Shown in pieces: positions 1 through 64,000 of a DNA stretch of 64,000 bases (position 1 is the stretch's first letter; each line of letters opens with the position of its first letter). A program made the translations under genes and the position numbers. The notes beneath the pieces were generated by a model. The model saw only the letters and a list, made by a program, of their open reading frames with translations, was not told the DNA's origin and did not search any database. The DNA comes from Yamagishiella unicocca (taxonomy: Eukaryota > Chlorophyta > Chlorophyceae > Chlamydomonadales > Volvocaceae), in NCBI GenBank assembly GCA_003116995.1, contig BDSL01000006.1, forward strand, positions 62,001 through 126,000, given 5' to 3'.

Positions 1-495
1 TGCTGTCCCAAAATCTTTCGGTATTGATTATAAATATCATTGAAAGATCAAAGCGCAAGTTTGGTGCCCTTTGGCCAAGGCACTGCACCTGCAGGACAAG
101 GCAAACCTGGGCAGTTACCCCGTTGCTCTGTGCTTTGCTAACCACCATGGCCATTTTCAGGTACCTCTTGCGGTTTGCTGCTGGCCCTTAATCTTTCGGT
201 ATTGATTATAAATATCATTGAAAGATCAAAGCGCAAGTTCGTGCCATTTGGCCAAGGCACTGCACCTGTAGGACAAGGCAAACATGGGCAGTTAGCTTAT
301 TGCGCTTAGCTAACCACCGTGGCCATTTTCAGGTACCTCTTGCGGTTTGCTGCTGGCCCCAAATCTTTCGGTATTGATTATAAATATCATTGAAAGATCA
401 AAGTGCAAGTTTGGTGCCATTTGGTTAAGGCACTGCACCTGCAGGACAAGGCAAACCTGGGCAGTTAGCTCATTGCTCTGTGCTTTGCTAAATAA
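1..495. repeat. Tandem repeat, about 2.8 copies of a 172-178 bp unit
   Basis: The motif ATCTTTCGGTATTGATTATA starts at 13, 191 and 363, giving spacings of 178 and 172 bp. The rest of each unit (a CTGCAGGACAAGGCAAAC block and a GGCCATTTTCAGGTACCTC block) also repeats. The third copy diverges near 490. Each unit contains an AT-rich imperfect hairpin with arms ATCTTTC and GAAAGAT. The array is cut by the left window edge, so its full length is unknown. It contains no credible coding sequence. Confidence 0.9.
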
Positions 496-639
496 TAGAC
501 ACACCCAAATTAGACTCCCGGTGGTGCGGGCATATATGGGCGGAGTCCGCCGCTCAGTTGCCCACCCCCTTCATACACACCAGGCTCCGGCCAGCGTAAT
601 ACCATTACTAATATTACGAGGCGTGCCGTTGCTATTGCT

Positions 640-850
640 GCTGCTGTTGCTGGCGACAAATCGAGACTCGGCTACAGCGTCGTTATTTGAGCTGGCACAC
701 TGTACGGCGAGGTAGGCAGTTGAGTCCGGGCACGGGGGTGGCCACTGGCTGTGTGTTTCGGTTTGGGGCGAGGTACGGCCAAGGCAGGCAGGCCACTTGG
801 CCGGTGACTGGGAAGGTCAGGTTCGGGAAACCTTTGTTGGAATGCCAGTC
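640..850 (+). repeat. Dispersed repeat, copy A (copy B at about 21.7-21.9 kb, inverted)
   Basis: Two blocks match the minus strand near 21.7-21.85 kb almost exactly. One is TGAGTCCGGGCACGGGG followed by TGGCC (from about 720). The other is AAGGTCAGGTTCGG followed by an AAACCTT-like block (from about 815). Weaker similarity fills the sequence between and upstream. Copy B lies just 3' of a retroelement, so this could be an LTR or 3'-end relic; that is inference. Confidence 0.65.
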
Positions 851-1718
851 ACGGTGTTTTAACTACCGTGGTGTATTAATGTTTCCAGGGGGCTAGGCAT
901 CCCACCCCCGATATTTTATAACATAACATATTCTACTTGTAGACTCCATATAAATTATGATCTCGAGCAATCCAATTTTGCCATTTTGCAGAACTCCGAT
1001 GGCCGTGGTTGGGTGTCACAACCAACATGTACATTTCATATAAATTATCAACTCCAGCCGTTCCACCAGGAAGTACAGTGCAAGGGGATACCGGCAGGAG
1101 CCCGCCGAGCTTTAGTATTTTTATGTCAACTTGAAGCCAACGGCACTTCACAGTGCTGATGCATAGGTTGCAAAGTTGACACGGCATGTCTCGGATTACT
1201 CTAGGCAAGGCACAAGTACCCACCACCAGCTGCTGGCGGGCCCTCGACACCCTCACTGGCAGGGCAGTAATGTACAGCATTATCGTGCTACATTTCTGAA
1301 CTCCCGCATATAAAAATGAATGAGATCTTGGAAAATCGCATCCAACTTCTAATAGATACACATGCAATTGCATCTAAGCATCACTACTGCCACCCCATAC
1401 GGCACCTCAAAAACACCTAAAACCTATATGTAAGAAAACAGTGATCGTACATCACAATAACGCTGTCATGGACACAACTGCACTTATACAACGCCTGCTG
1501 GTTTTAAACGGAGGCATCTTACTCATGAAGATGCCCCCGCATCCGCACTACCGCCCAAGATTGCTGGTGTACCTGAATAGTGCCGCGATAGCCATGTCGC
1601 TCCGACCCACCCGGCAATTCCCCGTGGTGATGATGAATTGCCGTGGATAATACCGTAAACCCCGGCCTTGCCGTTGCGAAACCGATCAGCGCCGTGCTGC
1701 CCCTCGTCTGCTACCCAC
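851..1718. other. Intergenic, no feature recognised
   Basis: No open frame here resembles a known domain and no tRNA or strong repeat is visible. Part of it is presumably the 3' flank of the minus-strand gene that ends at 1719. Confidence 0.5.
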
Positions 1719-4700
1719 CTACTTTCCCTGGGTCGGCGGCTGTGCGGATTGGTACTGTGCCTGTGCCTGGGTCGGCGGAGCAGGTAGGTACTGTGCCTGG
1801 GTGGCTCGGGCGTGGGAGGTCTGTCTCTGGGCCGGCTGTGTAGGTCGCGCAGCAGGGGCAGGGGCCTTGCTTTTGTACTGCAAGCTTATTGCGGTAGTGG
1901 CGCTTTGTCGGTATGCCAACTTGCACTTCTTGTCGTATTCTGCGAAGTACGCCGGGCTCGCCATGGTGCTGGTGGCCACCCGCTGGTGCTTGAGCGCCTG
2001 CACTGTGCCCGCGACCGCAGCGATACCGGTCTGGTTGAACTGCGGGGAGGGGAACATGGCGGGGGGGTTTGTGAGGAAAGCGAGGCGGGCGGGCGGGAGG
2101 TCGGCAAAAGTGTGGGGAGGGCCGTTGGGGCGACACGAACATGGTCGTGTATCAAAGAAACACCGTGGTGAAGTGGAGGGAGCACTAGCGGGGCCGTGCC
2201 ATGTCAGGACCAGGGCTCCAGTTAGGTGGCAACAATGTAGGGGCACACTCCATGCACGACGCGTCTCGCCTTCACCCTGTCAGCAGCCAGCTTCTTACCT
2301 CGAACCTCGGCTTGATCGACTGCCGCGCCACCTTTGTCTGCTCAGACAGCGCCTCCAGCTGCGGCAGCTGCAGGGGGCTCTGCTGCAGCCGACCCAGGTG
2401 CCGGTCCAGCACCGACTGCGCGCCGCTCACGTCGCGTCCGTCGTCCTCGTTCGCCGCGCGCTGCGCCTCCTCGATCGCGTCCAGGGTCTCGAAGCGAGCG
2501 GCCGTAACGAACACCAACTCGGCCGGCAGCTGACCCGCGGGTCGCGGCTCGGCCGTGCGGAGCACCCGTAACACTAGGCTGCGGTGCACCCGAAGTCCAC
2601 TGGACATGTCCGTGTACTCCAAATCCACCTGGGCCAGATCCGTCGTCACGCCCGGCTGCTGCTGCTGCCCGGCTGCTGCCACGGGGGCCAGGCCTAGCAC
2701 CACGAGGCACTCGCGCGACTCCTCCGCAAACATGTCGTTGAAGGCGGCGCCGGTGGGTGTCGCAGCTGCAGCGCCCTCTGGAGCTCCTCCGGATGTGGTT
2801 GGTGCCCGCTGGCCGCCAGACGACTTGCCGGCCGCGCCAAGGACTCGACCGCCCGAGCGGAAGGCCGTGAGGGCCACGTTGGGCTGCGGCCGCACCTCCA
2901 CTCGGACGTCCTTGGCCACCACAGCCAGCAGGCCGCCTAGGGCTGAGCAGCAGGAGGGTAGGGAGGGGCGCACGCGCGCAGGGGAGGAGGGTAAGTACCC
3001 GGTTGGGAGTCAGGCGGGAGCGTGCAGGTGGGGTGGAACGTCCCAAGCCAATGCGGTATTTGTACAATGGAAGGACAGTTACCATACACGATTCGAAGGT
3101 GGACCGTGGGTTGATTGGTGCGTGGATAGCATTGGGCGGGGTTGTGATGAGAGCCTAAAGGGCGAAGCGGCGCTCAAAAGCCCCAAAGCTGCGAACTCAC
3201 CATCGCCAAAGCCGCCAGCAATATCATCGCTGCAGCGGATGTAGTAGTACACACCGCTCTGCGCCTCCGCTACCTCCTGCAGAAGACCCACGCTATGCCC
3301 GTCGCCAAAGCCGAAGGTGTGGACCGTCACGTTCTGGTTCGTGGGCGCCTGCATTGCCTTCAGGAGTTCCACGATATCGGCAGGCCGGGTGGGGCCTGTG
3401 GGCCGGAGGATGGCATATGGGAGGGCGAGCGCCTCAGGTATCCACCTCGTCATAGGGACAACACCGGGCGTTCGAACCCTGCGGCGGCGTTTCCTTGCAC
3501 TTCCGACCGGTATATCCCCTCAGCAAGCCAACAGGCCGAAACCCAACCCGCCGCCGTCACGTCGCACCGCCCGCTGACGTCACATCACACGCCTCACCCC
3601 CCTTTGGTTCTTTTATGTAACCCCCCTTGATTTGTCGGCCGTGGATTCGCGGATATGCTTTAACCCCCCATCCCCCAGCAGCAGCTGCGGGTGTCTACGG
3701 ATCGCGCACACGCACCGTGTGTCGCCTGCCCGTCAGTGAACAGGAAACAGCTGTGAACCACCCGCGATTGGTCGCCCTTGAGCTCCAGGTCTGCGTCCAT
3801 CTGCTGCCGTACGCCCATGACCAGTCCGTCGTACAGTGCCGTGCTGCCATTTGCCTCCAAGGTTTCCACCACCAGGTGCGCCAGCGCCCGCGCCTCCGGC
3901 GTCATGCGCAGCAGTGGCAGGTCCTCACGCACGTCGCCCGCGTAGCTGCACAGCCCCAGGTAGTCGGCGGGGGTGAGCTGGTCGATGAGGAAGTGGCACG
4001 TCTCCCGCACCAGTTGAATCAGCTCGCCGCCCATGCTGCCGGAGCGGTCCAGCACGCATGTGAGGGCCACCTGGGCACGCTGCGGCACCTCGGCAACGGC
4101 CTGCGGGGGAGGGAGGGGAAGAGAGCACAAGGGAGCAGCCGGGGGCTCAGGAGGCAGCGCCCGGGGGGGGGCCGAGAGGGAGGCGAACGCGGGCGCCTCG
4201 GTGCTTCACCTGCGCGCACCCAAAGCCCACTTCCCACAAACTGCTGCGCGCGCTTCTCCCCGCTCTTACCGTGATGCTAATAACTGCCCGCACGGCCTCC
4301 TCCATCCCGTTGCCGTACAGCTCATATTCGGGTACAATCGCCAGCTTGAGAGCATCCTGCGTCGCCGCCGCCGACGTCGCACCCTGGCCCACGCCCGCAA
4401 CCGCACCGCTGTCCACCTCCATCGGCTGCGGCGAGCGCCGAACCTGCTGCGCCAGCGCTTGCAGTTGGTGCCGCAAGCCCACCACCTCCACCACCTGCGC
4501 GCCACTCGGCTCGAAGACGGCGGCAAACTCTACCTTAAGGGCGGCGGCACGCAGCAGCTCGTGGCGGCGGGCCAGGGGCAGCTCCGCAGCCTGGGAGGGG
4601 AGGGGAGGACACACAGCAGGCAACGGAATGTGAGCGGCAAGTGCCGCGCTGGGGCAGTTGCTGCAGTGCGGGAGGGTACCCAGAGGACCTTTTAGCGCAC

Positions 4701-5263
4701 CCGCCGCCCTCGCATCGTGTACGCCTCCAGTGGGCTCAAGTTGCCGCACCTTTATTGCGATGACAAACACGGCCAAGCCCAGACCTAGCAAGCCCACCCA
4801 CCCACCCACACCCACGCATACCCTATCCTCTTCGACACTGTCACTACTACTTCGACGTTTCCACTACTCCGCTGGCAGTCAGCTCGTTTCCTATGGCAGT
4901 ATGCACAATAGCAACTCAGTCGCTACATTTAAAAGCTACTATCGTTCCGTCGCCTCCCTACAGCGGACCACCCTCTGGTCGGTTCATTTCCGTGGAGTGT
5001 CGCGGGTTAGCCCATAATTACCACACCTGTTTGAGGATGGCCCGCGCTAAGGCAGCTCTAGCCATGTCCTGTTTATCTTCTTTGATGCCCAGGGACCGCA
5101 GCATCTTCGGCAAGCTCAGCGCCCCGGCTGTCGCCGGTGCGGTCTGCCTCCCGCTCTTGCTGCTGCGGGTCGCCCTAAACCTGAACAGCGATCGAAGCAC
5201 GCCCAGCAGGCCGTTCCTGCCAGGCGGTGATGCGGCGCATTGCCCCTCCTGCGGTTGCTGCAC
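1719..5263 (-). CDS. von Willebrand factor type A domain protein (plant WAV3-like vWA)
   Basis: Six exons join in frame: 5263-5027, 4590-4270, 4100-3716, 3395-3201, 2942-2299 and 2039-1719 (about 700 residues). The vWA domain begins near residue 190. Its metal-dependent adhesion site is visible as DRSGSM in exon 3, with TALYDG and FTDGQ further on. The next exon carries the typical later vWA strand HTFGFGDGHS. A beta-rich C-terminal region (exon 5) and a Gln/Ala/Pro-rich tail (exon 6) follow. Plant WAV3-family E3 ligases share a vWA of this type but have a RING upstream; no RING is seen here. The 5' end is unresolved: the frame opens at a GTG at 5263 with a possible acceptor CAG just inside it, so an upstream exon is likely. 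Function is inferred from the domain only. Confidence 0.8.
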
Positions 5264-7301
5264 ATCAGGGTGTGTGGGGGGGGAGGTACGGCAAGGACCT
5301 GGATGATAGGGTGCAGTCCAGCAAAGTATGAAAACGAGACATTCGTGGCGACGGCGTCGGTTGACTAGGGTTTAGCCGGGCCGCAGCAAGCAGCCATGTT
5401 TAGATTGGCCGCGGCAAGCAATCAACGTTCATTGCAGGTATTGCTGCAGGTTTCATCTCCGGCCGTGCCCGCTGCAAGCACTGCGACTCGGTTGGAGTCG
5501 AGGCTCATGCATTTCCCAGTTTGTGCACTAGTTGCATTGTTATGGCGTCCTGACAGTCCGCGCACAGGCTCGCGGTCCAACGGCCAGAGCTCTGCTTGTG
5601 CTATCCGGCGGCGGGTGGAGTTGGATTGACTGTTTGGCTTTGGACGTTCACGGAGCACTATTGGCGTTTCGAGCTTTCGACTCGTAAGCCGCGCAGCATC
5701 GCGCGTGAGAGTTGCTTGGGGCTGCTTGGGGTTGGTTTGATTGGCTTCACACAGCAATACTGCCGCAGTTCCATAGGGGTCGCTTCGGGTCGCGGCATCC
5801 GGTTCGGTCGGAATTGGTGGTGTTGGTCGACGTCACGGAGCTGGTTGATGGGCGCCAACCAAAGCAACTGCTGGAATGGGGCTGATCGATGTCTCGACCG
5901 AGTCTTGCACATAGATTCACCGTAGCCCTGAGCTCGCAAGTCCCCGAAGTGGATACCCATTGAGCCACAGTTGCGGGTATATGCGTACGCTATATTCTGC
6001 AAAAAGCATCGCGCTTCCATACTCCCATGGTAGCTACCGGTATACCTTGGCGTGCGTAGCCAGTCTGCCTGCCTTGAATGACTTGTGGCCGACGCCCTGA
6101 TCCGTAACGGCGCTTGTTCTACGGCACTGTGTTCAGGGGGCCAGAAATGGTCATCCGGATAGCCACGCGTTCCACATGTGCGTCCCCAAGCTCATACGCT
6201 CGGAAACCTGGCGCGGCAACTGGACACCAATATCAATTTACCTGAACGTATTGATTTCTGAATGTGGTGCATACAGCTTCACGCTATTTCGCAGGGGTTA
6301 AGGAAATGCCGGAACGCGGGTGCTAGTCTCACTTAGAAGAAGTAGTGAACACAATCATTCATAGACTGTTACAGAGTACTCATACATGAAGAAGGAAACT
6401 GCACGAAGAGACTGTCCAGGTGGCCACCTGCAGCTTCCTTCGATTAGGCCTTGCCCGTGGTGGTTCTGTACTACACTAGGCAAGCCTAAGTGCTAAAGTG
6501 CATAAGCCTTGCGCGTCGTGCAATGTAGAATGCCACTGCTAGCTAGAAGCAAAATACGCCTTGTGTCATTTCGAGGCGAATGGGCGTTCCCGGTGTTGCC
6601 AACCCCATTGGTACTGGAGGTATCTTCTGAACAACGAAGCACGCGCAAATACTCTAAAAGGTATCCTTGCTGCAATGGAGGTAACCAATGAGCGTCCTGG
6701 AACCATGGGAAGACCACTTTTAAGTTGCCGCCCTTGCGGCGTAAAAAGTTAACGAAGGGAGGAGATTCATAAGAGCCCTGAGGTTCCATAGCACTAACCA
6801 ATGCAAACGAGCGCATGCGGCCGCTCCCGCATTGGCGCACTCAGCCGCGCTCTCCAACCTGCCCACTTTTGGGCACCACCCGCTCCCATCCACTGACCTC
6901 CCTACGCTACCGCCCTCCGCAACTAAGCCTGCGCGACGGCCACAATACGACACAACACCGCCGTCACATCCCTCGACGGGTGGCGCCATACAAAAATAAC
7001 AGATACCGGCTGGCGTCACAGCAGGCACAGGCTGGCGTCCCAATTCACCGCTGCACCACACAGCAGCCGACAGCGCCCTTAGCCCCGCCCTTCTTTCCTC
7101 ACACTACGCCAGTCCACCGTGGCAAGCTGTGTAGGGGCCGCGGAGTAGTTTTAAAGCAAGATGCACGAAAATCCGTGGGGCTGCTGCGGGATCCGGCACA
7201 GAGGTTCCGGCACACAAGCGTGCATGCATGGAACCTACTTTGCAACCAGCGGCCCCCACATCATGCCCTAGCTACTGCGCGTACATGCGCCCTCTTACGC
7301 C
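5264..7301. other. Intergenic, no supported gene
   Basis: Short open frames occur on both strands (for example 5658-6020 and 6493-6840, minus), but none shows a recognisable domain, a consistent splice chain or coding-like composition. It probably contains the 5' end and promoter of the vWA gene and the 3' flank of the acyl-CoA synthetase gene. Confidence 0.5.
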
Positions 7302-10300
7302 TCACGCCTGCTCCAGTTCCTCGTACATGGCCTTCACCTCCCGCTTGAAGTGCCGCTCCAGTGCCGGCCGCCGCAGCTTGAGTGTAGGCGTCAGCAGGCC
7401 GTTATCGGGCGTGAAGGGCTCGGGCTGTAGGTACACCGCCCGGATCAGCTCGAAGCCGCGCAGTTTATTGGCGCGGCCGACCTCCTGGAAGGGCAGCGTA
7501 CACACGCGTGCTTGCCACACGAATAAATACAGCCTAGGTGGAGATCGGTTTAAAAACATGGTTGTTTAGCACGCGGGAGAACTCAAGGCGAGCCGGAGGC
7601 GGGGGAGGGAGGGGCAGCGAGACGAGGTGAAGGGGCGGAAGTTGGGCGGTCGACGGACTAGGGCCCCGCCGCGAGGTATCTATCTAAAGAGTGTGGCGAG
7701 AACGAAGGAAAGTGTTTTTGCCGGCCTTGGGGTCAAGGGGAAGGAAAGGGGCATCACGGCGCCGGGCACCGGGACTGCCACCACGCACATGCGGCTGCAC
7801 CGCAACGCACCCCCACCCACCCCGCAACCGCCGTCGTCTCGCCGTAGCCGCTTTAGCTTAGCCGCCAAAGGTCATATTACGACCTTCGGCTTTAGTATCC
7901 CCAACCCAGTTCTCCAGCATGCATATCAAAACGTCTGTTCTATACGGTTGTTTTCGGGCATCCACGGGTCTTTCTCGAAACCCCCCCTGCAACCGGATCA
8001 TAACGTTAAGCGCACCTGCAGCTGCTGCAGCACTGTGGCACGAACCTTGGGCGAGCGGCATAACGTGCCCACCACCGTGGGAGCGTCATGACCCGCTGCC
8101 TGCGCTGCCTCCCCGGGACCCGACGCCTCCTCCTGGCCGGCCCCGGCATCACCCTCGGGCCCCGCGGGCGCCGCAGCGACGGATGAATCCTGCTGGTGAT
8201 GATGGTGGCGGTGGTGGTGGAGATGCTGGCGCTGCTTGTGCGACGGCGAGGAGGGCGGCGATGGCGCTATGATCTCGACCTGGCCCGCCAGCGGCAGCAG
8301 CTTGTTGCGGTGGGGCACCACCACCGCGACCAGGCTGTTCTTGACGCTGCTGCCGTGAACCCAGATCTGCTCCACCACGGGCGTCTCGCCGTACACCGCC
8401 TCCAGCCGCTCGGGGCTAATGTACTCGCCTGAAACAAAGGAACGGATTATTAGGGATGCGTGACAGGCAGGCTAGGGGGCATACGCAGGACGAGGATGGC
8501 CGGCCGGTGTGGGTCGTAGCAGTCCCGCACAGATAGACGAGAAATGACCTACCTTGGCTCAGCTTGAACATATTTTTGATGCGGTCCACGATGGCAACGC
8601 TGCCGTCGGGCCGGAGCGCCGCGATGTCTCCCGTGCAGAACCAGCGGCCGGTGCGGGGGTCGTCGCTGCTGCTGGCCGCATCACCGGACCCCGCGCCCTC
8701 GCTCGGGCCCCCGGCTGCAGCTGCTGTGGGCGCTCCGTTCCCCGGGTCGGGAATGAGCGCCTCCTGGGTGAGGTCGGGGCGCCGGTAGTAGCCTGCACGC
8801 GTGTGTGTATATGCGGTTTGTGGGGGCGGCTATGTCGGCGGGAGGGATCAAGATGTGGCGGCTCGAGGTTACCCCGCCCTCCAGTAGGACCTGCTGGCGT
8901 GTAGCCCCACGATTACCCAGCAGCCCCGACCCGACGCGCCCGCGCACGCACCCGACCCCACCCGCCGGGGCACCAGCCATTCATCCAGCCTTAAGCTATC
9001 CACAAATCCGTTCTGAGAAGAAGCCCCTGCACTGCCCGCGGCCCTCTTGGCCCAATGTAACGCGGTCCAGTTGACTTCACACACTCGGTAGCCCCCGCCC
9101 CGCGGCCCCCTAGCGCCCCCGCCCGCCCGCTAACTGGTTTTCCTGGCCGGCTGGCTGGTTCGACGCGCGCCCCTACGTTCTTAAGGGAAGGACCTTTGCG
9201 TACGTACCTGTGAAAAGCTGCGGTCCGCGTATAAGCAGCTCTCCCGCCGGCAGATCACAGTGCTCACCGCCGCCCCCGGCAAGGTAGCCCATGTCCGGGA
9301 CGGAGCGCAGCCGGAACTCCGTGCAGAGCAGCGGGGGCCCCACTGACCCTGTGCGGCAGCCGTACAAGGGAGCAGGGGAGTGTTTTTTTTATCTGCAACG
9401 TGCGGACTCTCCTTCCAAGGGACACGGGACTTAAATGCCCATCACACACCGTAGCCTGCATCCGAAAACCCCGCGAGTTTTTCCTCTAGCCGAAAATGCA
9501 CTCCGGCTCTCATGCTTGCAGTGATGAAATACCCTCACGCCCCATGCGAGCCCACCCAAATGCTTGACCCCAACACGAAAACATCAGCCTATCCACTGTC
9601 CGAGTCTTCTTGACAAGTGATGCAGGGACTCCGGCCATCCGCACCTTTCAAGCGGAAGGAGCCTCTTTCGCAACTTTTTACAAGCAGAAGCAGCCTCTTT
9701 TGCACGCTCTCAAGCGAAAGCAGCGTCGTTCACGCCCTTTTACAGCGGAAGAAGCCTCTTCCGTTCCGTCCGCAACCTTTCACGCCACTTTCACGTACGC
9801 CCTGGCAGTGGTCACTATAGTATGAAGCACTTCGCACTCGTTGTCACCAAGCACTAGTGGTATAGAGGTAGCATAGGTCCTTGCCACGGACCAGACCCGA
9901 GTTCGATTCTCGGCTAGTGCATCGGGGTCGTAGCTCAAATGGTAGAGCGCCCGCTTAGCAGCGCCGCATGAAATGCGGGAGGTAGGGGGATCGATGCCCT
10001 CCGACTCCATTTTGCCGTATGTGGCAAGATTTGTTCTTGCGGATGTAACAATTGCTGAAACGTCCCAGGCGACTGCTGTAAGATGGCACTTTCGCCTCCC
10101 CAGCCAAAGCCCACCTTACCAACTTGCTCCCAGCAGAATGGCTCCTGCATGAAGGACGCTGCACACGTCTCCGTCAGGCCATAGCCCTGCGCCACCGGGC
10201 AGCCCAAGGTGACACGAAGGAATTCCTCGACGCGACCAGCCAGCGGGGCACCCCCGCTCACGACCAACCTGCGTAGTGTTTGGGAGCAAGGGGGAGTGGG

Positions 10301-13300
10301 ATGGGGCGCACAGGGTCAGGCTAAGGCCGACGGCAGGGGAAAGAGCATGGTTTGCAAATAACGTGCTTTCTGCGGAGATGGAAATCAGGCATGCATTAAC
10401 GTACTGAATATGAATGAGACGAAGAGAATCCTGCATGAAGTAATCGCTAGTTAATGTTAAAATGGGCTCCAGACCTCTAACGGCATTTACCTTATTAAAG
10501 GTAAGTGCCCACCGCGTGGCGCGCAGACAGCATATCAGGGCACCGTAGGTGGGACCAGGCACACCTTGCGTCCCGTGCTCGCGTACTTGCACGACGCAAC
10601 AAAGGTAAGCGACAGAATGACAGCGGCGCGGGCACTAAGCGTGGCTCCACATATAAGCGGCGGACAGCCCGTGCTGACTAAGACCCCAACCTCACAACTC
10701 ACCTCAGCCGGCCGCCCAGCGCCCGGCGTATCCGCCCAAACACGATACTGTCGATGAAGCCCAGGCCCAGACCTGCCGCTGCACCCTGCTGCTCCGCCTC
10801 CGAGCTCGGCTCTGAGGCTGCCCGCCAGCCCAAGATCGAAGACGGCCACAGCCCCAGCCTCAACGTCGCAGCTTCTGGTCGAGCGCCGTGCTTCAGAGCC
10901 TCCAGCTTGCGGCCGTACATGGCGCCGTATACCGAGCGGCGCAGCCAGTTAACCTTGGAGAGGCGATGTTGCACCTGACGACAGCGGGGGGCGGCGGCGG
11001 GCAAGAAACGTTACTAGTCCTTAGCTAGAGTTGGCGATTAATCTTCAATCGCTGGCTGGCTGGCTGGTTGGTTGTTGCTTGGTTGAGAGGTAAGTGGCCG
11101 CTTAGGAGGTTCACGAGTAGAGGCAGTCGGCAATCCAAGCTACCAACAAATGCTTTGCTGTGAAACGATTGATCAGTGGACTATGCAGGGCTCCGGCGCG
11201 ACCTGCCGGTCTTCCGCACCGTGGTCAGTATCTTCTCGTACACTCGGGGCACGCCAATGAACACAGTGGGGCGCAAGGCGGCGGCGTCCTCCGCCACCAG
11301 CGCAACGTCGCCGAACCAGTAGCCTATACAAGCACCCGCCGCCAGGCACGTCTCCTCCGAAACCCTGGATGCCATGGAATTAGCGGCATACGCGTGTTGA
11401 AGGCGGCAGGTGACCAGAGGCCGCGTTATGTGGAGCACAACCAGGGAGTAAAGGATGAATTCGTAAGCGAACCGGGCAGTCATGGCTGCACCAATCCCCA
11501 CTGGTCAAAATCAGGGGCTCGAATGCCGTGCCATTACCGGGATCCCCCGCCCGCATTACCGCGTTGCCAGCCACTCGCCTGTCAAAGATATGCGCCAGCG
11601 GTAAGTACGACAGCATGGAGTCACCAGGCCCCACGACCTCGTCGCTGTAGTGCGCCAGCGCCCCAGAGAGTGAGGCCACAGCCGCCACCACGGCTGAGTG
11701 CGGCAGCTGCACGCCTGCGTCGTACCAACAGCGGCGTCGTAGGAAGACGTTTCCGGCACTCGTCCTTTCGATAAAGCAAACATACGCAATGTAAACGAGG
11801 GGCCGAAAGGGTGGGAAGGGGATGGCGACGGGCGGGACGAGCGAACTGATGACACACGACAGCAGCACTGTGGGGGGGATTTATGGGGACAGCGCACCCC
11901 GTCACGACCGCCGCGTGCGTTCACCCTAAAACCCGCCCTCGCCCGGATCCATCCATCCGCATAGCCGTACAGACAAGATCCCCCCAACCTGCCTTTGGGG
12001 TCACCGGTGGTGCCACTGGTGTACATGATGGTGGTGAGGTCAGCGGGCTGCGGCGGCTGTGGATCGCAGTGTCCAGCGCACTGTCCCGCCTCCACCAGCT
12101 CAGCATACGTCATGCGACGGACGTACTCGACACCGTCGCCGGTGTTGGAGACAGGGGCGTTCGCGCCGATGCTGCGACCGTCAGACTCCTCGCCGGCCAG
12201 GGACGGGGAGGCACTGCCGGCCCTGCTGGCGGGCTCAAGGTGACCCATGGGTCGCGGGCCCCAGTGCACGAGCAGGAGCAGCGGCGCCGTCAGCTGGTCC
12301 ATGACCTCGAGCACGCTCTGCAGCTTCTCGCTGGCAACGAACAGCGCCCTCGCTGCGGCGTGGTTGATGACGTACTGTACGGCGTCATGACCCAGCGTGT
12401 CGTACACGGGCACGCATGTGTAGTTCATGCGGTTGCAGGCCTTGCAAGGGTTTCGGTGTGGGGGAGGGAAGAATCAGGATGTGGGCAGAAACGGGTTGCG
12501 CGGTGTTGACAACAGCGTGGAGGTGAGATGGCAGGCTGGAACGTTACCCACGGCAAGATTAGTTGCCCGCTGTCGTCCCTCCTGCACCTTCGCTTTCCGC
12601 ACTTGCCGAAAAGTACCGACAGTACTAAAGCGCGTGGCTCCCTCCCGTGGCCCCCTGCCTCGCCTACCTGCAGCACAATCATCCACTCGGGGCAGTTGGC
12701 CGCGTACACCGCTACTCGGTCCCCGGCACGAAGCCCAGCGGCGGCCAAGCCCGACGCCAAAAGGCAGACCTAGTAGGTGGCAGCAGCGGGGAGTGAGCGG
12801 CAGCCCGTGGGAGGTAGGTAGCGGTGAGAGGGTCGGCACGGCAGATACGAAAGGAGGCGCCTGACTCCTGTAGGCGTCCTACACACCACGTACCAGAACG
12901 AATCAAAATGCTTGCTTTCGCACGTCAGTGCACGGCGCGGCAACCCGCACCACGGCACGCACCTGCCGATCGGCCTCATCGTACGACATAAACTTGTACG
13001 GCCCCGGCTTGCCTTCCGGCGTGGGCCTGCGCCAGCCGAGGCACGGGCTGCTGCCGTGGTGCTGCACGCTGTTGCGCCAGATCTCGTAACACGTGGTGGA
13101 GCCGTGCGGCGCGAACGGGAAGCCATCTCTGGACCACAAATGGCGGTAGACGGGGCTCAGCGCGGGCACCTGGTCGCCCTGGGCCGCCACTGCGGGCTCC
13201 ACCTGCGAAAATGTGGCAGTGAGGCCGGTGGGAGGGCGGGAGGTTGGGGGGCAGAACGGAGCGAGCAAGGGACTGCGGCGGGCGGGCACAGCAGATTATT

Positions 13301-13669
13301 ATTGCTCTGGGCGATGGAACGGAGCGGATGGTATAGTGATGCCTATTTTTGGGAGATATGAAGAAGTGCAAGGTTAGTTTTGAGGAAGACAGGTAGCACC
13401 GATAAGAGTAGTAAGAGCCATCCTGTATTTCGCGGGGTCACCGCCGAACGTGGCGGGACACAGGTCCTCGGCGCTGGCCTTGGAGCGACAGCAGAAACGA
13501 TCGCGTTGCATCGGACGGAACGGCGACTTCGCACCGAACCCATCAACCACACAACGCCTCAAGAGAATTCCTTGGCTAGTTATGGGTGCACCTGCCCCGC
13601 ACGCGCCCAACTAACCTCGACCAGCCACTTGTATTTCTGCTGGCCTTCGCGCTGATGTTGCTCCGCCAT
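7302..13669 (-). CDS. LACS: Long-chain acyl-CoA synthetase (AMP-forming)
   Basis: Activates long-chain fatty acids to acyl-CoA through an acyl-AMP intermediate. Twelve exons give an unbroken frame of about 840 residues: 13669-13616, 13202-12963, 12769-12668, 12440-11993, 11714-11579, 11364-11220, 10974-10703, 10268-10120, 9348-9208, 8792-8553, 8428-8016 and 7484-7302. Family hallmarks in order: CLGWRR and GPYKFMSYDEA near the N-terminus, the AMP-binding P-loop TSGTTGDPKG, SYLPLAHIFDR, GYGLTETCAA, then the motif TGDIAALRPDG with VDRIKNMFKLSQGEY. The start ATG (MAEQHQ...) is followed by a clean donor. It is longer than the usual 650-700 residues because of Gly/Ala/Ser linkers and a His-rich insert near the C-terminus (exon 11). 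The C-terminus EELEQA has no PTS1 tripeptide, so peroxisomal targeting by that route is not indicated. Introns 4 and 5 fit only as GC-AG. Confidence 0.95.
9640..9780. repeat. Short imperfect tandem repeat inside a LACS intron
   Basis: About four degenerate copies of a 35-40 bp unit, each with an AAGCxGAAGxAGCCTCTT-like core, lie in LACS intron 8 just upstream of the two tRNA genes. No coding value is apparent. Confidence 0.6.
9851..9921 (+). tRNA. tRNA-Gly (anticodon GCC)
   Basis: A 71-nt cloverleaf: acceptor arms GCACTAG and CTAGTGC with discriminator A, D-arm TGGTATAGAGGTAGCA, anticodon loop TTGCCAC, and T-arm with GAGTTCGATTCTC. All stems pair. It sits in intron 8 of the minus-strand LACS gene, in antisense orientation to it, two bases upstream of a tRNA-Ala gene. 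The internal A and B boxes are intact, so pol III expression is expected. Confidence 0.93.
9924..10009 (+). tRNA. tRNA-Ala (anticodon AGC) with a 13-nt intron
   Basis: Acceptor arms GGGGTCG and CGACTCC with discriminator A; D-arm TAGCTCAAATGGTAGAGC; anticodon AGC at 9957-9959; T-arm GGGGGATCGATGCCCTC. The anticodon stem CCCGC/GCGGG closes only if about 13 nt (GCGCCGCATGAAA) between loop positions 37 and 38 is removed, which is the canonical place for a nuclear tRNA intron. It lies two bases after tRNA-Gly, so the pair may be co-transcribed. Confidence 0.92.
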
Positions 13670-15110
13670 AATTACGTTCTCCTGGCTATGCAGTTTCGTC
13701 TTAAGAGTGCGAGCGGGGCGGTCTGGCGGTCGCGGGATGCCCCTCAATAGCGGGATCCTTGATGGCAGCCTCGGTCGTCACGGTTGACAAGGCTAGTGCC
13801 GTGCTTGGAGCCGACACCTAAAGTGGACCCAATTAATGAAATACCAATCTGGTTCCCAATATTACTGCTGAGCAGGGGAAAGAATTTCGAAACCGGGAGG
13901 CTGAGGGTGGGGATTTTATACTTGTGGGATTGTCCCGTGGGTCGTCGTGGGTCAACCGAGCGACGCGAAGAGTGGGGTCGCCCTAGACGCGTACGGGCAG
14001 GCGGACTGAGAGGCAAACCACCAAAGTATACCACGACTAAAGCAAGAGGAAATCAGAAACGTGAATTATTTACTCCGCCGTCAGCGAGACCGCGCTCATA
14101 TTACGGAGTATATGAGCCAACCTGTGCTCGCTCGCGTAATGGCGTGATTACTGGCGGCGGCTGCCCTCATCCTCCGAACATATTCGCTGCATCTGCGTGC
14201 CGGTCATTTGTTCACTCGTCGCCAAGAAGGCGCGAGAGCGCTCTACAAATCAAATACCTCAATTGCCGCTGCCATCTGCCAGTAGTACTGGTCACTTTTG
14301 ACCTGCTGCTTGTCGGCCTCGTGGTTGAACAGTGCTGATCTTAGTCGCACTGTCGGCATGTGATGATGACCAGACAGTGGCTGCAACCCATCTCGAATCC
14401 CTGGCGATAATGCTTGGCAGCCGAGGTATGGACTTGTGGGCTGCTGCTGTTGGTTGCAACCTCCACATGCAGCCTGTTCACCCATAGGCATCCTTGCGGG
14501 CAGCACTCCCTCACCACGTGGATATCTGGAGCACCGCATCCCACAGTGTCCCTTCCATCATCTCATGCACCATGTGTGCATTCGTCCATGGTTCAGTGTT
14601 CCTTAGCCGTACGGTGCCTTTGAATTACAGCTTTACGGGGCCTGCATCCGGACTGACCAGCAACAAGCATCCTTAAGCAACCTAAGAAAGGACGCATGCT
14701 GGTAGATAGTCAGTTGCAAGGAACGCTACTAGCTTGCCCCTCACGGAACGAACACTTTGCGACCTGCGTGGCTATGCATTTCGGGGCATTTATTTCCCGC
14801 CAGCAAACACTTGATTAAACATGTAAATCTGCTTCATATATACCGGCATGTATTAGAAGTAGGGGCGCCCACACAAGGAACACGAGACGTGGGCCGCCGT
14901 CTACACAGTACCTCCACACATATCATGCCTTGTCCTGTATATGCTATACTTCACAAACATGCACGCCTACTGCTATCACCGGTGTCAAACTGAAGTCATC
15001 GCAGCCACTTCAAGATTTCGTCAAGGCGACATCACTGGACGGAGGCTGTTTGCACATACAGCTGCACCAACTACCGGGAAACCGCCATTATTGAAGTAAG
15101 ACGGCGGTAG
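13670..15110. other. Intergenic, LACS 5' flank
   Basis: Upstream of the LACS start codon. No supported coding region, tRNA or clear repeat is seen. The LACS promoter should lie at its left end. I could not pick a TATA element with confidence. Confidence 0.5.
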
Positions 15111-15119
15111 CCTTTACCA

Positions 15120-15330
15120 TGGTATGGAGGGAACGAAAGGCTACCCCGGGGAGAAAGCGGGGACGAAGCGCACTGTCAAAAGGGCTACAACAGGGGCAGG
15201 TAGGGGAGGGATGAACCGCGCTGTCCAACGAACGGGCTACCGCAGGGGAGAGAGGAGTGAACCACGCTGTCCCTAAGGCTGCCGCAAGGGTGGGAGGAGG
15301 GGTGAGCCGCGCTGTTCACTGTCCGTACAT
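15120..15330. repeat. Degenerate G-rich tandem repeat, about 3-4 copies
   Basis: Successive 55-65 bp blocks each contain a GGCTxC, a run of AGGGG-like purines, then a GAACCGCGCTGTCC-like end (clear at about 15170, 15220, 15270 and 15320). Copies are diverged. It lies about 240 bp before the 57-bp array but is a different unit. Confidence 0.65.
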
Positions 15331-15559
15331 CGCACCATAGCTCTGCCGTGCACAGTACCGGTAGGGAGCATGCACGAGCGCCGTTACTCCCGCAGACAGT
15401 TGATCCTGGTCGCTGTAAAGCGCCAAATATTCACACACGTACGCAAGTCGTACACTCATGATCGCGACCGTGCGACGCCTATTCACTGCGTCTGTAATTT
15501 TTCTGACCGACTATAGCGTTTACCCCGAAAAGACCGACTATAGTCACACTCCCATTTTA

Positions 15560-15985
15560 CAGACGTGCAGCCACAGCCCGCGCATAAGGTCCCTGACCTC
15601 CCTCGCCTTCCCAACACATGGCCGCAGCCACAGCCCACGCATAAGGTCCCTGTCTCCCCTCGCCCTCCCAACACATGGCCGCAGCCACAGCCCACGCATA
15701 GCACCTCGGACCTCCCTCGCCCTCCCAACACATGGCCGCAGCCACAGCCCACGCATAAGGTCCCTGACGCGCGACCCCCCTCGCCTTCCCAACACATGGC
15801 CGCAGCCACAGCCCGCGCATAAGGTCCCTGTCTCCCCTCGCTCGCCCTCCCAACACATGGCCGCAGCCACAGCCCACGCATAGCACCTCAGACCTCCCTC
15901 GCCCTCCCAACACATGGCCGCAGCCACAGCCCACGCATAAGGTCCCTGACCCCCGTCGCCTTCCCAACACATGGCACCAAACCCC
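15560..15985. repeat. 57-bp satellite array 1, about 7 copies
   Basis: The unit runs CCCAACACATGGCCGCAGCC, then ACAGCCCACGCATA, then one of two variants (AGGTCCCTG... or GCACCTCGGACC...), then TCGCCCT. It is the same unit, in the same orientation, as the larger array at 22160-23180. Because 57 is a multiple of 3 and stop codons are absent, long open frames run through it on both strands; these are not evidence of genes. Some copies carry small indels. The last copy decays near 15985. Confidence 0.93.
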
Positions 15986-17042
15986 GAAGCATGCCGTTCT
16001 TGACCCCAAACCCAGCCCAGCACATGCCGTAAACGATTCCCGAAGCCCGCCCATCCCTGAGCAAGCACACTACCTTGACTGGACTCCGCGACGGCCAAGC
16101 AAAGAAAGAGGGAAGGCCTGCCTCACCAGCGTAGCCCTTGCAGGCGCAGATTCTTGCAGCAGGCAGGGAGCTCCGAGCTCCGGAGTCCGCCGGCCGGTGC
16201 GTAGTAGTCGCACGGAGGTCTCCAGCGACGAAGGGCAGGCCAGCTCGGGCGATGCAGGGTGGCAGACAGAATTGGTGTGGGAGGAAGTGGGGGCACTTAG
16301 TTGGTGCACGGTGCACAACGGTCGGCGACGTGTACGTATATATGGGGCTTGGCACACGCTGTCACGACACAGCGCGTAACCATCACAGCGCGTGCAGAGT
16401 GCGTTAGTTGCCGTACGCTAAGGGCATGAGTTGCGCCCTGCGGTTAGCGTTGTCTGGTAGATGTGGTTACATGGCTTTGATTGCCGGTAATTACGGTAGT
16501 TATATTAGAGCTATCGTTACAGTAGATGTGAAGCCAACGGACACATGGCATGTGTCGGCAGCATTGGTAGATGTGCTCCAGGGATGGCAGTTAGCCACGT
16601 TCGGGAGCGCACCTAGGCCCGCTGCCTGGAATGCCCAGGCAGCGGAGTTTGTCGCCACAAACTAACAAAGTCTGGAAGAAACAGCCCTGTACTGACACAT
16701 CGCTGTAAGACTAGTGCGTACCTCCGCCCATTCTCTCAACAGCATCCACAACTTGCACGTCGCAGTGTGTTGATTGCTCAGCCGTAACCGGCAGTCTTTT
16801 CGCTCTCTTCACCCAAGAGCCGACGCACGCGCGTCGGTGCCACGTCCGGCAGCCAGGCGGCCTCTGGGGCAGCGAATCCTCGACAAACTCAGCTGGACGT
16901 CAGACCAACCTGAGGTTTGCGAAGTCTCGCAACTAGGGGTCACCAGTAGGATAGAGACAGCGCTAGCGAGGCTAGCAGCATTTGTCTTGAGTCGGCAGTG
17001 TCCTGCCACCATCCTGTTTTGCTCGTTGCTTGAGAAGCAATC
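15986..17042. other. Segment between the satellite array and the retroelement gag ORF
   Basis: No recognisable coding domain. It should contain the 5' end (LTR or leader) of the retroelement, but I found no sequence here repeated downstream of the element, so an intact 5' LTR is not supported. A palindromic CTGCCTGG...CCAGGCAG lies near 16620. Confidence 0.45.
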
Positions 17043-19640
17043 GTGGCACCTAAGCAAGTAGAGAAGCCGGCTGCGCCGCTTCCCATACCGTTGTTGTCTC
17101 CACTTCTAGCGACTAGGCCTGGCACTTCTACTGAACGTCTTGCTGCTCGTCTTCTCCGCGCCGAGCATCAATCATTGCAAGAAGCGCTACGAGCAACTAC
17201 TGACGCCAGTGATCAGGACCTTCCCCGCGTTCCCAGGATTGACAACAACACCGACGGTCAACCCGGGCCAGCGTTACATTTGGCATCTGGTTCGTCTGGT
17301 GCATCTGGCTCATTTGGGACCGGCGAGGCCGGGAACTTTCCACTTGTCCGCAGCGGGGCTGCTGGGACCGGCGAGGCCGGGGACAATTCAGGTGTTCGCA
17401 GCGAGGCTGCTGGAACCGGCGAGGCCGGGAACATCCTGAGATCCTGCAGCGGGGCTGCTGGGATCAACGAGGCCAGGAACGCCGCTCCGTCTTGCGACGC
17501 AGCGGCTGGTACTGAACTCGGTTATCTTCAAGGCGAGGCACCCGAGGAGGGGCCACCTGCGAGGAATCGACCTGCGCCCTTCACCGTCGCCGTCGTCCGC
17601 CCTTTCGCCATGGGACCCGGAGGCTTCAGCAAGCCACCGCCCTACTTGGGTCAACCAGGTGATTTCGAAGGTTGGAAGGTCCGGTTCGATGCCCACAAGC
17701 AGATGGTACTGTGCAATGGCCAAATGGGAGCTCAGCCAGCTATCCTAGCCATCACCTTCAACGCAACCGTCCTCAACGTGGGACCAGCGTCACCTTTCGG
17801 CACCTGGGTGACGGACACCTATGCAGCGATTCGTACGGAGCACGAGCAGGGTTTCCATGCGTTGGCACCGCCGGGGGCGGTGCCATGCTCATATCTGGGC
17901 GCTGGCTATGTGAAGGCGGACGGCACCATTGTCGCGGACTTGTGGGACACCTGGGTCGCGGCGGCAAAGGCGCGGTTCGACATCGCCGACCCCCTGGCTC
18001 GCGGCCGGGCTGAGGGTTTCAAGCAGCTCCCCGAGGAGGCACCGCATGAGGCCGGCCAGCGGTACTCGGAGATCATCAACAGGCTGTCGGTCGACGATGC
18101 CTGCGCCAAAGACAAGGCCAGGTGGTTTCTTTTCGGCCTACACGACCAGGCATTGAAGAATTGGGTAAACCAACAGTTCCTAGCCCGGAATGCGCCGGCG
18201 TGGACCTTCGAGGCCGTACTGGAGTTCGCCAACCTGTATCACATGCGGAATCAGCTTTCACCGATGTCGTACGGGGCTGGCGTCGCGAAGAGCGGGGCTC
18301 GCTCGATGGCCACCACTGCAGCCGGGGGCGCATCGGAGGCCATTGGGTCCGCCGTCGCCAGCCCGCACCTGTCAGAACTACAGAAGCTCTTGGAGGCACA
18401 GCGCCGCCAGATGGACATGCTCACCAATCAGATGCAGACCATGGCCACGTCAATGGCCACCGCCGTGCACGGGGGGGCGGGGCCCTCCCGTCACGGTGCG
18501 CCGCAGGGTAACTGGGGGCAACCGGCCGGGGGCCGGGGGCAACCGGCCGGGGGCCGGTGGCCCAACCCCAGCGGCCGTGGTCAGCATGCCAGCGGCCGTG
18601 GCGGTGAACGCGGCGCAGCGCCGGGCCGGGGGCCCAGGCTGAGCATCAATGACCCGGGCCCTCCCACGGGCAGCCTACCGCCCTGCGACTACGTCAACTG
18701 CCGGGGCAAGCGGGAGAACCATAGCCGGGACTTCTGCTATCAGGCGCAGCGGGATGGCCTCCCGACCGCCAACGTCAAGCCACCGCCACAGTTGCCCGCG
18801 CGGGGCGCGCGCAACATGGCAACCCGAGCCCAGGAGGCGCAGCACGACGAGGAGGAGTACGACCCGCGCATCATGTTGTGCAGCAGGTTGGTCGGGGGGG
18901 CTGAGGTAACGGCGGGGCCGCACACCTCGCTTGTCTCGACCAAGGCGCAGCTGCTTCAAGAGCAGCGACACAACCTGCAGCTCGAGGTGCCCTCGCTTCT
19001 GCCGCAGCTCGTCGTGTCGCCAGCGCCGGTCAACGCAGCACCGTCACCGTCTGCACCGTCATTGCCCGCAGCCGTGCCCGTCGTCGCCGCCGTCGCATCC
19101 ACAGCCCTGGCGACGCCACCGCCGACTGCTCCCGCCGTGCCCGCGATGGTGCACACCGCCAACGTCGTCCGGGACCCGCTGCCCGTTGGTTACACGCAGC
19201 AGCCGCCAGGGCAGCTGCCCAGCACCTTGCCAAGAGCAAGCAAGGCAGCAGGGGTCGTCGCAAGGTTTGAGGTCAGCCTGCCGTGTGGCACGCGGTTCAC
19301 GGTGGAGCTCGATGCGCAGGCGCCCACGTCCGTGGTGGGTGCCGCCATGCGCCTGCTGCAGTCGACCGGCTGCAGTGCGTGCAGCCCGCAGGTCAAGCCC
19401 GCCGGTGCAGTGGAAGCGACAGTAGCAGCACAGCAGGCAACCGTCGCCAACGTGCCCTGGCTGCCCAGCCACCCTGATGCGGATCCGGCCGTCCTCACCC
19501 GGTCCATGCTGGAAAAGTTACCGCCGGAAAAGGTGCAGCAGGTGCTACGGGACTATGGCGATGCCAGCACGCACGTCCTATGGCTGCGCAACCGGGAGCC
19601 GCGGCACTCAATCGCGGTACAGTCGGCTGCCAGGGGCAGC
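17043..19640 (+). CDS. Retroelement gag-like protein
   Basis: A single open frame. From about residue 190 it shows a retrotransposon-gag-like segment (GDFEGWKVRFDAHKQ, then LWDTWVAAAKARFD and WVNQQFLARNAPAW). A Gly/Arg-rich region follows, then a Cys/His cluster CDYVNCRGKRENHSRDFC that resembles a zinc knuckle, then an Ala/Pro/Val-rich region. There is no ATG near the frame opening (an in-frame TGA lies just upstream and the first codon is GTG), so translation may start at the internal Met near 17610 or the 5' end may be lost. Sequence after about 19640 in this frame loses all family character, consistent with a deletion junction or frameshift. Confidence 0.7.
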
Positions 19641-19810
19641 CACAGCAGGCATCGACGACGCGCTGCGGCGGCAGGTCATGGCTGGCCCGGGGGGTCTCCC
19701 TGCCTGCCGCCGCCCAAATCCTTACAGCGTGCCTTTCTCACGCCTCATCACATGGCGAATTTACGTCCACGCTATGCCATTGAGCCCCCGGCCTTTCCGC
19801 AGGGGGGGAA

Positions 19811-20239
19811 GTGTCTCTGGACTCAGCGGATAGGCCGGCAGCTTATCTGGCAATGGCGACGCGGGCAGCGCCAGCATTGGAGCATTGCACAGTGCAGCTC
19901 GCGGAGGTCATGGCCACCACTGGCCTCCAGCCGTCAGCGGAGCTCACGGACCCATGGGACGACACGCAGCTGCACCACCTACTGCGGCACGGCAGTTTCA
20001 GCAAGGAGCCACCGTCGGATGAGCAGCGGCGGGTCAACAAGCGCGCTCGGTCGTACCGTGTAGCCGGGGCAACCCTGCATCGCATCATGCCCAACGGTAC
20101 TGCGCGTGAGGTACCTGAGCCGGGTCGCCGCCGGGAGATCGTTGAGCAAACGCACAGCAAGCTGGGGCACTTCGGGGTGGGGCGCACTCTCGGACTCCTG
20201 CAGACGAGCTTCTGGTGGCCAGATTTTCCTCAGCGCTGA
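19811..20239 (+). pseudogene. Integrase zinc-binding (H2C2) remnant
   Basis: In a different frame from gag, this segment carries SYRVAGATLHRIMPNG, then EIVEQTHSKLGHFGVGRT and LLQTSFWWPDF. That is the usual order and spacing of the HHCC domain at the front of Ty3/gypsy integrases. A stop follows directly (20237-20239), with no DDE catalytic core. The upstream part of the polyprotein (reverse transcriptase and RNase H) is also missing. I read it as a decayed fragment left by two internal deletions. Confidence 0.7.
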
Positions 20240-21215
20240 TCAGCGACGCCGCTTGGCAGCGGCGTCGGCTCTGGACGGGCGGGCCGTACGACGTAAGTAC
20301 ACCGACCCGGTGACGCTGGAGGATTCTGTGCTCGGGGGCGAGGCTCATTTCCTGGGTCAGGAGGCCCGACCCAAAGCCTACGAGGTGCGCTACATCGACG
20401 GCAGCACGGAGCGTATGTCACTGGCGGAGCTGCGCAAGCATCTGGCCCCTGAACCAACAAAGGATCGGGGCCGGCGTGGCAGTCGCACCGCTCTGGCAGT
20501 CAGCATGGAGTCGCTTCCGGACAAGTGGGACCTGGGTACAGTTGCGGGCGTGCGCGGGGCGCTTGCGAAGCTCATGCCACACGGGGAGCCCTCAGCCAAT
20601 CTGGTGGGGCGGTTGGTCAACCGCGTGCCAGCCGGGCCACTGTTCCTGCAACGAGCCGGCCAGGCCACTCCCAACCAACCTGAATGTGTGTCAACAATCA
20701 CCGCGGAGCTGGAACCGCTGCTGCAGGTGGTTGACTTTAGCAAGTGCACTGGGGTACTGGATCCGTGGAGTGGGACTGGGACTATAGCTCGCGTGTTTAG
20801 GCAGAAAGGGTACATGACGTACCGCAACGATGTGTTCGAGGGGCATGAAGCTGAGCGTCACGAGGATGCGCTGCAGCCTGGGTTTTATAGACGTGTGCAG
20901 GATGTGTGGGGTTATGATGCGATCGTAGCCTCGCCGTGGTTTGCCATGCTAGATCTAGCTTTGCCTCTCGCTGTTAGCTTTGCACCAGTAGTCGCATTTC
21001 ACGTGCCTGGGCACTATGTCACGGACGCGCATGACGTGCGTCGCGGTTATCTGCAGTCGCTTGCCAAGGCTGGGCGCCTAGCACTCATCATGGGCTTGCC
21101 ACGCGGGCGCATGGGCAAGAGGTGCATGTGGGTAGTAGTGTTCGCGAGCCGCTGCCTTCGCAAGCAAATGCTCAGGACGAGCGAGGCTGTGGATGGACCG
21201 TGGGTGATGATGTAG
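20228..21215 (+). CDS. Methyltransferase-like C-terminal ORF of the retroelement
   Basis: Open frame of about 325 residues. A first part (EVRYIDGSTERMSLAELRKH) looks like a small chromatin-reader-type or linker segment. The second part has the layout of an S-adenosylmethionine-dependent DNA methyltransferase: VLDPWSGTGTIARVF resembles motif I, YRNDVFEG the acidic loop after it, and AIVASPWFAMLD sits where a DPPY/NPPF catalytic motif would be. The catalytic tetrapeptide is atypical (ASPWF), so activity is uncertain. The frame ends at TAG 21213-21215, just before the purine tract. The methyltransferase reading is from motif shape only. Confidence 0.55.
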
Positions 21216-21689
21216 TGTTGCACTGGGTGTAGAGCGCGATCAGGGGGGGCAGTTCGTGGCCCAGTCGTTGCGGGGCCCTGTTTTGTCGTTAGCTGTTTGC
21301 AGTTTCTGAGCCTTTGAGCTTGCGTGTTCTGGTTTGTGTGCTTGCCCTCCTGAGAGGAGTTCTGCAGTGACGAACCTGTTGGCCATTAGGGAACGCCGGC
21401 GGGACGATGCGAAGGGCGGGGCAAGGCATCCGCTGCACCGAAGGCTGAATTCTTGCTGTGAGAAAGCTGGCTGCTGCTGAAGGCTGCGCGGGTGGCTGAC
21501 GGGTGGCTGACGCTGAAGGGTTGCGCGCCGCTGCTGGCTGCTGGCTGAAGTACCGGCTGATCAGTGCAGCAGGTACCTTGCCCCACCCGATCGATCGTCC
21601 GTGGCAAAAGCGCGCGTTGCGAGCAACGCAGGTCGGAAAACGTGCATTGCAAGCAGCAGGCAGCATCCCACTGAAGTTACCCCAAAGCC

Positions 21690-21890
21690 ACGTGGCTTGC
21701 AGCCCAACGAAGGTTTTCCGAACCTGACCTTACTTGTCGCTGGCTCCGAACCTGCCTGCCCTGCTGGCCATACCTCACCCCCAAACGAAACCCCGCGGCC
21801 ATCCCCGTGCCCGGACTCATCTGTGCGCACCTTGCCGTACGTTATTCCTGCCCAGTAATGTCGCTGCTGTCGGGATCGAGTTGCCGCCAG
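21690..21890 (-). repeat. Dispersed repeat, copy B (inverted relative to 640-850)
   Basis: On the minus strand this holds the same two blocks as copy A at 640-850, in the same order and at nearly the same spacing. It starts about 450 bp after the retroelement's purine tract. An LTR fragment or an unrelated short element is equally possible. Confidence 0.65.
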
Positions 21891-22159
21891 CCGCAGCGGT
21901 AGCAACAGCGTTTCTTGTCATCGCCGCATCATGCACTAGCATCTGAAAGAAGCTCCGCCGCCTGTTATCCGTGGGGAGCAGTGTTTTGGTTTAGATAACA
22001 TTGTGTGGGTTTGTAACATAGGTGAGCATCAGCACTGAACGCGAGCACACCATGCTGTACCCACCTGCCAAGATGGTCTTGCGTACGTGCTTGTCCGAAC
22101 GTCTCCTGAATAGGCCACCTAAACTGCAGACAATGATCCAGTTGCCGTACATCGTCCAC

Positions 22160-23180
22160 CCTGTCTCCCCTCGCCCTCCAAACACATGGCCGCAGCTAGC
22201 CACAGCCCACGCATAAGCGAGGTCCCTGCTGTCCGCCCTCGCCTTCCCAACACATGGCCTCAGCCACAGCCCACGCATAGCACCTCGGACCTCCCTCGCC
22301 CTCCCAACACATGGCACAAGCCACAGCCCGCGCAAAAGGTCCCTGTCCGCCCTCGCCCTCCCAACACATGGCCGCAGCCACAGCCCGCGCATAGCACCTC
22401 GGACCTCCCTCGCCCTCCCAACACATGGCCGCAGCCACAGCCCGCGCATAAGGTCCCTGACCCCCCTCGCCCTCGCAACACAGGGCCGCAGCCACACCCC
22501 ACGCATAGCACCTCGGACCTCCCTCGCCCTCCCAACACATGGCCGCAGCCACAGCCCGCGCATAAGGTCCCTGACCCCCCTCGCCCTCCTAACACATGGC
22601 CGCAGCCACAGCCCACGCATAGCACCTCGGACCTCCCTCGCCCTCCCAACACATGGCCGCAGCCACAGCCCACGCATAAGGTCCCTGTCTCCCCTCGCCC
22701 TCCCAACACATGGCCGCAGCCACAGCCCGCGCATAGCACCTCGGACCTCCCTCGCCCTCCCAACACATGGCCGCAGCCACAGCCCGCGCATAAGGTCCCT
22801 GACCCCCCTCGCCCTCGCAACACAGGGCCGCAGCCACACCCCACGCATAGCACCTCGGACCTCCCTCGCCCTCCCAACACATGGCCGCAGCCACAGCCCG
22901 CGCATAAGGTCCCTGACCCCCCTCGCCCTCCTAACACATGGCCGCAGCCACAGCCCACGCATAGCACCTCGGACCTCCCTCGCCCTCCCAACACATGGCC
23001 GCAGCCACAGCCCACGCATAGCACCTCGGACCTCCCTCGCCCTCCCAACACATGGCCGCAGCCACAGCCCGCGCATAAGGTCCCTGTCTCCCCTCGCCCT
23101 CCCAACACATGGCCGCAGCCACAGCCCACACATAAGGTCCCTGTCTCCCCTCGCCCTCCCAACACATGGCCGCAGCCAGT
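22160..23180. repeat. 57-bp satellite array 2, about 18 copies with higher-order structure
   Basis: Same unit and orientation as array 1. Two unit variants alternate: one reads GCATAGCACCTCGGACC, the other GCATAAGGTCCCTG. A distinctive variant, CGCAACACAGGGCCGCAGCC, occurs twice, 342 bp apart (six units), showing a block duplication. As in array 1, both strands are open through most of the array because the unit is 57 bp; no gene is inferred. Confidence 0.95.
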
Positions 23181-24822
23181 TCTAATTGTTTCATTATGCG
23201 TCATGTACAAAACTCCATTTTTAGAGGGTGGCTGCAGCACCGCCCGCCCTTTTGAGTGGGACCTCGCATCCCCGATATCGGGCACGCCAACCTGACTCTC
23301 GGCTTGCTATTTACATTTGTAGGTAGGAGCCGCTGCCTACAACATTTGCGGTGAGAATTTCCTGGTCCTTACATGGCGCGAAGTCAAGGACCCGGTCCAT
23401 TCCACTTGTGCACAAAGGCGCCAGATGTATATATTTATTTTGGCGACATTAAAGGACTTTCTAGGGGTCGCAAGTCAACTTTGGGACAATTCAGGCCTTC
23501 CCATCGCCAACGGTCGAGTTGCACGCTGGTTGGTCGCGACGTTGCTGAACGCTCCAGCCGGCTAGGCTGGAACCCGTCTTAATTTCGATGCTTTACCGTA
23601 AGCGAGAATAGTTTCATGGCATACCGCTTTGAACAATGGGAGCGAGACATGTGAGGCACCACGGTGCGCACCACTGCGCACCATGAAACAGAGACACGGC
23701 ACCTAACCAACCCAAGCAACAGACTAGATCCACCATCGCATACCATACACGTCGCATATACAGTCCCCACCGGTACCGTGAAAGGAGGCATGGTGCGATG
23801 CACGGGCAGTCGCACGCTCGCAGCGAATTATTATTATAGCATATATTTATAATAAAAAATTTGACGCGGTACAGTGACCAGGATCAGCTGTCTGCGGGCG
23901 GATCGGCGCTCGTGCATGCTTCCTACGGATACCGCGCACGGAGGCATGGTGCGATGAAATGCAAATGCCCTGGCTCGCTCCGGAACCAATGCCGGTGAAA
24001 GTACGTGCCGGCGCTGAGGCGTGGCACACGCTACAGGTACGTGTTTGGTGTCACTGCCTACACTGTAGGATATAACTGGTGGCCCGTATAGGAGTGTTTC
24101 ATGCAGCTTCTCACTTGATGCACGCGAGAGCGTCTGGTAAAACCGAGAGAGGATACCTAGCGAGCACTGGCCACTAGATCTAGGAAGCCAGCCGGACCGG
24201 CATTCCATCACGGCCTAGGCGACATCATTTGTGACACCCCCTTGTCATTGGCCCCTTCCTGGTTGATTTTGGGCACAATTTGCAAGTTCCCACGCCAAGG
24301 CTTGCACAGCCTGGAATAATCCAGCAGCAAGGCATACTGCTGCAACCTGGGATGCGCCTACCGACCGCCGCTACCGACCATGCATGCTTAGCTGCTGGTT
24401 TCGATACTCCATGCTTGGAAATGGTGAACCCTTTGGCACACATGGGGTATTTCACCCCCACCCACTTCGCCTGACGCAAAAATGTGGCAAATGCGAAGCG
24501 TCGCCATACTTCACTTTCAAGTTCCAAGGTAGCATCGCACATGCTGCCGCCAGCAGGATCCCATATACCCTAAGTTGCATCCTTACGATTATTTCATTTC
24601 CTTCAATGTCCTTCTCCCACGTCCATTCAAATCGGTGCGTCCGTGGCAAGGAAGCCATTGCATCTATCTAAATCGGTCCCGTCTGCCACACACCACACAG
24701 GACCACACACGGCCCAGCCGCCCGCCCGCTAGGCGACTCCCCCACAGCAACAACAGTAATCCGGCCGATCCCTTAAGCCTCGGCCATCTACCCTGCACAT
24801 ACCCCCATTTTTACACTGAATG
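23181..24822. other. Intergenic, no supported gene
   Basis: Between the satellite array and the 3' end of the RWD-RING gene. A short block (GGAGGCATGGTGCGATG) occurs twice, near 23787 and 23940. Otherwise no coding signal or RNA gene is recognised. Confidence 0.5.
24811..24815 (-). terminator. Candidate TGTAA poly(A) signal
   Basis: TGTAA on the minus strand lies 8 bases after the stop codon of the RWD-RING gene. TGTAA is the usual poly(A) signal in volvocine algae. The 3' UTR would be unusually short, so another signal further on may be used. Confidence 0.45.
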
Positions 24823-27800
24823 CTAAAATCCAAGCAAACTGGCGGCGTCGTCAATCTCCCGCTGCCGCGCCTGCTTGCCAGCCCACCGCGCCTCCAACAC
24901 CTGCGGTCATGTACGAAGGTGAACATGAGCGTATCCGTGTATCTATCGGGCCCCTTGCCGCGCTCTATTCCATGCGACCGTTTGGGGCCGAACATCTACC
25001 TTGGTCCCATCCACATACTATAAGCCCAAACATGTCTAGGTAAAACACAATTAACGCAATATCCGGAATGCGTTGGTCTCCGTCGCGAAAACGTTGCTAT
25101 GCTCTGTATAGCGGTATTTGCAGCAGGCATAAGGCCCACGACCGAGTTTCCCCATCCCGGGGTCTTACCTGCGGGTCAGTTACCAGCCGGTGGTGACCGA
25201 TGCGCTCCCCGCAGCTAGGAGCGGGGCACCCGGAGCGGCCGAAAGGCGGGCGGGATAAGTACGCATCGATGCACCTGGTGGGAGGCGAGGCAGACCCGGG
25301 GGCGGGGACCGGAGGACGGAGGGCGACGCGCCGAATGAGTGGTGGTACAGCACGGAGGGCGGGCAGGAGGGCGGATGCTTTAATGCGAGTGACAATCGGG
25401 CGGCAAGATACGTGACGTGGCAATGCATGAGGCTGCCGTCTGGCTGGGTGCCGGATGAAATGGACGGAGCCCGGCTGGGGCGGCAAGAGTCGGCAGATTG
25501 AATCACGTGGATTGCACGGAGGCGTTGAGCACCCGTATACATTGGGGCCCCCGGCCACTTCTGCTCCTGGCGCCTGATGCTGCAAGACTGCGCTCCTGTC
25601 CAGCAAGCGCCCTCCCGATATCATCCGTCCACAGATAGAGCAGTGAGCGCGTGCCCGAAGTGCCACAACCCTAGCTAAACTCACCTCCCGCCCTTCCGCC
25701 CTCCTGTTACGCCTCTCCTCCCCGCCCTCCTATCAGGACGCCCCTCCTACCTGTGGTGCATGAAATGTCCACACGAGGCAAGCCGCAGCAGCTGCATTTC
25801 CGATGGCACGGCGCCCAGCTTGGTCGGGTCAGACGGCAGCAGCCGCTTGGTGCACACAGCGCAGCGCCCGCCGCCCAGCGCTACCACGCAGCGCTCTCGG
25901 AGGTACTGAACCGCGGGCAGCAGGCTGGGGCGGGGCTCGTGGGCCGCGGCGGCGGCGGCGCGGGCGGCCTCGCGAGCCGCAGCGCCCTCCTGGGCGGCGC
26001 CGGCCATGGCGGCGGCCTTGGATTCGCTGTGGGCAGTCATGGTGGGACTGTGACGGCGCGGTGCGGCCGCGCCTCTGCCACCGCCACCACCACCAGTGCC
26101 GGCGCCGGCTCGCGCCACGTCCAACTTTGTAAATGTGGGCTGCGCCTCAGCCAGGCGCCTGACCTGGCGAGCGGTGTTTATTGATGACAATAAATACAAT
26201 TCATAATTTTGAAGGAAGGAGTACATACGCTACGCACGATTTTTGAGGCACGCAGTGCGCTTTATATTACACCAAATTATACAGCTAGTACAGTGGCACC
26301 AAGCTGGCTGTGGCGCGGCCAAAATCGCCTCGCTCGTCGGTGTTTGTGCATGTGCATGCGCTCTCCATCCCTGCTGCGCTACCGCTGCACTCGGCTACGC
26401 ACCCAGTACGCACCCGGACATCCGTCCCGGCCACCCAATCCCTCACGCACCAGGTCTGCCGCCCCCGCCAGCGAGCTGATCTGGAGGTCCGTCGGCAGGT
26501 TACACCCCACCACCTGCAGCTCCACCCCCTCGTCGGGGTAGCGCTCCGGAACCACCGCCCGCAGGTCCAGGTAGTAGCCGCCCTCAGCCAGCAGCAGCTG
26601 CACCACGCCGCTCCGCTCCTTGACGCTGCGGAGCTCGACCGTCCCGCCACTACCGCAGCCGTTACCACCGCCGCTACCGCCGCCACCACCGTCGCCGCCA
26701 CCGGCACTGGTTCTGGCATCATTGGAGCCGTCTCGTGTCCCACCGGGACCACCGCCATGGACACAGAACTCGTGCCCGCTGGCGCCGCCATCGCCTCCGG
26801 CGGCTCCGCCACAGCCGCCGGTGCTGGCAGCGGAGGAAGCTTCAGGCGTCGAGCCCCTGCTCGCTGCAGCCAGGGCCCGCAGCTGCTGCACCTCATCGTA
26901 CGCCGCCGCCAGGCGGTTATGCACCAGATAGTCGCGCAGCCAGTCTACAGCATGCAGCACCTGGCGGCCGCCGATGTGACGGCGGACCTGCGGGGAAGGG
27001 GCGCCGGCGCCGCCCGCCGCAACGCCGTGGTGTGCGGGAAGGCCTGCCCGTTGCCTGTATGTGTTTGAGATGAGAGTGCACGGTGTTAAAACACCATGTC
27101 CCAGACCGTCAACAGCTTTCCGGTGCACGACCCTGGATACGTTTGGACGGTGCTAAGCAGGATGTTGCTTCGTTGCGGCGGTTTCCAACGAAAGAAACCG
27201 CCACACAGAATTACGTTATCATAAGGGTTATGATGTTCGTGCACGTGCACGTGTGGCGCCGCCTGCAGTCGGAAGTTCCCAGCGGGGCCGTCGCCAGCGC
27301 CACTGCATCACTTTGCGCACCTCCGCTTCGATGGCTGCTTGCAGCCTGGCCAGCAGTTCGCTGCTCAACGTGCTCCTCCCGCTGCCGCCGCTACCGCCGC
27401 CCGCGTCCAGTTCAATCGCCAACGAGACGGCCGGGTAGGTGGCGGGGAAGAACGCCTTCAGCAGCACGGTGCGCATGCGGCTGGCGCAAATCACGACCTG
27501 CACGTGGTGGTCGCGGCGGCAAGAATACAGCAAGGAGAGGAGTGTGGGAGTCGCCGTGGACGCTGAAGGAGACGATGGTGGACGGGCTAGACGGCAACAC
27601 GTGGTCTAGGTCGTGGTTTCAGCCGTGATTTGGGTCGGCCGTGAAACCAATCGGCCCTAACACCAAAACAATCCAAGCACTGGGGGGGGGGCGTCAAGCG
27701 GCCACCAGCACCGCTATCGGCGCCACTGCGGCACCAGCGACATCGAAAGTTATGTATCGACGGCCTGCCTGCTCTCCCGTTCGGGCACGGCCTCAGTTCT

Positions 27801-28583
27801 GCCGCCGCGGCCCAAGTCATCCTTGCCATACCTGCACTGACTCGGGCGTACACGATCGCAGCTGCTCCGTTGCCACTCGCGAGCGCACCTCCGTCAGCTC
27901 AGCAGCGATGAAGCGCTCGTCGTGTGGGTCCCGCCCGCTGCTGCCCACCGCCGCCGCCGTCTGCCGCTGCTGCCGCCGCTCTTGCTCCTCCTGCTCGGCG
28001 AGTCGTACCGCGGCCTTATGCGCCAGTGAGCGCGCCTCCGCTGCCTCCAGCTCGCTCAAGTGCTTGGCGGCCCTGGCGAGGGTGCCGCAATATTGAGTTG
28101 GGGGCGCGCAGGTGGGAGGGTCGTAAGGGCAAATCGCTAAGGTGCGGGTGGATTAGAAACTTCGACCCATTTGACCATTTATTGCCAGCTGACGGTGGCT
28201 CAGAGGACAGGCCAGGGGTGAACTTCTTACGAGCCCAGCCACTGTCCATCAAAGGTCTTCGCGTACTTCTATGTTTGTGTCGTCTCCGGAGCATACAGAC
28301 CGGCATCAATATGACTCAGGCCAGACGAGTAAATGAAGGTCATTTGGTGGGATGTGGGGTGGCCGGCAGGGGCTAGGGCATTTTTGTGTTTGCTGCGTCA
28401 GCCGGAGCGTCCTCCTGCGTAGCAGGAGGCGTGGCTTTGCTATTCGACACCTCTGATCGGAACGCACAATCGATGTCATACCGGCGCTCGAGCTTTGCTG
28501 TCTGCGACCTACCTTGCCAGACCCTTAGCGTTTGCCCTGCGCTCCAGCGACGATTCCTCGTCCCAACTCTCATCTTCCGCCAT
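24823..28583 (-). CDS. RWD-RING E3 ubiquitin ligase, RNF25-like
   Basis: Seven exons in one frame of about 540 residues: 28583-28513, 28072-27832, 27497-27321, 26987-26451, 26163-25751, 25274-25169 and 24900-24823. The N-terminus is acidic then coiled (ELEAAEARSLAHKAAVRLA...). An RWD-like domain follows, split over exons 3-4 (VVICASRMRTVLLKAFF with YPAVSLAIEL, then GGYYLDLRAVVPERYPDEG), interrupted by a long Gly/Ser insert. A RING of C3H2C3 type occupies residues about 443-501: CAVC, then CGHFMHHRC, then GCPAPSC. The final exon (WAGKQARQREIDDAASLLGF, stop) resembles the helical tail of RNF25/AO7. Expected role: RING-dependent ubiquitin transfer with the RWD as a protein-interaction domain. 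The start ATG (MAEDESWDEES) precedes a GTAGGT donor and the reading frame stays open across all junctions. Confidence 0.9.
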
Positions 28584-29026
28584 GGCTTCGACCTAAATTC
28601 CAGGAGCGAGCCTTCAGAACCTTAAGCCTTGATCCAATCAGCCGTTTAGGCCTACCGGTACTTTGTACCCTTTCCGAAACACGGCATGATAACTATCGAT
28701 TACAGATGCCCGCACGGATTATACTGATATCGAGTAAAGTGATTGCACGATTAGAAAAACGAGTAATGTCAGTGTTTGCAAGCTGATGGGTGATGGCCAG
28801 AACCGTACGGCAGCAGTTTCACTTGTTAACCCGGAGGCCAAATTTTACCTGAACTGGTGCAATAATAGAAGGGCCGAGTTGTTGGCTGTGGTATCAAACG
28901 AAGCCCTGCGGCGCGAGGCTGCATATGAGAGCAGAAGGCTCAGCTAGGCAGTGATCGCGCCAGACAGCTGGCCTATACAGATTTAGGTATACACCAGGCG
29001 TTTCCTGTCATTGACTTGGCCTGGCC
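28584..29026. promoter_or_regulatory. Divergent intergenic region, RWD-RING and RNase II/R genes
   Basis: 443 bp separate the two outward-facing start codons, so both 5' UTRs and promoters must lie here. The sequence is more AT-rich than its flanks. No confident TATA box or binding site is called. Confidence 0.6.
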
Positions 29027-32000
29027 ATGTCTCGCGCAACCGCACCCCCTGTCGCTGCCTTTGCGCCGGACCCGCCATCGCTGCGGGCACCTAGCCGCGG
29101 CCGCAGAGCTCAGCACCAGCATGTACCCTTCCGCTCGTATGGATTCCATGCTGGCGCCCTGCGCAGCGCCCCTCAGTCAGCCGGGACGCGCCACCCGACT
29201 CATGCACGCGGGGCGGGCACAGCTCATCACGCGCAGCCCGGCAGTGCCGGCAAGTCAGCGCGAGGGTCCGGTACCGTCTCCATGCACGGCTGGCATATGG
29301 CTGGGCCCGAAACCGCAGGCGGCAGGGGGCCCACGCCGGCCAGCAGCGACGCCGGCTCTCGCCCCACGGGCGCAGGGCGGCACCAGGTAGTGGCTGGGGC
29401 CGCTGCAGCTGGGTCCCACGCCCATAACCGCCACGTCGCAGCTGCAGCTTTTAACGCCATCGGCTTGAGCTCCGCCAGGGGCTACCAACAGCAGCAACAG
29501 CAACACTACCACCGGCAGCACTGTACCTCCCACCAGCACCATTACATGGCACTGGCTCGCTCCCTGCACGCCGCGCGCTTGGAGTGGGCTGCGGATGCCC
29601 GACACAGGTAAGACCGCGGCGGCGATGGAAGCGGCGGGAGGGGATAGTAGTCGCATTGGGCGGCTGCAGCGCGAGGGAGCGGGCAGCGACGGCTAGCGCC
29701 GGCAGACCCGGATGCAGCTCTAGTGAACTGGGTTGCTGCGCCGCCCTGCCGCTCCCACCCCACCCGCAGACTGCAAGCTGTCAAGACGTCCGGTGCTACG
29801 GCGTCTGGATCGGGCTCGTCAGGTACATTGCAGGTGGGCTGCCCGCTTGGACTTGAAACACTGGCGGCGACAGTGGCCACCGATTGTCGGTACACCGGTT
29901 TGTTGGCGGCAGCGCAGCGCATTGCTGCAGCTTTCACGTCGTCACGCCGGGTTACCCATATTGCCCTGCGCTGACCGCTGACCTGCTCAGGTCGGGTCCT
30001 TGGTGGAGTTTGAGAAGAATGACCGGGGCATCCTGGCCGTTGTGGCGGCGCCCGACGGCAAGAAGAACTGGTTCGTGGTGGACCAGGTGGGGTGGGGCGG
30101 AGCTGGGTTTGGGACCGGCGACGTGTCCAGAGGTGTTTCGGCAGCGGCTGGGTAGAGTCACGGCTTGATCAGGTTGTACGAGCACGCGGGCTTGGTGTGA
30201 AGTCGCTGCCACCTGGTGCTCTCTGCACTGGGGCTGCGGTGTGCTTGTGGCCAACGCGCTGCCCTCCGCCGCACCAGCCGCCAGTACGGCCCCAACTGAT
30301 AACGGCCCTGGCCCAAATCCCGCCCTGCCTCGAGCAGTCGGGCCGGCGGCAGTCCATCGCGCCCAAGCAGGTGCAGCTGCTGCTGCCCGGTGCCGGCTAC
30401 ACGGCGGCGGACGTGACGTCGTTCTCGGCGGCCGCGGAGAGTGCGGACATGTCGCTGCTGGAGATCGTGTGGGAGATAGCCCGTGAGAGCGGGGCGGGGG
30501 GCAGAAGGAGGGGGACTGGGGCGGTGGGAACTGGTCTAGATACGGTAGTCTTGGGGCACAGACCGGCATGCGAATGCCAGATCTCCAAGCTTCATTATGA
30601 CCGGGCCGCCAACAGCGTCGTAAGGCTGCTGATGGCTGTCCCCCGCCTCACTTCCAGCCCCTCCCGCCGCTGCTGGCCGCAGTGGAGGGCGGCGGCGCCC
30701 TGCAGCTGCAGGAGCTGGCCGCACTGCTGTTTGACGACACGACGCCTAGAACCCTGTACGTCACGTACCGCATGATGCAGCGGGACACCCTCTACTTCAA
30801 GCAGGTGAGCACCACCCCGCCCAGCCTGCCTGCGGTGCATATCCAGTGCAATCACGGACACGGCCAGGCGCCCGTCACTGGTCGGTTGGACAGAGCACTT
30901 GGGATGTTCCTTACAAGTATCATGCCGCACGTGCTGTGCACTTTCCACTGTGCGCTGGGCCTTACGCCGAATGCCTTTGTACATAGAGTGCCGTGTTTCA
31001 CCGTCGCGTTTGTGGGTGTGGAAACCCCTCCCTGCCTGGGCCCCGCCCCCGCACCTCCCCTCCAGACCCTCCGGGGCGGCGCCACGTCGTACATGCCGCG
31101 CTCGTCGGACGATGTGGCGGCACTGCGGAGGCAGCAGGAGGAGGCTGAGGCGGCGCGGCTGGCGGCGGAGTCGTGGAAAGCGGCGGTGGCTGCTGCCAAG
31201 GGCGCCAAGACGCGCGCACAGCAGCCGACTGCGGCCGAGTGGAGGTCGGGACCCTTCGCGCACCGCATCGCCGCAGTGCAGGTGGGTGGGTTGGTGGGTT
31301 GGTGGCTGGCTGGCTGGCTGGCTGACTGGCTGGCCGGGTGGTGGGCCCCCAGAGGAAGACCTTTCCGCATCGCGCCTAATCCCCATCTCAATCCTATCCA
31401 AATTCCCCAATGGTAAGTCGTCTGTACCGAACTCGCCGTTCCCCTTATGCTATCGGCCGGATACTGCGGGAGGGGGTTCTCGCTCCTCGGCCTGGCACAC
31501 CGCCGCAACCGGGTTGCCCCCAGATCCCTCCACGCCCCGCCCGCCCCCCTCGCCCAGGCGGTGGCGCTGTCCTCGCGCACCGACGACGTGACCATGCAGC
31601 TGGCGCTGTCCTCGCTGCAGCTGGCGGGCGCCGGCAGCCGGGCCGAGCCTGAGGCGGCCGCGGGGCTGCTCATTGACATCGGGGTCTTCCGCCGCCACGA
31701 GCCGCTGCATCTGCTGCGGCGAGGGCTGGAGCTGCAGCCGCCAGAGGACCAGGAGCGAAGTGCGCAGGTGCGGGCAGGCGGCTGGACCGGAGCGCGCATG
31801 TGGGGGTGCCGGCGAGGCCTCTTGCGCCCCCGGCTGAGGTCACGAGCAGAGGCGGTCGTAGACGATCTGCTGAGCCTAGGGCTGGGGCAGAGGCTGGGGC
31901 TGCAGCGCCCTCGTCCCACTTACGGCATACCCCCTCCATTATTTTCGCAACCCAATCCAACTCGACCGAACCCAAATCCAACTCATCGCGTGAGACGTGC

Positions 32001-34621
32001 AGCCTCCTTGTATGTGCCCAGCACGTCTTTATTGGCGTTATCTTTCCTTTTCTTTTCTCCCCCCTTCGGTTCTTCCACGAGCGCGTAATGTGTGTTTCTG
32101 CTGTCGCCATTTCCTCCCCCTCCGGGCCCAGGCGATGCTGGCGTCTCCGCCGCCTGACCCCGACGCCGCCACCCGGGAGGACCTGACCCACCTGCACGTC
32201 TTCACTGTCGATGACGCCTCCACCACCGAGGTCGACGACGGGCTGTCCGTGGAGCAGCTGCCGGGCGGCGCCGGCGTCAGGATCTGGATCCACGTCGCGG
32301 ACCCGACGCGCTGGATCCAGCCCGGATCCAGCTTGGATCTCGCTGGCCGCGAGCGAATCCGGACGCTGTACCTGCCCTGGGGCGCTGTACCGATGTTTCC
32401 GCGGGCGCTGGCGGAGGGGCCGTTCAGCCTGCGAGAGGGGCAGGTGGGTGGCGCGAGAGGGGCAGCGCGAGGTCAGTGTTGAGCTGCTTGCAGCTGGCAT
32501 TGGTCTGGGTTTTGTCCGCTGGCCTGGCGGTGACAGCAGTCAGACGCCCCATGGCTTCGAGGTGATGCTGGGCAGGCAGGGGCAATTTTCATCGTGAACC
32601 ACTAGGGCCACAACGTCCTCCCTCCCACATCCATCTTTCACTCCATGCGTCGGCTCACGGGTTTCCTCTGAATCCCCACCTCTCCCTTCCCCGTCTTCGC
32701 AGGTGTGTGACGCGATGAGTGTGGGGGTGGTTCTGGGCCGCGATGGCTCCGTGACGCAACCTCGGCTGGTGCCCAGCCGCGTGCGGGTCAGCCACAAGCT
32801 CACGTACGACCAGGCGGACAGCGTGCTGGCGGCGGAGGGGGAGGCCGTGGCCGCCGGGGGGCCAGTGCTGGACGCGGAGGCGGCCGCTGAGCTGCGGGAG
32901 CTGCAGCGGGCGGCGCTGGCGAGGTGAGCGGTCGATTGTGGCACTTAGCAGCAGCGATAGTGGTTGGTTGGTTGGCTTGGGTTTCTTGCTGGCCGCAGTC
33001 GCGCCGTAGGGATGCGTAAGTATGATGAGGGGGTTGCGTCAGGCGTAAACCCTACATCGGTCGCTGGTTGTAAGGCCTGCAGGAGGCGGGCAACGACGCC
33101 GATCCACAGTGGCTGGACCCACACGCTCACAGCCGCAGCATTTGCGTGAGTCGCCCGACCCCTCTGCCCCTGCTATATCTCTCCTCCCTCGGCCACCTCT
33201 GCAAACTGCGCAGGCGCGCCTATCGCGAGTCTCGCGGCTGCATCGAGATCCCGCTTCCCGAGGCCAGGATCCAGTTGCCGGCCGACCACCTGGACCGGGC
33301 CCGCCCCGCTGTCAGCATCACCCGCATCAGCCAGTGGGAGAGCGTTAGCCGGACGTTGGTGGCGGAGATGATGATTCTGGCGGGGGAGGCGATCGGAGCC
33401 ATAGGTGGGTGGGGATGGGTGGTTGCGACGGGAATGCGTCGGCCGTTGGTACACGGTATCACATCGCCTCGCTCCATGATATTCCCGAGCACGCTCCGAT
33501 GTTACGGTAAACAGAAAGGGAGGTGAGCGGGCTTGATAAGGGTCGGACGGGAATGAAGAGGCGGTGGGTTGCAAGGCTAGGCCTTGTTGAGGCACGCGTT
33601 TAGACACGGAGCTTGCCCGGCAAACGAAGCTGCTGGAAGCTAGCTAGCTAGCTAGCTAGCTCCAAAGCCTCCTCCATCAACTCACCCTTCGGCTCCCTTC
33701 CTCACCCTCCGCCGCCTCCGTAGGCGCCGAAGCCGCACTGCCGCTGCCGTATCGCGGCCAGGACGCCCCTGACCTGCCGCCCCGCCGCGTGCTCGACGCG
33801 CTGCCCGAGGGTCCCTGCCGCGGCTTCGCGCTCAAACGCTGCATGACCCGGTCCAACGTGGGCGCGGAGCCGCAGCGCCACGCCTCCCTGGCTCTGGACG
33901 CGTACGTGCAGTTCACGTCGCCCATCCGGCGCTATGGCGACGTCATCGCGCACTTCAACCTCAAGGCCTGGCTACGGGGCGAGCCGCTGCCCTTCAGCGC
34001 CGCGCAGATCGACTCCCTCATGGCCTCGATGGGAGAGGCCGGCCGGGAGCTGGGCGTGGCGGAGAGGGAGGGCGACAGCTACTGGGTGGCGGGTAAGGCC
34101 GGGGAGGGGAGGGGAGCCGGAGGTGCTGCGGGGACAAGGGATTTGCGCGCAGGACGAGCTCGGGTTTCCCCTAGCGAGGGATACGGGATAAAACGTGTAT
34201 TGGACGTGGGTCGGATGCCCTGTCTTTCCCAAACCCTATCCTATGCATGTGGCCCTCAGAGTACCTGCGTCTCAACTGGGGTGCCGAATACCCTGCCATG
34301 GTGCTGGGCTGGCAGCGCGAGGACCTGCAGCTGGTGGCGTTTCTGCTGGAGGAACAGGGGCTGGAGGTGGTGTCGCGAGTGCCGGCCGGCACCGCCTTTG
34401 CGCCCGGAGACCGCTGCGTGCTGGTCCCGAGCGAGGCGAACCCTGCCACCGGCTTCTACCGCTTCTACATCGCCGGCTGGACGTCCGGGCACGCATCCGG
34501 GGACGACGGCAGCGACGGCGAGGAGGACGGCGAGGTGGTGGGGGAGAAGGAGGAGGAGGGCGAGGCGGCGGCGCAGGAGGAGGGAGAGGTGGACGGGGAG
34601 GAGGAGAAGGAGGGGGCGTGA
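29027..34621 (+). CDS. RNR1: RNase II/R family exoribonuclease (RNB domain), probably organellar
   Basis: A 3'-5' exoribonuclease for RNA maturation and decay. Twelve exons give about 962 residues: 29027-29607, 29770-29833, 29991-30086, 30338-30482, 30683-30804, 31066-31281, 31558-31767, 32132-32443, 32703-32923, 33214-33404, 33724-34092 and 34260-34621. The first 190 residues are Arg/Ala/Ser/His-rich and poor in acids, as in an organelle transit peptide. Exon 3 has the plant RNR1 segment GSLVEFEKNDRGILAVV with PDGKKNW. Exon 8 carries the RNB catalytic block: DDASTTEVDDGLSVE, RIWIHVADPTRW and YLPWGAVPMFP. Exon 11 has the late RNB motif YVQFTSPIRRYGDVIAHFNL. The tail is S1-like, then strongly acidic (Glu/Asp/Gly). 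Intron 10 contains an (AGCT)n run at 33640-33662, and intron 6 a GGCT-rich stretch. Plastid versus mitochondrial targeting cannot be decided by eye. Confidence 0.93.
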
Positions 34622-35558
34622 GTCACATCCTGGCGTGCGGGGGCAGGGTGGGGCCATTCGATTTTAAGGGACCAGAGGACCGTGGGGGACTGAAGGGGTG
34701 GGGGAGTGTCATGTGCGTGGGAATGATGTCTCGACGTGTTTGCGCCGGTGGGTTGTGTGGACAGCGGTTACCTTCGGCATAGCCAGGTCCGACTGAAGCG
34801 CGCGCTCATGGGTCGTTTCTGCATTTGTTTTTGCGATCTAGATGCAGCCGTACTTGCGCGCTTGGACGAACCCGGGTTTCCGTGCTGGTTGTTTGCGCGC
34901 TCCTCGTGATGCGGAGATATGATGGCAGGCGTGCGATGCAAGGCGTCGCGCAAAGTGTATTTTCTTAGGGTGCGAGCTTTCAGAACCGAGCCGATTGCGG
35001 TGCTCGGTCTTGGCGCCTGGGAACATGGCATTAAGGTAGTGCGTCTGCCGGCGAATCAGTATACTCGGTGAAAATTCAGCCAGCTTTTTCGCTGCAGGTC
35101 ACCGGGGAGCAAGGTTTACGGTGAAAGCTAATTTAGCTTGGAATGCTGGCGCCGTTTTGAAGTCTTGCTGGCCACTGCGGGTAGCTGGGTCACCAGGCCG
35201 TGGTGCCTGCACACCATCCGATGTGTGCCATCAGCAACCGCCCTCTGGGCCTGAGCCTGCTAAAACAAAAAAGTAGCGTGCCCCTAGAAATCACTTGAGG
35301 GTTGTCCCCGTAGCTAACGTTTCCCTCCTAGGAAAAGAAGCGGAGGTGTCTGCATGGGTGCCTGTGTGGGTGGGTGGCTGGATGGGTGCCTGGGTACGAA
35401 GGTACGTACAGGAGCACATGGAACCCAGCTACGGGACTCCCCGAGCTGGTTGCGGCTCGGGGCCTTGCGGTCTTAGCCCACCCCAAGCTCGTGGCCAAGC
35501 AAGAGGCTCCGGACAGTGAGGGGCTTCGGCCCACAATTAAGGGATGTTAGGCATTAGG
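34622..35558. other. Intergenic, with a short direct repeat near the LINE
   Basis: No gene is seen. An 18-bp sequence, GAGGGGCTTCGGCCCACA, occurs at about 35519 and again at about 35566, flanking the end of the LINE reading frame. It is too far from the poly(A) tract to be a simple target-site duplication. Confidence 0.5.
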
Positions 35559-38500
35559 CTAATGAGGGGCTTCGGCCCACACCAAGAAAGGGGTTTCGTC
35601 GGACGCCGAGGATTTTTTTTTTTTTTTTCCTCCCTCGAGAGAGAGACCAAGGAGGCCAGAACGCATAGCAGCAGGGAGGGTGGTGCCGGAGAGCCGATGA
35701 GAGTGTATGTACCGGCGCGCCCACTCCATCGCGTTGAGCGCCGCCAACGCCACCACATCCCACACACACTGCAGCACAGTGGTCGGATCCGGCGACACAC
35801 ACAACCACACATGCTCACGCGTGACCCCGCACCCACAGCAGACTTCCAGTTCATCCCAGAGCGGGCGGACGAGGGGGCAAGACCAAAAGTGATGCAAGCG
35901 CGGCGACTCGGCCACACCCGCTGCAGCGGGGTAACAGCCGCAAGCACACGGTTCGGGTGGGACCAGCGGGAGGTGAGAGGAGCCCGGCATGGGCACCCCG
36001 TCAACCGCCAGCCGCCAGAGGACCTCCTTCCACCGCGGCTCCCACTTAAGACGCTTCCACAACCGCCGCCATACCGCGCGTAACGCCACAAGGGCCGCCT
36101 CGGGCGTGGCAGCCACAGCAGGGGACAGCCCGAGCGCCTCCCGCACATACGCCGCATGACAGGCCTGCCTGGGGCGCTCCAGTTCCGCCGCCTGGAGCAG
36201 GGTGCCCAGCTTGACGGTGAAGGAGGTGAGGGGCAGCACGGCGTCCACACCCAGCCGCCACCCCAGGCGAGCAAGGAGGAGAGCATCCACCTCGTCAGGC
36301 GACGGCGGGGCGGGGCCATCGGGCGCCAGGCGAGCAGCAGCGAGCCATGCGGGCGAGATGTCAGAAAGGAGAGCGGCCACCGCAGCCCGCGCCGCGATGC
36401 GATCTTGGAGCGCACCCATGGCCAGCTCGGAGGGCGCCAGCTCGTGCCGTACGAGCGTCGTCCAGCGCTCAGCCAGCCGGCTGAAGATGGCCATGCCCGG
36501 CGTCGTCGCCAGGGCATGGGCGCGCTCCACCTCAAACGCGGTCATAGCGTCCTGCACCCGGACGGCGTCGCCGACGGTCAGCAGGCGGCGGCACATGGTG
36601 AGGGGGCCATGGATAGCCTCCAACCCCGGCCGCCGGCCCGGCGCCCCCGCGTTGGGCAGGAGCGGGTTGCCCCACAGCGGCGCGTTGAAGCACCAGACGC
36701 CCGGCTCCAGGGGGGGGTCCGCGACGTCAGACAGGGGGGGGAGGTGACCGAGGCTCGTGGCAAGCCGGTGGATGTCCGGGGGCAAGCTTAAGGGGGCGCC
36801 GAGCCACGGGCCATCCGGGCGAGCTGTGGTGACGGCCAGCGGGCGGAAGGCAGGGTGGAGGGTAGAGAGGAAGGAGACCGCAATCCGGATCCACGGCGCG
36901 CGGGCAGCCGGGGGCTGCAGCGCGGAGCGGGCGACCGTCAGGCTCCACTTGGCATGCCGGCTGAGGACATGCAGCCGAAGGGGCAGTACACCGAAGCCGC
37001 CGATGGTGGGATGACCGGAGAGCAGGCGGAGGGGGACACCAGTGAAACGGCGCTGGGCGTCATCAGGGCCTAGCTCCCGATCCACCAGCTTTGCGACAAG
37101 GGCCATGAGGCCAGCAAGGACCTCCGCCGGCGGCAGCCCCGAGTGCTCCATGTGGTACGTCGCCATATGGAGAGCATAAGCTGCAGCCGCAGTGGCACGG
37201 CCGAACATCGACAGGGCCATGCGGGAGATCTTTTGGAGACGGCGGCGGGCCTCCGACATCCGTGACGCCCAATCGAGGACGGGGGCGGCAGGCGGATTGG
37301 TGAAGGGGATGCCCAGCGCCACCGCAGCGGGCACGATCCGAAGGCCAGCGAGGGCAGGGGGCGGGGGAGAAGGGGAGGGGCGAGGCACCCCGGGAGCGGT
37401 GGCGGCAAGGGACGGCGACGTGGAGGGACCCGGGGCGGCCAGGGCGCCAGCGGCTGCGGCGAGGGCGCCCACGACCACGACAGCTGCAGCACCGCGGCCA
37501 CGACGCCGACGACCGCGGCGAGCCAGCCCTGGTGGGCGCGCCAGGCGAGGCGGGTGACGGGCGACGGGGGAGCTGGCGGCGCCAGCAGGGGCGGCTGGGG
37601 CGGCTGGAGCGGCTGGGGCGGCCGGGGCAGTGGGGGCGGCAGTGACGGCCGCGACGGCTGGGGCGTCAGGAGGCGTGGGAGACGCTGCGGCGGCGCCAGC
37701 GGCGGCCGGGACTGCGGTCGTCAGCACCGTGGGGGCCGCGGCACCCGCGGCCGCCCCAGGAGCACCACCGGCGGCAGCCGGACCGGCGGTCGCCAGCGCC
37801 TCGGCGGCCACTGCGACCAGGACGGCAGCCGCCGGCGCCACGGCAGCCGCGGCGGCCGGGGCGGCAGCCGCCTGCGGGGCAGCAGCAGCGGCGGCCAGGG
37901 CGGCAGCCACCGGCGCAGCGGCAGCAGCGGCGGCGGCCGGGTCGTCAGGAGGTACGGCGGCGGCGCCAGCGCCTGCCGGGGCGGCCTCCACCGGCGCCTC
38001 GGCAGCAGCGGCGCTCGGGGCGGCGGGTGAAGCGGCGGCACCGCCCGCAGCGGTCCACGCGGCGGCAGGGGCGGCGACGGCCGCCACCGCAGCGGCAAGG
38101 ACGGCAGCCGGGGCGGCGAGCGCCGGCGCCACCTGGCGACCAGCCCACAGCAGCTCGACCTTGGAGGGATTCAGGTGCTGGCCAGAGGCACGGGCAAACG
38201 CGGCCATGAGGGCGATAAATGGCGGTACTGCAGCTGCATCTGGGAGCGCGACTTGGGCATCATCAGCAAACTGCACGCCGGTAACCAGGCTGGCCGGGTC
38301 CGCCGGGGCCAGCGGCACGCCAACACCGTGCCGCTTCAGCCAGCAGAGGAGGGCGTGGGCCACGAAGAGGTATAGGAGCGGGGCAAGGGGACAGCCCTGC
38401 CGGACGCCGGCCCGGATAGGGACAGAGCGGGAGATGTAGCCGTTGACGGACGCCATGGCCACTGTACGGCCCAACAGGAGCTGCGTCCATCCCAGGAAAC

Positions 38501-40829
38501 CGGCCCCAACACCCATGCGCTCCATGACAGCAAAGAGGAAGGAGCGGTCAATGGTGTCGTAAGCTTTGGCGAAATCCAAGAAGGCGATAAGAGCACTCCG
38601 TTGCTGCTGGTGTAGGAGGGGGGGGAGGCAGCGAAGGAAGCGGGTGTTGGCGCCAATGGAGCGGCCGGGGAGGAAGGCGGACTGCTCGAGGGGGATGGCG
38701 GCGGAAAGGCCAGGGCTGAGGCGGTTTGCGAGGACCTTCGCCAGAATGCGGTAATCAGTACAGAGCAGGGTGATGGGGCGGTAGGCGCCGGCCGCCGCCC
38801 GGTCCGCATCATGGCCCTTGTAAATGACGGATATAACACCCTTCAGGAAACCCGTCGGGACGGCGCGCAGATGGCCGATAGCAGTGAAAAGGCGGGCCAG
38901 TGCCGGCACAAAGCAGCCACTGTAGGTCCGGAGGAGATCCACAGGGATTCCGTCCCAGCCTGGGGACGTGCCAGGCTTGGCTTGCTGCAGGGCCCGCGCC
39001 ACCTCCGCTGCTGAGACTGCGATGGAGCCCAACTCGGGGCGAAGATCGGGCGAGATCGGAGTAGAGTGGGCGTCGACAGCTGCCAGAACCGCTTGCTGAT
39101 CCGCCGAGTCCAGGCCTGACGGCAGGCAGCTGATGCGCTCCCAGAAAGAAGCGACGACATTGGGCAATTGGCGCGGGTCGGTCACGAGGCGCCCAGCAGC
39201 GTCGCGCAGCGCGGTAATGTCCTGGGACGACCGCGGTGGGTGAATCATGGCGGTGAGTGCGGGGCACGGGCGCTCCCCCTCGCGCACCCACGCCACGCGT
39301 ACCCGGGCGGCCTCGCCCGCCGCCGCCACACGCAAGGCCACCGCCAAGGCAGCCTGGGCGGCCACCACACCACCCACGGCCTCGGGCGCCGCCGACGGCG
39401 TCGCGGCCGCAAGGTGGGCCGCCCGCAAGGCGGCTCGGGCTGCCTCCACCTGCGCGCCCGAGGCCAGGCGCCGAGAGCGAGCGGTGCGATTGAGAATCGC
39501 CGCCACCGCCGCCAGCCGCCGTTTGAAGCCCGGCCACCACGCCAGCAGGGCAGCGTGCTCCCCCTCAGCCGGCATGGCCGCGAACGCCGCGTCGAGCCAG
39601 GCCTGCAGCTGATCCTTGAGGTCGCGGTGGCCAGAGAAGGCCATGCGGGTGCGACGGAGGCCGGGGCCGCGCGAGGCAGGAACCCGGGGCAGCAGCTGGA
39701 TGCAGGGGACGCGGTGGTCGGAAGGCGAGCCCAGCTCAATGGCGGAGCCCGCCACGAAGGGGAGGAGGCAGCGGGACACATAGATGCGGTCGATGCGGGA
39801 ACCACCGGGGGAGGGGGCGGAGTAGAGGTGGGTGTAATCCGTGCTGGTGGGGAAGCGCTCACGATGCACATCAGCCAACGACGGGCCCACTGTCGCGAGG
39901 ACCCGAGCGGCAGGGCGGTCGCGAACCACTCGCGCCGACCCCGCACTGCTGTCCCACGGGCCAGCGACGAAGTTGAAGTCGCCGGCTAGGACATGCTGGC
40001 CCGGGGTGCTGGTCGCCAGCACAGGCGCCAGGTGCTGCTGGAGGAAAGCAGCGCGTGAAGCCGAGCTACTAGCGGGCAGATAAACATTGGTGAGGTGCAG
40101 GCGATGACCCAGCCAGGTGAAGGAGTAGGTGGCGAGGCGCCCCGCTGCGGAGGAGGACGCGGCCGGGACCGCCGGAGGCTGGTCAGCCGCGGCCAGGCCG
40201 GCCCCTTCCAGGGCCGCCGCGGCGGGGGGAGGCGCAGCGGCGTCCCCACCACGGGGCGCCGTGGCGGCCGAGGCTACCGCCGCCGCCGTGGCCGCCACGG
40301 CCGCGGCCGCGGCGGCCGCCGCCACCGAGGCCGCCACCCCCGAGGCCGCCGCCACGGACACGGCGGCGGCGGAGGGACCCGCGTCGGCGGCCGGCCCAGG
40401 GGACGGTGAGCGGGGCGGCGGTGACAGGGAACGAGAGGGGGGGGAGGAAGCAGCAACTGCAGGTTGATCACCCGCGAGACCAGGGAGCAGTGGTGAGGCC
40501 GCTGCCACCAGCCGGCCAGAAGCGATCAGGTCCGAGCGAACGAGAATCGCCACGCCAGCACAGGGGTCCGCCAGCGTAGCATTGCGGAACGACACCACAC
40601 GCCAGGGAGCGACATGGAGGTGACCAGCGGCCGCATGGAGACGCCGCTCGAATAGCCCCCGATCTCCAAACGTAGACAAGTGCGTCTCCTGGATACAGAC
40701 GACATCGAGCCGGAGCTGCGCCCACAGCAGTAGAGCAGCAAAAAACTCCCTAAAAAAATTCCTTGCGTTACAGGACCCCGACGCTGGGGTACGACACCTG
40801 ACCGTGTCATAAGCTCTGTATCTCCACCC
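35559..40829 (-). CDS. LINE ORF2-like polyprotein: endonuclease, reverse transcriptase, zinc finger
   Basis: One frame stays open from about 40829 to 35559, over 1,700 codons. It opens inside an adjacent SINE, without an ATG near the start. Apurinic-type endonuclease motifs: LDVVCIQETHLS, LAGDFNFV and SPSDHRVP. The usual first strand with Trp-Asn is missing. Reverse transcriptase runs from about KGVISVIYKGHDADR to KVELLWAGRQ, with FLDFAKAYDTIDRS (motif A), IRAGVRQGCPLAPLLY and the catalytic FADD at about 38262-38273. A 250-300 residue Ala/Pro-rich linker follows. The C-terminus has the reverse-transcriptase zinc-binding pattern CACGC...HHFWSCPLVRPLW. The last codons run into the A-rich tail (five Lys), so the true stop is unclear. 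L1-like clade by domain order. Confidence 0.93.
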   Translation of the reverse strand, partial: GWRYRAYDTVRCRTPASGSCNARNFFREFFAALLLWAQLRLDVVCIQETHLSTFGDRGLFERRLHAAAGHLHVAPWRVVSFRNATLADPCAGVAILVRSDLIASGRLVAAASPLLPGLAGDQPAVAASSPPSRSLSPPPRSPSPGPAADAGPSAAAVSVAAASGVAASVAAAAAAAAVAATAAAVASAATAPRGGDAAAPPPAAAALEGAGLAAADQPPAVPAASSSAAGRLATYSFTWLGHRLHLTNVYLPASSSASRAAFLQQHLAPVLATSTPGQHVLAGDFNFVAGPWDSSAGSARVVRDRPAARVLATVGPSLADVHRERFPTSTDYTHLYSAPSPGGSRIDRIYVSRCLLPFVAGSAIELGSPSDHRVPCIQLLPRVPASRGPGLRRTRMAFSGHRDLKDQLQAWLDAAFAAMPAEGEHAALLAWWPGFKRRLAAVAAILNRTARSRRLASGAQVEAARAALRAAHLAAATPSAAPEAVGGVVAAQAALAVALRVAAAGEAARVRVAWVREGERPCPALTAMIHPPRSSQDITALRDAAGRLVTDPRQLPNVVASFWERISCLPSGLDSADQQAVLAAVDAHSTPISPDLRPELGSIAVSAAEVARALQQAKPGTSPGWDGIPVDLLRTYSGCFVPALARLFTAIGHLRAVPTGFLKGVISVIYKGHDADRAAAGAYRPITLLCTDYRILAKVLANRLSPGLSAAIPLEQSAFLPGRSIGANTRFLRCLPPLLHQQQRSALIAFLDFAKAYDTIDRSFLFAVMERMGVGAGFLGWTQLLLGRTVAMASVNGYISRSVPIRAGVRQGCPLAPLLYLFVAHALLCWLKRHGVGVPLAPADPASLVTGVQFADDAQVALPDAAAVPPFIALMAAFARASGQHLNPSKVELLWAGRQVAPALAAPAAVLAAAVAAVAAPAAAWTAAGGAAASPAAPSAAAAEAPVEAAPAGAGAAAVPPDDPAAAAAAAAPVAAALAAAAAAPQAAAAPAAAAAVAPAAAVLVAVAAEALATAGPAAAGGAPGAAAGAAAPTVLTTAVPAAAGAAAASPTPPDAPAVAAVTAAPTAPAAPAAPAAPAAPAGAASSPVARHPPRLARPPGLARRGRRRRGRGAAAVVVVGALAAAAGALAAPGPSTSPSLAATAPGVPRPSPSPPPPALAGLRIVPAAVALGIPFTNPPAAPVLDWASRMSEARRRLQKISRMALSMFGRATAAAAYALHMATYHMEHSGLPPAEVLAGLMALVAKLVDRELGPDDAQRRFTGVPLRLLSGHPTIGGFGVLPLRLHVLSRHAKWSLTVARSALQPPAARAPWIRIAVSFLSTLHPAFRPLAVTTARPDGPWLGAPLSLPPDIHRLATSLGHLPPLSDVADPPLEPGVWCFNAPLWGNPLLPNAGAPGRRPGLEAIHGPLTMCRRLLTVGDAVRVQDAMTAFEVERAHALATTPGMAIFSRLAERWTTLVRHELAPSELAMGALQDRIAARAAVAALLSDISPAWLAAARLAPDGPAPPSPDEVDALLLARLGWRLGVDAVLPLTSFTVKLGTLLQAAELERPRQACHAAYVREALGLSPAVAATPEAALVALRAVWRRLWKRLKWEPRWKEVLWRLAVDGVPMPGSSHLPLVPPEPCACGCYPAAAGVAESPRLHHFWSCPLVRPLWDELEVCCGCGVTREHVWLCVSPDPTTVLQCVWDVVALAALNAMEWARRYIHSHRLSGTTLPAAMRSGLLGLSLEGGKKKKKSSASDETPFLVWAEAPH
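35612..40760 (-). mobile_element. LINE (L1-like) with A-rich 3' tail
   Basis: The 3' end is marked on the minus strand by an A run (T run at about 35612-35630 on the plus strand). The 5' boundary is taken as the junction with the SINE at about 40754-40760. No disabling stop or frameshift occurs through 5 kb, which suggests a recent insertion, although the front of the endonuclease is missing. Flanking target-site duplications were not found by eye. Confidence 0.85.
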
Positions 40830-40984
40830 CCATCAACGACAACCTCGACCAGCAGGTTCAACCACAAACCTACTTGCCCACAAGTGGGGCACCCGGTAAC
40901 TACCGGGGAGGGGCCGGGGAATCGAACCACCGATCTCTGGACAGAATGCCAGTGTCTTAACCAATTAGACGAACCCCCCAAAAA
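40754..40984 (-). mobile_element. tRNA-derived SINE joined to the 5' end of the LINE
   Basis: The head (about 40978-40910, minus) has a tRNA-like layout: GGTTCGTCTAATTGGTTAAG as A-box region and GGTTCGATTCC as an exact B box, but its anticodon arm does not close properly. A body of about 80 bp follows, then a tail containing a hairpin (ACCCCAGCGTCGGGGT) and the sequence CTGTAACGCAAGGA, ending in seven T. The same tail occurs at 41258-41201. The T run resembles a pol III stop, immediately followed by LINE sequence. Confidence 0.75.
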
Positions 40985-41171
40985 TTGTTGGGTTGGGGTC
41001 CGGGGCTCTCACCCGGTTGGCAGGGCCATACACGCCCCTGTTACGGAAGTCGCAGGTCCCCGTGCCAGTACTTCCGTTTACCCCCCCGGAAATGGGTGGC
41101 GGTTTGGGTGGGGGGGCCAGGACTTGAACTCGGGATCTCCTGCCGATTAAGGCTGGGCTTTAGCAGCTAAG

Positions 41172-41258
41172 CTTTTTTTTTTTTTTTTTTTTTTAAAATC
41201 CTTGCGTTACAGGACCCCGACGCTGGGGTACGACACCTGACCGTGTCATAAGCTCTGT
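41172..41258 (-). mobile_element. Second SINE 3' tail with poly(A)
   Basis: About 58 bp (from TACAGAGCTTATGACACGG to GTAACGCAAGGA on the minus strand) are nearly identical to the tail of the SINE at 40754-40984. They end in a run of about 22 A (T run at 41172-41193). tRNA-like 3' halves (B-box-like sequences) also occur near 41130 on the minus strand and near 41390-41405 on the plus strand, suggesting nested short elements. I cannot delimit their 5' ends. Confidence 0.65.
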
Positions 41259-41490
41259 ACCCATACCCACCCCATCGGGCAGCCTTGCGCTCTGCATCAG
41301 TAGCGATGCCAATGCCATTTTGCCATGCAGCTGCGCAGCGCCTGCGCAGCGCCGCTATGCACCTGCGCGAAAAAGCGAGAGATCGCCGGTTCGAAACCCG
41401 GCGGCCGCAATTTTTGCATTTCGCGCGCAGATGCAAAATATAGCGCGATAGCGATAGCCAATGCCTGATAGCGATAGCGAATACAGCACC

Positions 41491-41882
41491 CAACAGGGCG
41501 CGCGTCCAGCGGACACACAGTGCCAGCGCCCGCCCACATTTAATAATTCAAATTTCAAACAGCTGCTGCTTGCCACCTTGTAGCACCCGCCAGCAGCCGC
41601 CCACTGTGCCAATTGAAACCATTCCTTTTGCAACGCGCTCTAAATGAATGGCCGCATAACCTATCAGCATCAGAGCGCCCACCAGGCACGCGCCCAGCTG
41701 ACCACTAGCACATGCAACACAGTGCCAGCAGCCGCACACTGAGGTCATTCATGCCATTCCTTTTCCAATGCACTGTAAATGAATAGCCGCACAGGGCGCG
41801 CCAACAAATAGCCAGCAGGGCGCGCGTCCAGCGGACACACAGTGCCAGCGCCCGCCCACATTTAATAATTCAAATTGCAAGA
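41491..41882. repeat. Direct repeats upstream of the AT-rich ubiquitin-like ORF
   Basis: A block of about 75 bp, beginning AGGGCGCGCGTCCAGCGGAC and running through TTTAATAATTCAAATT, occurs at about 41491 and about 41815. A second pair (GCCATTCCTTTTGCAACGCG and a diverged copy) occurs at about 41622 and 41753. The arrangement resembles subterminal repeats of a DNA element, or a local duplication. Confidence 0.75.
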
Positions 41883-41982
41883 TTTGGAACAGCTGCTCGT
41901 TGTACTGCATGAAAGCAACCCGCATGCCACATAATAATAGCTCACATTGAAAACTTCAGATTTCGAAATTTGCAACAAAGCG

Positions 41983-42780
41983 ATGAAACAACGGTCAAAG
42001 AGTCATAACAAGTCATATGCCCAAAGAATATGCACTGTCCTACTAGCTATTGCAACCATCCTAATAATCGGATATGCATACAACCAGACTACTCTCACAG
42101 ATACAACCCATACATTAGGCAACCTTAAGCCACCATTGGGCCGTCACTTCTGGGCAGCTTCACATTGGCGCAAATACTATCACTTCCGACCACGACAATG
42201 GCTTCTAACAAAAAATCAACTGGGCGAACTATGCTTATACTGCGCAACAGCATTGGCTGCTTACATCCAACATTACACTTCCATATACCGAATTTGGCTA
42301 TACAGAGTCGGTAAAACCCTCCTCGCAATAACATACCTTTATTACAATCCTACACTCCAAGCATATTACTCTCTTTTGTCCTTATTAGCAGCAGAACTGA
42401 CGCACAGCTGTGTGCAGAAACAAACAAGCTGGATCCAGCTATGGGTACACGGCCTCCATCATATTACACATCTCATCTCGATGGATGCTAACACATCTAC
42501 ACGCACTCTAATGGAATATATCAGCACTGTGGAGCGAATCCCACAACAACACCTCCGACTAGTATTTCACGGTCGACGGATCCAGCTCACACGCAGTATG
42601 CAGTACTATAATATACAAGACGGAGACAGTATTTTCGTTACAAGCATATTACGTGGCGGAATGCAGCCCAAACGTAAGCCAGCATTCTCCGAATCCACAT
42701 CACCTGGCGCTGGTCCTTCTACTCACACAGAGCTAACCATCGAAGGAATATGGCACGTCCTTTATCAGCACCCTCATCTT
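41983..42780 (+). CDS. AT-rich ORF with a transmembrane segment and a full-length, lysine-free ubiquitin-like domain
   Basis: First ATG at 41983 (the frame opens a little upstream at a TTG). The N-terminus has a basic stretch, then a hydrophobic segment (ICTVLLAIATILIIGYAY), then a Tyr/His/Leu-rich region. DNA 42433-42660 encodes exactly 76 residues that align without gaps to ubiquitin. Identical positions include Q2, V5, L8, T12, I30, I36, P37, R42, L43, F45, G47, R54, Y59 to Q62 and L73-R74-G75-G76. None of the seven ubiquitin lysines is present (H6, I11, M27, Y29, V33, R48, D63). Residues after the di-glycine (MQPKRKPAF...) would be released by a deubiquitinase-type cut. The A/T-rich codon use differs sharply from neighbouring genes. 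The end is uncertain: helicase-like sequence continues in another frame. Confidence 0.7.
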
Positions 42781-43729
42781 CTGCAGCTCTTACCTCTTCC
42801 CAACACTCGGGCTCGGCCATGGCACGAGCTTGCCGGCCGGAGCTCCCATCGGTCGCGCTCCTTCCCGAGCCGTACGTGGTTCTGCTTCGCCACGCCGTAC
42901 GCCTCCCGCTGCTGCAGCGCCTCCTACCCCTCCATGCTGAAACACGCGGCCAGCAGCTCCTGGTCTGGCGCAGCAGTGACTTCGAGCCCGATGGCACGCC
43001 GCTGCCCCCCGCCCTGTACCAGCAGCTAGAAGCACTCGGCGGCCCCGAAGATGATGGCGGCTTCCCCACGATCGGCGCCTTCTTCGCGGGGATACGCTAC
43101 ATCTTCACCACCAATGCGCACCCCACCATCCAGCACATCCACAACAACTGCGCCACCGGCACTGGCATCGTGCTCCACCCCGCTGAACCCCCCATCCCCC
43201 CCCGGATACAGCGCCCATCCACGTGCTCACCTACATGCCGCGCGCGGTGTTCGTGATCCCCGACGGCCGCCCTCTCGGTCGGATCTCGCGCATACCCGAG
43301 GTCGCCGAAGATGAGATCGCCGTCCTTCCTAAGGCACACGCCTTCACTCCTCTGCATGCCGTCGATCGCCGCTCCATCCACCGCTGGGGCTTTCCGCTGG
43401 ACCTGGCGTACGCCGTCACAGACTACTTCGCGGAAGGCACGTCCTTCAGAGGCCAGAACTGGCTCGCGCACCTGTGCAGGCCCCCCGACGGCCGCCTGCA
43501 CCGTGCATCACTGTACGTCATCCCCACCCGCTTCAGCTCGCTCGACGACTTCCACTTACTGTGTCCGCTGTGGCCGCCCGGAGATGACGCAGAGAAGGAC
43601 CGCGTGCTGCAGAACCTCCTTCGCCTCGCGCAGCCCGTACCGGACCTCAAGGCGGAATGGCAGCGCCTCCTTGACTTAGCGCAACTCACCCGCCTCCACC
43701 TCCAGGACCTCCACCAGGCGCTCTTGTAA
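42750..43729 (+). pseudogene. Pif1-like (SF1) helicase C-terminal fragment, frame-broken
   Basis: Two frames carry one continuous domain. The first, to about 43200, has FFAGIRYIFTTNAHPTIQHI followed by NNCATGTGIVL, which matches the Pif1 region where a GxRVMLxxN...NGxxG segment lies. The second, from about 43205, has GFPLDLAYAVTDYFAEG where motif V would be, and ASLYVIPTRFSSLDDF where motif VI would be. It ends at the TAA 43727-43729. The frames switch at a C-rich tract (43189-43203), which suggests a small indel or a sequencing error. Walker A and B motifs are absent, so this is only the C-terminal third of such a helicase. GC-rich, unlike the preceding ORF. It could be a separate exon of the same gene. 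Confidence 0.6.
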
Positions 43730-44371
43730 CCCCGGACCTGCAAACAGTATTGCCGCCACAGTGCCAAGTGCAGCGCTAGTGACAAATGCCAAGCAGTCCG
43801 TGAAGTCCCTCAGGGTGACATGTAACAAACGGACTCCCATCTCCCTCCCGCGCGCATGCTCCGCACGGCCTTATTCGATTGCACTCGCGCCTCCCTTCCA
43901 GCGCTTCCGCAGTTGCCAATATTTTTTATTCGCCTAGTTATTACGATTGCACTCGAAACCGGCGCATTCTCGCATTCCCTGCTCCCAGCTCACAAGTCAC
44001 TTTCCCACGCCCGCTCCATCCGCCCGAAGCTTCACGCAATCCGCTACTATTTTATACGCGACTCTCCGCCTCACCTCCTGATCGGCCAAACGACCTCGCG
44101 CCTGCCTTCTCCAGCATACCAGTACCCGCCGCACTCGCACGTGCCTTCCAGCGCTTCTACATTTGGCAATATTTTTTATTTGCCTACTGACGACCACTGC
44201 GCTTGAAACCGGCGCATTCTCACACTCTGTGCGCATTCTCGCACCCTCCCTAGATTTCACATAGCCACATATAAAGTGCTGCCCAAGCAATCAATCGTAT
44301 ATTTTCACATAGCCACATACAACAATCTTATATTTTCACAATGGCACCGAAGGAATCTGCCCCTGCTCACA
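43730..44371. repeat. Spacer with a duplicated block
   Basis: A block CCTTCCAGCGCTTC...CAATATTTTTTATT...GCCT occurs at about 43893-43940 and about 44147-44185, followed each time by GAAACCGGCGCATTCTC. Near 44265-44335 a short block (TTTCACATAGCCACATA) repeats. No open frame is supported. Confidence 0.6.
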
Positions 44372-45182
44372 GGAGCTAAAGGAAGAAGCGACCAACGAAA
44401 GCGCTCACTTACAATGTTTTCGTCCAGGACGGTCACACTGGTGTTTGCTCCGTTGGTGAGCGTCGCTGTGCTGGCGGTGTTAAAACTGCGCGAGCGCTGG
44501 ATGTCGCCAGCCGTCCGCCAGTTGACGAAGTTGAGGAGCTTTCCACGGTTAGCGTAAAGGAAGTCATCCAGCTGGGTCGCAGCAGGACGGCTGGGATAGA
44601 CCATGATGGTGAGAATCGTGTCTTCGTCCATATGGACAAAGCCCTTGCTGCCGGGCAGGTTGGAGGCGCCGATTGGCATGTACGAGAGTAGGCGGCCCTG
44701 TATGTGAGCGTCTCGTGAAGTAGTTTTGCTGGTGCTGACGTTTGTCCCGCGCGTCTACTGGAGCAGCAACCACCAGCCAAACGTCCTGAGCTGCCCGCTA
44801 CTCGTAGCAAAAACGTCAGCACCAGCAAAACTACCTCACGAGACGCTCACATACAGGGCCGCCTACTCTCGTACATGCCAATCGGCGCCTCCAACCTGCC
44901 CGGCAGCAAGGGCTTTGTCCATATGGACGAAGACACGATTCTCACCATCATGGTCTATCCCAGCCGTCCTGCTGCGACCCAGCTGGATGACTTCCTTTAC
45001 GCTAACCGTGGAAAGCTCCTCAACTTCGTCAACTGGCGGACGGCTGGCGACATCCAGCGCTCGCGCAGTTTTAACACCGCCAGCACAGCGACGCTCACCA
45101 ACGGAGCAAACACCAGTGTGACCGTCCTGGACGAAAACATTGTAAGTGAGCGCTTTCGTTGGTCGCTTCTTCCTTTAGCTCC
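44372..45182. repeat. 372-bp inverted repeat (near-perfect) with 67-bp spacer
   Basis: The arms 44372-44743 and 44811-45182 are reverse complements of equal length; I see at most a few mismatches (one near 44719/44835). The arms include exon 1 of the zinc-ribbon gene and the first 41 bp of its intron 1, so the copying happened at DNA level. The structure would fold into a very long hairpin. Confidence 0.93.
44378..44679 (-). pseudogene. Inverted duplicate of exon 1 of the zinc-ribbon gene
   Basis: The minus strand encodes the same residues from MPIGASNLPGSKGF to TSVTVLDENI as 44875-45141, then runs into what is intron in the other copy. No downstream exons follow on this strand. It is a partial copy created with the inverted repeat. 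Confidence 0.85.
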
Positions 45183-46593
45183 TTCCACACTTTCTCACTC
45201 TCTTGCTCTCGCAGGTCTTTCCTCCCTTCAATGCCAGGAGCGAGCACCTTACAGCTGCCACCAGCAACACCCTCTTTGCAATCGATATGATTGCTCTGCC
45301 ACATGCCGCGCTCGATCCCGCGATACCTTCTGACATCGCCGAGGCACAACTGGCGACCTCCTTTGTATTCGCGGCTGCTCAAGATCGGCATGTATCTGTT
45401 GTCAACACCGGACAGCTACAGGTATGTATACAGATATATGGGCTATATGAGGGGGCGCCGCTGTATGAGCTATATGGGCTATGTGGCCTATGTGGGCTAT
45501 ATGGGCTATATGGGCTATGTGGGCTAGATGGGCTATGTGGGCTATGTGGGCTATATGAGCTATATGGGCTATATGGGCTATGTGGGCTATGTGGGCTATG
45601 GGGCTCGCGCAATATGCTACATTTGACAGCTCTCACCCACTCACGCTACCCCTGTTTCATTCCAGCTGCGCTTTGACGACATGGCACCCGGGCAAGTCAC
45701 CGCGCTCCGACAACTGCTCGGCTCTGCACGCATCACACAGCGTGCATTGGGCGTCATCGACGCCACCCGACTGCCATCACCATCCGCCGACCGCCTGCTG
45801 GCAACACGCAATACCACGGGAATCACCACCATCCCCTCAACGTGCGACGCTCTGCCGGCAAGCCTCCTGGTCGCTCATGCTGGCCCTCCCGTGACCGCAT
45901 CTCTCCGCGGCATCTTCGTGCCAGAAGCCACGCACCCTCTCGCCAAGCAGTAAGTACGGCCGTCCGTCTGTCCGTCCGTCCGCCGCAGCTCAGAACACCG
46001 CTGCAACTTGTCCGTCCGTCCGTCCGTCCGTCTGGCACGCGCCTCGCGCCACTATTTGCCCTCACTGTCATCACACCAATATTTACTGACGGCCCATCCA
46101 CAACGCTTTGGCACACCGGAACTTGTCCGTCCATCCGTCCGTCCGTCCGTCTCAGACGCGCATCGCGCCACTATTTGCCCTCACTGTCATCACACCAATA
46201 TTTACTGACGCAGCATACCAACGCCATCACAACATCCTGCACCATCCATCACTTTACAAACACTTCGTTCCCCTTGCCTGCCCCACCAGATGCACCGAGT
46301 GCGGCACCGTCTTGCCGCTCACCGCAGAAAGCTCCTGCACTGAGCCTCGGTGTGCTCAGATACCTCCAACGTTCGCAGTCTTCGGCAACTTCTACACCGC
46401 AGCTGCTGCCTGGGAAACCGCGCCAGTACTACTGACTGACCCAGCCACCCTCACGCATGTCTTCAACATCCCAACCATGGCCACATTGACCACAACGCAG
46501 CTGCAACAGCAATCCACTGCAGTGCACACACTACACGGCACCTTTGACATCGCCGATGGAGTTATTGTTAACATTGCTGAGGGCGTTGCGTAG
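44875..46593 (+). CDS. Four-exon protein with a zinc ribbon, possibly RPA-like ssDNA-binding
   Basis: Exons 44875-45141, 45215-45421, 45666-45949 and 46290-46593 join in frame to about 353 residues with standard GT-AG introns. I do not recognise the N-terminal half (VHMDEDTILTIMVYPSR, SVTVLDENI). Exon 4 starts with a four-cysteine cluster (CTECGTVLPLTAESSC, then C five residues on), followed by beta-strand-like sequence. A zinc ribbon before a small beta-barrel recalls the C-terminal domain of replication protein A large subunits, and RPA-like proteins are carried by some Helitron-type elements; that link is inference. The frame upstream of the ATG is open into the hairpin spacer, so the start could lie earlier. 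Introns 2 and 3 are filled with simple repeats. Confidence 0.65.
45425..45605. repeat. 9-bp minisatellite in an intron
   Basis: About 20 copies of GGGCTATRT (CTATATGGG / CTATGTGGG) fill intron 2 of the zinc-ribbon gene. The run is open in one frame (Gly-Leu-Tyr-Gly-Leu-Cys), but lies between a clear donor (45422) and acceptor (45665). Confidence 0.9.
45958..46211. repeat. CCGT microsatellite and a 118-bp tandem duplication in an intron
   Basis: Intron 3 of the zinc-ribbon gene starts with (CCGT)n. A block beginning CTTGTCCGTCCGT and ending CACCAATATTTACTGACG occurs at about 46006-46093 and again at about 46124-46211. Confidence 0.85.
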
Positions 46594-46990
46594 ACTGCAA
46601 GTGGTCGCGCGTCGACAGGACCCTTGTGAGCCAGGGCTTCTGCTGCGGACAGTTCATCATTTCTAGCGATCCTGCTTCCGGGTAGCTAATGCCACATGAC
46701 TTCCGGCCGCATTTTGCATGCCATGTTTGACATCGCCAATCGACTGTGCGGGCTTCATACGGTTTGTGCGGACAGCCCTGCCCAGCTTACGCCACATGAC
46801 TTCCGGACTTATTGTTAACATTGCTCAGAGCCTTGCGTACACTGCAAGTGGTCGTGCGTGTACAGGAGCCTTGTGAGCCAGGGCTTCGTACGGTCTCTGC
46901 TGACATAGGCATTGCTGATGTTGCACAATGCATACACTGCGCGGCATGTTTCACATCGCCGATGGACTTATTGTTAAGATTGGTAAGAGA
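46500..46990 (+). repeat. Decayed copies of the zinc-ribbon gene 3' end
   Basis: The last coding stretch (46533-46640: GACATCGCCGATGGA, TTATTGTTAACATTGCT, ACTGCAAGTGGTCG, CTTGTGAGCCAGGGCTTC) recurs in pieces at 46805-46890 and again at 46945-46985. The later pieces contain no intact frame, so they look like local partial duplications. Confidence 0.75.
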
Positions 46991-47099
46991 GACGTACACT
47001 GCAATTGGTGGGCTTTTACAAACTGTAACAATTACAACGCCTCACCTCACGCCTCCCGATATTTCATCACACAATCCCTCACCATTCTCATAACCCAGC

Positions 47100-47220
47100 A
47101 AGCACACCCCCGCAAGCATAAAAGTGTGTACCCGCATGACGGCCGCCCATAGCCCTGCAAGCATACTCCTGCAAGCATAGCCCTGCAAGCATAGCCTGGC
47201 AACCATAGCCCTGCAAGCGT
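47100..47220. repeat. Short tandem repeat (CCTGCAAGCATAG)
   Basis: Five to six imperfect copies of a 13-16 bp unit with core GCAAGCATAGCC lie between about 47100 and 47220. The sequence is non-coding as far as can be seen. Confidence 0.8.
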
Positions 47221-47418
47221 GCGCCCCTTGCAGCCCGCCCGCATGACGCCCGCCAGCGGCCCCGGCGGGGGAGGTAAGCCCACTCGCGCAGCCCCTGCGC
47301 AGCTTGTTTTCTCCCTCCCTGCCCCAAGGACTTCGGACGATGCACTCAATCGTTGGAATCTATTGTCATAGGGAAACATTTTGGACATCCTGGAGCTAGC
47401 AGCGAGAGGTCTCGCACC

Positions 47419-47500
47419 GCACCTGTGGCCGAGTGGTTAAGGCGCGGCCCTGCTAAGGCCGTGGGGTCTCCCCGCGTGCGTTCGAATCGCATCGGGTGCG
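47419..47500 (+). tRNA. tRNA-Ser (anticodon GCU)
   Basis: An 82-nt type II cloverleaf: acceptor arms GCACCTG and CGGGTGC with discriminator G, D-arm GGCCGAGTGGTTAAGGC, anticodon stem GGCCC/GGGCC-type with loop TGCTAA (anticodon GCT), a long variable arm (TGGGGTCTCCCCG) and T-arm GCGTTCGAATCGC. A TTTT pol III stop follows at 47507-47510. No intron. Confidence 0.94.
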
Positions 47501-47510
47501 AACACCTTTT

Positions 47511-48515
47511 ATTGATTCAAAGGCTTAGTCGACAGTCTGTGTGAGACGTGTTTTAGTCATGGTAGTCATTGAACAGTAGTCCGGGTGAACCTTGGTCAGT
47601 GGTGCCCGGTGACGCGTGTGTCCTGGTGTGTCTCAGTCTGGTGCCGCAGATGGTCCGGGTTGCGACCCGCGGGTCAACTGCATGGCCTCCAAGATGACCG
47701 TTTGTTTTGAGACGCTTCACCCGAGCACGCGATTAAGGAGGCGCAACACCCACGAGCCAGCTACGACGTAGGTCACTACCACGTAGGTCACTACACGGTG
47801 ATGAGGACAAGAGTGCCCTCGTGCCCCTCATTCGCCATTTCCCCCCTGCCCCCTCTTGCTCCCGTCTGGAACTCGGTGCCGTTGCTGAAACGGCGCATCA
47901 AGCACTGACGTGTTACAGCGCATTACCAGCAGAGCTGGCCAGTCCTTACACGGGCGGTCAGCTCCTATGCTTCAACAATTCAATAGACCCACACCTCTCC
48001 GTATGAGCCAGTATGAACTTAGATGCATGAACGAGATGCCACTGCGCGCATGAAGATCAGATAGATGGGGGCGATGCCTGTGAGGCAGAGCGTGGGGGCA
48101 AGCAAATGCAGCATCGGATAAACGTTAACAGTGTGTATGCACTACAGTAGCGTTGTAGGCGCACACATATACCGCAAGGTGTTGTTTGGACACAACATGT
48201 CAACGCCTTTGGTTTGATACTACTGTACATCAGTATACGCTTTCGTGAAGGCAATAGTCCTATAACATTTAACGACACAGCCTTTCCGGGCCAGCTGCGC
48301 AATAGTAATGTGGCACGAACGCTGCCGTTACAGAAGGTCTGCAACGCATTGGCAAGATGCACAAATAGATAGCTGCGCGAAGGTAGTGACTATTTAGCCG
48401 TCGAAACTAATAAATATGATTTGCGGTGCGGATTCGGCAGTATGTGGGCATGGTCGTCCGGAAGCACAGGAGACCGTTTCGGTACGGCATGTCTCTGAGG
48501 TGACCATATCTCACA
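47511..48515. other. Intergenic, no supported gene
   Basis: No domain-bearing frame, RNA gene or strong repeat is recognised; only a 15-bp duplication (ACGTAGGTCACTAC) near 47765-47795. Confidence 0.5.
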
Positions 48516-49158
48516 ATGGACAGCTCGGCTGGCACAGTAATAGAGATGGCTCTCTCATTACAACGTAGTTCGCTGGGGCGTTGCGCTGCCCAGCGAGCCC
48601 AGCCCGCTAGGCGGGCAGGGTCGATGGCCCCGCGGCAACGGCTATGCAAGCCTTGCCGTGCCATCGAGCTTGACTTCAGCGACACTGACACCCAGATCAG
48701 TCTGGCTGGCATGGTCCTTGGCCTGGTGGCTGGGCTTGGCGCACCGCTTTGGTACATCAACCGCGCGGAGAAGGATGAGGAGCGGCTTGAAGAGCTTCGG
48801 GCGCTGAACCGCGCTAACTTCGCTGAGACCGGCGAATACATGTCTGAGGTAAGGAATGCGCTGGCTGAGCGTCTCGCCAGGTGAAAGCAGCGCGCTTTCG
48901 TTTGTGTGGACGCAGTCGAGCGACCTGTGTCCTGGCCAGTGCGGGCAGCGTATACACGTGATACGTATTAATTTGATAAGGATTAACTTGGCTGCCACTG
49001 TGTGCGGCCGGATTCAGCGTAGAATTAATGAACAAACCTGTGCCATTTCTGCCTAATCGTTACGCTCACCGCTGTCTCACTGCTGCGCGCAGGACGAGAT
49101 CTCAAAGATTCGGAAACCCAAGTGGACCGATCGCCGCGAGTGGGTTGACGACGATTGA
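48516..49158 (+). CDS. Small predicted plastid single-pass membrane protein
   Basis: Two exons, 48516-48848 and 49093-49158, join in frame to 132 residues. The N-terminal 50 residues are Arg/Ala/Ser/Gln-rich and look like a plastid transit peptide; translation may start at 48516 or at the second in-frame ATG, 48546 (MALSLQRSS). One hydrophobic segment follows (ISLAGMVLGLVAGLGAPLWY). After it comes a charged, highly helical tail (EKDEERLEELRALNRANFAE) ending in EDEISKIRKPKWTDRREW and three Asp. The pattern of transit peptide, single helix and conserved-looking acidic tail suggests a thylakoid or envelope protein conserved in green plants. I cannot name it. Reading through the donor gives a stop 12 codons later, so splicing decides the C-terminus. 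Confidence 0.8.
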
Positions 49159-50430
49159 TCGGCTCGCCCCTGCTTCCTGGGACGCTTGGACCCCAGGTGG
49201 TGGTGCAAGTAGGACTTCAGGGCTTAAGGCTCCCAACCAGCTTCCCGAAAGGATTTCGGTTGATGGTGGTGGTTTTACGAGCGTGCAGGTTACCTGTTCA
49301 ACATTCGCCATAGGGGCAGTAATATCAGCAAATGATAAATTGTGTATATCATAAAGGGCGTTGCGCATCCACAGTACAGTTGCGCAAGGAAGCAATCCCC
49401 CGATGAGGGCACCAGCAGGGGTATGGTCAGGGGTATGGTCAGGGGTAATTCCCCGATGTTCGCCTGTGGCGGTTTTGTGATGACACGTCCCCCCGGCGGT
49501 ATGGACGGGTTTTGTAGTGACACGTACGTCCATGACGCTGTGAACGCCGAACAACTTATACCTTAACGAAATTCGGACTATCGCCACCTGTAATGGGATG
49601 CCGTACGTAAGACATAATTTGACACCGACCCGGCTTCACACGTCCAAGAATCTCCACCACCCGAACCGAACAAACTCCAGCTTTCCCGCAACAGCCAGGC
49701 AGCGCGCTTTGCTTGCCGGTCGCTGCCCAACCCAAGTACTGACGCATTAGTGGACCCCCCCCGTCGTCCCACCACACGTGCCATTTTGATATTGGAATCC
49801 GCACTGCAGTTGTGTAACAGTCTGTTAGCGCCCCACTCGAGGACTTTCGTGTGGTTGTCGAATCCCATAGGGATGTACGCTCCAGTAATGGAATGGCCAG
49901 TTCGTTCCACAGTGTCGAGCATTTACCTACACGCGCCGCTCACCGCATGTCGGCCTGCAACCGAGACTCATTTTGCGAGAATGCACGCATCGGCAGACTC
50001 CAGACCACAGTTGTCACATCAGCAACGGTGGCGACGAGCGGCGTTGTTGTACGCCAGCCGGCGCCGATTGTTACGCTGCAACTACGCCCTTTTACGCCGC
50101 CGTCCTCGCCACCAGCCAGCAGGGCAGTGCGCAGCATCACCTCACTGCCGTTATTGCGGCGCCAACGAAATCGTGGTCATAGAGAATTGTGTCCGAATGA
50201 ATTCAGCACCAGCCTTTCCAGTTTCCACCCACATGCGAGGTAATGTGCTCGCTCATAGCTGCCCTTACCCCGTAACAGTGCTCCTCGCCCCCTCATCACA
50301 CACGAACACCACAGGCTAAAGCTGCTCGAAACTACACGATAAGCTTGCACACACGAGTTTGCACAAAGGAAGTTGCCCACACAAACTTGTACACCCAAAA
50401 GGCCGTATGCTTGTACATCGTTATCGCATC
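49159..50430. other. Intergenic between convergent genes
   Basis: It separates the 3' ends of the membrane-protein gene and the SIZ1-type gene. A 12-bp repeat (GGGGTATGGTCA) is present near 49419-49443. No gene is supported. Confidence 0.5.
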
Positions 50431-53400
50431 CTAATCATCTTCATCCCCGCTGTCATCTATAAGGTCAATCGTCTCCGGCGTCCCCCCGCGCGGGTTCGTG
50501 GCAAACCCGCCTTGCAGGGGGCCCGCTGAACCGACGCCGACCGCCATCGGCCCACGCCCCACTGCTCCCCCTCCGGCCTGCCCCGCCAACGCTGACGAGA
50601 TCCCACCAGCAAGCGCCTGCTGCTGCGGCGGCGGCCGCTGCTGTGGCAGCTGCTGGGGATGCGGCTCGTTGTGGTGGTGGAAGGGCTGCTGCTGCTGCAC
50701 CGTCGGCTGGTGTTGCTGGTGTTGCTGTGCGTGTGGTTGCGGGTAGGGTTGCTGCTGCGGCACGGGAGGCTGCTGCGGCCGCCGGTAGTTCTGAAACGCT
50801 GCCCGGAGGAGCGCCGTCTGTTGCTCGTGATGAGGCGCTCGGTCCGCCGCCAGCTGCTGCTGTGCATGCTGCGGGTACCCGCCGTGCGATTGCGCCTGTT
50901 GCGCCGCCGCCGCTCCGTTCGCCGAGGACCAACCTGCCGCCGCTGCGCCCCCCGCTGCGGGCATGGCCGCGCCCGCGACCCCGGCGCCGCCCTCCCCAGC
51001 CATCGCCGTGGCGCCGGATTGCTGATAGGGTGCAAGGAGCGGCAACCCGGGCGGGGCTGCGTCCATCGTCCCCTCGTGTCCGTCACACGGCCCGCCCGCC
51101 GCCATCAGAATGCGGATGGGGTTCCGTAACGCCGCGCTTACCGGCTGCCGGTGCGAGATGCCGCCGGCGCCGCCGACCGCCCCCGCCGCTGCCGCCGCCG
51201 CCGCCGCGATGTCGCCACCGCCTACCAGCAGGCTAGGCCCATCCGTCGCCGCCGGCCCCCCCGAGCGCTGCTGCTGCGGCAGCGCGGGCTGCGGATGCCC
51301 TAGCGGCTGCGTATGGGCTTGTGGAAGTGGGTGTGGGTGTGGGTGTGGGTGTGGGTGCGATCGCTGCTGGGCTACAGGCAGCAGCTGCCCGGGGTGGTGC
51401 CGCGGGGGGGGCGCTGCACCTGGTCCCGCCGCCACCGCCGCCGCTGCGGGCTGGCCGCCACCCAGTCCAGCCGCGGGGGCCGCAGACACCGACGAGGGCA
51501 CCAGGCGCCGGTTCGTCAGCGGTATCCGCAGGTTGACAGGAGCTGCGGCCCCGCCTCCACCCAACGCAGCCGCTGGGATGCCCGGCTGCTGCCGGCTGCC
51601 GTTGGCGGGGTTGCTTAGCGGCGCCGCTTGCGGCCGCGACACCGCAGACTGCGCATGGCCGCTTGTCCCTGCCCCGTCGTCGTCCCCCTCGTCCTCCTCC
51701 TCCGATGATGCCAGGTCGATGACGTCAGGCGACGGCGCCCGCTTGCGCTTCTGCCCCGCCGCTCCCGCCACGGCTGCCGCCGCTCGCCGCAGCTCCTCCT
51801 CCTCATCGGTCTCCTCTCCGTCGCTGCCGGCCCCACCGGCGGAGGCGCCGCCGCCGGCCCTGTCCGCCAGCGGGTTGTCCTCCTCTATGCTGTAGAACCG
51901 GTCCCGCGAGCCCGATGGGCGCCAGGAGGCGTCCGCCGCCACCTCCACCTCCATGACGGAGGGGTGGTCGACCAGGGCGTTGACAATGCGCTGCATGTAC
52001 GTGTCGATCTGAGCAGCGCGGGAGGGGCGGGCGGGAGGGGAAGAGGTGATTGGAGGGCGGCAGGGCAGGGCAGGGCAGGGGTTCCCAGCATGTTGGTTGG
52101 TTCGGTGCGCAGTCAGCAGCGAGAGGAGGAGCAACAACGGCGGGGTCGCGGGTGGGCCCAGGAGGGCGGGCCTCCTAGGGGTGGGGGCGGGGAGGCGGGC
52201 CGAGGTTGCTGCAATGTGGTTGCAAACGCTGACGGCTGGTAGCAGCTGGGGCGGCTTCCGGGCGCACATGCACTCGCAGAGCAGGGACACGGCGGTTACG
52301 ACGTGACGACGTGGCGGCGGCGGTGGAGGTGGCGGGAGTACACCGCAGCTCCTGCCGCTGCTGCTGCAGGGGCAGCGAACGGTCAGCGCACGGCGAAGCT
52401 TGTCACCAACACGACCTCTCCCGCCCTCCCTTTCCCCTGCCCGCCTCCCTTTCCGTCTGTCCTAAACGGGTTTTTCTCGCGTTCACGGGCCTTCCTCAAA
52501 ACCTCCCTTTCTTTTCCCCCTTTCCTCTCCCCTCAACCACTCCCCTCCGCATCCTCGCACCTGCAACGAGTGCACGGTGCTGTGCGTCATGCTGGTGGGG
52601 CACTGCCACTTGCGAGTCCTCGCGGCGCTGTCCAGGAAGGCGTCCAGGTCGAAGCAAGCCAGCCCCGGTACCTCGGGGAAGCGGGCGGGGGTGCGGACCC
52701 GGGTGCCCAGGATGGGGCAGCGCAGGGACACCACGGTGGCGCCGGTCTGGACATCGTCGTCGTCGTCGCCACGGAGCTGCGGCAAGAGGGGGCGGAGGTC
52801 AAGGCGCAGGGGGGGGTAAAAAACGTTTTACGTGACGGGACAGAATAGTTGGCGCATGGTCGTCGGACACCGATTCTGTGGGCGCATGCTGGCGCAGGAG
52901 GGGGGTTGTAGACAAAGGGCGGAGGCGGACCCGGAGACTGAGAGGCAAGCATCTATACACGCGCGCCCAGCGCCGCCGGAGTGTTTCTTTGCCGTGGAGC
53001 TTCGTGACCGTGGCTTAGCGTTAACTAGCACAAGCACACCACGCACCTGCTGCCGTACCCGCTCCGCCGCGTCTGCCGCGCTGAGCTGCGGCAGCATCAG
53101 CTCGCGCACCTCCTCCGACTGCCGCCGCCGCGCCAGCAGCACCAGCATCACGTAAGGGCTGCTGTCGGTGCACTGCATGCTCAGCCGGCTGCGACCTGTG
53201 GGCGGAGCAACATGCAACGTGGTGAAGACGGGACTAGGGTTTCAGGCGCGCACGAGGGTTTCCGGCCTGGCCGTTTCCGGCAACGTCGATTACTGCTTAC
53301 GGCCCAGACTTGGCCGCCCCAGACGAGTGGGGCCAGCGACGGAGTCAAGAAGGGACCCGAAAGGGCGCGCTAGCGAGGCGACAGGGCACACAGCATTTGC

Positions 53401-56400
53401 TGGATGCGGCTGAGCAGCAGCTCCCCTCGCTCTACGATGCTAGGAAGGGGCCGGCTGGTGCGTCACGGAGGAGCGCTAGCCGCAGCTCCCCTCGTTCTGA
53501 ACACCGCCGCCGCCGCACCTGCTGGGCACAGCAGACCGATGTTGGCTGGCTCGTCCCGGGCGTTGGCCCCCAGCTTGGCGGCGACTCCCCGGCTGTACAC
53601 CCGGTACTGCACTCCGTTCACCTCCAGCGCGGCACCCAGCGGCCAGTGGAAGCGGAAGGGCACCTGGTCGTTCAGCTGCAGGCACACCAGCTGCGGCGGG
53701 GGCAGGGGTCGGGGTCGGGGCAGGGGTTAGGGTTGGGTTTGGGCATTGGCCGCTTCCGCTTCTGCCGCCCACTGGGTTTGGTGCACGGACCAGCACCACT
53801 GACTCTCGCTCCGAGTTCGGCCTGTTTAGCCTGCGGACGGCCTCCCCCCCCCCGACCCTCCCCCCACTCACCTGCAGCTGGTGGTCGGCCTGGCGGTTCC
53901 TGAACTTCTGGTGCTGCTGCGCCGTCACTGAGAAGCTGCGCTCCACCGACCGCACAGGCTGCATGGCGCCGTTCACCTGGCGGGGGTGGGTGGGCGGGGG
54001 TGGGGGTGGGGGGGAAGAGGAGGTTCAGCGGGCAGCTGGGAGCTCAGGGAGCAGTGATGGAGGGCAGGCGGGGCTGGCCTGTGCGTTGATTTACTATTAA
54101 GCTGCAAACATTTGACCGGAAAATGAAGGGTGTGTGTGTGTGTGTCGTTCACGGTGTGATACACGCTGCTGGTTGCGAGGCGGGTGGGTAGGGGGGAGGA
54201 GGTTCGGCGGGTTGGGGCTGGAGGTAGGCGCGCGGCGAGGGGCTGCAGGGGACCGAACGAGAGGTCCAGTGGACGGCCCCGGTCTGTTGGCGCGAAGTGG
54301 GTGGGTCGTGGGCTCCGCTCCAGGGGACGGACGAGGCGCGACGCGGTGAAGGACATGTCGCATCCCGCTCCGTCGGTTTGGCCTTTGCCTGTGGCCTACA
54401 CGCGTTCCTTTCCTTCGCTATCCCCACCCCCGTTGGGTTCCGTTCCAGCCCAAGTCCCGGGAGCTCTGCCTCCTCAGACGGCGGCGATGGGAAATGCCCC
54501 CCAGCCCCGCCCAATCGGTTCTTTTCCGTAACCCCGGACCCCCCCCCCGGGGTTTCCTCGAACCCCCCGGGAACGTCATCTCCCCCGCCCCGCCCCACGC
54601 GCCTGGCCCTGCGGCGCAGAGGTGGGTCCGCCCCGGACCGACCCTCCAGCACATCGTGTGAGCGAGGGGCTGAGGGGACCTCGACCATCTAGCGGACCCA
54701 ACGCCCCACCACCCAAGCAGCCCCATGTGCCCTCTCATCCCACCGGCACATGCCCGTTGCTTGCCCCGCACCAGCCGGTGGTGGCTGGATCCCCCTACCG
54801 CTTCCACCTCGTCACCCACGAGAGTATCAAACGCTTTCCTAATCGGCCATACTCATCAGTACCGACCTACGGGTTTCCTCTCACCCCACATCGTCATTGC
54901 CGCGCATGCCGACACAGGAGCCGCCTGGCAGCATTAGGCAGCACACCTATGCGGCGCGGGCAGCATCAGGCAGCCCTTCCTCGCGTATTTCCCCTCTCCC
55001 CCCTTCCTTCCCAAGTACCCAGCCACAGTCTCCACAAAACCTCCCCCCCCCCGTGCATGCAAGCCTACCCCTGTCGTAACGGCACCCCGGCCGTACCCAG
55101 CAACCCCTCTTTCCCTTCCCCCCTCGGCAAACCCCGACCTGCGGGTCGAGGCGCCGCCGGCGCCCCCTCCTTCCCCCACCCCCACCGTCTGTCCCAAACG
55201 GTCTTCCATTCGTACACGGGTTCTCCTTGCACCTAACCCACCCAACTCACCGCGGCCTGCTTGCCCGTCGAAGACAGCCGCATGGCCTGAGTCAACGACG
55301 CGTCCTCCACCTCCCAGAACGGGTCCGCTCGCTTCGCCCGGCACAGCTCGCAGTAGAAGTCGCCGCCCGCCGGCCGCGCCCCTGCCGCCAGGCCCACGCA
55401 CGGCGCGTGCTGCCACACCCCGCAGCCCGCAGCCCGGCACTGCACCATGGGCAGCCGCTCCCCCGCCGAGCCGCACAAGCAGCGGACGGTGGTGACGGCG
55501 GAGGTGGCGGCGCGGGAGCCGGCCCGCTCCCGCAGGAAGGCGCTCATGACGCCCGCCAGCGGATTGCCGCCGGGGCCAACGGCGGCGGCGGCGGCGCCGC
55601 CAGCTGACGGGCCTGCACCTGCCGTACCATTGCCGTACGGCGGCGCTGCTGCTCCGGGCGAGCGCGGCTTGCTTTCGTCCACGTACGCAGCGCCGCCGCC
55701 GCCGGACATGAGCTTATTGTGGACGTCCTCGATGACTCGCTGAGCCGCCGTGAGGCGCCATACGTCCCGGGGTGGCCCGTACCCATTGTTGGCGCTGCAG
55801 CGCGGCATGGTGCGGCGGGGTGCGGTGCGGTGGGGTGTGATAGGGTGTGGTAGGATGCCGGGCGTCGGAGGCCAGGGCCAGTTCAGCGGCATGCATGAAC
55901 CCTGGAGCATTTGGCAGGGGGGAGCATGGCGTTCGAATGCTGCCCCCTTCCCCTCGCCGCCCTATGTAACCATCCAGCGCTGGTAAGGTGAAAGATATGG
56001 AGCACGGGTTACGGTTGCATGGGGGGTGGGAGGCGAAGGAGACCGCGTTCAGGCACCACATTCTTCCCGGAGGTCAGGCACACGTGACCGGACCCCGCGG
56101 GGACAGTCAAGCCAAGCAAAGTGTGTCATGTACAGCCGAGTGTAAAGGGTGATTTACTAAGAAAGAGAGGTGGCGTGCGGGGGAGGCGTGCAGGCTGTCA
56201 GGGGAGGAAGGCACGTGTGTGGGTATGGCAAACCCACGGCGCACGAAACCGCTGACAAGCCGGTCCCCTGCCGCGACCCCCACTGCCAACACGCACAAAC
56301 ATCAGCTTCCAGCAGCCACCTAAACGAGCACATTATGCCCGACCTGTGCTGCAGTAACACTCGAACACAAATTTACCAGTGGTAGCTATCTTCAAATATG

Positions 56401-56619
56401 TCTAGTAGCCGCCGCTGCAGTTCGGGCTTGTTGCCACCTTTCCGCATACCAAGACGCTCCAGACACTCGTGCAGGTCGGGCTTGCGTAGGGCCGCCACAC
56501 GCCGCTGCCAGGGGGCGCCAAAATGTAAGCTCGGCCAAGCGGTTCTGTTAAGCGAGGCCCTTGGAGCAACGTCTTCACCCTACCCGGATGTCACTAAAGT
56601 CCACGCCATTGCTGGCCAT
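50431..56619 (-). CDS. SIZ1: SIZ1/PIAS-type SUMO E3 ligase (SAP, PHD, PINIT, SP-RING)
   Basis: Eight exons in one frame, about 975 residues: 56619-56584, 56504-56377, 55794-55251, 53976-53872, 53690-53519, 53195-53047, 52776-52561 and 52008-50431. Domains in SIZ1 order: SAP (VAALRKPDLHECLERLGMRK, residues about 15-50); PHD with a full Cys4-His-Cys3 set (RCLCGSAGE ... VWQHAPC ... FYCELC, about 160-212); PINIT (QVPFRFHWPLGAALEVNGVQ and a following strand, about 237-378); SP-RING (about 380-450). The C-terminal 520 residues are low-complexity Gln/Pro/Gly/Ala with an acidic SUMO-interaction-like patch (PDVIDLASSEEEDEG) and end in ETIDLIDDSGDEDD. Expected role: nuclear SUMO transfer. The SP-RING lacks several expected zinc ligands, so ligase activity through the usual fold is uncertain. 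Confidence 0.93.
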
Positions 56620-57110
56620 CAATGTCTATGCTCCCTCCTGGGCCCGAAGGCCCAACGACGACGATGTCTGTTAACGCGGGGCTGCCAACCTGACGTCGGT
56701 GGGGCCCTCTTTCCGTCTAGGCCTAATAGTAACTGCCAATTATTTTTGTAAGTTGAGGTTAGAGTGTTCGGAAAAGGATTGTGCCGTGTGACGTTGCCGC
56801 CCCCGAAGGGTTAGGCAGGTTTAAACTATCATTTATCACCTCTCTTAATGGCTGCTACAAACCTCAACATGTCTTTTGCGGAAACAGTAATGCCGAGTTT
56901 CCGGCATGGGGGCATTGCACAACCTCCATAGCTTGCATGGGACAACAAGGGTTGCATGCGACTACTCACCGTCGCTGTACTTTTCATGGAGCCATAGTAA
57001 TTTGTTAGGCAAATTGACAGGGCAGCAGGCTACTTATTACACGCGTCTGCCGCCACCCGTCTTCTCGGGTTGCCACTAGTCAGCCCTTTTTACCCTGATC
57101 ACGCATTGTA
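56620..57110. promoter_or_regulatory. Divergent intergenic region, SIZ1 and ClpP genes
   Basis: 491 bp between two outward-facing start codons; both promoters and 5' UTRs are expected here. No individual element is called. Confidence 0.6.
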
Positions 57111-59887
57111 ATGGTCGCGACCGCCTTTTTGGGCAGCCTGCAGGGCACCTGCCCTCTCGCCGGCAGGTCCACCAGCAGGCGAGTCGGTGGGGTGCGTGTC
57201 CGCGCTCAGCTCTGGACTCCCGACCAGTCTAGCCAGCGGCCAAAGGGCTGGGACCGCCCATGGATTCAAGCAAACTCGCAGCCGATGGTGGCGCCAAGGA
57301 CTGCGGAAATGCAAGGAGACCCGTTTGGCCTGCTGCTGCGGCAGCGCATCGTGTTCCTGGGCGGCGAGGTGGAGGACTTCGGCGCGGACGCTATCATCAG
57401 CCAGCTGTTGCTACTAGACTCGCAGGATCCGACAAAGGACATCAAGATGTTCATCAACTCGCCTGGTGCGTGTGGTGGGAGGGCCGTCTCGGCCGCACGT
57501 TCGCACGGTGACGCGTCCTCGCGAAACAAAATAAACCATCAATCGCAAGAAATGTGATCGCACGTAACATATATGAAATCGTATATGGGCTGCAGGCGGG
57601 TCGGTCACGGCGGGCATGGGCATCTACGACGCGATGATGCTCTGTCGCGCTGATGTCCAAACTTACTGCTTCGGCTTGGCTGCCTCCATGGGCGCTTTCT
57701 TGCTGGGTGCTGGCAAGCGCGGAAAGCGTCATAGCATGCCGAACTCCCGTATTATGATCCATCAGCCTCTGGGTGGCGCCAGCGGCCAGGCCGTGGACAT
57801 TGAGATCCAGGTGGGTGGGGCGTGCGGGTGGGTGGGGAGGTTGCATGTCGATCGGCTGCAGGGTGCTGTTTCGAGGAATATGTCTGCGCCAAGGGGCTGG
57901 GCTGGAGTGTGTCGGTTGGGAGACTGGGTTTGTGCACGTCGATGGACACAAGAGCAACGCACAAGGATCGGATAGCGTTTACACAGGATTACACAGAGCA
58001 CTATATGTGTTCCCCTTGTGGAGCGGGAATAAGGACACATCCCGGAAAGGGTCCATTTAATCAAGCATATTTTCAGACCTTGCCGAGGGTCCGTCGATAC
58101 GCATCAGTACTGCAGCTTAGCTGTTGATATGCAGCACCAGTCGCAGCCGCAACTGGTTGGGTGTGCGTGTGGAGGACTGGAAGGTCGTGGCGAGGATTGA
58201 ACGTGCTCCACCGAGGGGTGATATGAAGGTGGAAGAGAGGGCGGCAGTAAGCATCGTGAACCAGCCTGGGCTCAGTATGAGCTGGGTGAAGGGTTAGATA
58301 CACACGAAGTCACCTGTCCTAGGCGTTTCACCACTTGTCGTGCCGTCGTAGTTGCGCAGCACTGGTATCCTCAACGTGCTGCGTTGCGCTCAAAGCAACC
58401 ACGCTTGGGTCATTGGGCGCAATACCGCCAATGACGGTAGCGAAAGGGACCACCGGGCAAGCGACCCCGTTGGGTCCTTCAGCAGCCTCCGTCATCTAGC
58501 AGCATGTTCTTGTCGACTCAATTGAGCCGCTGGCTCGTCGAACGGCTCGCGGGTTGGCACTTCCGGTATGAACACAGGCAGTCGCCCAGCGTGCTGCGCA
58601 TGCGCTTACATTGCCCTGTCTTCGCCGCTGCGGGCCGCCACAGGCTAAGGAAATTATGTACCACAAGGCCAACCTAAACCGCATCATGGCTGACTACACC
58701 AGCCAGCCGCTGGCTAAGATCGAGGAGGACACGGACCGCGATCGCTACATGTCGCCGCTGGAGGCCAAGGAGTACGGCATCATCGACAACATCATTGGCG
58801 GCGAGGAGGCCGTGTTCAACGTGAAGGGCAGCCTCAAGAAGTTCCCCAAGGTAAGTGGGTGGGTGGGGCTGCCTGGAGGAGGGGGCGCTGCTACTGCGGG
58901 GGTCTCCAAAAGAGGGCATGCAGCACTGCGCAGGAAGGATACCCGGGCGCGGTGTCGGTGCTGCGCGGCTCATCGGGCGCCAGGCAGCAGATGCGTTGGA
59001 CGCGCCTTTGCAAGCTCCAATAGGCCGCTCAGGTGTTTCGGAACGTAGCATCCAAAATTCCTGCCATCACCGCCATGGCGTGTTGGCTCTGTCGGTGCCG
59101 GCATGTTACCCTGTCGGCTGCTCTTCGCCTCCTTTCGCCCCCCAGGTCAAGGAGGAGTTCGTGACGGACAAGGACGACCTCATCTCCCGCAACATCATGG
59201 ACGGCGACCCCTTCCTGTCGGAGAAGCCGTCGTGGCGCTTCAAGCAGCCGGAGACGGAGCCGTACATGCCCAGCCAGTCGGCAGGTGAGCCTGGGAGCGC
59301 TGGGTTGTCGGGAAGGGGCGGGTTGTAACGGACGGCGGCGGCCGAAGGGTGGGTGGGCTGAGGGCCCTTCTGCTCCTTGATGGGGTAACGGTCGCTGCCA
59401 ACCGTGGGCAGTGTTCTCTGTTCTCTAATGTGTGCGAAAATGGTCAGTAGAGGGGGGGGGTAAGAAGAAAAAGAGGGATGCAATGGCAGGGTCGTTGCAG
59501 TGCTGGAGGCAGGTGTTGCGTAGAGAAGCGGATTCCGCATCATGCGCGCACTCGTGACCAGGCATTCCGTGCATGCGATCTGCCACTGTTGTGATAAGCT
59601 AGATGCGGTGTGGGGTTTGGCGAAACGTTACGCGCATGCCGTCGTCGGGGGAGGAGGGGGATGGTGGAACGCTAGAACGGGACGGGAGCCATTAGTTGTT
59701 GGGGGTAGGTGCAAAGCGTGTGACCCGTTCACAATGCGGGTTGCTTCTCTTCCTCCCAGGTTCTCCGTGGTTCCGGGTAAAGAAGGTGACCAAGGAGGAG
59801 TACAAGGAGATGCTGGAGCAGCGGGACCAGCAGGCTCTTCCCGACGGCCAAAAGTCAGTGAAGGAGCGCATTGACGACGCCTGGTAA
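57111..59887 (+). CDS. CLPP5: Plastid ATP-dependent Clp protease proteolytic subunit (ClpP5-like)
   Basis: Serine peptidase subunit of the plastid Clp core. Five exons, 57111-57465, 57596-57810, 58644-58850, 59146-59284 and 59760-59887, give about 347 residues. The first 60 residues are basic/Ser-Thr-rich, as in a transit peptide. The catalytic triad is complete: Ser in [11 protein letters not shown], His in [13 protein letters not shown], Asp in [22 protein letters not shown] and the GAFLL context favour ClpP5 over ClpP4, whose plant form has a different residue string at that place. The C-terminal extension after about residue 245 ([14 protein letters not shown] ... [13 protein letters not shown]) is longer than in bacterial ClpP; extended C-termini are known for algal plastid ClpP proteins. 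ClpP4 cannot be excluded without a search. Confidence 0.92.
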
Positions 59888-60721
59888 AGGCTGGGTCTAA
59901 GTGGCACGGCTGACATGCTTGGCAGCGTGGCAGTGGAGTGACGAACTGCCACAGTAACTTGGCAAGGGCGGCAAGGGTAGCCATGCGTTTTTGTAAGTGG
60001 TTTGTACACTTCGTCCGCAAGTTTAGGTAATGTATTATGCCTGCGGTTTAGTTGTGGATGCAAATCGCAGGTGTGGACGGCATGGGGGTGACGGCCCAAA
60101 GCGCCTCACTTGTCCGTGCCATTGGTCCCTAATCGCATATATTTGCGCATGGGCGTGTATGGCCGGTGCTTAGGGAAAATGTGTAACACAGTAGTTTGCG
60201 GACACAAGACCGATGTATTGATTCGGTTCACCGGTAGCGCAGGCCATGAGCCCAGGCCGTCAGGCCTCGAGACGAACCGTGCACCATACACATGCGAGCA
60301 GCCAGAGACGGCATGTCGCAGATTCCCAGGCATGCCGCGAGCCAGAACTAGGAAGAGTGAACCATTTAGTCGGGCTGATCGAGCCTCAAGCGGCTTTCGA
60401 CAAGTATTACCAAATTGCACGTTCATAACCGAAACGGCGACGTTATCTGAATTCAATCTGTTACCGTTTCGCGACCTCAAGCGGTCGAGGGTTTGGGATC
60501 CGTACAGGTTGCCCTGTATTGGAGGGAGAATATATAATGTCATTCCACATTATTCACCAATGAAATAACATCTGTACTCTTCTTGATTCCACTAGGTAGC
60601 TCCACTGAATCCACTGCTGCAGGCTTTTGGACAGTTCCGTGCGTTGTGCGACAGGACTGCTCGTCTTCCGAGGCTTATCCAACCAACGCCTAGATCTCAA
60701 CTTTGGGAGAAGCCTAGCACG
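59888..60721. other. Intergenic between ClpP and the translocator gene
   Basis: The left part is the ClpP 3' UTR. The right part should hold the 5' UTR and promoter of the translocator gene. No other feature is recognised. Confidence 0.55.
59992..59996 (+). terminator. Candidate TGTAA poly(A) signal of the ClpP gene
   Basis: TGTAA about 105 bases after the ClpP stop codon, a typical distance for green-alga 3' UTRs. Confidence 0.55.
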
Positions 60722-62307
60722 ATGTCGACCATTGGCGGGGTGCCGTCACCACCTGCGACGTTAGTGGTGACGGCCGTTGCCATTGCCAGCTGGTATTGTT
60801 CCAATATCGGTGTGCTCCTTCTGAACAAATATCTGCTATCCAGCACGGGCTTCCACTACCCAGTCTTCCTTACGCTATGTCACATGCTGGCGTCGTTCCT
60901 GATCGGCCTGCTGGCCTCACTATCTCGAATTCTACCGCTCAAACCAATCAAATCTAAGCAGCAGTTCCTAAAAATCATCGTGCTCTCGGCCGTTTTCTGT
61001 CTTACGGTGGTGCTGGGCAACGTCAGCCTAAAGTTCATCCCGGTGTCTTTCAACCAAGCCATAGGTAAGCGGCATTTTGAATGGCAGGGTTATAGCGGTT
61101 GATCCTTTTGCTTTGGCAGCGCCTTGGTAAGCCAGAAGAATCGCCCGCGGTTGGGCAGCCAATGGGGTAATTGTGTTTTGACTTGGCTAGGGGCAGAGGC
61201 TAGGGGTTATATACGACTCCCCGTCGCTGAGATCAGGATGGCGAAGGGGTTGCTGCAGAATGCAGTGCTGTGGATCGGAATATGGATCTACACGGTTCCC
61301 CTCTTGGCACTGCAATCACCGGCGGCAGTTACGACTTAATCAGTGCTCAAAAAGAAAGTACCAATCTTGAAGCAACAGGCTTGCACTTGTAGACTTTGTG
61401 TATTGCCATCCGTACTCAGGTCGCATGACCGGTAATACACGCCTGGTTGCCACCAATCGCTGCACGGACTCTTACCATAACATGTGCACGAAACATGCGA
61501 CGTGACATGGGATGCTTCGACAGCAGAACCCAACATGGATGGTTGCGTGGGGCTGCTGCTATTACCCCCCGTGCAGGTGCCACGACGCCGTTCTTCACCG
61601 CGATCCTGGCCTTCCTGATGCAAGGACAGCGCGAGGCGCCACTTACCTACTACTCCCTCATCCCCATCATGGGCGGCGTAGTCATCGCCAGCGGTGGCGA
61701 GCCGCTCTTCAACGTGATAGGGTTCACCTGCTGCCTTATCGCCACATCGCTGCGCGCCCTCAAGTCCGTGCTCCAGTCGTTGTTGATGACGGACCCCAGC
61801 GAAAAACTGGACCCCATGAGCCTTCTGGTCTACATGTCCGGCGCATCGGTGTGTTTCCTAGTACCCATGACGGCGCTGCTGGAGCCGCCGTCCTTGGCCG
61901 CCGCCTCGAAGCTGATGGAAGCCTCCACGGGCTTCGCCTATTGGCTACTGGGCAACAGCTGTCTGGCGTACTTCGTAAACCTGACCAACTTCCTGGTCAC
62001 CAAGTACACCAGCGCACTGACGCTGCAAGTGTTAGGCAACGCGAAGGGCGTGGTCGCGGCGATTGTGTCGGTGATGGTGTTTAAGAACGTGGTGACGTGG
62101 CAGGGCGGGGCCGGGTATGCCATCACGGTTGCGGGTGTATTTATGTATTCTGAATCCAAGCGTCAGGCCAAGCTAGCAGCGGCCGCTAATGCTCGTTCGA
62201 ACGATGTCGGGAAGGGCTTGACTCCGGACCGCGAGCCGTTGCTGAACAGCTCATCGACGACTGCTGGGAGCCAAGACCTGTATTTTCGGGGCGGCGAGCG
62301 CGTATAA
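60722..62307 (+). CDS. Triose-phosphate/nucleotide-sugar translocator family protein (TPT/DMT)
   Basis: Membrane antiporter of the drug/metabolite transporter superfamily. Two exons, 60722-61064 and 61577-62307, give about 357 residues. Visible family features: [17 protein letters not shown] in the first helix, [10 protein letters not shown] in the second, [18 protein letters not shown] across the splice into [12 protein letters not shown], then [30 protein letters not shown] and the late helices [20 protein letters not shown] with [17 protein letters not shown]. About ten hydrophobic segments. The short hydrophilic N-terminus ([11 protein letters not shown]) is not a plastid transit peptide, so Golgi/ER localisation like the KT/KV-type nucleotide-sugar transporters is more likely. 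The C-terminal tail is hydrophilic and Ser-rich. The first ATG in the frame is used. Substrate cannot be told from sequence. Confidence 0.93.
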
Positions 62308-62668
62308 GCCTACGGGCGGAGAAGAAAATCAGTCAGAGGTCACGGGGCGCAACGGGTTGCAGCCGCCGGCGGCCCTGGGAGGGTCCCTGCGTGCTTCGCG
62401 GGCCGGGTTCTTGGGGAGGGCTTACCGTCCTGGTATGGGTACGGCATTGAGGCGGGGCGTATGTACTCATTATCCTGTCCGTCGCGCTGTGGGCTTCGCA
62501 CGTGTTCGGGTCGTACAGTAGTTGTCTCAGAAGGGCATAAGTGTCATGCGGCGTGAGGCTCTATGGTGGTGTGTTGCTCTTCATCTGACCGATTTTTAAC
62601 GCGGACTTGCAAATGTGTGTTGCCGTGTGGCCAGGTCGCCAGCTGAGCCCCTGCTGTGTGCTGTCCTG

Positions 62669-62673
62669 TGTAA
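62669..62673 (+). terminator. Candidate TGTAA poly(A) signal of the translocator gene
   Basis: TGTAA (followed by TAAATT) about 362 bases after the stop codon. Confidence 0.5.
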
Positions 62674-63331
62674 TAAATTGGCAGCATTAAAGTTATCAGC
62701 GGGCGTGTGCCTGGGGAAATGGATGATCCAGGTATTTTGTATGGGGAATGACTATGACGTGGTTGTCGTATGTGAAATTTGGACGGCCTCAAGGGGAACA
62801 CAGTTAGTGGGCTGGAGTTCTACCCGGTATTGTACGCAATGTATATCGAGAACAATTCCTTGCTTCGTTATTCGTTCGACTGTCCAGAATTATCAACGTT
62901 AGCTCCGGTCGTCTCATGCCAATAGTTACGCTGGTTCCGGGAGCTCTGTTGCACAGGTGGCCCCGTGCTATGCGCATAGCAGGAGAAAGCCGTATAATAC
63001 GGAGGGGACGCACGAGGACAGTGTGCAAGGAATGGGACGCGTACCAGGTACAGATGACGCCTCACCGCCATACGGTAAACTATCAGATGACGCCTCACCG
63101 CCAAACCGACCGCACTTGGTACCGCAGCACGTACAAGGTAGACAAGTATCATCCCCGCATGCCTGACACATCTGCAACGTTCACGGGGCATTTTAGGTGT
63201 GTCGTGTTCAGGCTTCTGGACCGAAATTCTTCGTCAGCAATAGTACTGACCGCATGGTTCCAGGTTACAGGACCCAGGCGTTACTGGACGTTGCGTGCGA
63301 ACCCCAGGGAAGTCGACACTTTTTCATTGGT

Positions 63332-63367
63332 TATAGGCACGAAATAATGTCTTATTTCGTGCCTATA
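63332..63367. repeat. Perfect 16-bp inverted repeat with a 4-nt loop
   Basis: TATAGGCACGAAATAA, then TGTC, then the exact reverse complement. Isolated in the intergenic region; it could be a transposon end joined to its mirror, or a transcript hairpin. Confidence 0.9.
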
Positions 63368-63757
63368 CTTACGTATCGGCCTTTCGTACCGATACGACCC
63401 CAAGCTAAAATATACTCGAGCGACACATGCGCATGCTTGACATATAGATACGCTAATCCACATGCGTGCAAATACAGACTGGTGTGATTGTAGCACCGCT
63501 TCACGCACGCAAGCTTTCAGCGGCGATTACTTATCATGGAGTACACACGCCTATGGTACACAAGTACAAAACGGGTTCCGTGATTGACGTGTATGCAAAA
63601 TTGGACAACCTTGCCGTACCGAGTGGTTAAGTATGTGTGGTTGTTATGGCGAGCGGATTTATCAGCTCAAAGCATTCGTTATTTATCAGTTCAAAGTATT
63701 TCAGTGCCGTTCTTGCTACTCCTTTCTTGTTCCTGATAGTGCTATTGCAAAGGAAAA

Positions 63758-64000
63758 ATGACGGTGGTAATGGATGACCAGGTGCCAGCGGACGGGATTA
63801 CCAAAGTCCTTGAAGGCCTTCAGGCAAAGAAGACGGAATGGGTCCAGCTGCCTCTTGCAAAGAAGCTTGCTATGCTCGACGTGAGTAATTAGCTTTGTCC
63901 TTTACCTCAGATGCATCGTCCTTAGCCCCGTCGCGCACCCGCAGGCTGTTCGGCTTCGCTTGGGGCACAAGATGGTGTCCTGGGGCCGGACTGGGGCACA
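63758..64000 (+). CDS. 5' end of a gene cut by the window edge (possibly aldehyde dehydrogenase family)
   Basis: Exon 1 (63758-63880) starts with ATG after an A-rich leader and encodes MTVVMDDQVPADGITKVLEG, ending LAKKLAMLD before a GTGAGT donor. Exon 2 starts at 63945 after CAG and reads AVRLRLGHKMVSW to the edge. The pattern of a short helical N-terminus with WVQLPLAKKLAMLDAVRLRL resembles the start of aldehyde dehydrogenases (W..L....R...L..v...L). This is weak evidence: no catalytic or nucleotide-binding motif lies inside the window. Confidence 0.5.

Follow-up and report, generated by a model that had tools for sequence, protein, structure and literature searches.

A deleted Helitron copy and its larger relatives

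The window analysed here is a 64,000-nucleotide stretch of Yamagishiella unicocca contig BDSL01000006.1 (positions 62,001-126,000; C6:62001-126000) within a 133-Mb assembly. On its plus strand, short repeats that are mostly common to the flanks of other copies (41322..41880) precede the 5' segment of a Helitron copy (41912..42833), which comprises the leader and the start of exon 1 and is 95.3-95.6% identical at the DNA level to three copies at C108 and to the C636 copy at 5771-9568. We take the ATG at 41983 to be the likeliest start codon because a stop lies just ahead of it in the C108 copies. The head from this ATG to 42432 (41983..42432) contains a hydrophobic segment (residues 16-34, 42028-42084; mean hydropathy 2.0), which had been noted in the first-pass annotation and was recovered here, followed by a basic Tyr/Trp-rich stretch, as judged from hydropathy and composition. 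The 150 residues preceding the next feature include 15 Y, 7 H, 8 K, 8 R, 1 D and 2 E. That feature is a 76-residue ubiquitin-like domain (UBL, 42433..42660), and its last four residues with the following Met (Leu-Arg-Gly-Gly-Met, 42649..42663) form a predicted cleavage site after Gly76.

The 5' and 3' parts of the element are joined at 42834..42843, where BLAST breakpoints relative to larger copies and an array spacing of ~10.2 kb indicate that ~8 kb of the full element is missing. The window ORF leaves the frame of the element past the join near 42834. The 3' end of the helicase part follows in two reading frames (42844..43729; frames 42750-43256 and 43223-43729), of which 42844-43468 is 97% identical in DNA to one C636 copy and two C108 copies; its 109-residue helicase end matches other copies. 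Beyond it lies a 3' flank common to the C164 Helitron copy (43730..44360; 95.4% identity across window 43400-44360). The GC content per 100 bp is 0.39-0.52 over 41901-42800 compared to 0.62-0.69 over 42801-43700. In BLAST comparisons, window 41912-42833 corresponded to the 5' end and 42844-43468 to the 3' end of the larger copies. As the window copy matches only these two ends, we conclude that it lacks the middle of the element and is an internally deleted Helitron derivative that kept the head and the helicase end.

A look for homologous ORFs elsewhere in the genome identified heads at C108, C636 and C164. Three head copies at C108 are 10,201 and 10,206 bases apart, two at C636 are 10,109 bases apart as measured between LRGGM sites, and C164 has one complete and one partial head copy. 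The three C108 copies, the two C636 copies and one C164 copy, each ~10 kb, are referred to as the six larger copies; C636 is possibly an alternative assembly of the C108 array, such that these are not six independent events. The three units at C108:89400-120800 (L009-L013) form a head-to-tail array with a spacing of ~10.2 kb, and two of them lack the 3' end. Because the 109-residue helicase end is reduced to 24 residues in those two units, and also at the C636 junction seen, we conclude that these are copies in head-to-tail order that are truncated at the 3' end.

All six larger copies contain, in order, LRGGM, CSCCSRRF (CxCC), HTHGCIW, DYALKY (YxxKY) and GKPGTGKS (Walker A). HTHGCIW and DYALKY, which we take to be the HUH and two-Tyr motifs of Rep, together with the matches of the larger copies to Helitron_like_N (PF14214, E 1.3e-11) and DUF6570 (PF20209, E about 1e-17), identify the element as a Helitron, and the helicase downstream of Rep is 44-56% identical to Gonium and Pleodorina Helitron proteins. 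From this arrangement of motifs we conclude that the UBL lies in the head of a Helitron. Aligned 3' flanks of the copies gave no exact element end of the kinds sought (Helitron 3' CTRR plus hairpin or Helitron2 asymmetric repeats). The first-pass annotation had placed the domain next to helicase and zinc-ribbon sequences. A helicase piece does follow it, as the 3' end of the same element, but the zinc ribbon was not found in the window copy; the CxCC motif of full copies is in exon 2, within the stretch that is absent here.

The C5 Helitron copy is 5'-truncated and was set aside as uninformative about heads. A viral origin was set aside as well, as no relative turned up when viral contigs were scanned twice. 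Other Helitron families of the genome were also considered as UBL carriers: at least 66 ubiquitin-family matches were found, seven of them in this family and none beside other Helitron_like_N or DUF6570 matches. A search with P0006, a related sequence from ENA, revealed no further head by other Helitrons among the matches listed, which leaves room for a very diverged UBL.

P0006 has an open frame of 344 residues in which the helicase end follows the head with nothing of the body between them; LRGG-Met is kept, and the join is different from that of the window copy. A splice origin of this join is unlikely, as no AG was seen by eye before the matching helicase site in the window. P0018 contains the first 84 residues of the same head fused to sequence resembling window 45046-45147 (51% over 35 residues). 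Both sequences may derive from genomic DNA or from transcripts. P0007 was rejected as a Helitron head because it is a polyubiquitin. That the body was lost repeatedly while the head and some downstream sequence stayed is consistent with non-autonomous Helitron derivatives.

The sequence around the window copy holds additional features. A LINE-type element lies just upstream, where a long minus-strand ORF (35559-40679) encodes a reverse transcriptase domain (RVT_1, E 7.6e-26) and an endonuclease domain. Downstream, a palindrome at 44371-45183 consists of two ~0.4-kb arms that are 95% alike, each with an ORF starting MPIGASN, and a plus-strand ORF of repeated Gly/Leu/Tyr/Cys-rich units (LYGLCGLCGLYG-like; 45203-45676) resembles a coding tandem repeat. 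The plus-strand MPIGASN ORF of the palindrome had no match in Pfam. An MPIGASN ORF is also present ~0.8 kb downstream of the Helitron helicase ends at C5 and C8. Because it lies near these helicase ends and a similar piece is fused to the head in P0018, the MPIGASN ORF may belong to some of these Helitrons as a second component.

Identity and conservation of the ubiquitin-like domain

The first-pass annotation had described 42433-42660 (residues 163-238 in the frame from 41947) as 76 residues that align to ubiquitin without a gap and end in LRGG. This description was exact, with 21 of 76 residues identical. Pfam agreed with the assignment (PF00240, E 2.8e-9; 37 bits versus a cut-off of 25.4), and the local alignment score to ubiquitin was 87, whereas 500 shuffled versions of the protein scored at most 44 (0/500 at 87). 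Ubiquitins were also the best matches among solved structures, with top scores from repeated chains and single ubiquitins near E 3e-4. Identity of the UBL to ubiquitin was 28-32% across the sequences compared. L8 is kept, the I44 position is Val or Leu, Thr replaces V70, and residue 72 is Ile or Leu instead of Arg in all three head lineages. LRGG, with Met after it, is present in the window, C108, C164 and P0006 sequences, and LRGG-Met is retained in three head lineages. Although only 21 of 76 residues match ubiquitin overall, the last four match completely (4/4; P 0.005).

All seven ubiquitin lysines are replaced (by H, I, M, Y, V, R and D at positions 6, 11, 27, 29, 33, 48 and 63), as had been reported from the first reading of the sequence. 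Lys is scarce in the whole exon-1 product (14/582 residues), and the chance of finding none in 76 residues is 0.16. As 129 of the 507 76-mers of this product are Lys-free, the loss is unremarkable and was ruled out as a special adaptation. Arg72 of ubiquitin, which we take to be important for activation by the ubiquitin E1, presumably also contacts several deubiquitinases. With none of the seven lysines at homologous sites (0/7) and Ile or Leu at residue 72, the UBL lacks both the chain-forming lysines and the Arg72 of a ubiquitin modifier, and conjugation is disfavoured because of residue 72. The proposal that the domain could be conjugated or cleaved at its C-terminus is thus retained for cleavage, with which the Pfam match, the kept LRGG and the dN/dS value are consistent, but not for conjugation. 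The related idea that the protein caps or blocks ubiquitin chains was not supported, given the rarity of Lys throughout the exon product, a lysine at position 38 of the P0006 UBL, and the replacement of Arg72 in three head lineages; we consider it weaker than cleavage by a deubiquitinase.

Within exon 1, comparison of the C108 and C164 copies yielded a dN/dS of 0.46 for the head before the UBL, 0.17 for the UBL itself (dS 0.47), 0.21 for the next 100 codons and 0.27 for the remainder. The corresponding value for the Rep core was 0.12 (dS 0.071). The UBL region has 32 nucleotide differences in 77 codons, which cause 11 amino-acid changes compared to a neutral expectation of 21.5. The minimum in 5000 neutral simulations was 13 changes, and none (0/5000) was as low as the observed 11. 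Because dN/dS is 0.17 and the amino-acid changes fall below those of the neutral simulations, we conclude from these comparisons that the UBL is under purifying selection and is kept as a protein. Taken together, the alignments and substitution patterns support a genuine, selected ubiquitin-like domain.

Predicted joining of the head to the Rep-helicase body

The last in-frame residues of exon 1, ...ALLQEK or ...ALLHEK, are followed by a GT donor. A predicted intron 1 (77-89 bases, AG acceptor) separates exon 1 from exon 2, and a predicted intron 2 (75-77 bases) separates exon 2 from the DUF6570 exon. GT-AG was found at both predicted introns in all six larger copies; as the second donor (GTAAGG) and the exon-edge letters were built into the search pattern, this result is a confirmation of the sites in each copy, not their discovery. 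By eye, both introns are less conserved than the flanking exons. The short joined frame that was tested is open in three of the six copies (two C108, one C164) and broken in the other three, and one of the two open-frame C108 copies has a frameshift within the head. Independently, a single gene model, that of the annotated Chlamydomonas reinhardtii Helitron protein P0010, combines Rep and the exon-2 region with a region that resembles the C-terminus of exon 1 (27% identity across 113 residues; E 3e-4 when the two sequences were compared alone). Splicing of exon 1 to the body is what these features would imply, and we predict that the head and body constitute one gene, with the head as the N-terminus of the transposition protein.

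Silent divergence of exon 1 is ~7-fold that of the Rep core (dS about 0.5 versus 0.07; L019 and L010-L011), with a near-identical patch just past the UBL (dS 0.085). This difference suggests that heads and bodies have separate histories via recombination or gene conversion. P0006 agrees, its head being 53-54% identical to the whole heads described here and its helicase tail 93-94%.

A predicted release step and comparison with known systems

Our preferred reading, to which we assign a probability of about one half (0.52), is that the Helitron head is the N-terminus of the transposition protein, with an anchor and a UBL, and that a host deubiquitinase cut after LRGG frees the Rep-helicase. The transposition protein would be made with a hydrophobic leader, which probably anchors the head in a membrane, followed by the UBL ending in LRGG-Met; a host deubiquitinase would cut after Gly76, and the cut would release a Met-initiated Rep-helicase body from the tethered leader. 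We liken this leader to a ubiquitin-fusion precursor because a hydrophobic segment, a Gly-Gly-ended UBL and a Met follow one another, and it is from sequence that we infer membrane anchoring, cleavage and the use of cleavage as a release step. Points against cleavage are Ile or Leu at residue 72, Thr at residue 70 and the topology, as three of the four sequences examined have a weak second hydrophobic segment (1.04-1.35 versus 1.69 in P0006), which makes placement of the UBL in the cytosol uncertain. The joined-protein reading is opposed by the exon 1-3 frame being broken in 3/6 copies; the head could alternatively be a short protein that reads into intron 1. As a tentative extension, which we doubt more than we favour, release could act as a switch in which RepHel is tethered and host deubiquitinases license transposition, with swappable heads evolving apart from a near-constant Rep-helicase body.

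An uncleaved UBL that stays on the Helitron protein as a docking module, binds the proteasome, p97 or UBA-type host proteins and sets turnover or location is an unlikely alternative, yet the strongest of those considered. Selection on the UBL would suit any folded binding role, and L8 and the Val or Leu at the I44 position are in keeping with it. However, V70 is Thr, and LRGG-Met is kept in three lineages, with LRGG conserved beyond expectation; to our knowledge, non-processed UBLs usually lack a terminal LRGG-Met. Less probable still is that exon 1, through the intron-1 stop or in deleted copies, is a separate small gene for a membrane-tethered UBL protein that works in trans by mimicking ubiquitin or capping chains. 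In two translated copies, the exon-1 frame does stop in intron 1 ~20 residues past the predicted donor, and the deleted window copy and P0006 keep the whole head, but the GT-AG introns in 6/6 copies, the in-frame continuation in 3/6, the joined P0010 gene model, the loss of Arg72 and the ordinary nature of the Lys loss argue against it. That the UBL is a captured ubiquitin fragment drifting without function is very improbable: GC is lower in exon 1 (0.468) than in the body (0.679 for the Rep ORF), one C108 head is frameshifted, and Helitrons capture host gene pieces (PMC6431247), but the selection test already contradicts drift, with a UBL dN/dS near that of the Rep core and no neutral simulation as low.

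Ubiquitin fusions (polyubiquitin, ubiquitin-S27a and -L40, and algal fusions, PMC6332867) share with the head a ubiquitin fold with Gly-Gly right before the next unit, and in polyubiquitin Met follows Gly-Gly as it does here. The head differs from them in that its domain is only 28-32% identical to ubiquitin, lacks the canonical lysines and Arg72, and is part of a transposon, where it follows a hydrophobic leader. Pestivirus polyproteins contain inserted, near-perfect host ubiquitin, and host ubiquitin hydrolases process the precursor. The common theme would be a genetic parasite using host ubiquitin hydrolases; here, the domain is diverged, the element is a DNA transposon and cleavage is predicted.

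Ten listed proteins share 41-63% identity with the Rep region, and nine of these are assigned to Gonium, Chlamydomonas or Pleodorina (P0008-P0013, P0015-P0017). Algal Helitrons of these genera have the same DUF6570, Rep and helicase order where gene models contain them. In contrast to the UBL head described here, a precomputed ubiquitin domain is present in 0/10 of the listed proteins (P0014 included) and 0/5 by Pfam scan; P0010 has an Ala/Gly-rich N-terminus instead, and gene models may miss an upstream exon. Helitron2 has been described in Chlamydomonas, and ubiquitin is absent from the main text of that paper (PMC3627910). Additional Helitron domains named in PMC6431247 are RPA, OTU and AP endonuclease. 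Our literature search, which most subscription papers fell outside, found no description of a UBL in a Helitron. The UBL-bearing head is apparently new; Helitrons and ubiquitin-pathway modules in rolling-circle transposons were already known.

In eight ORFs of two copies, a set that does not include some exons, such as the Walker A exon, no Pfam match at E up to 1 was found to AP endonuclease or to an OTU or VTD deubiquitinase, the latter as far as Pfam models it. Helentrons of animals that contain an OTU or VTD deubiquitinase domain are likewise rolling-circle transposons with ubiquitin-pathway modules; some encode active deubiquitinases, for which a role in transposition has so far only been guessed at (PMC9741609). 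Whereas those Helentrons carry a ubiquitin-cutting enzyme, the element described here carries a substrate-like domain. A selected, Gly-Gly-ended UBL in a Helitron would thus be the mirror image of the deubiquitinase-encoding Helentrons, and suggests that ubiquitin processing belongs to how rolling-circle transposons control their protein.
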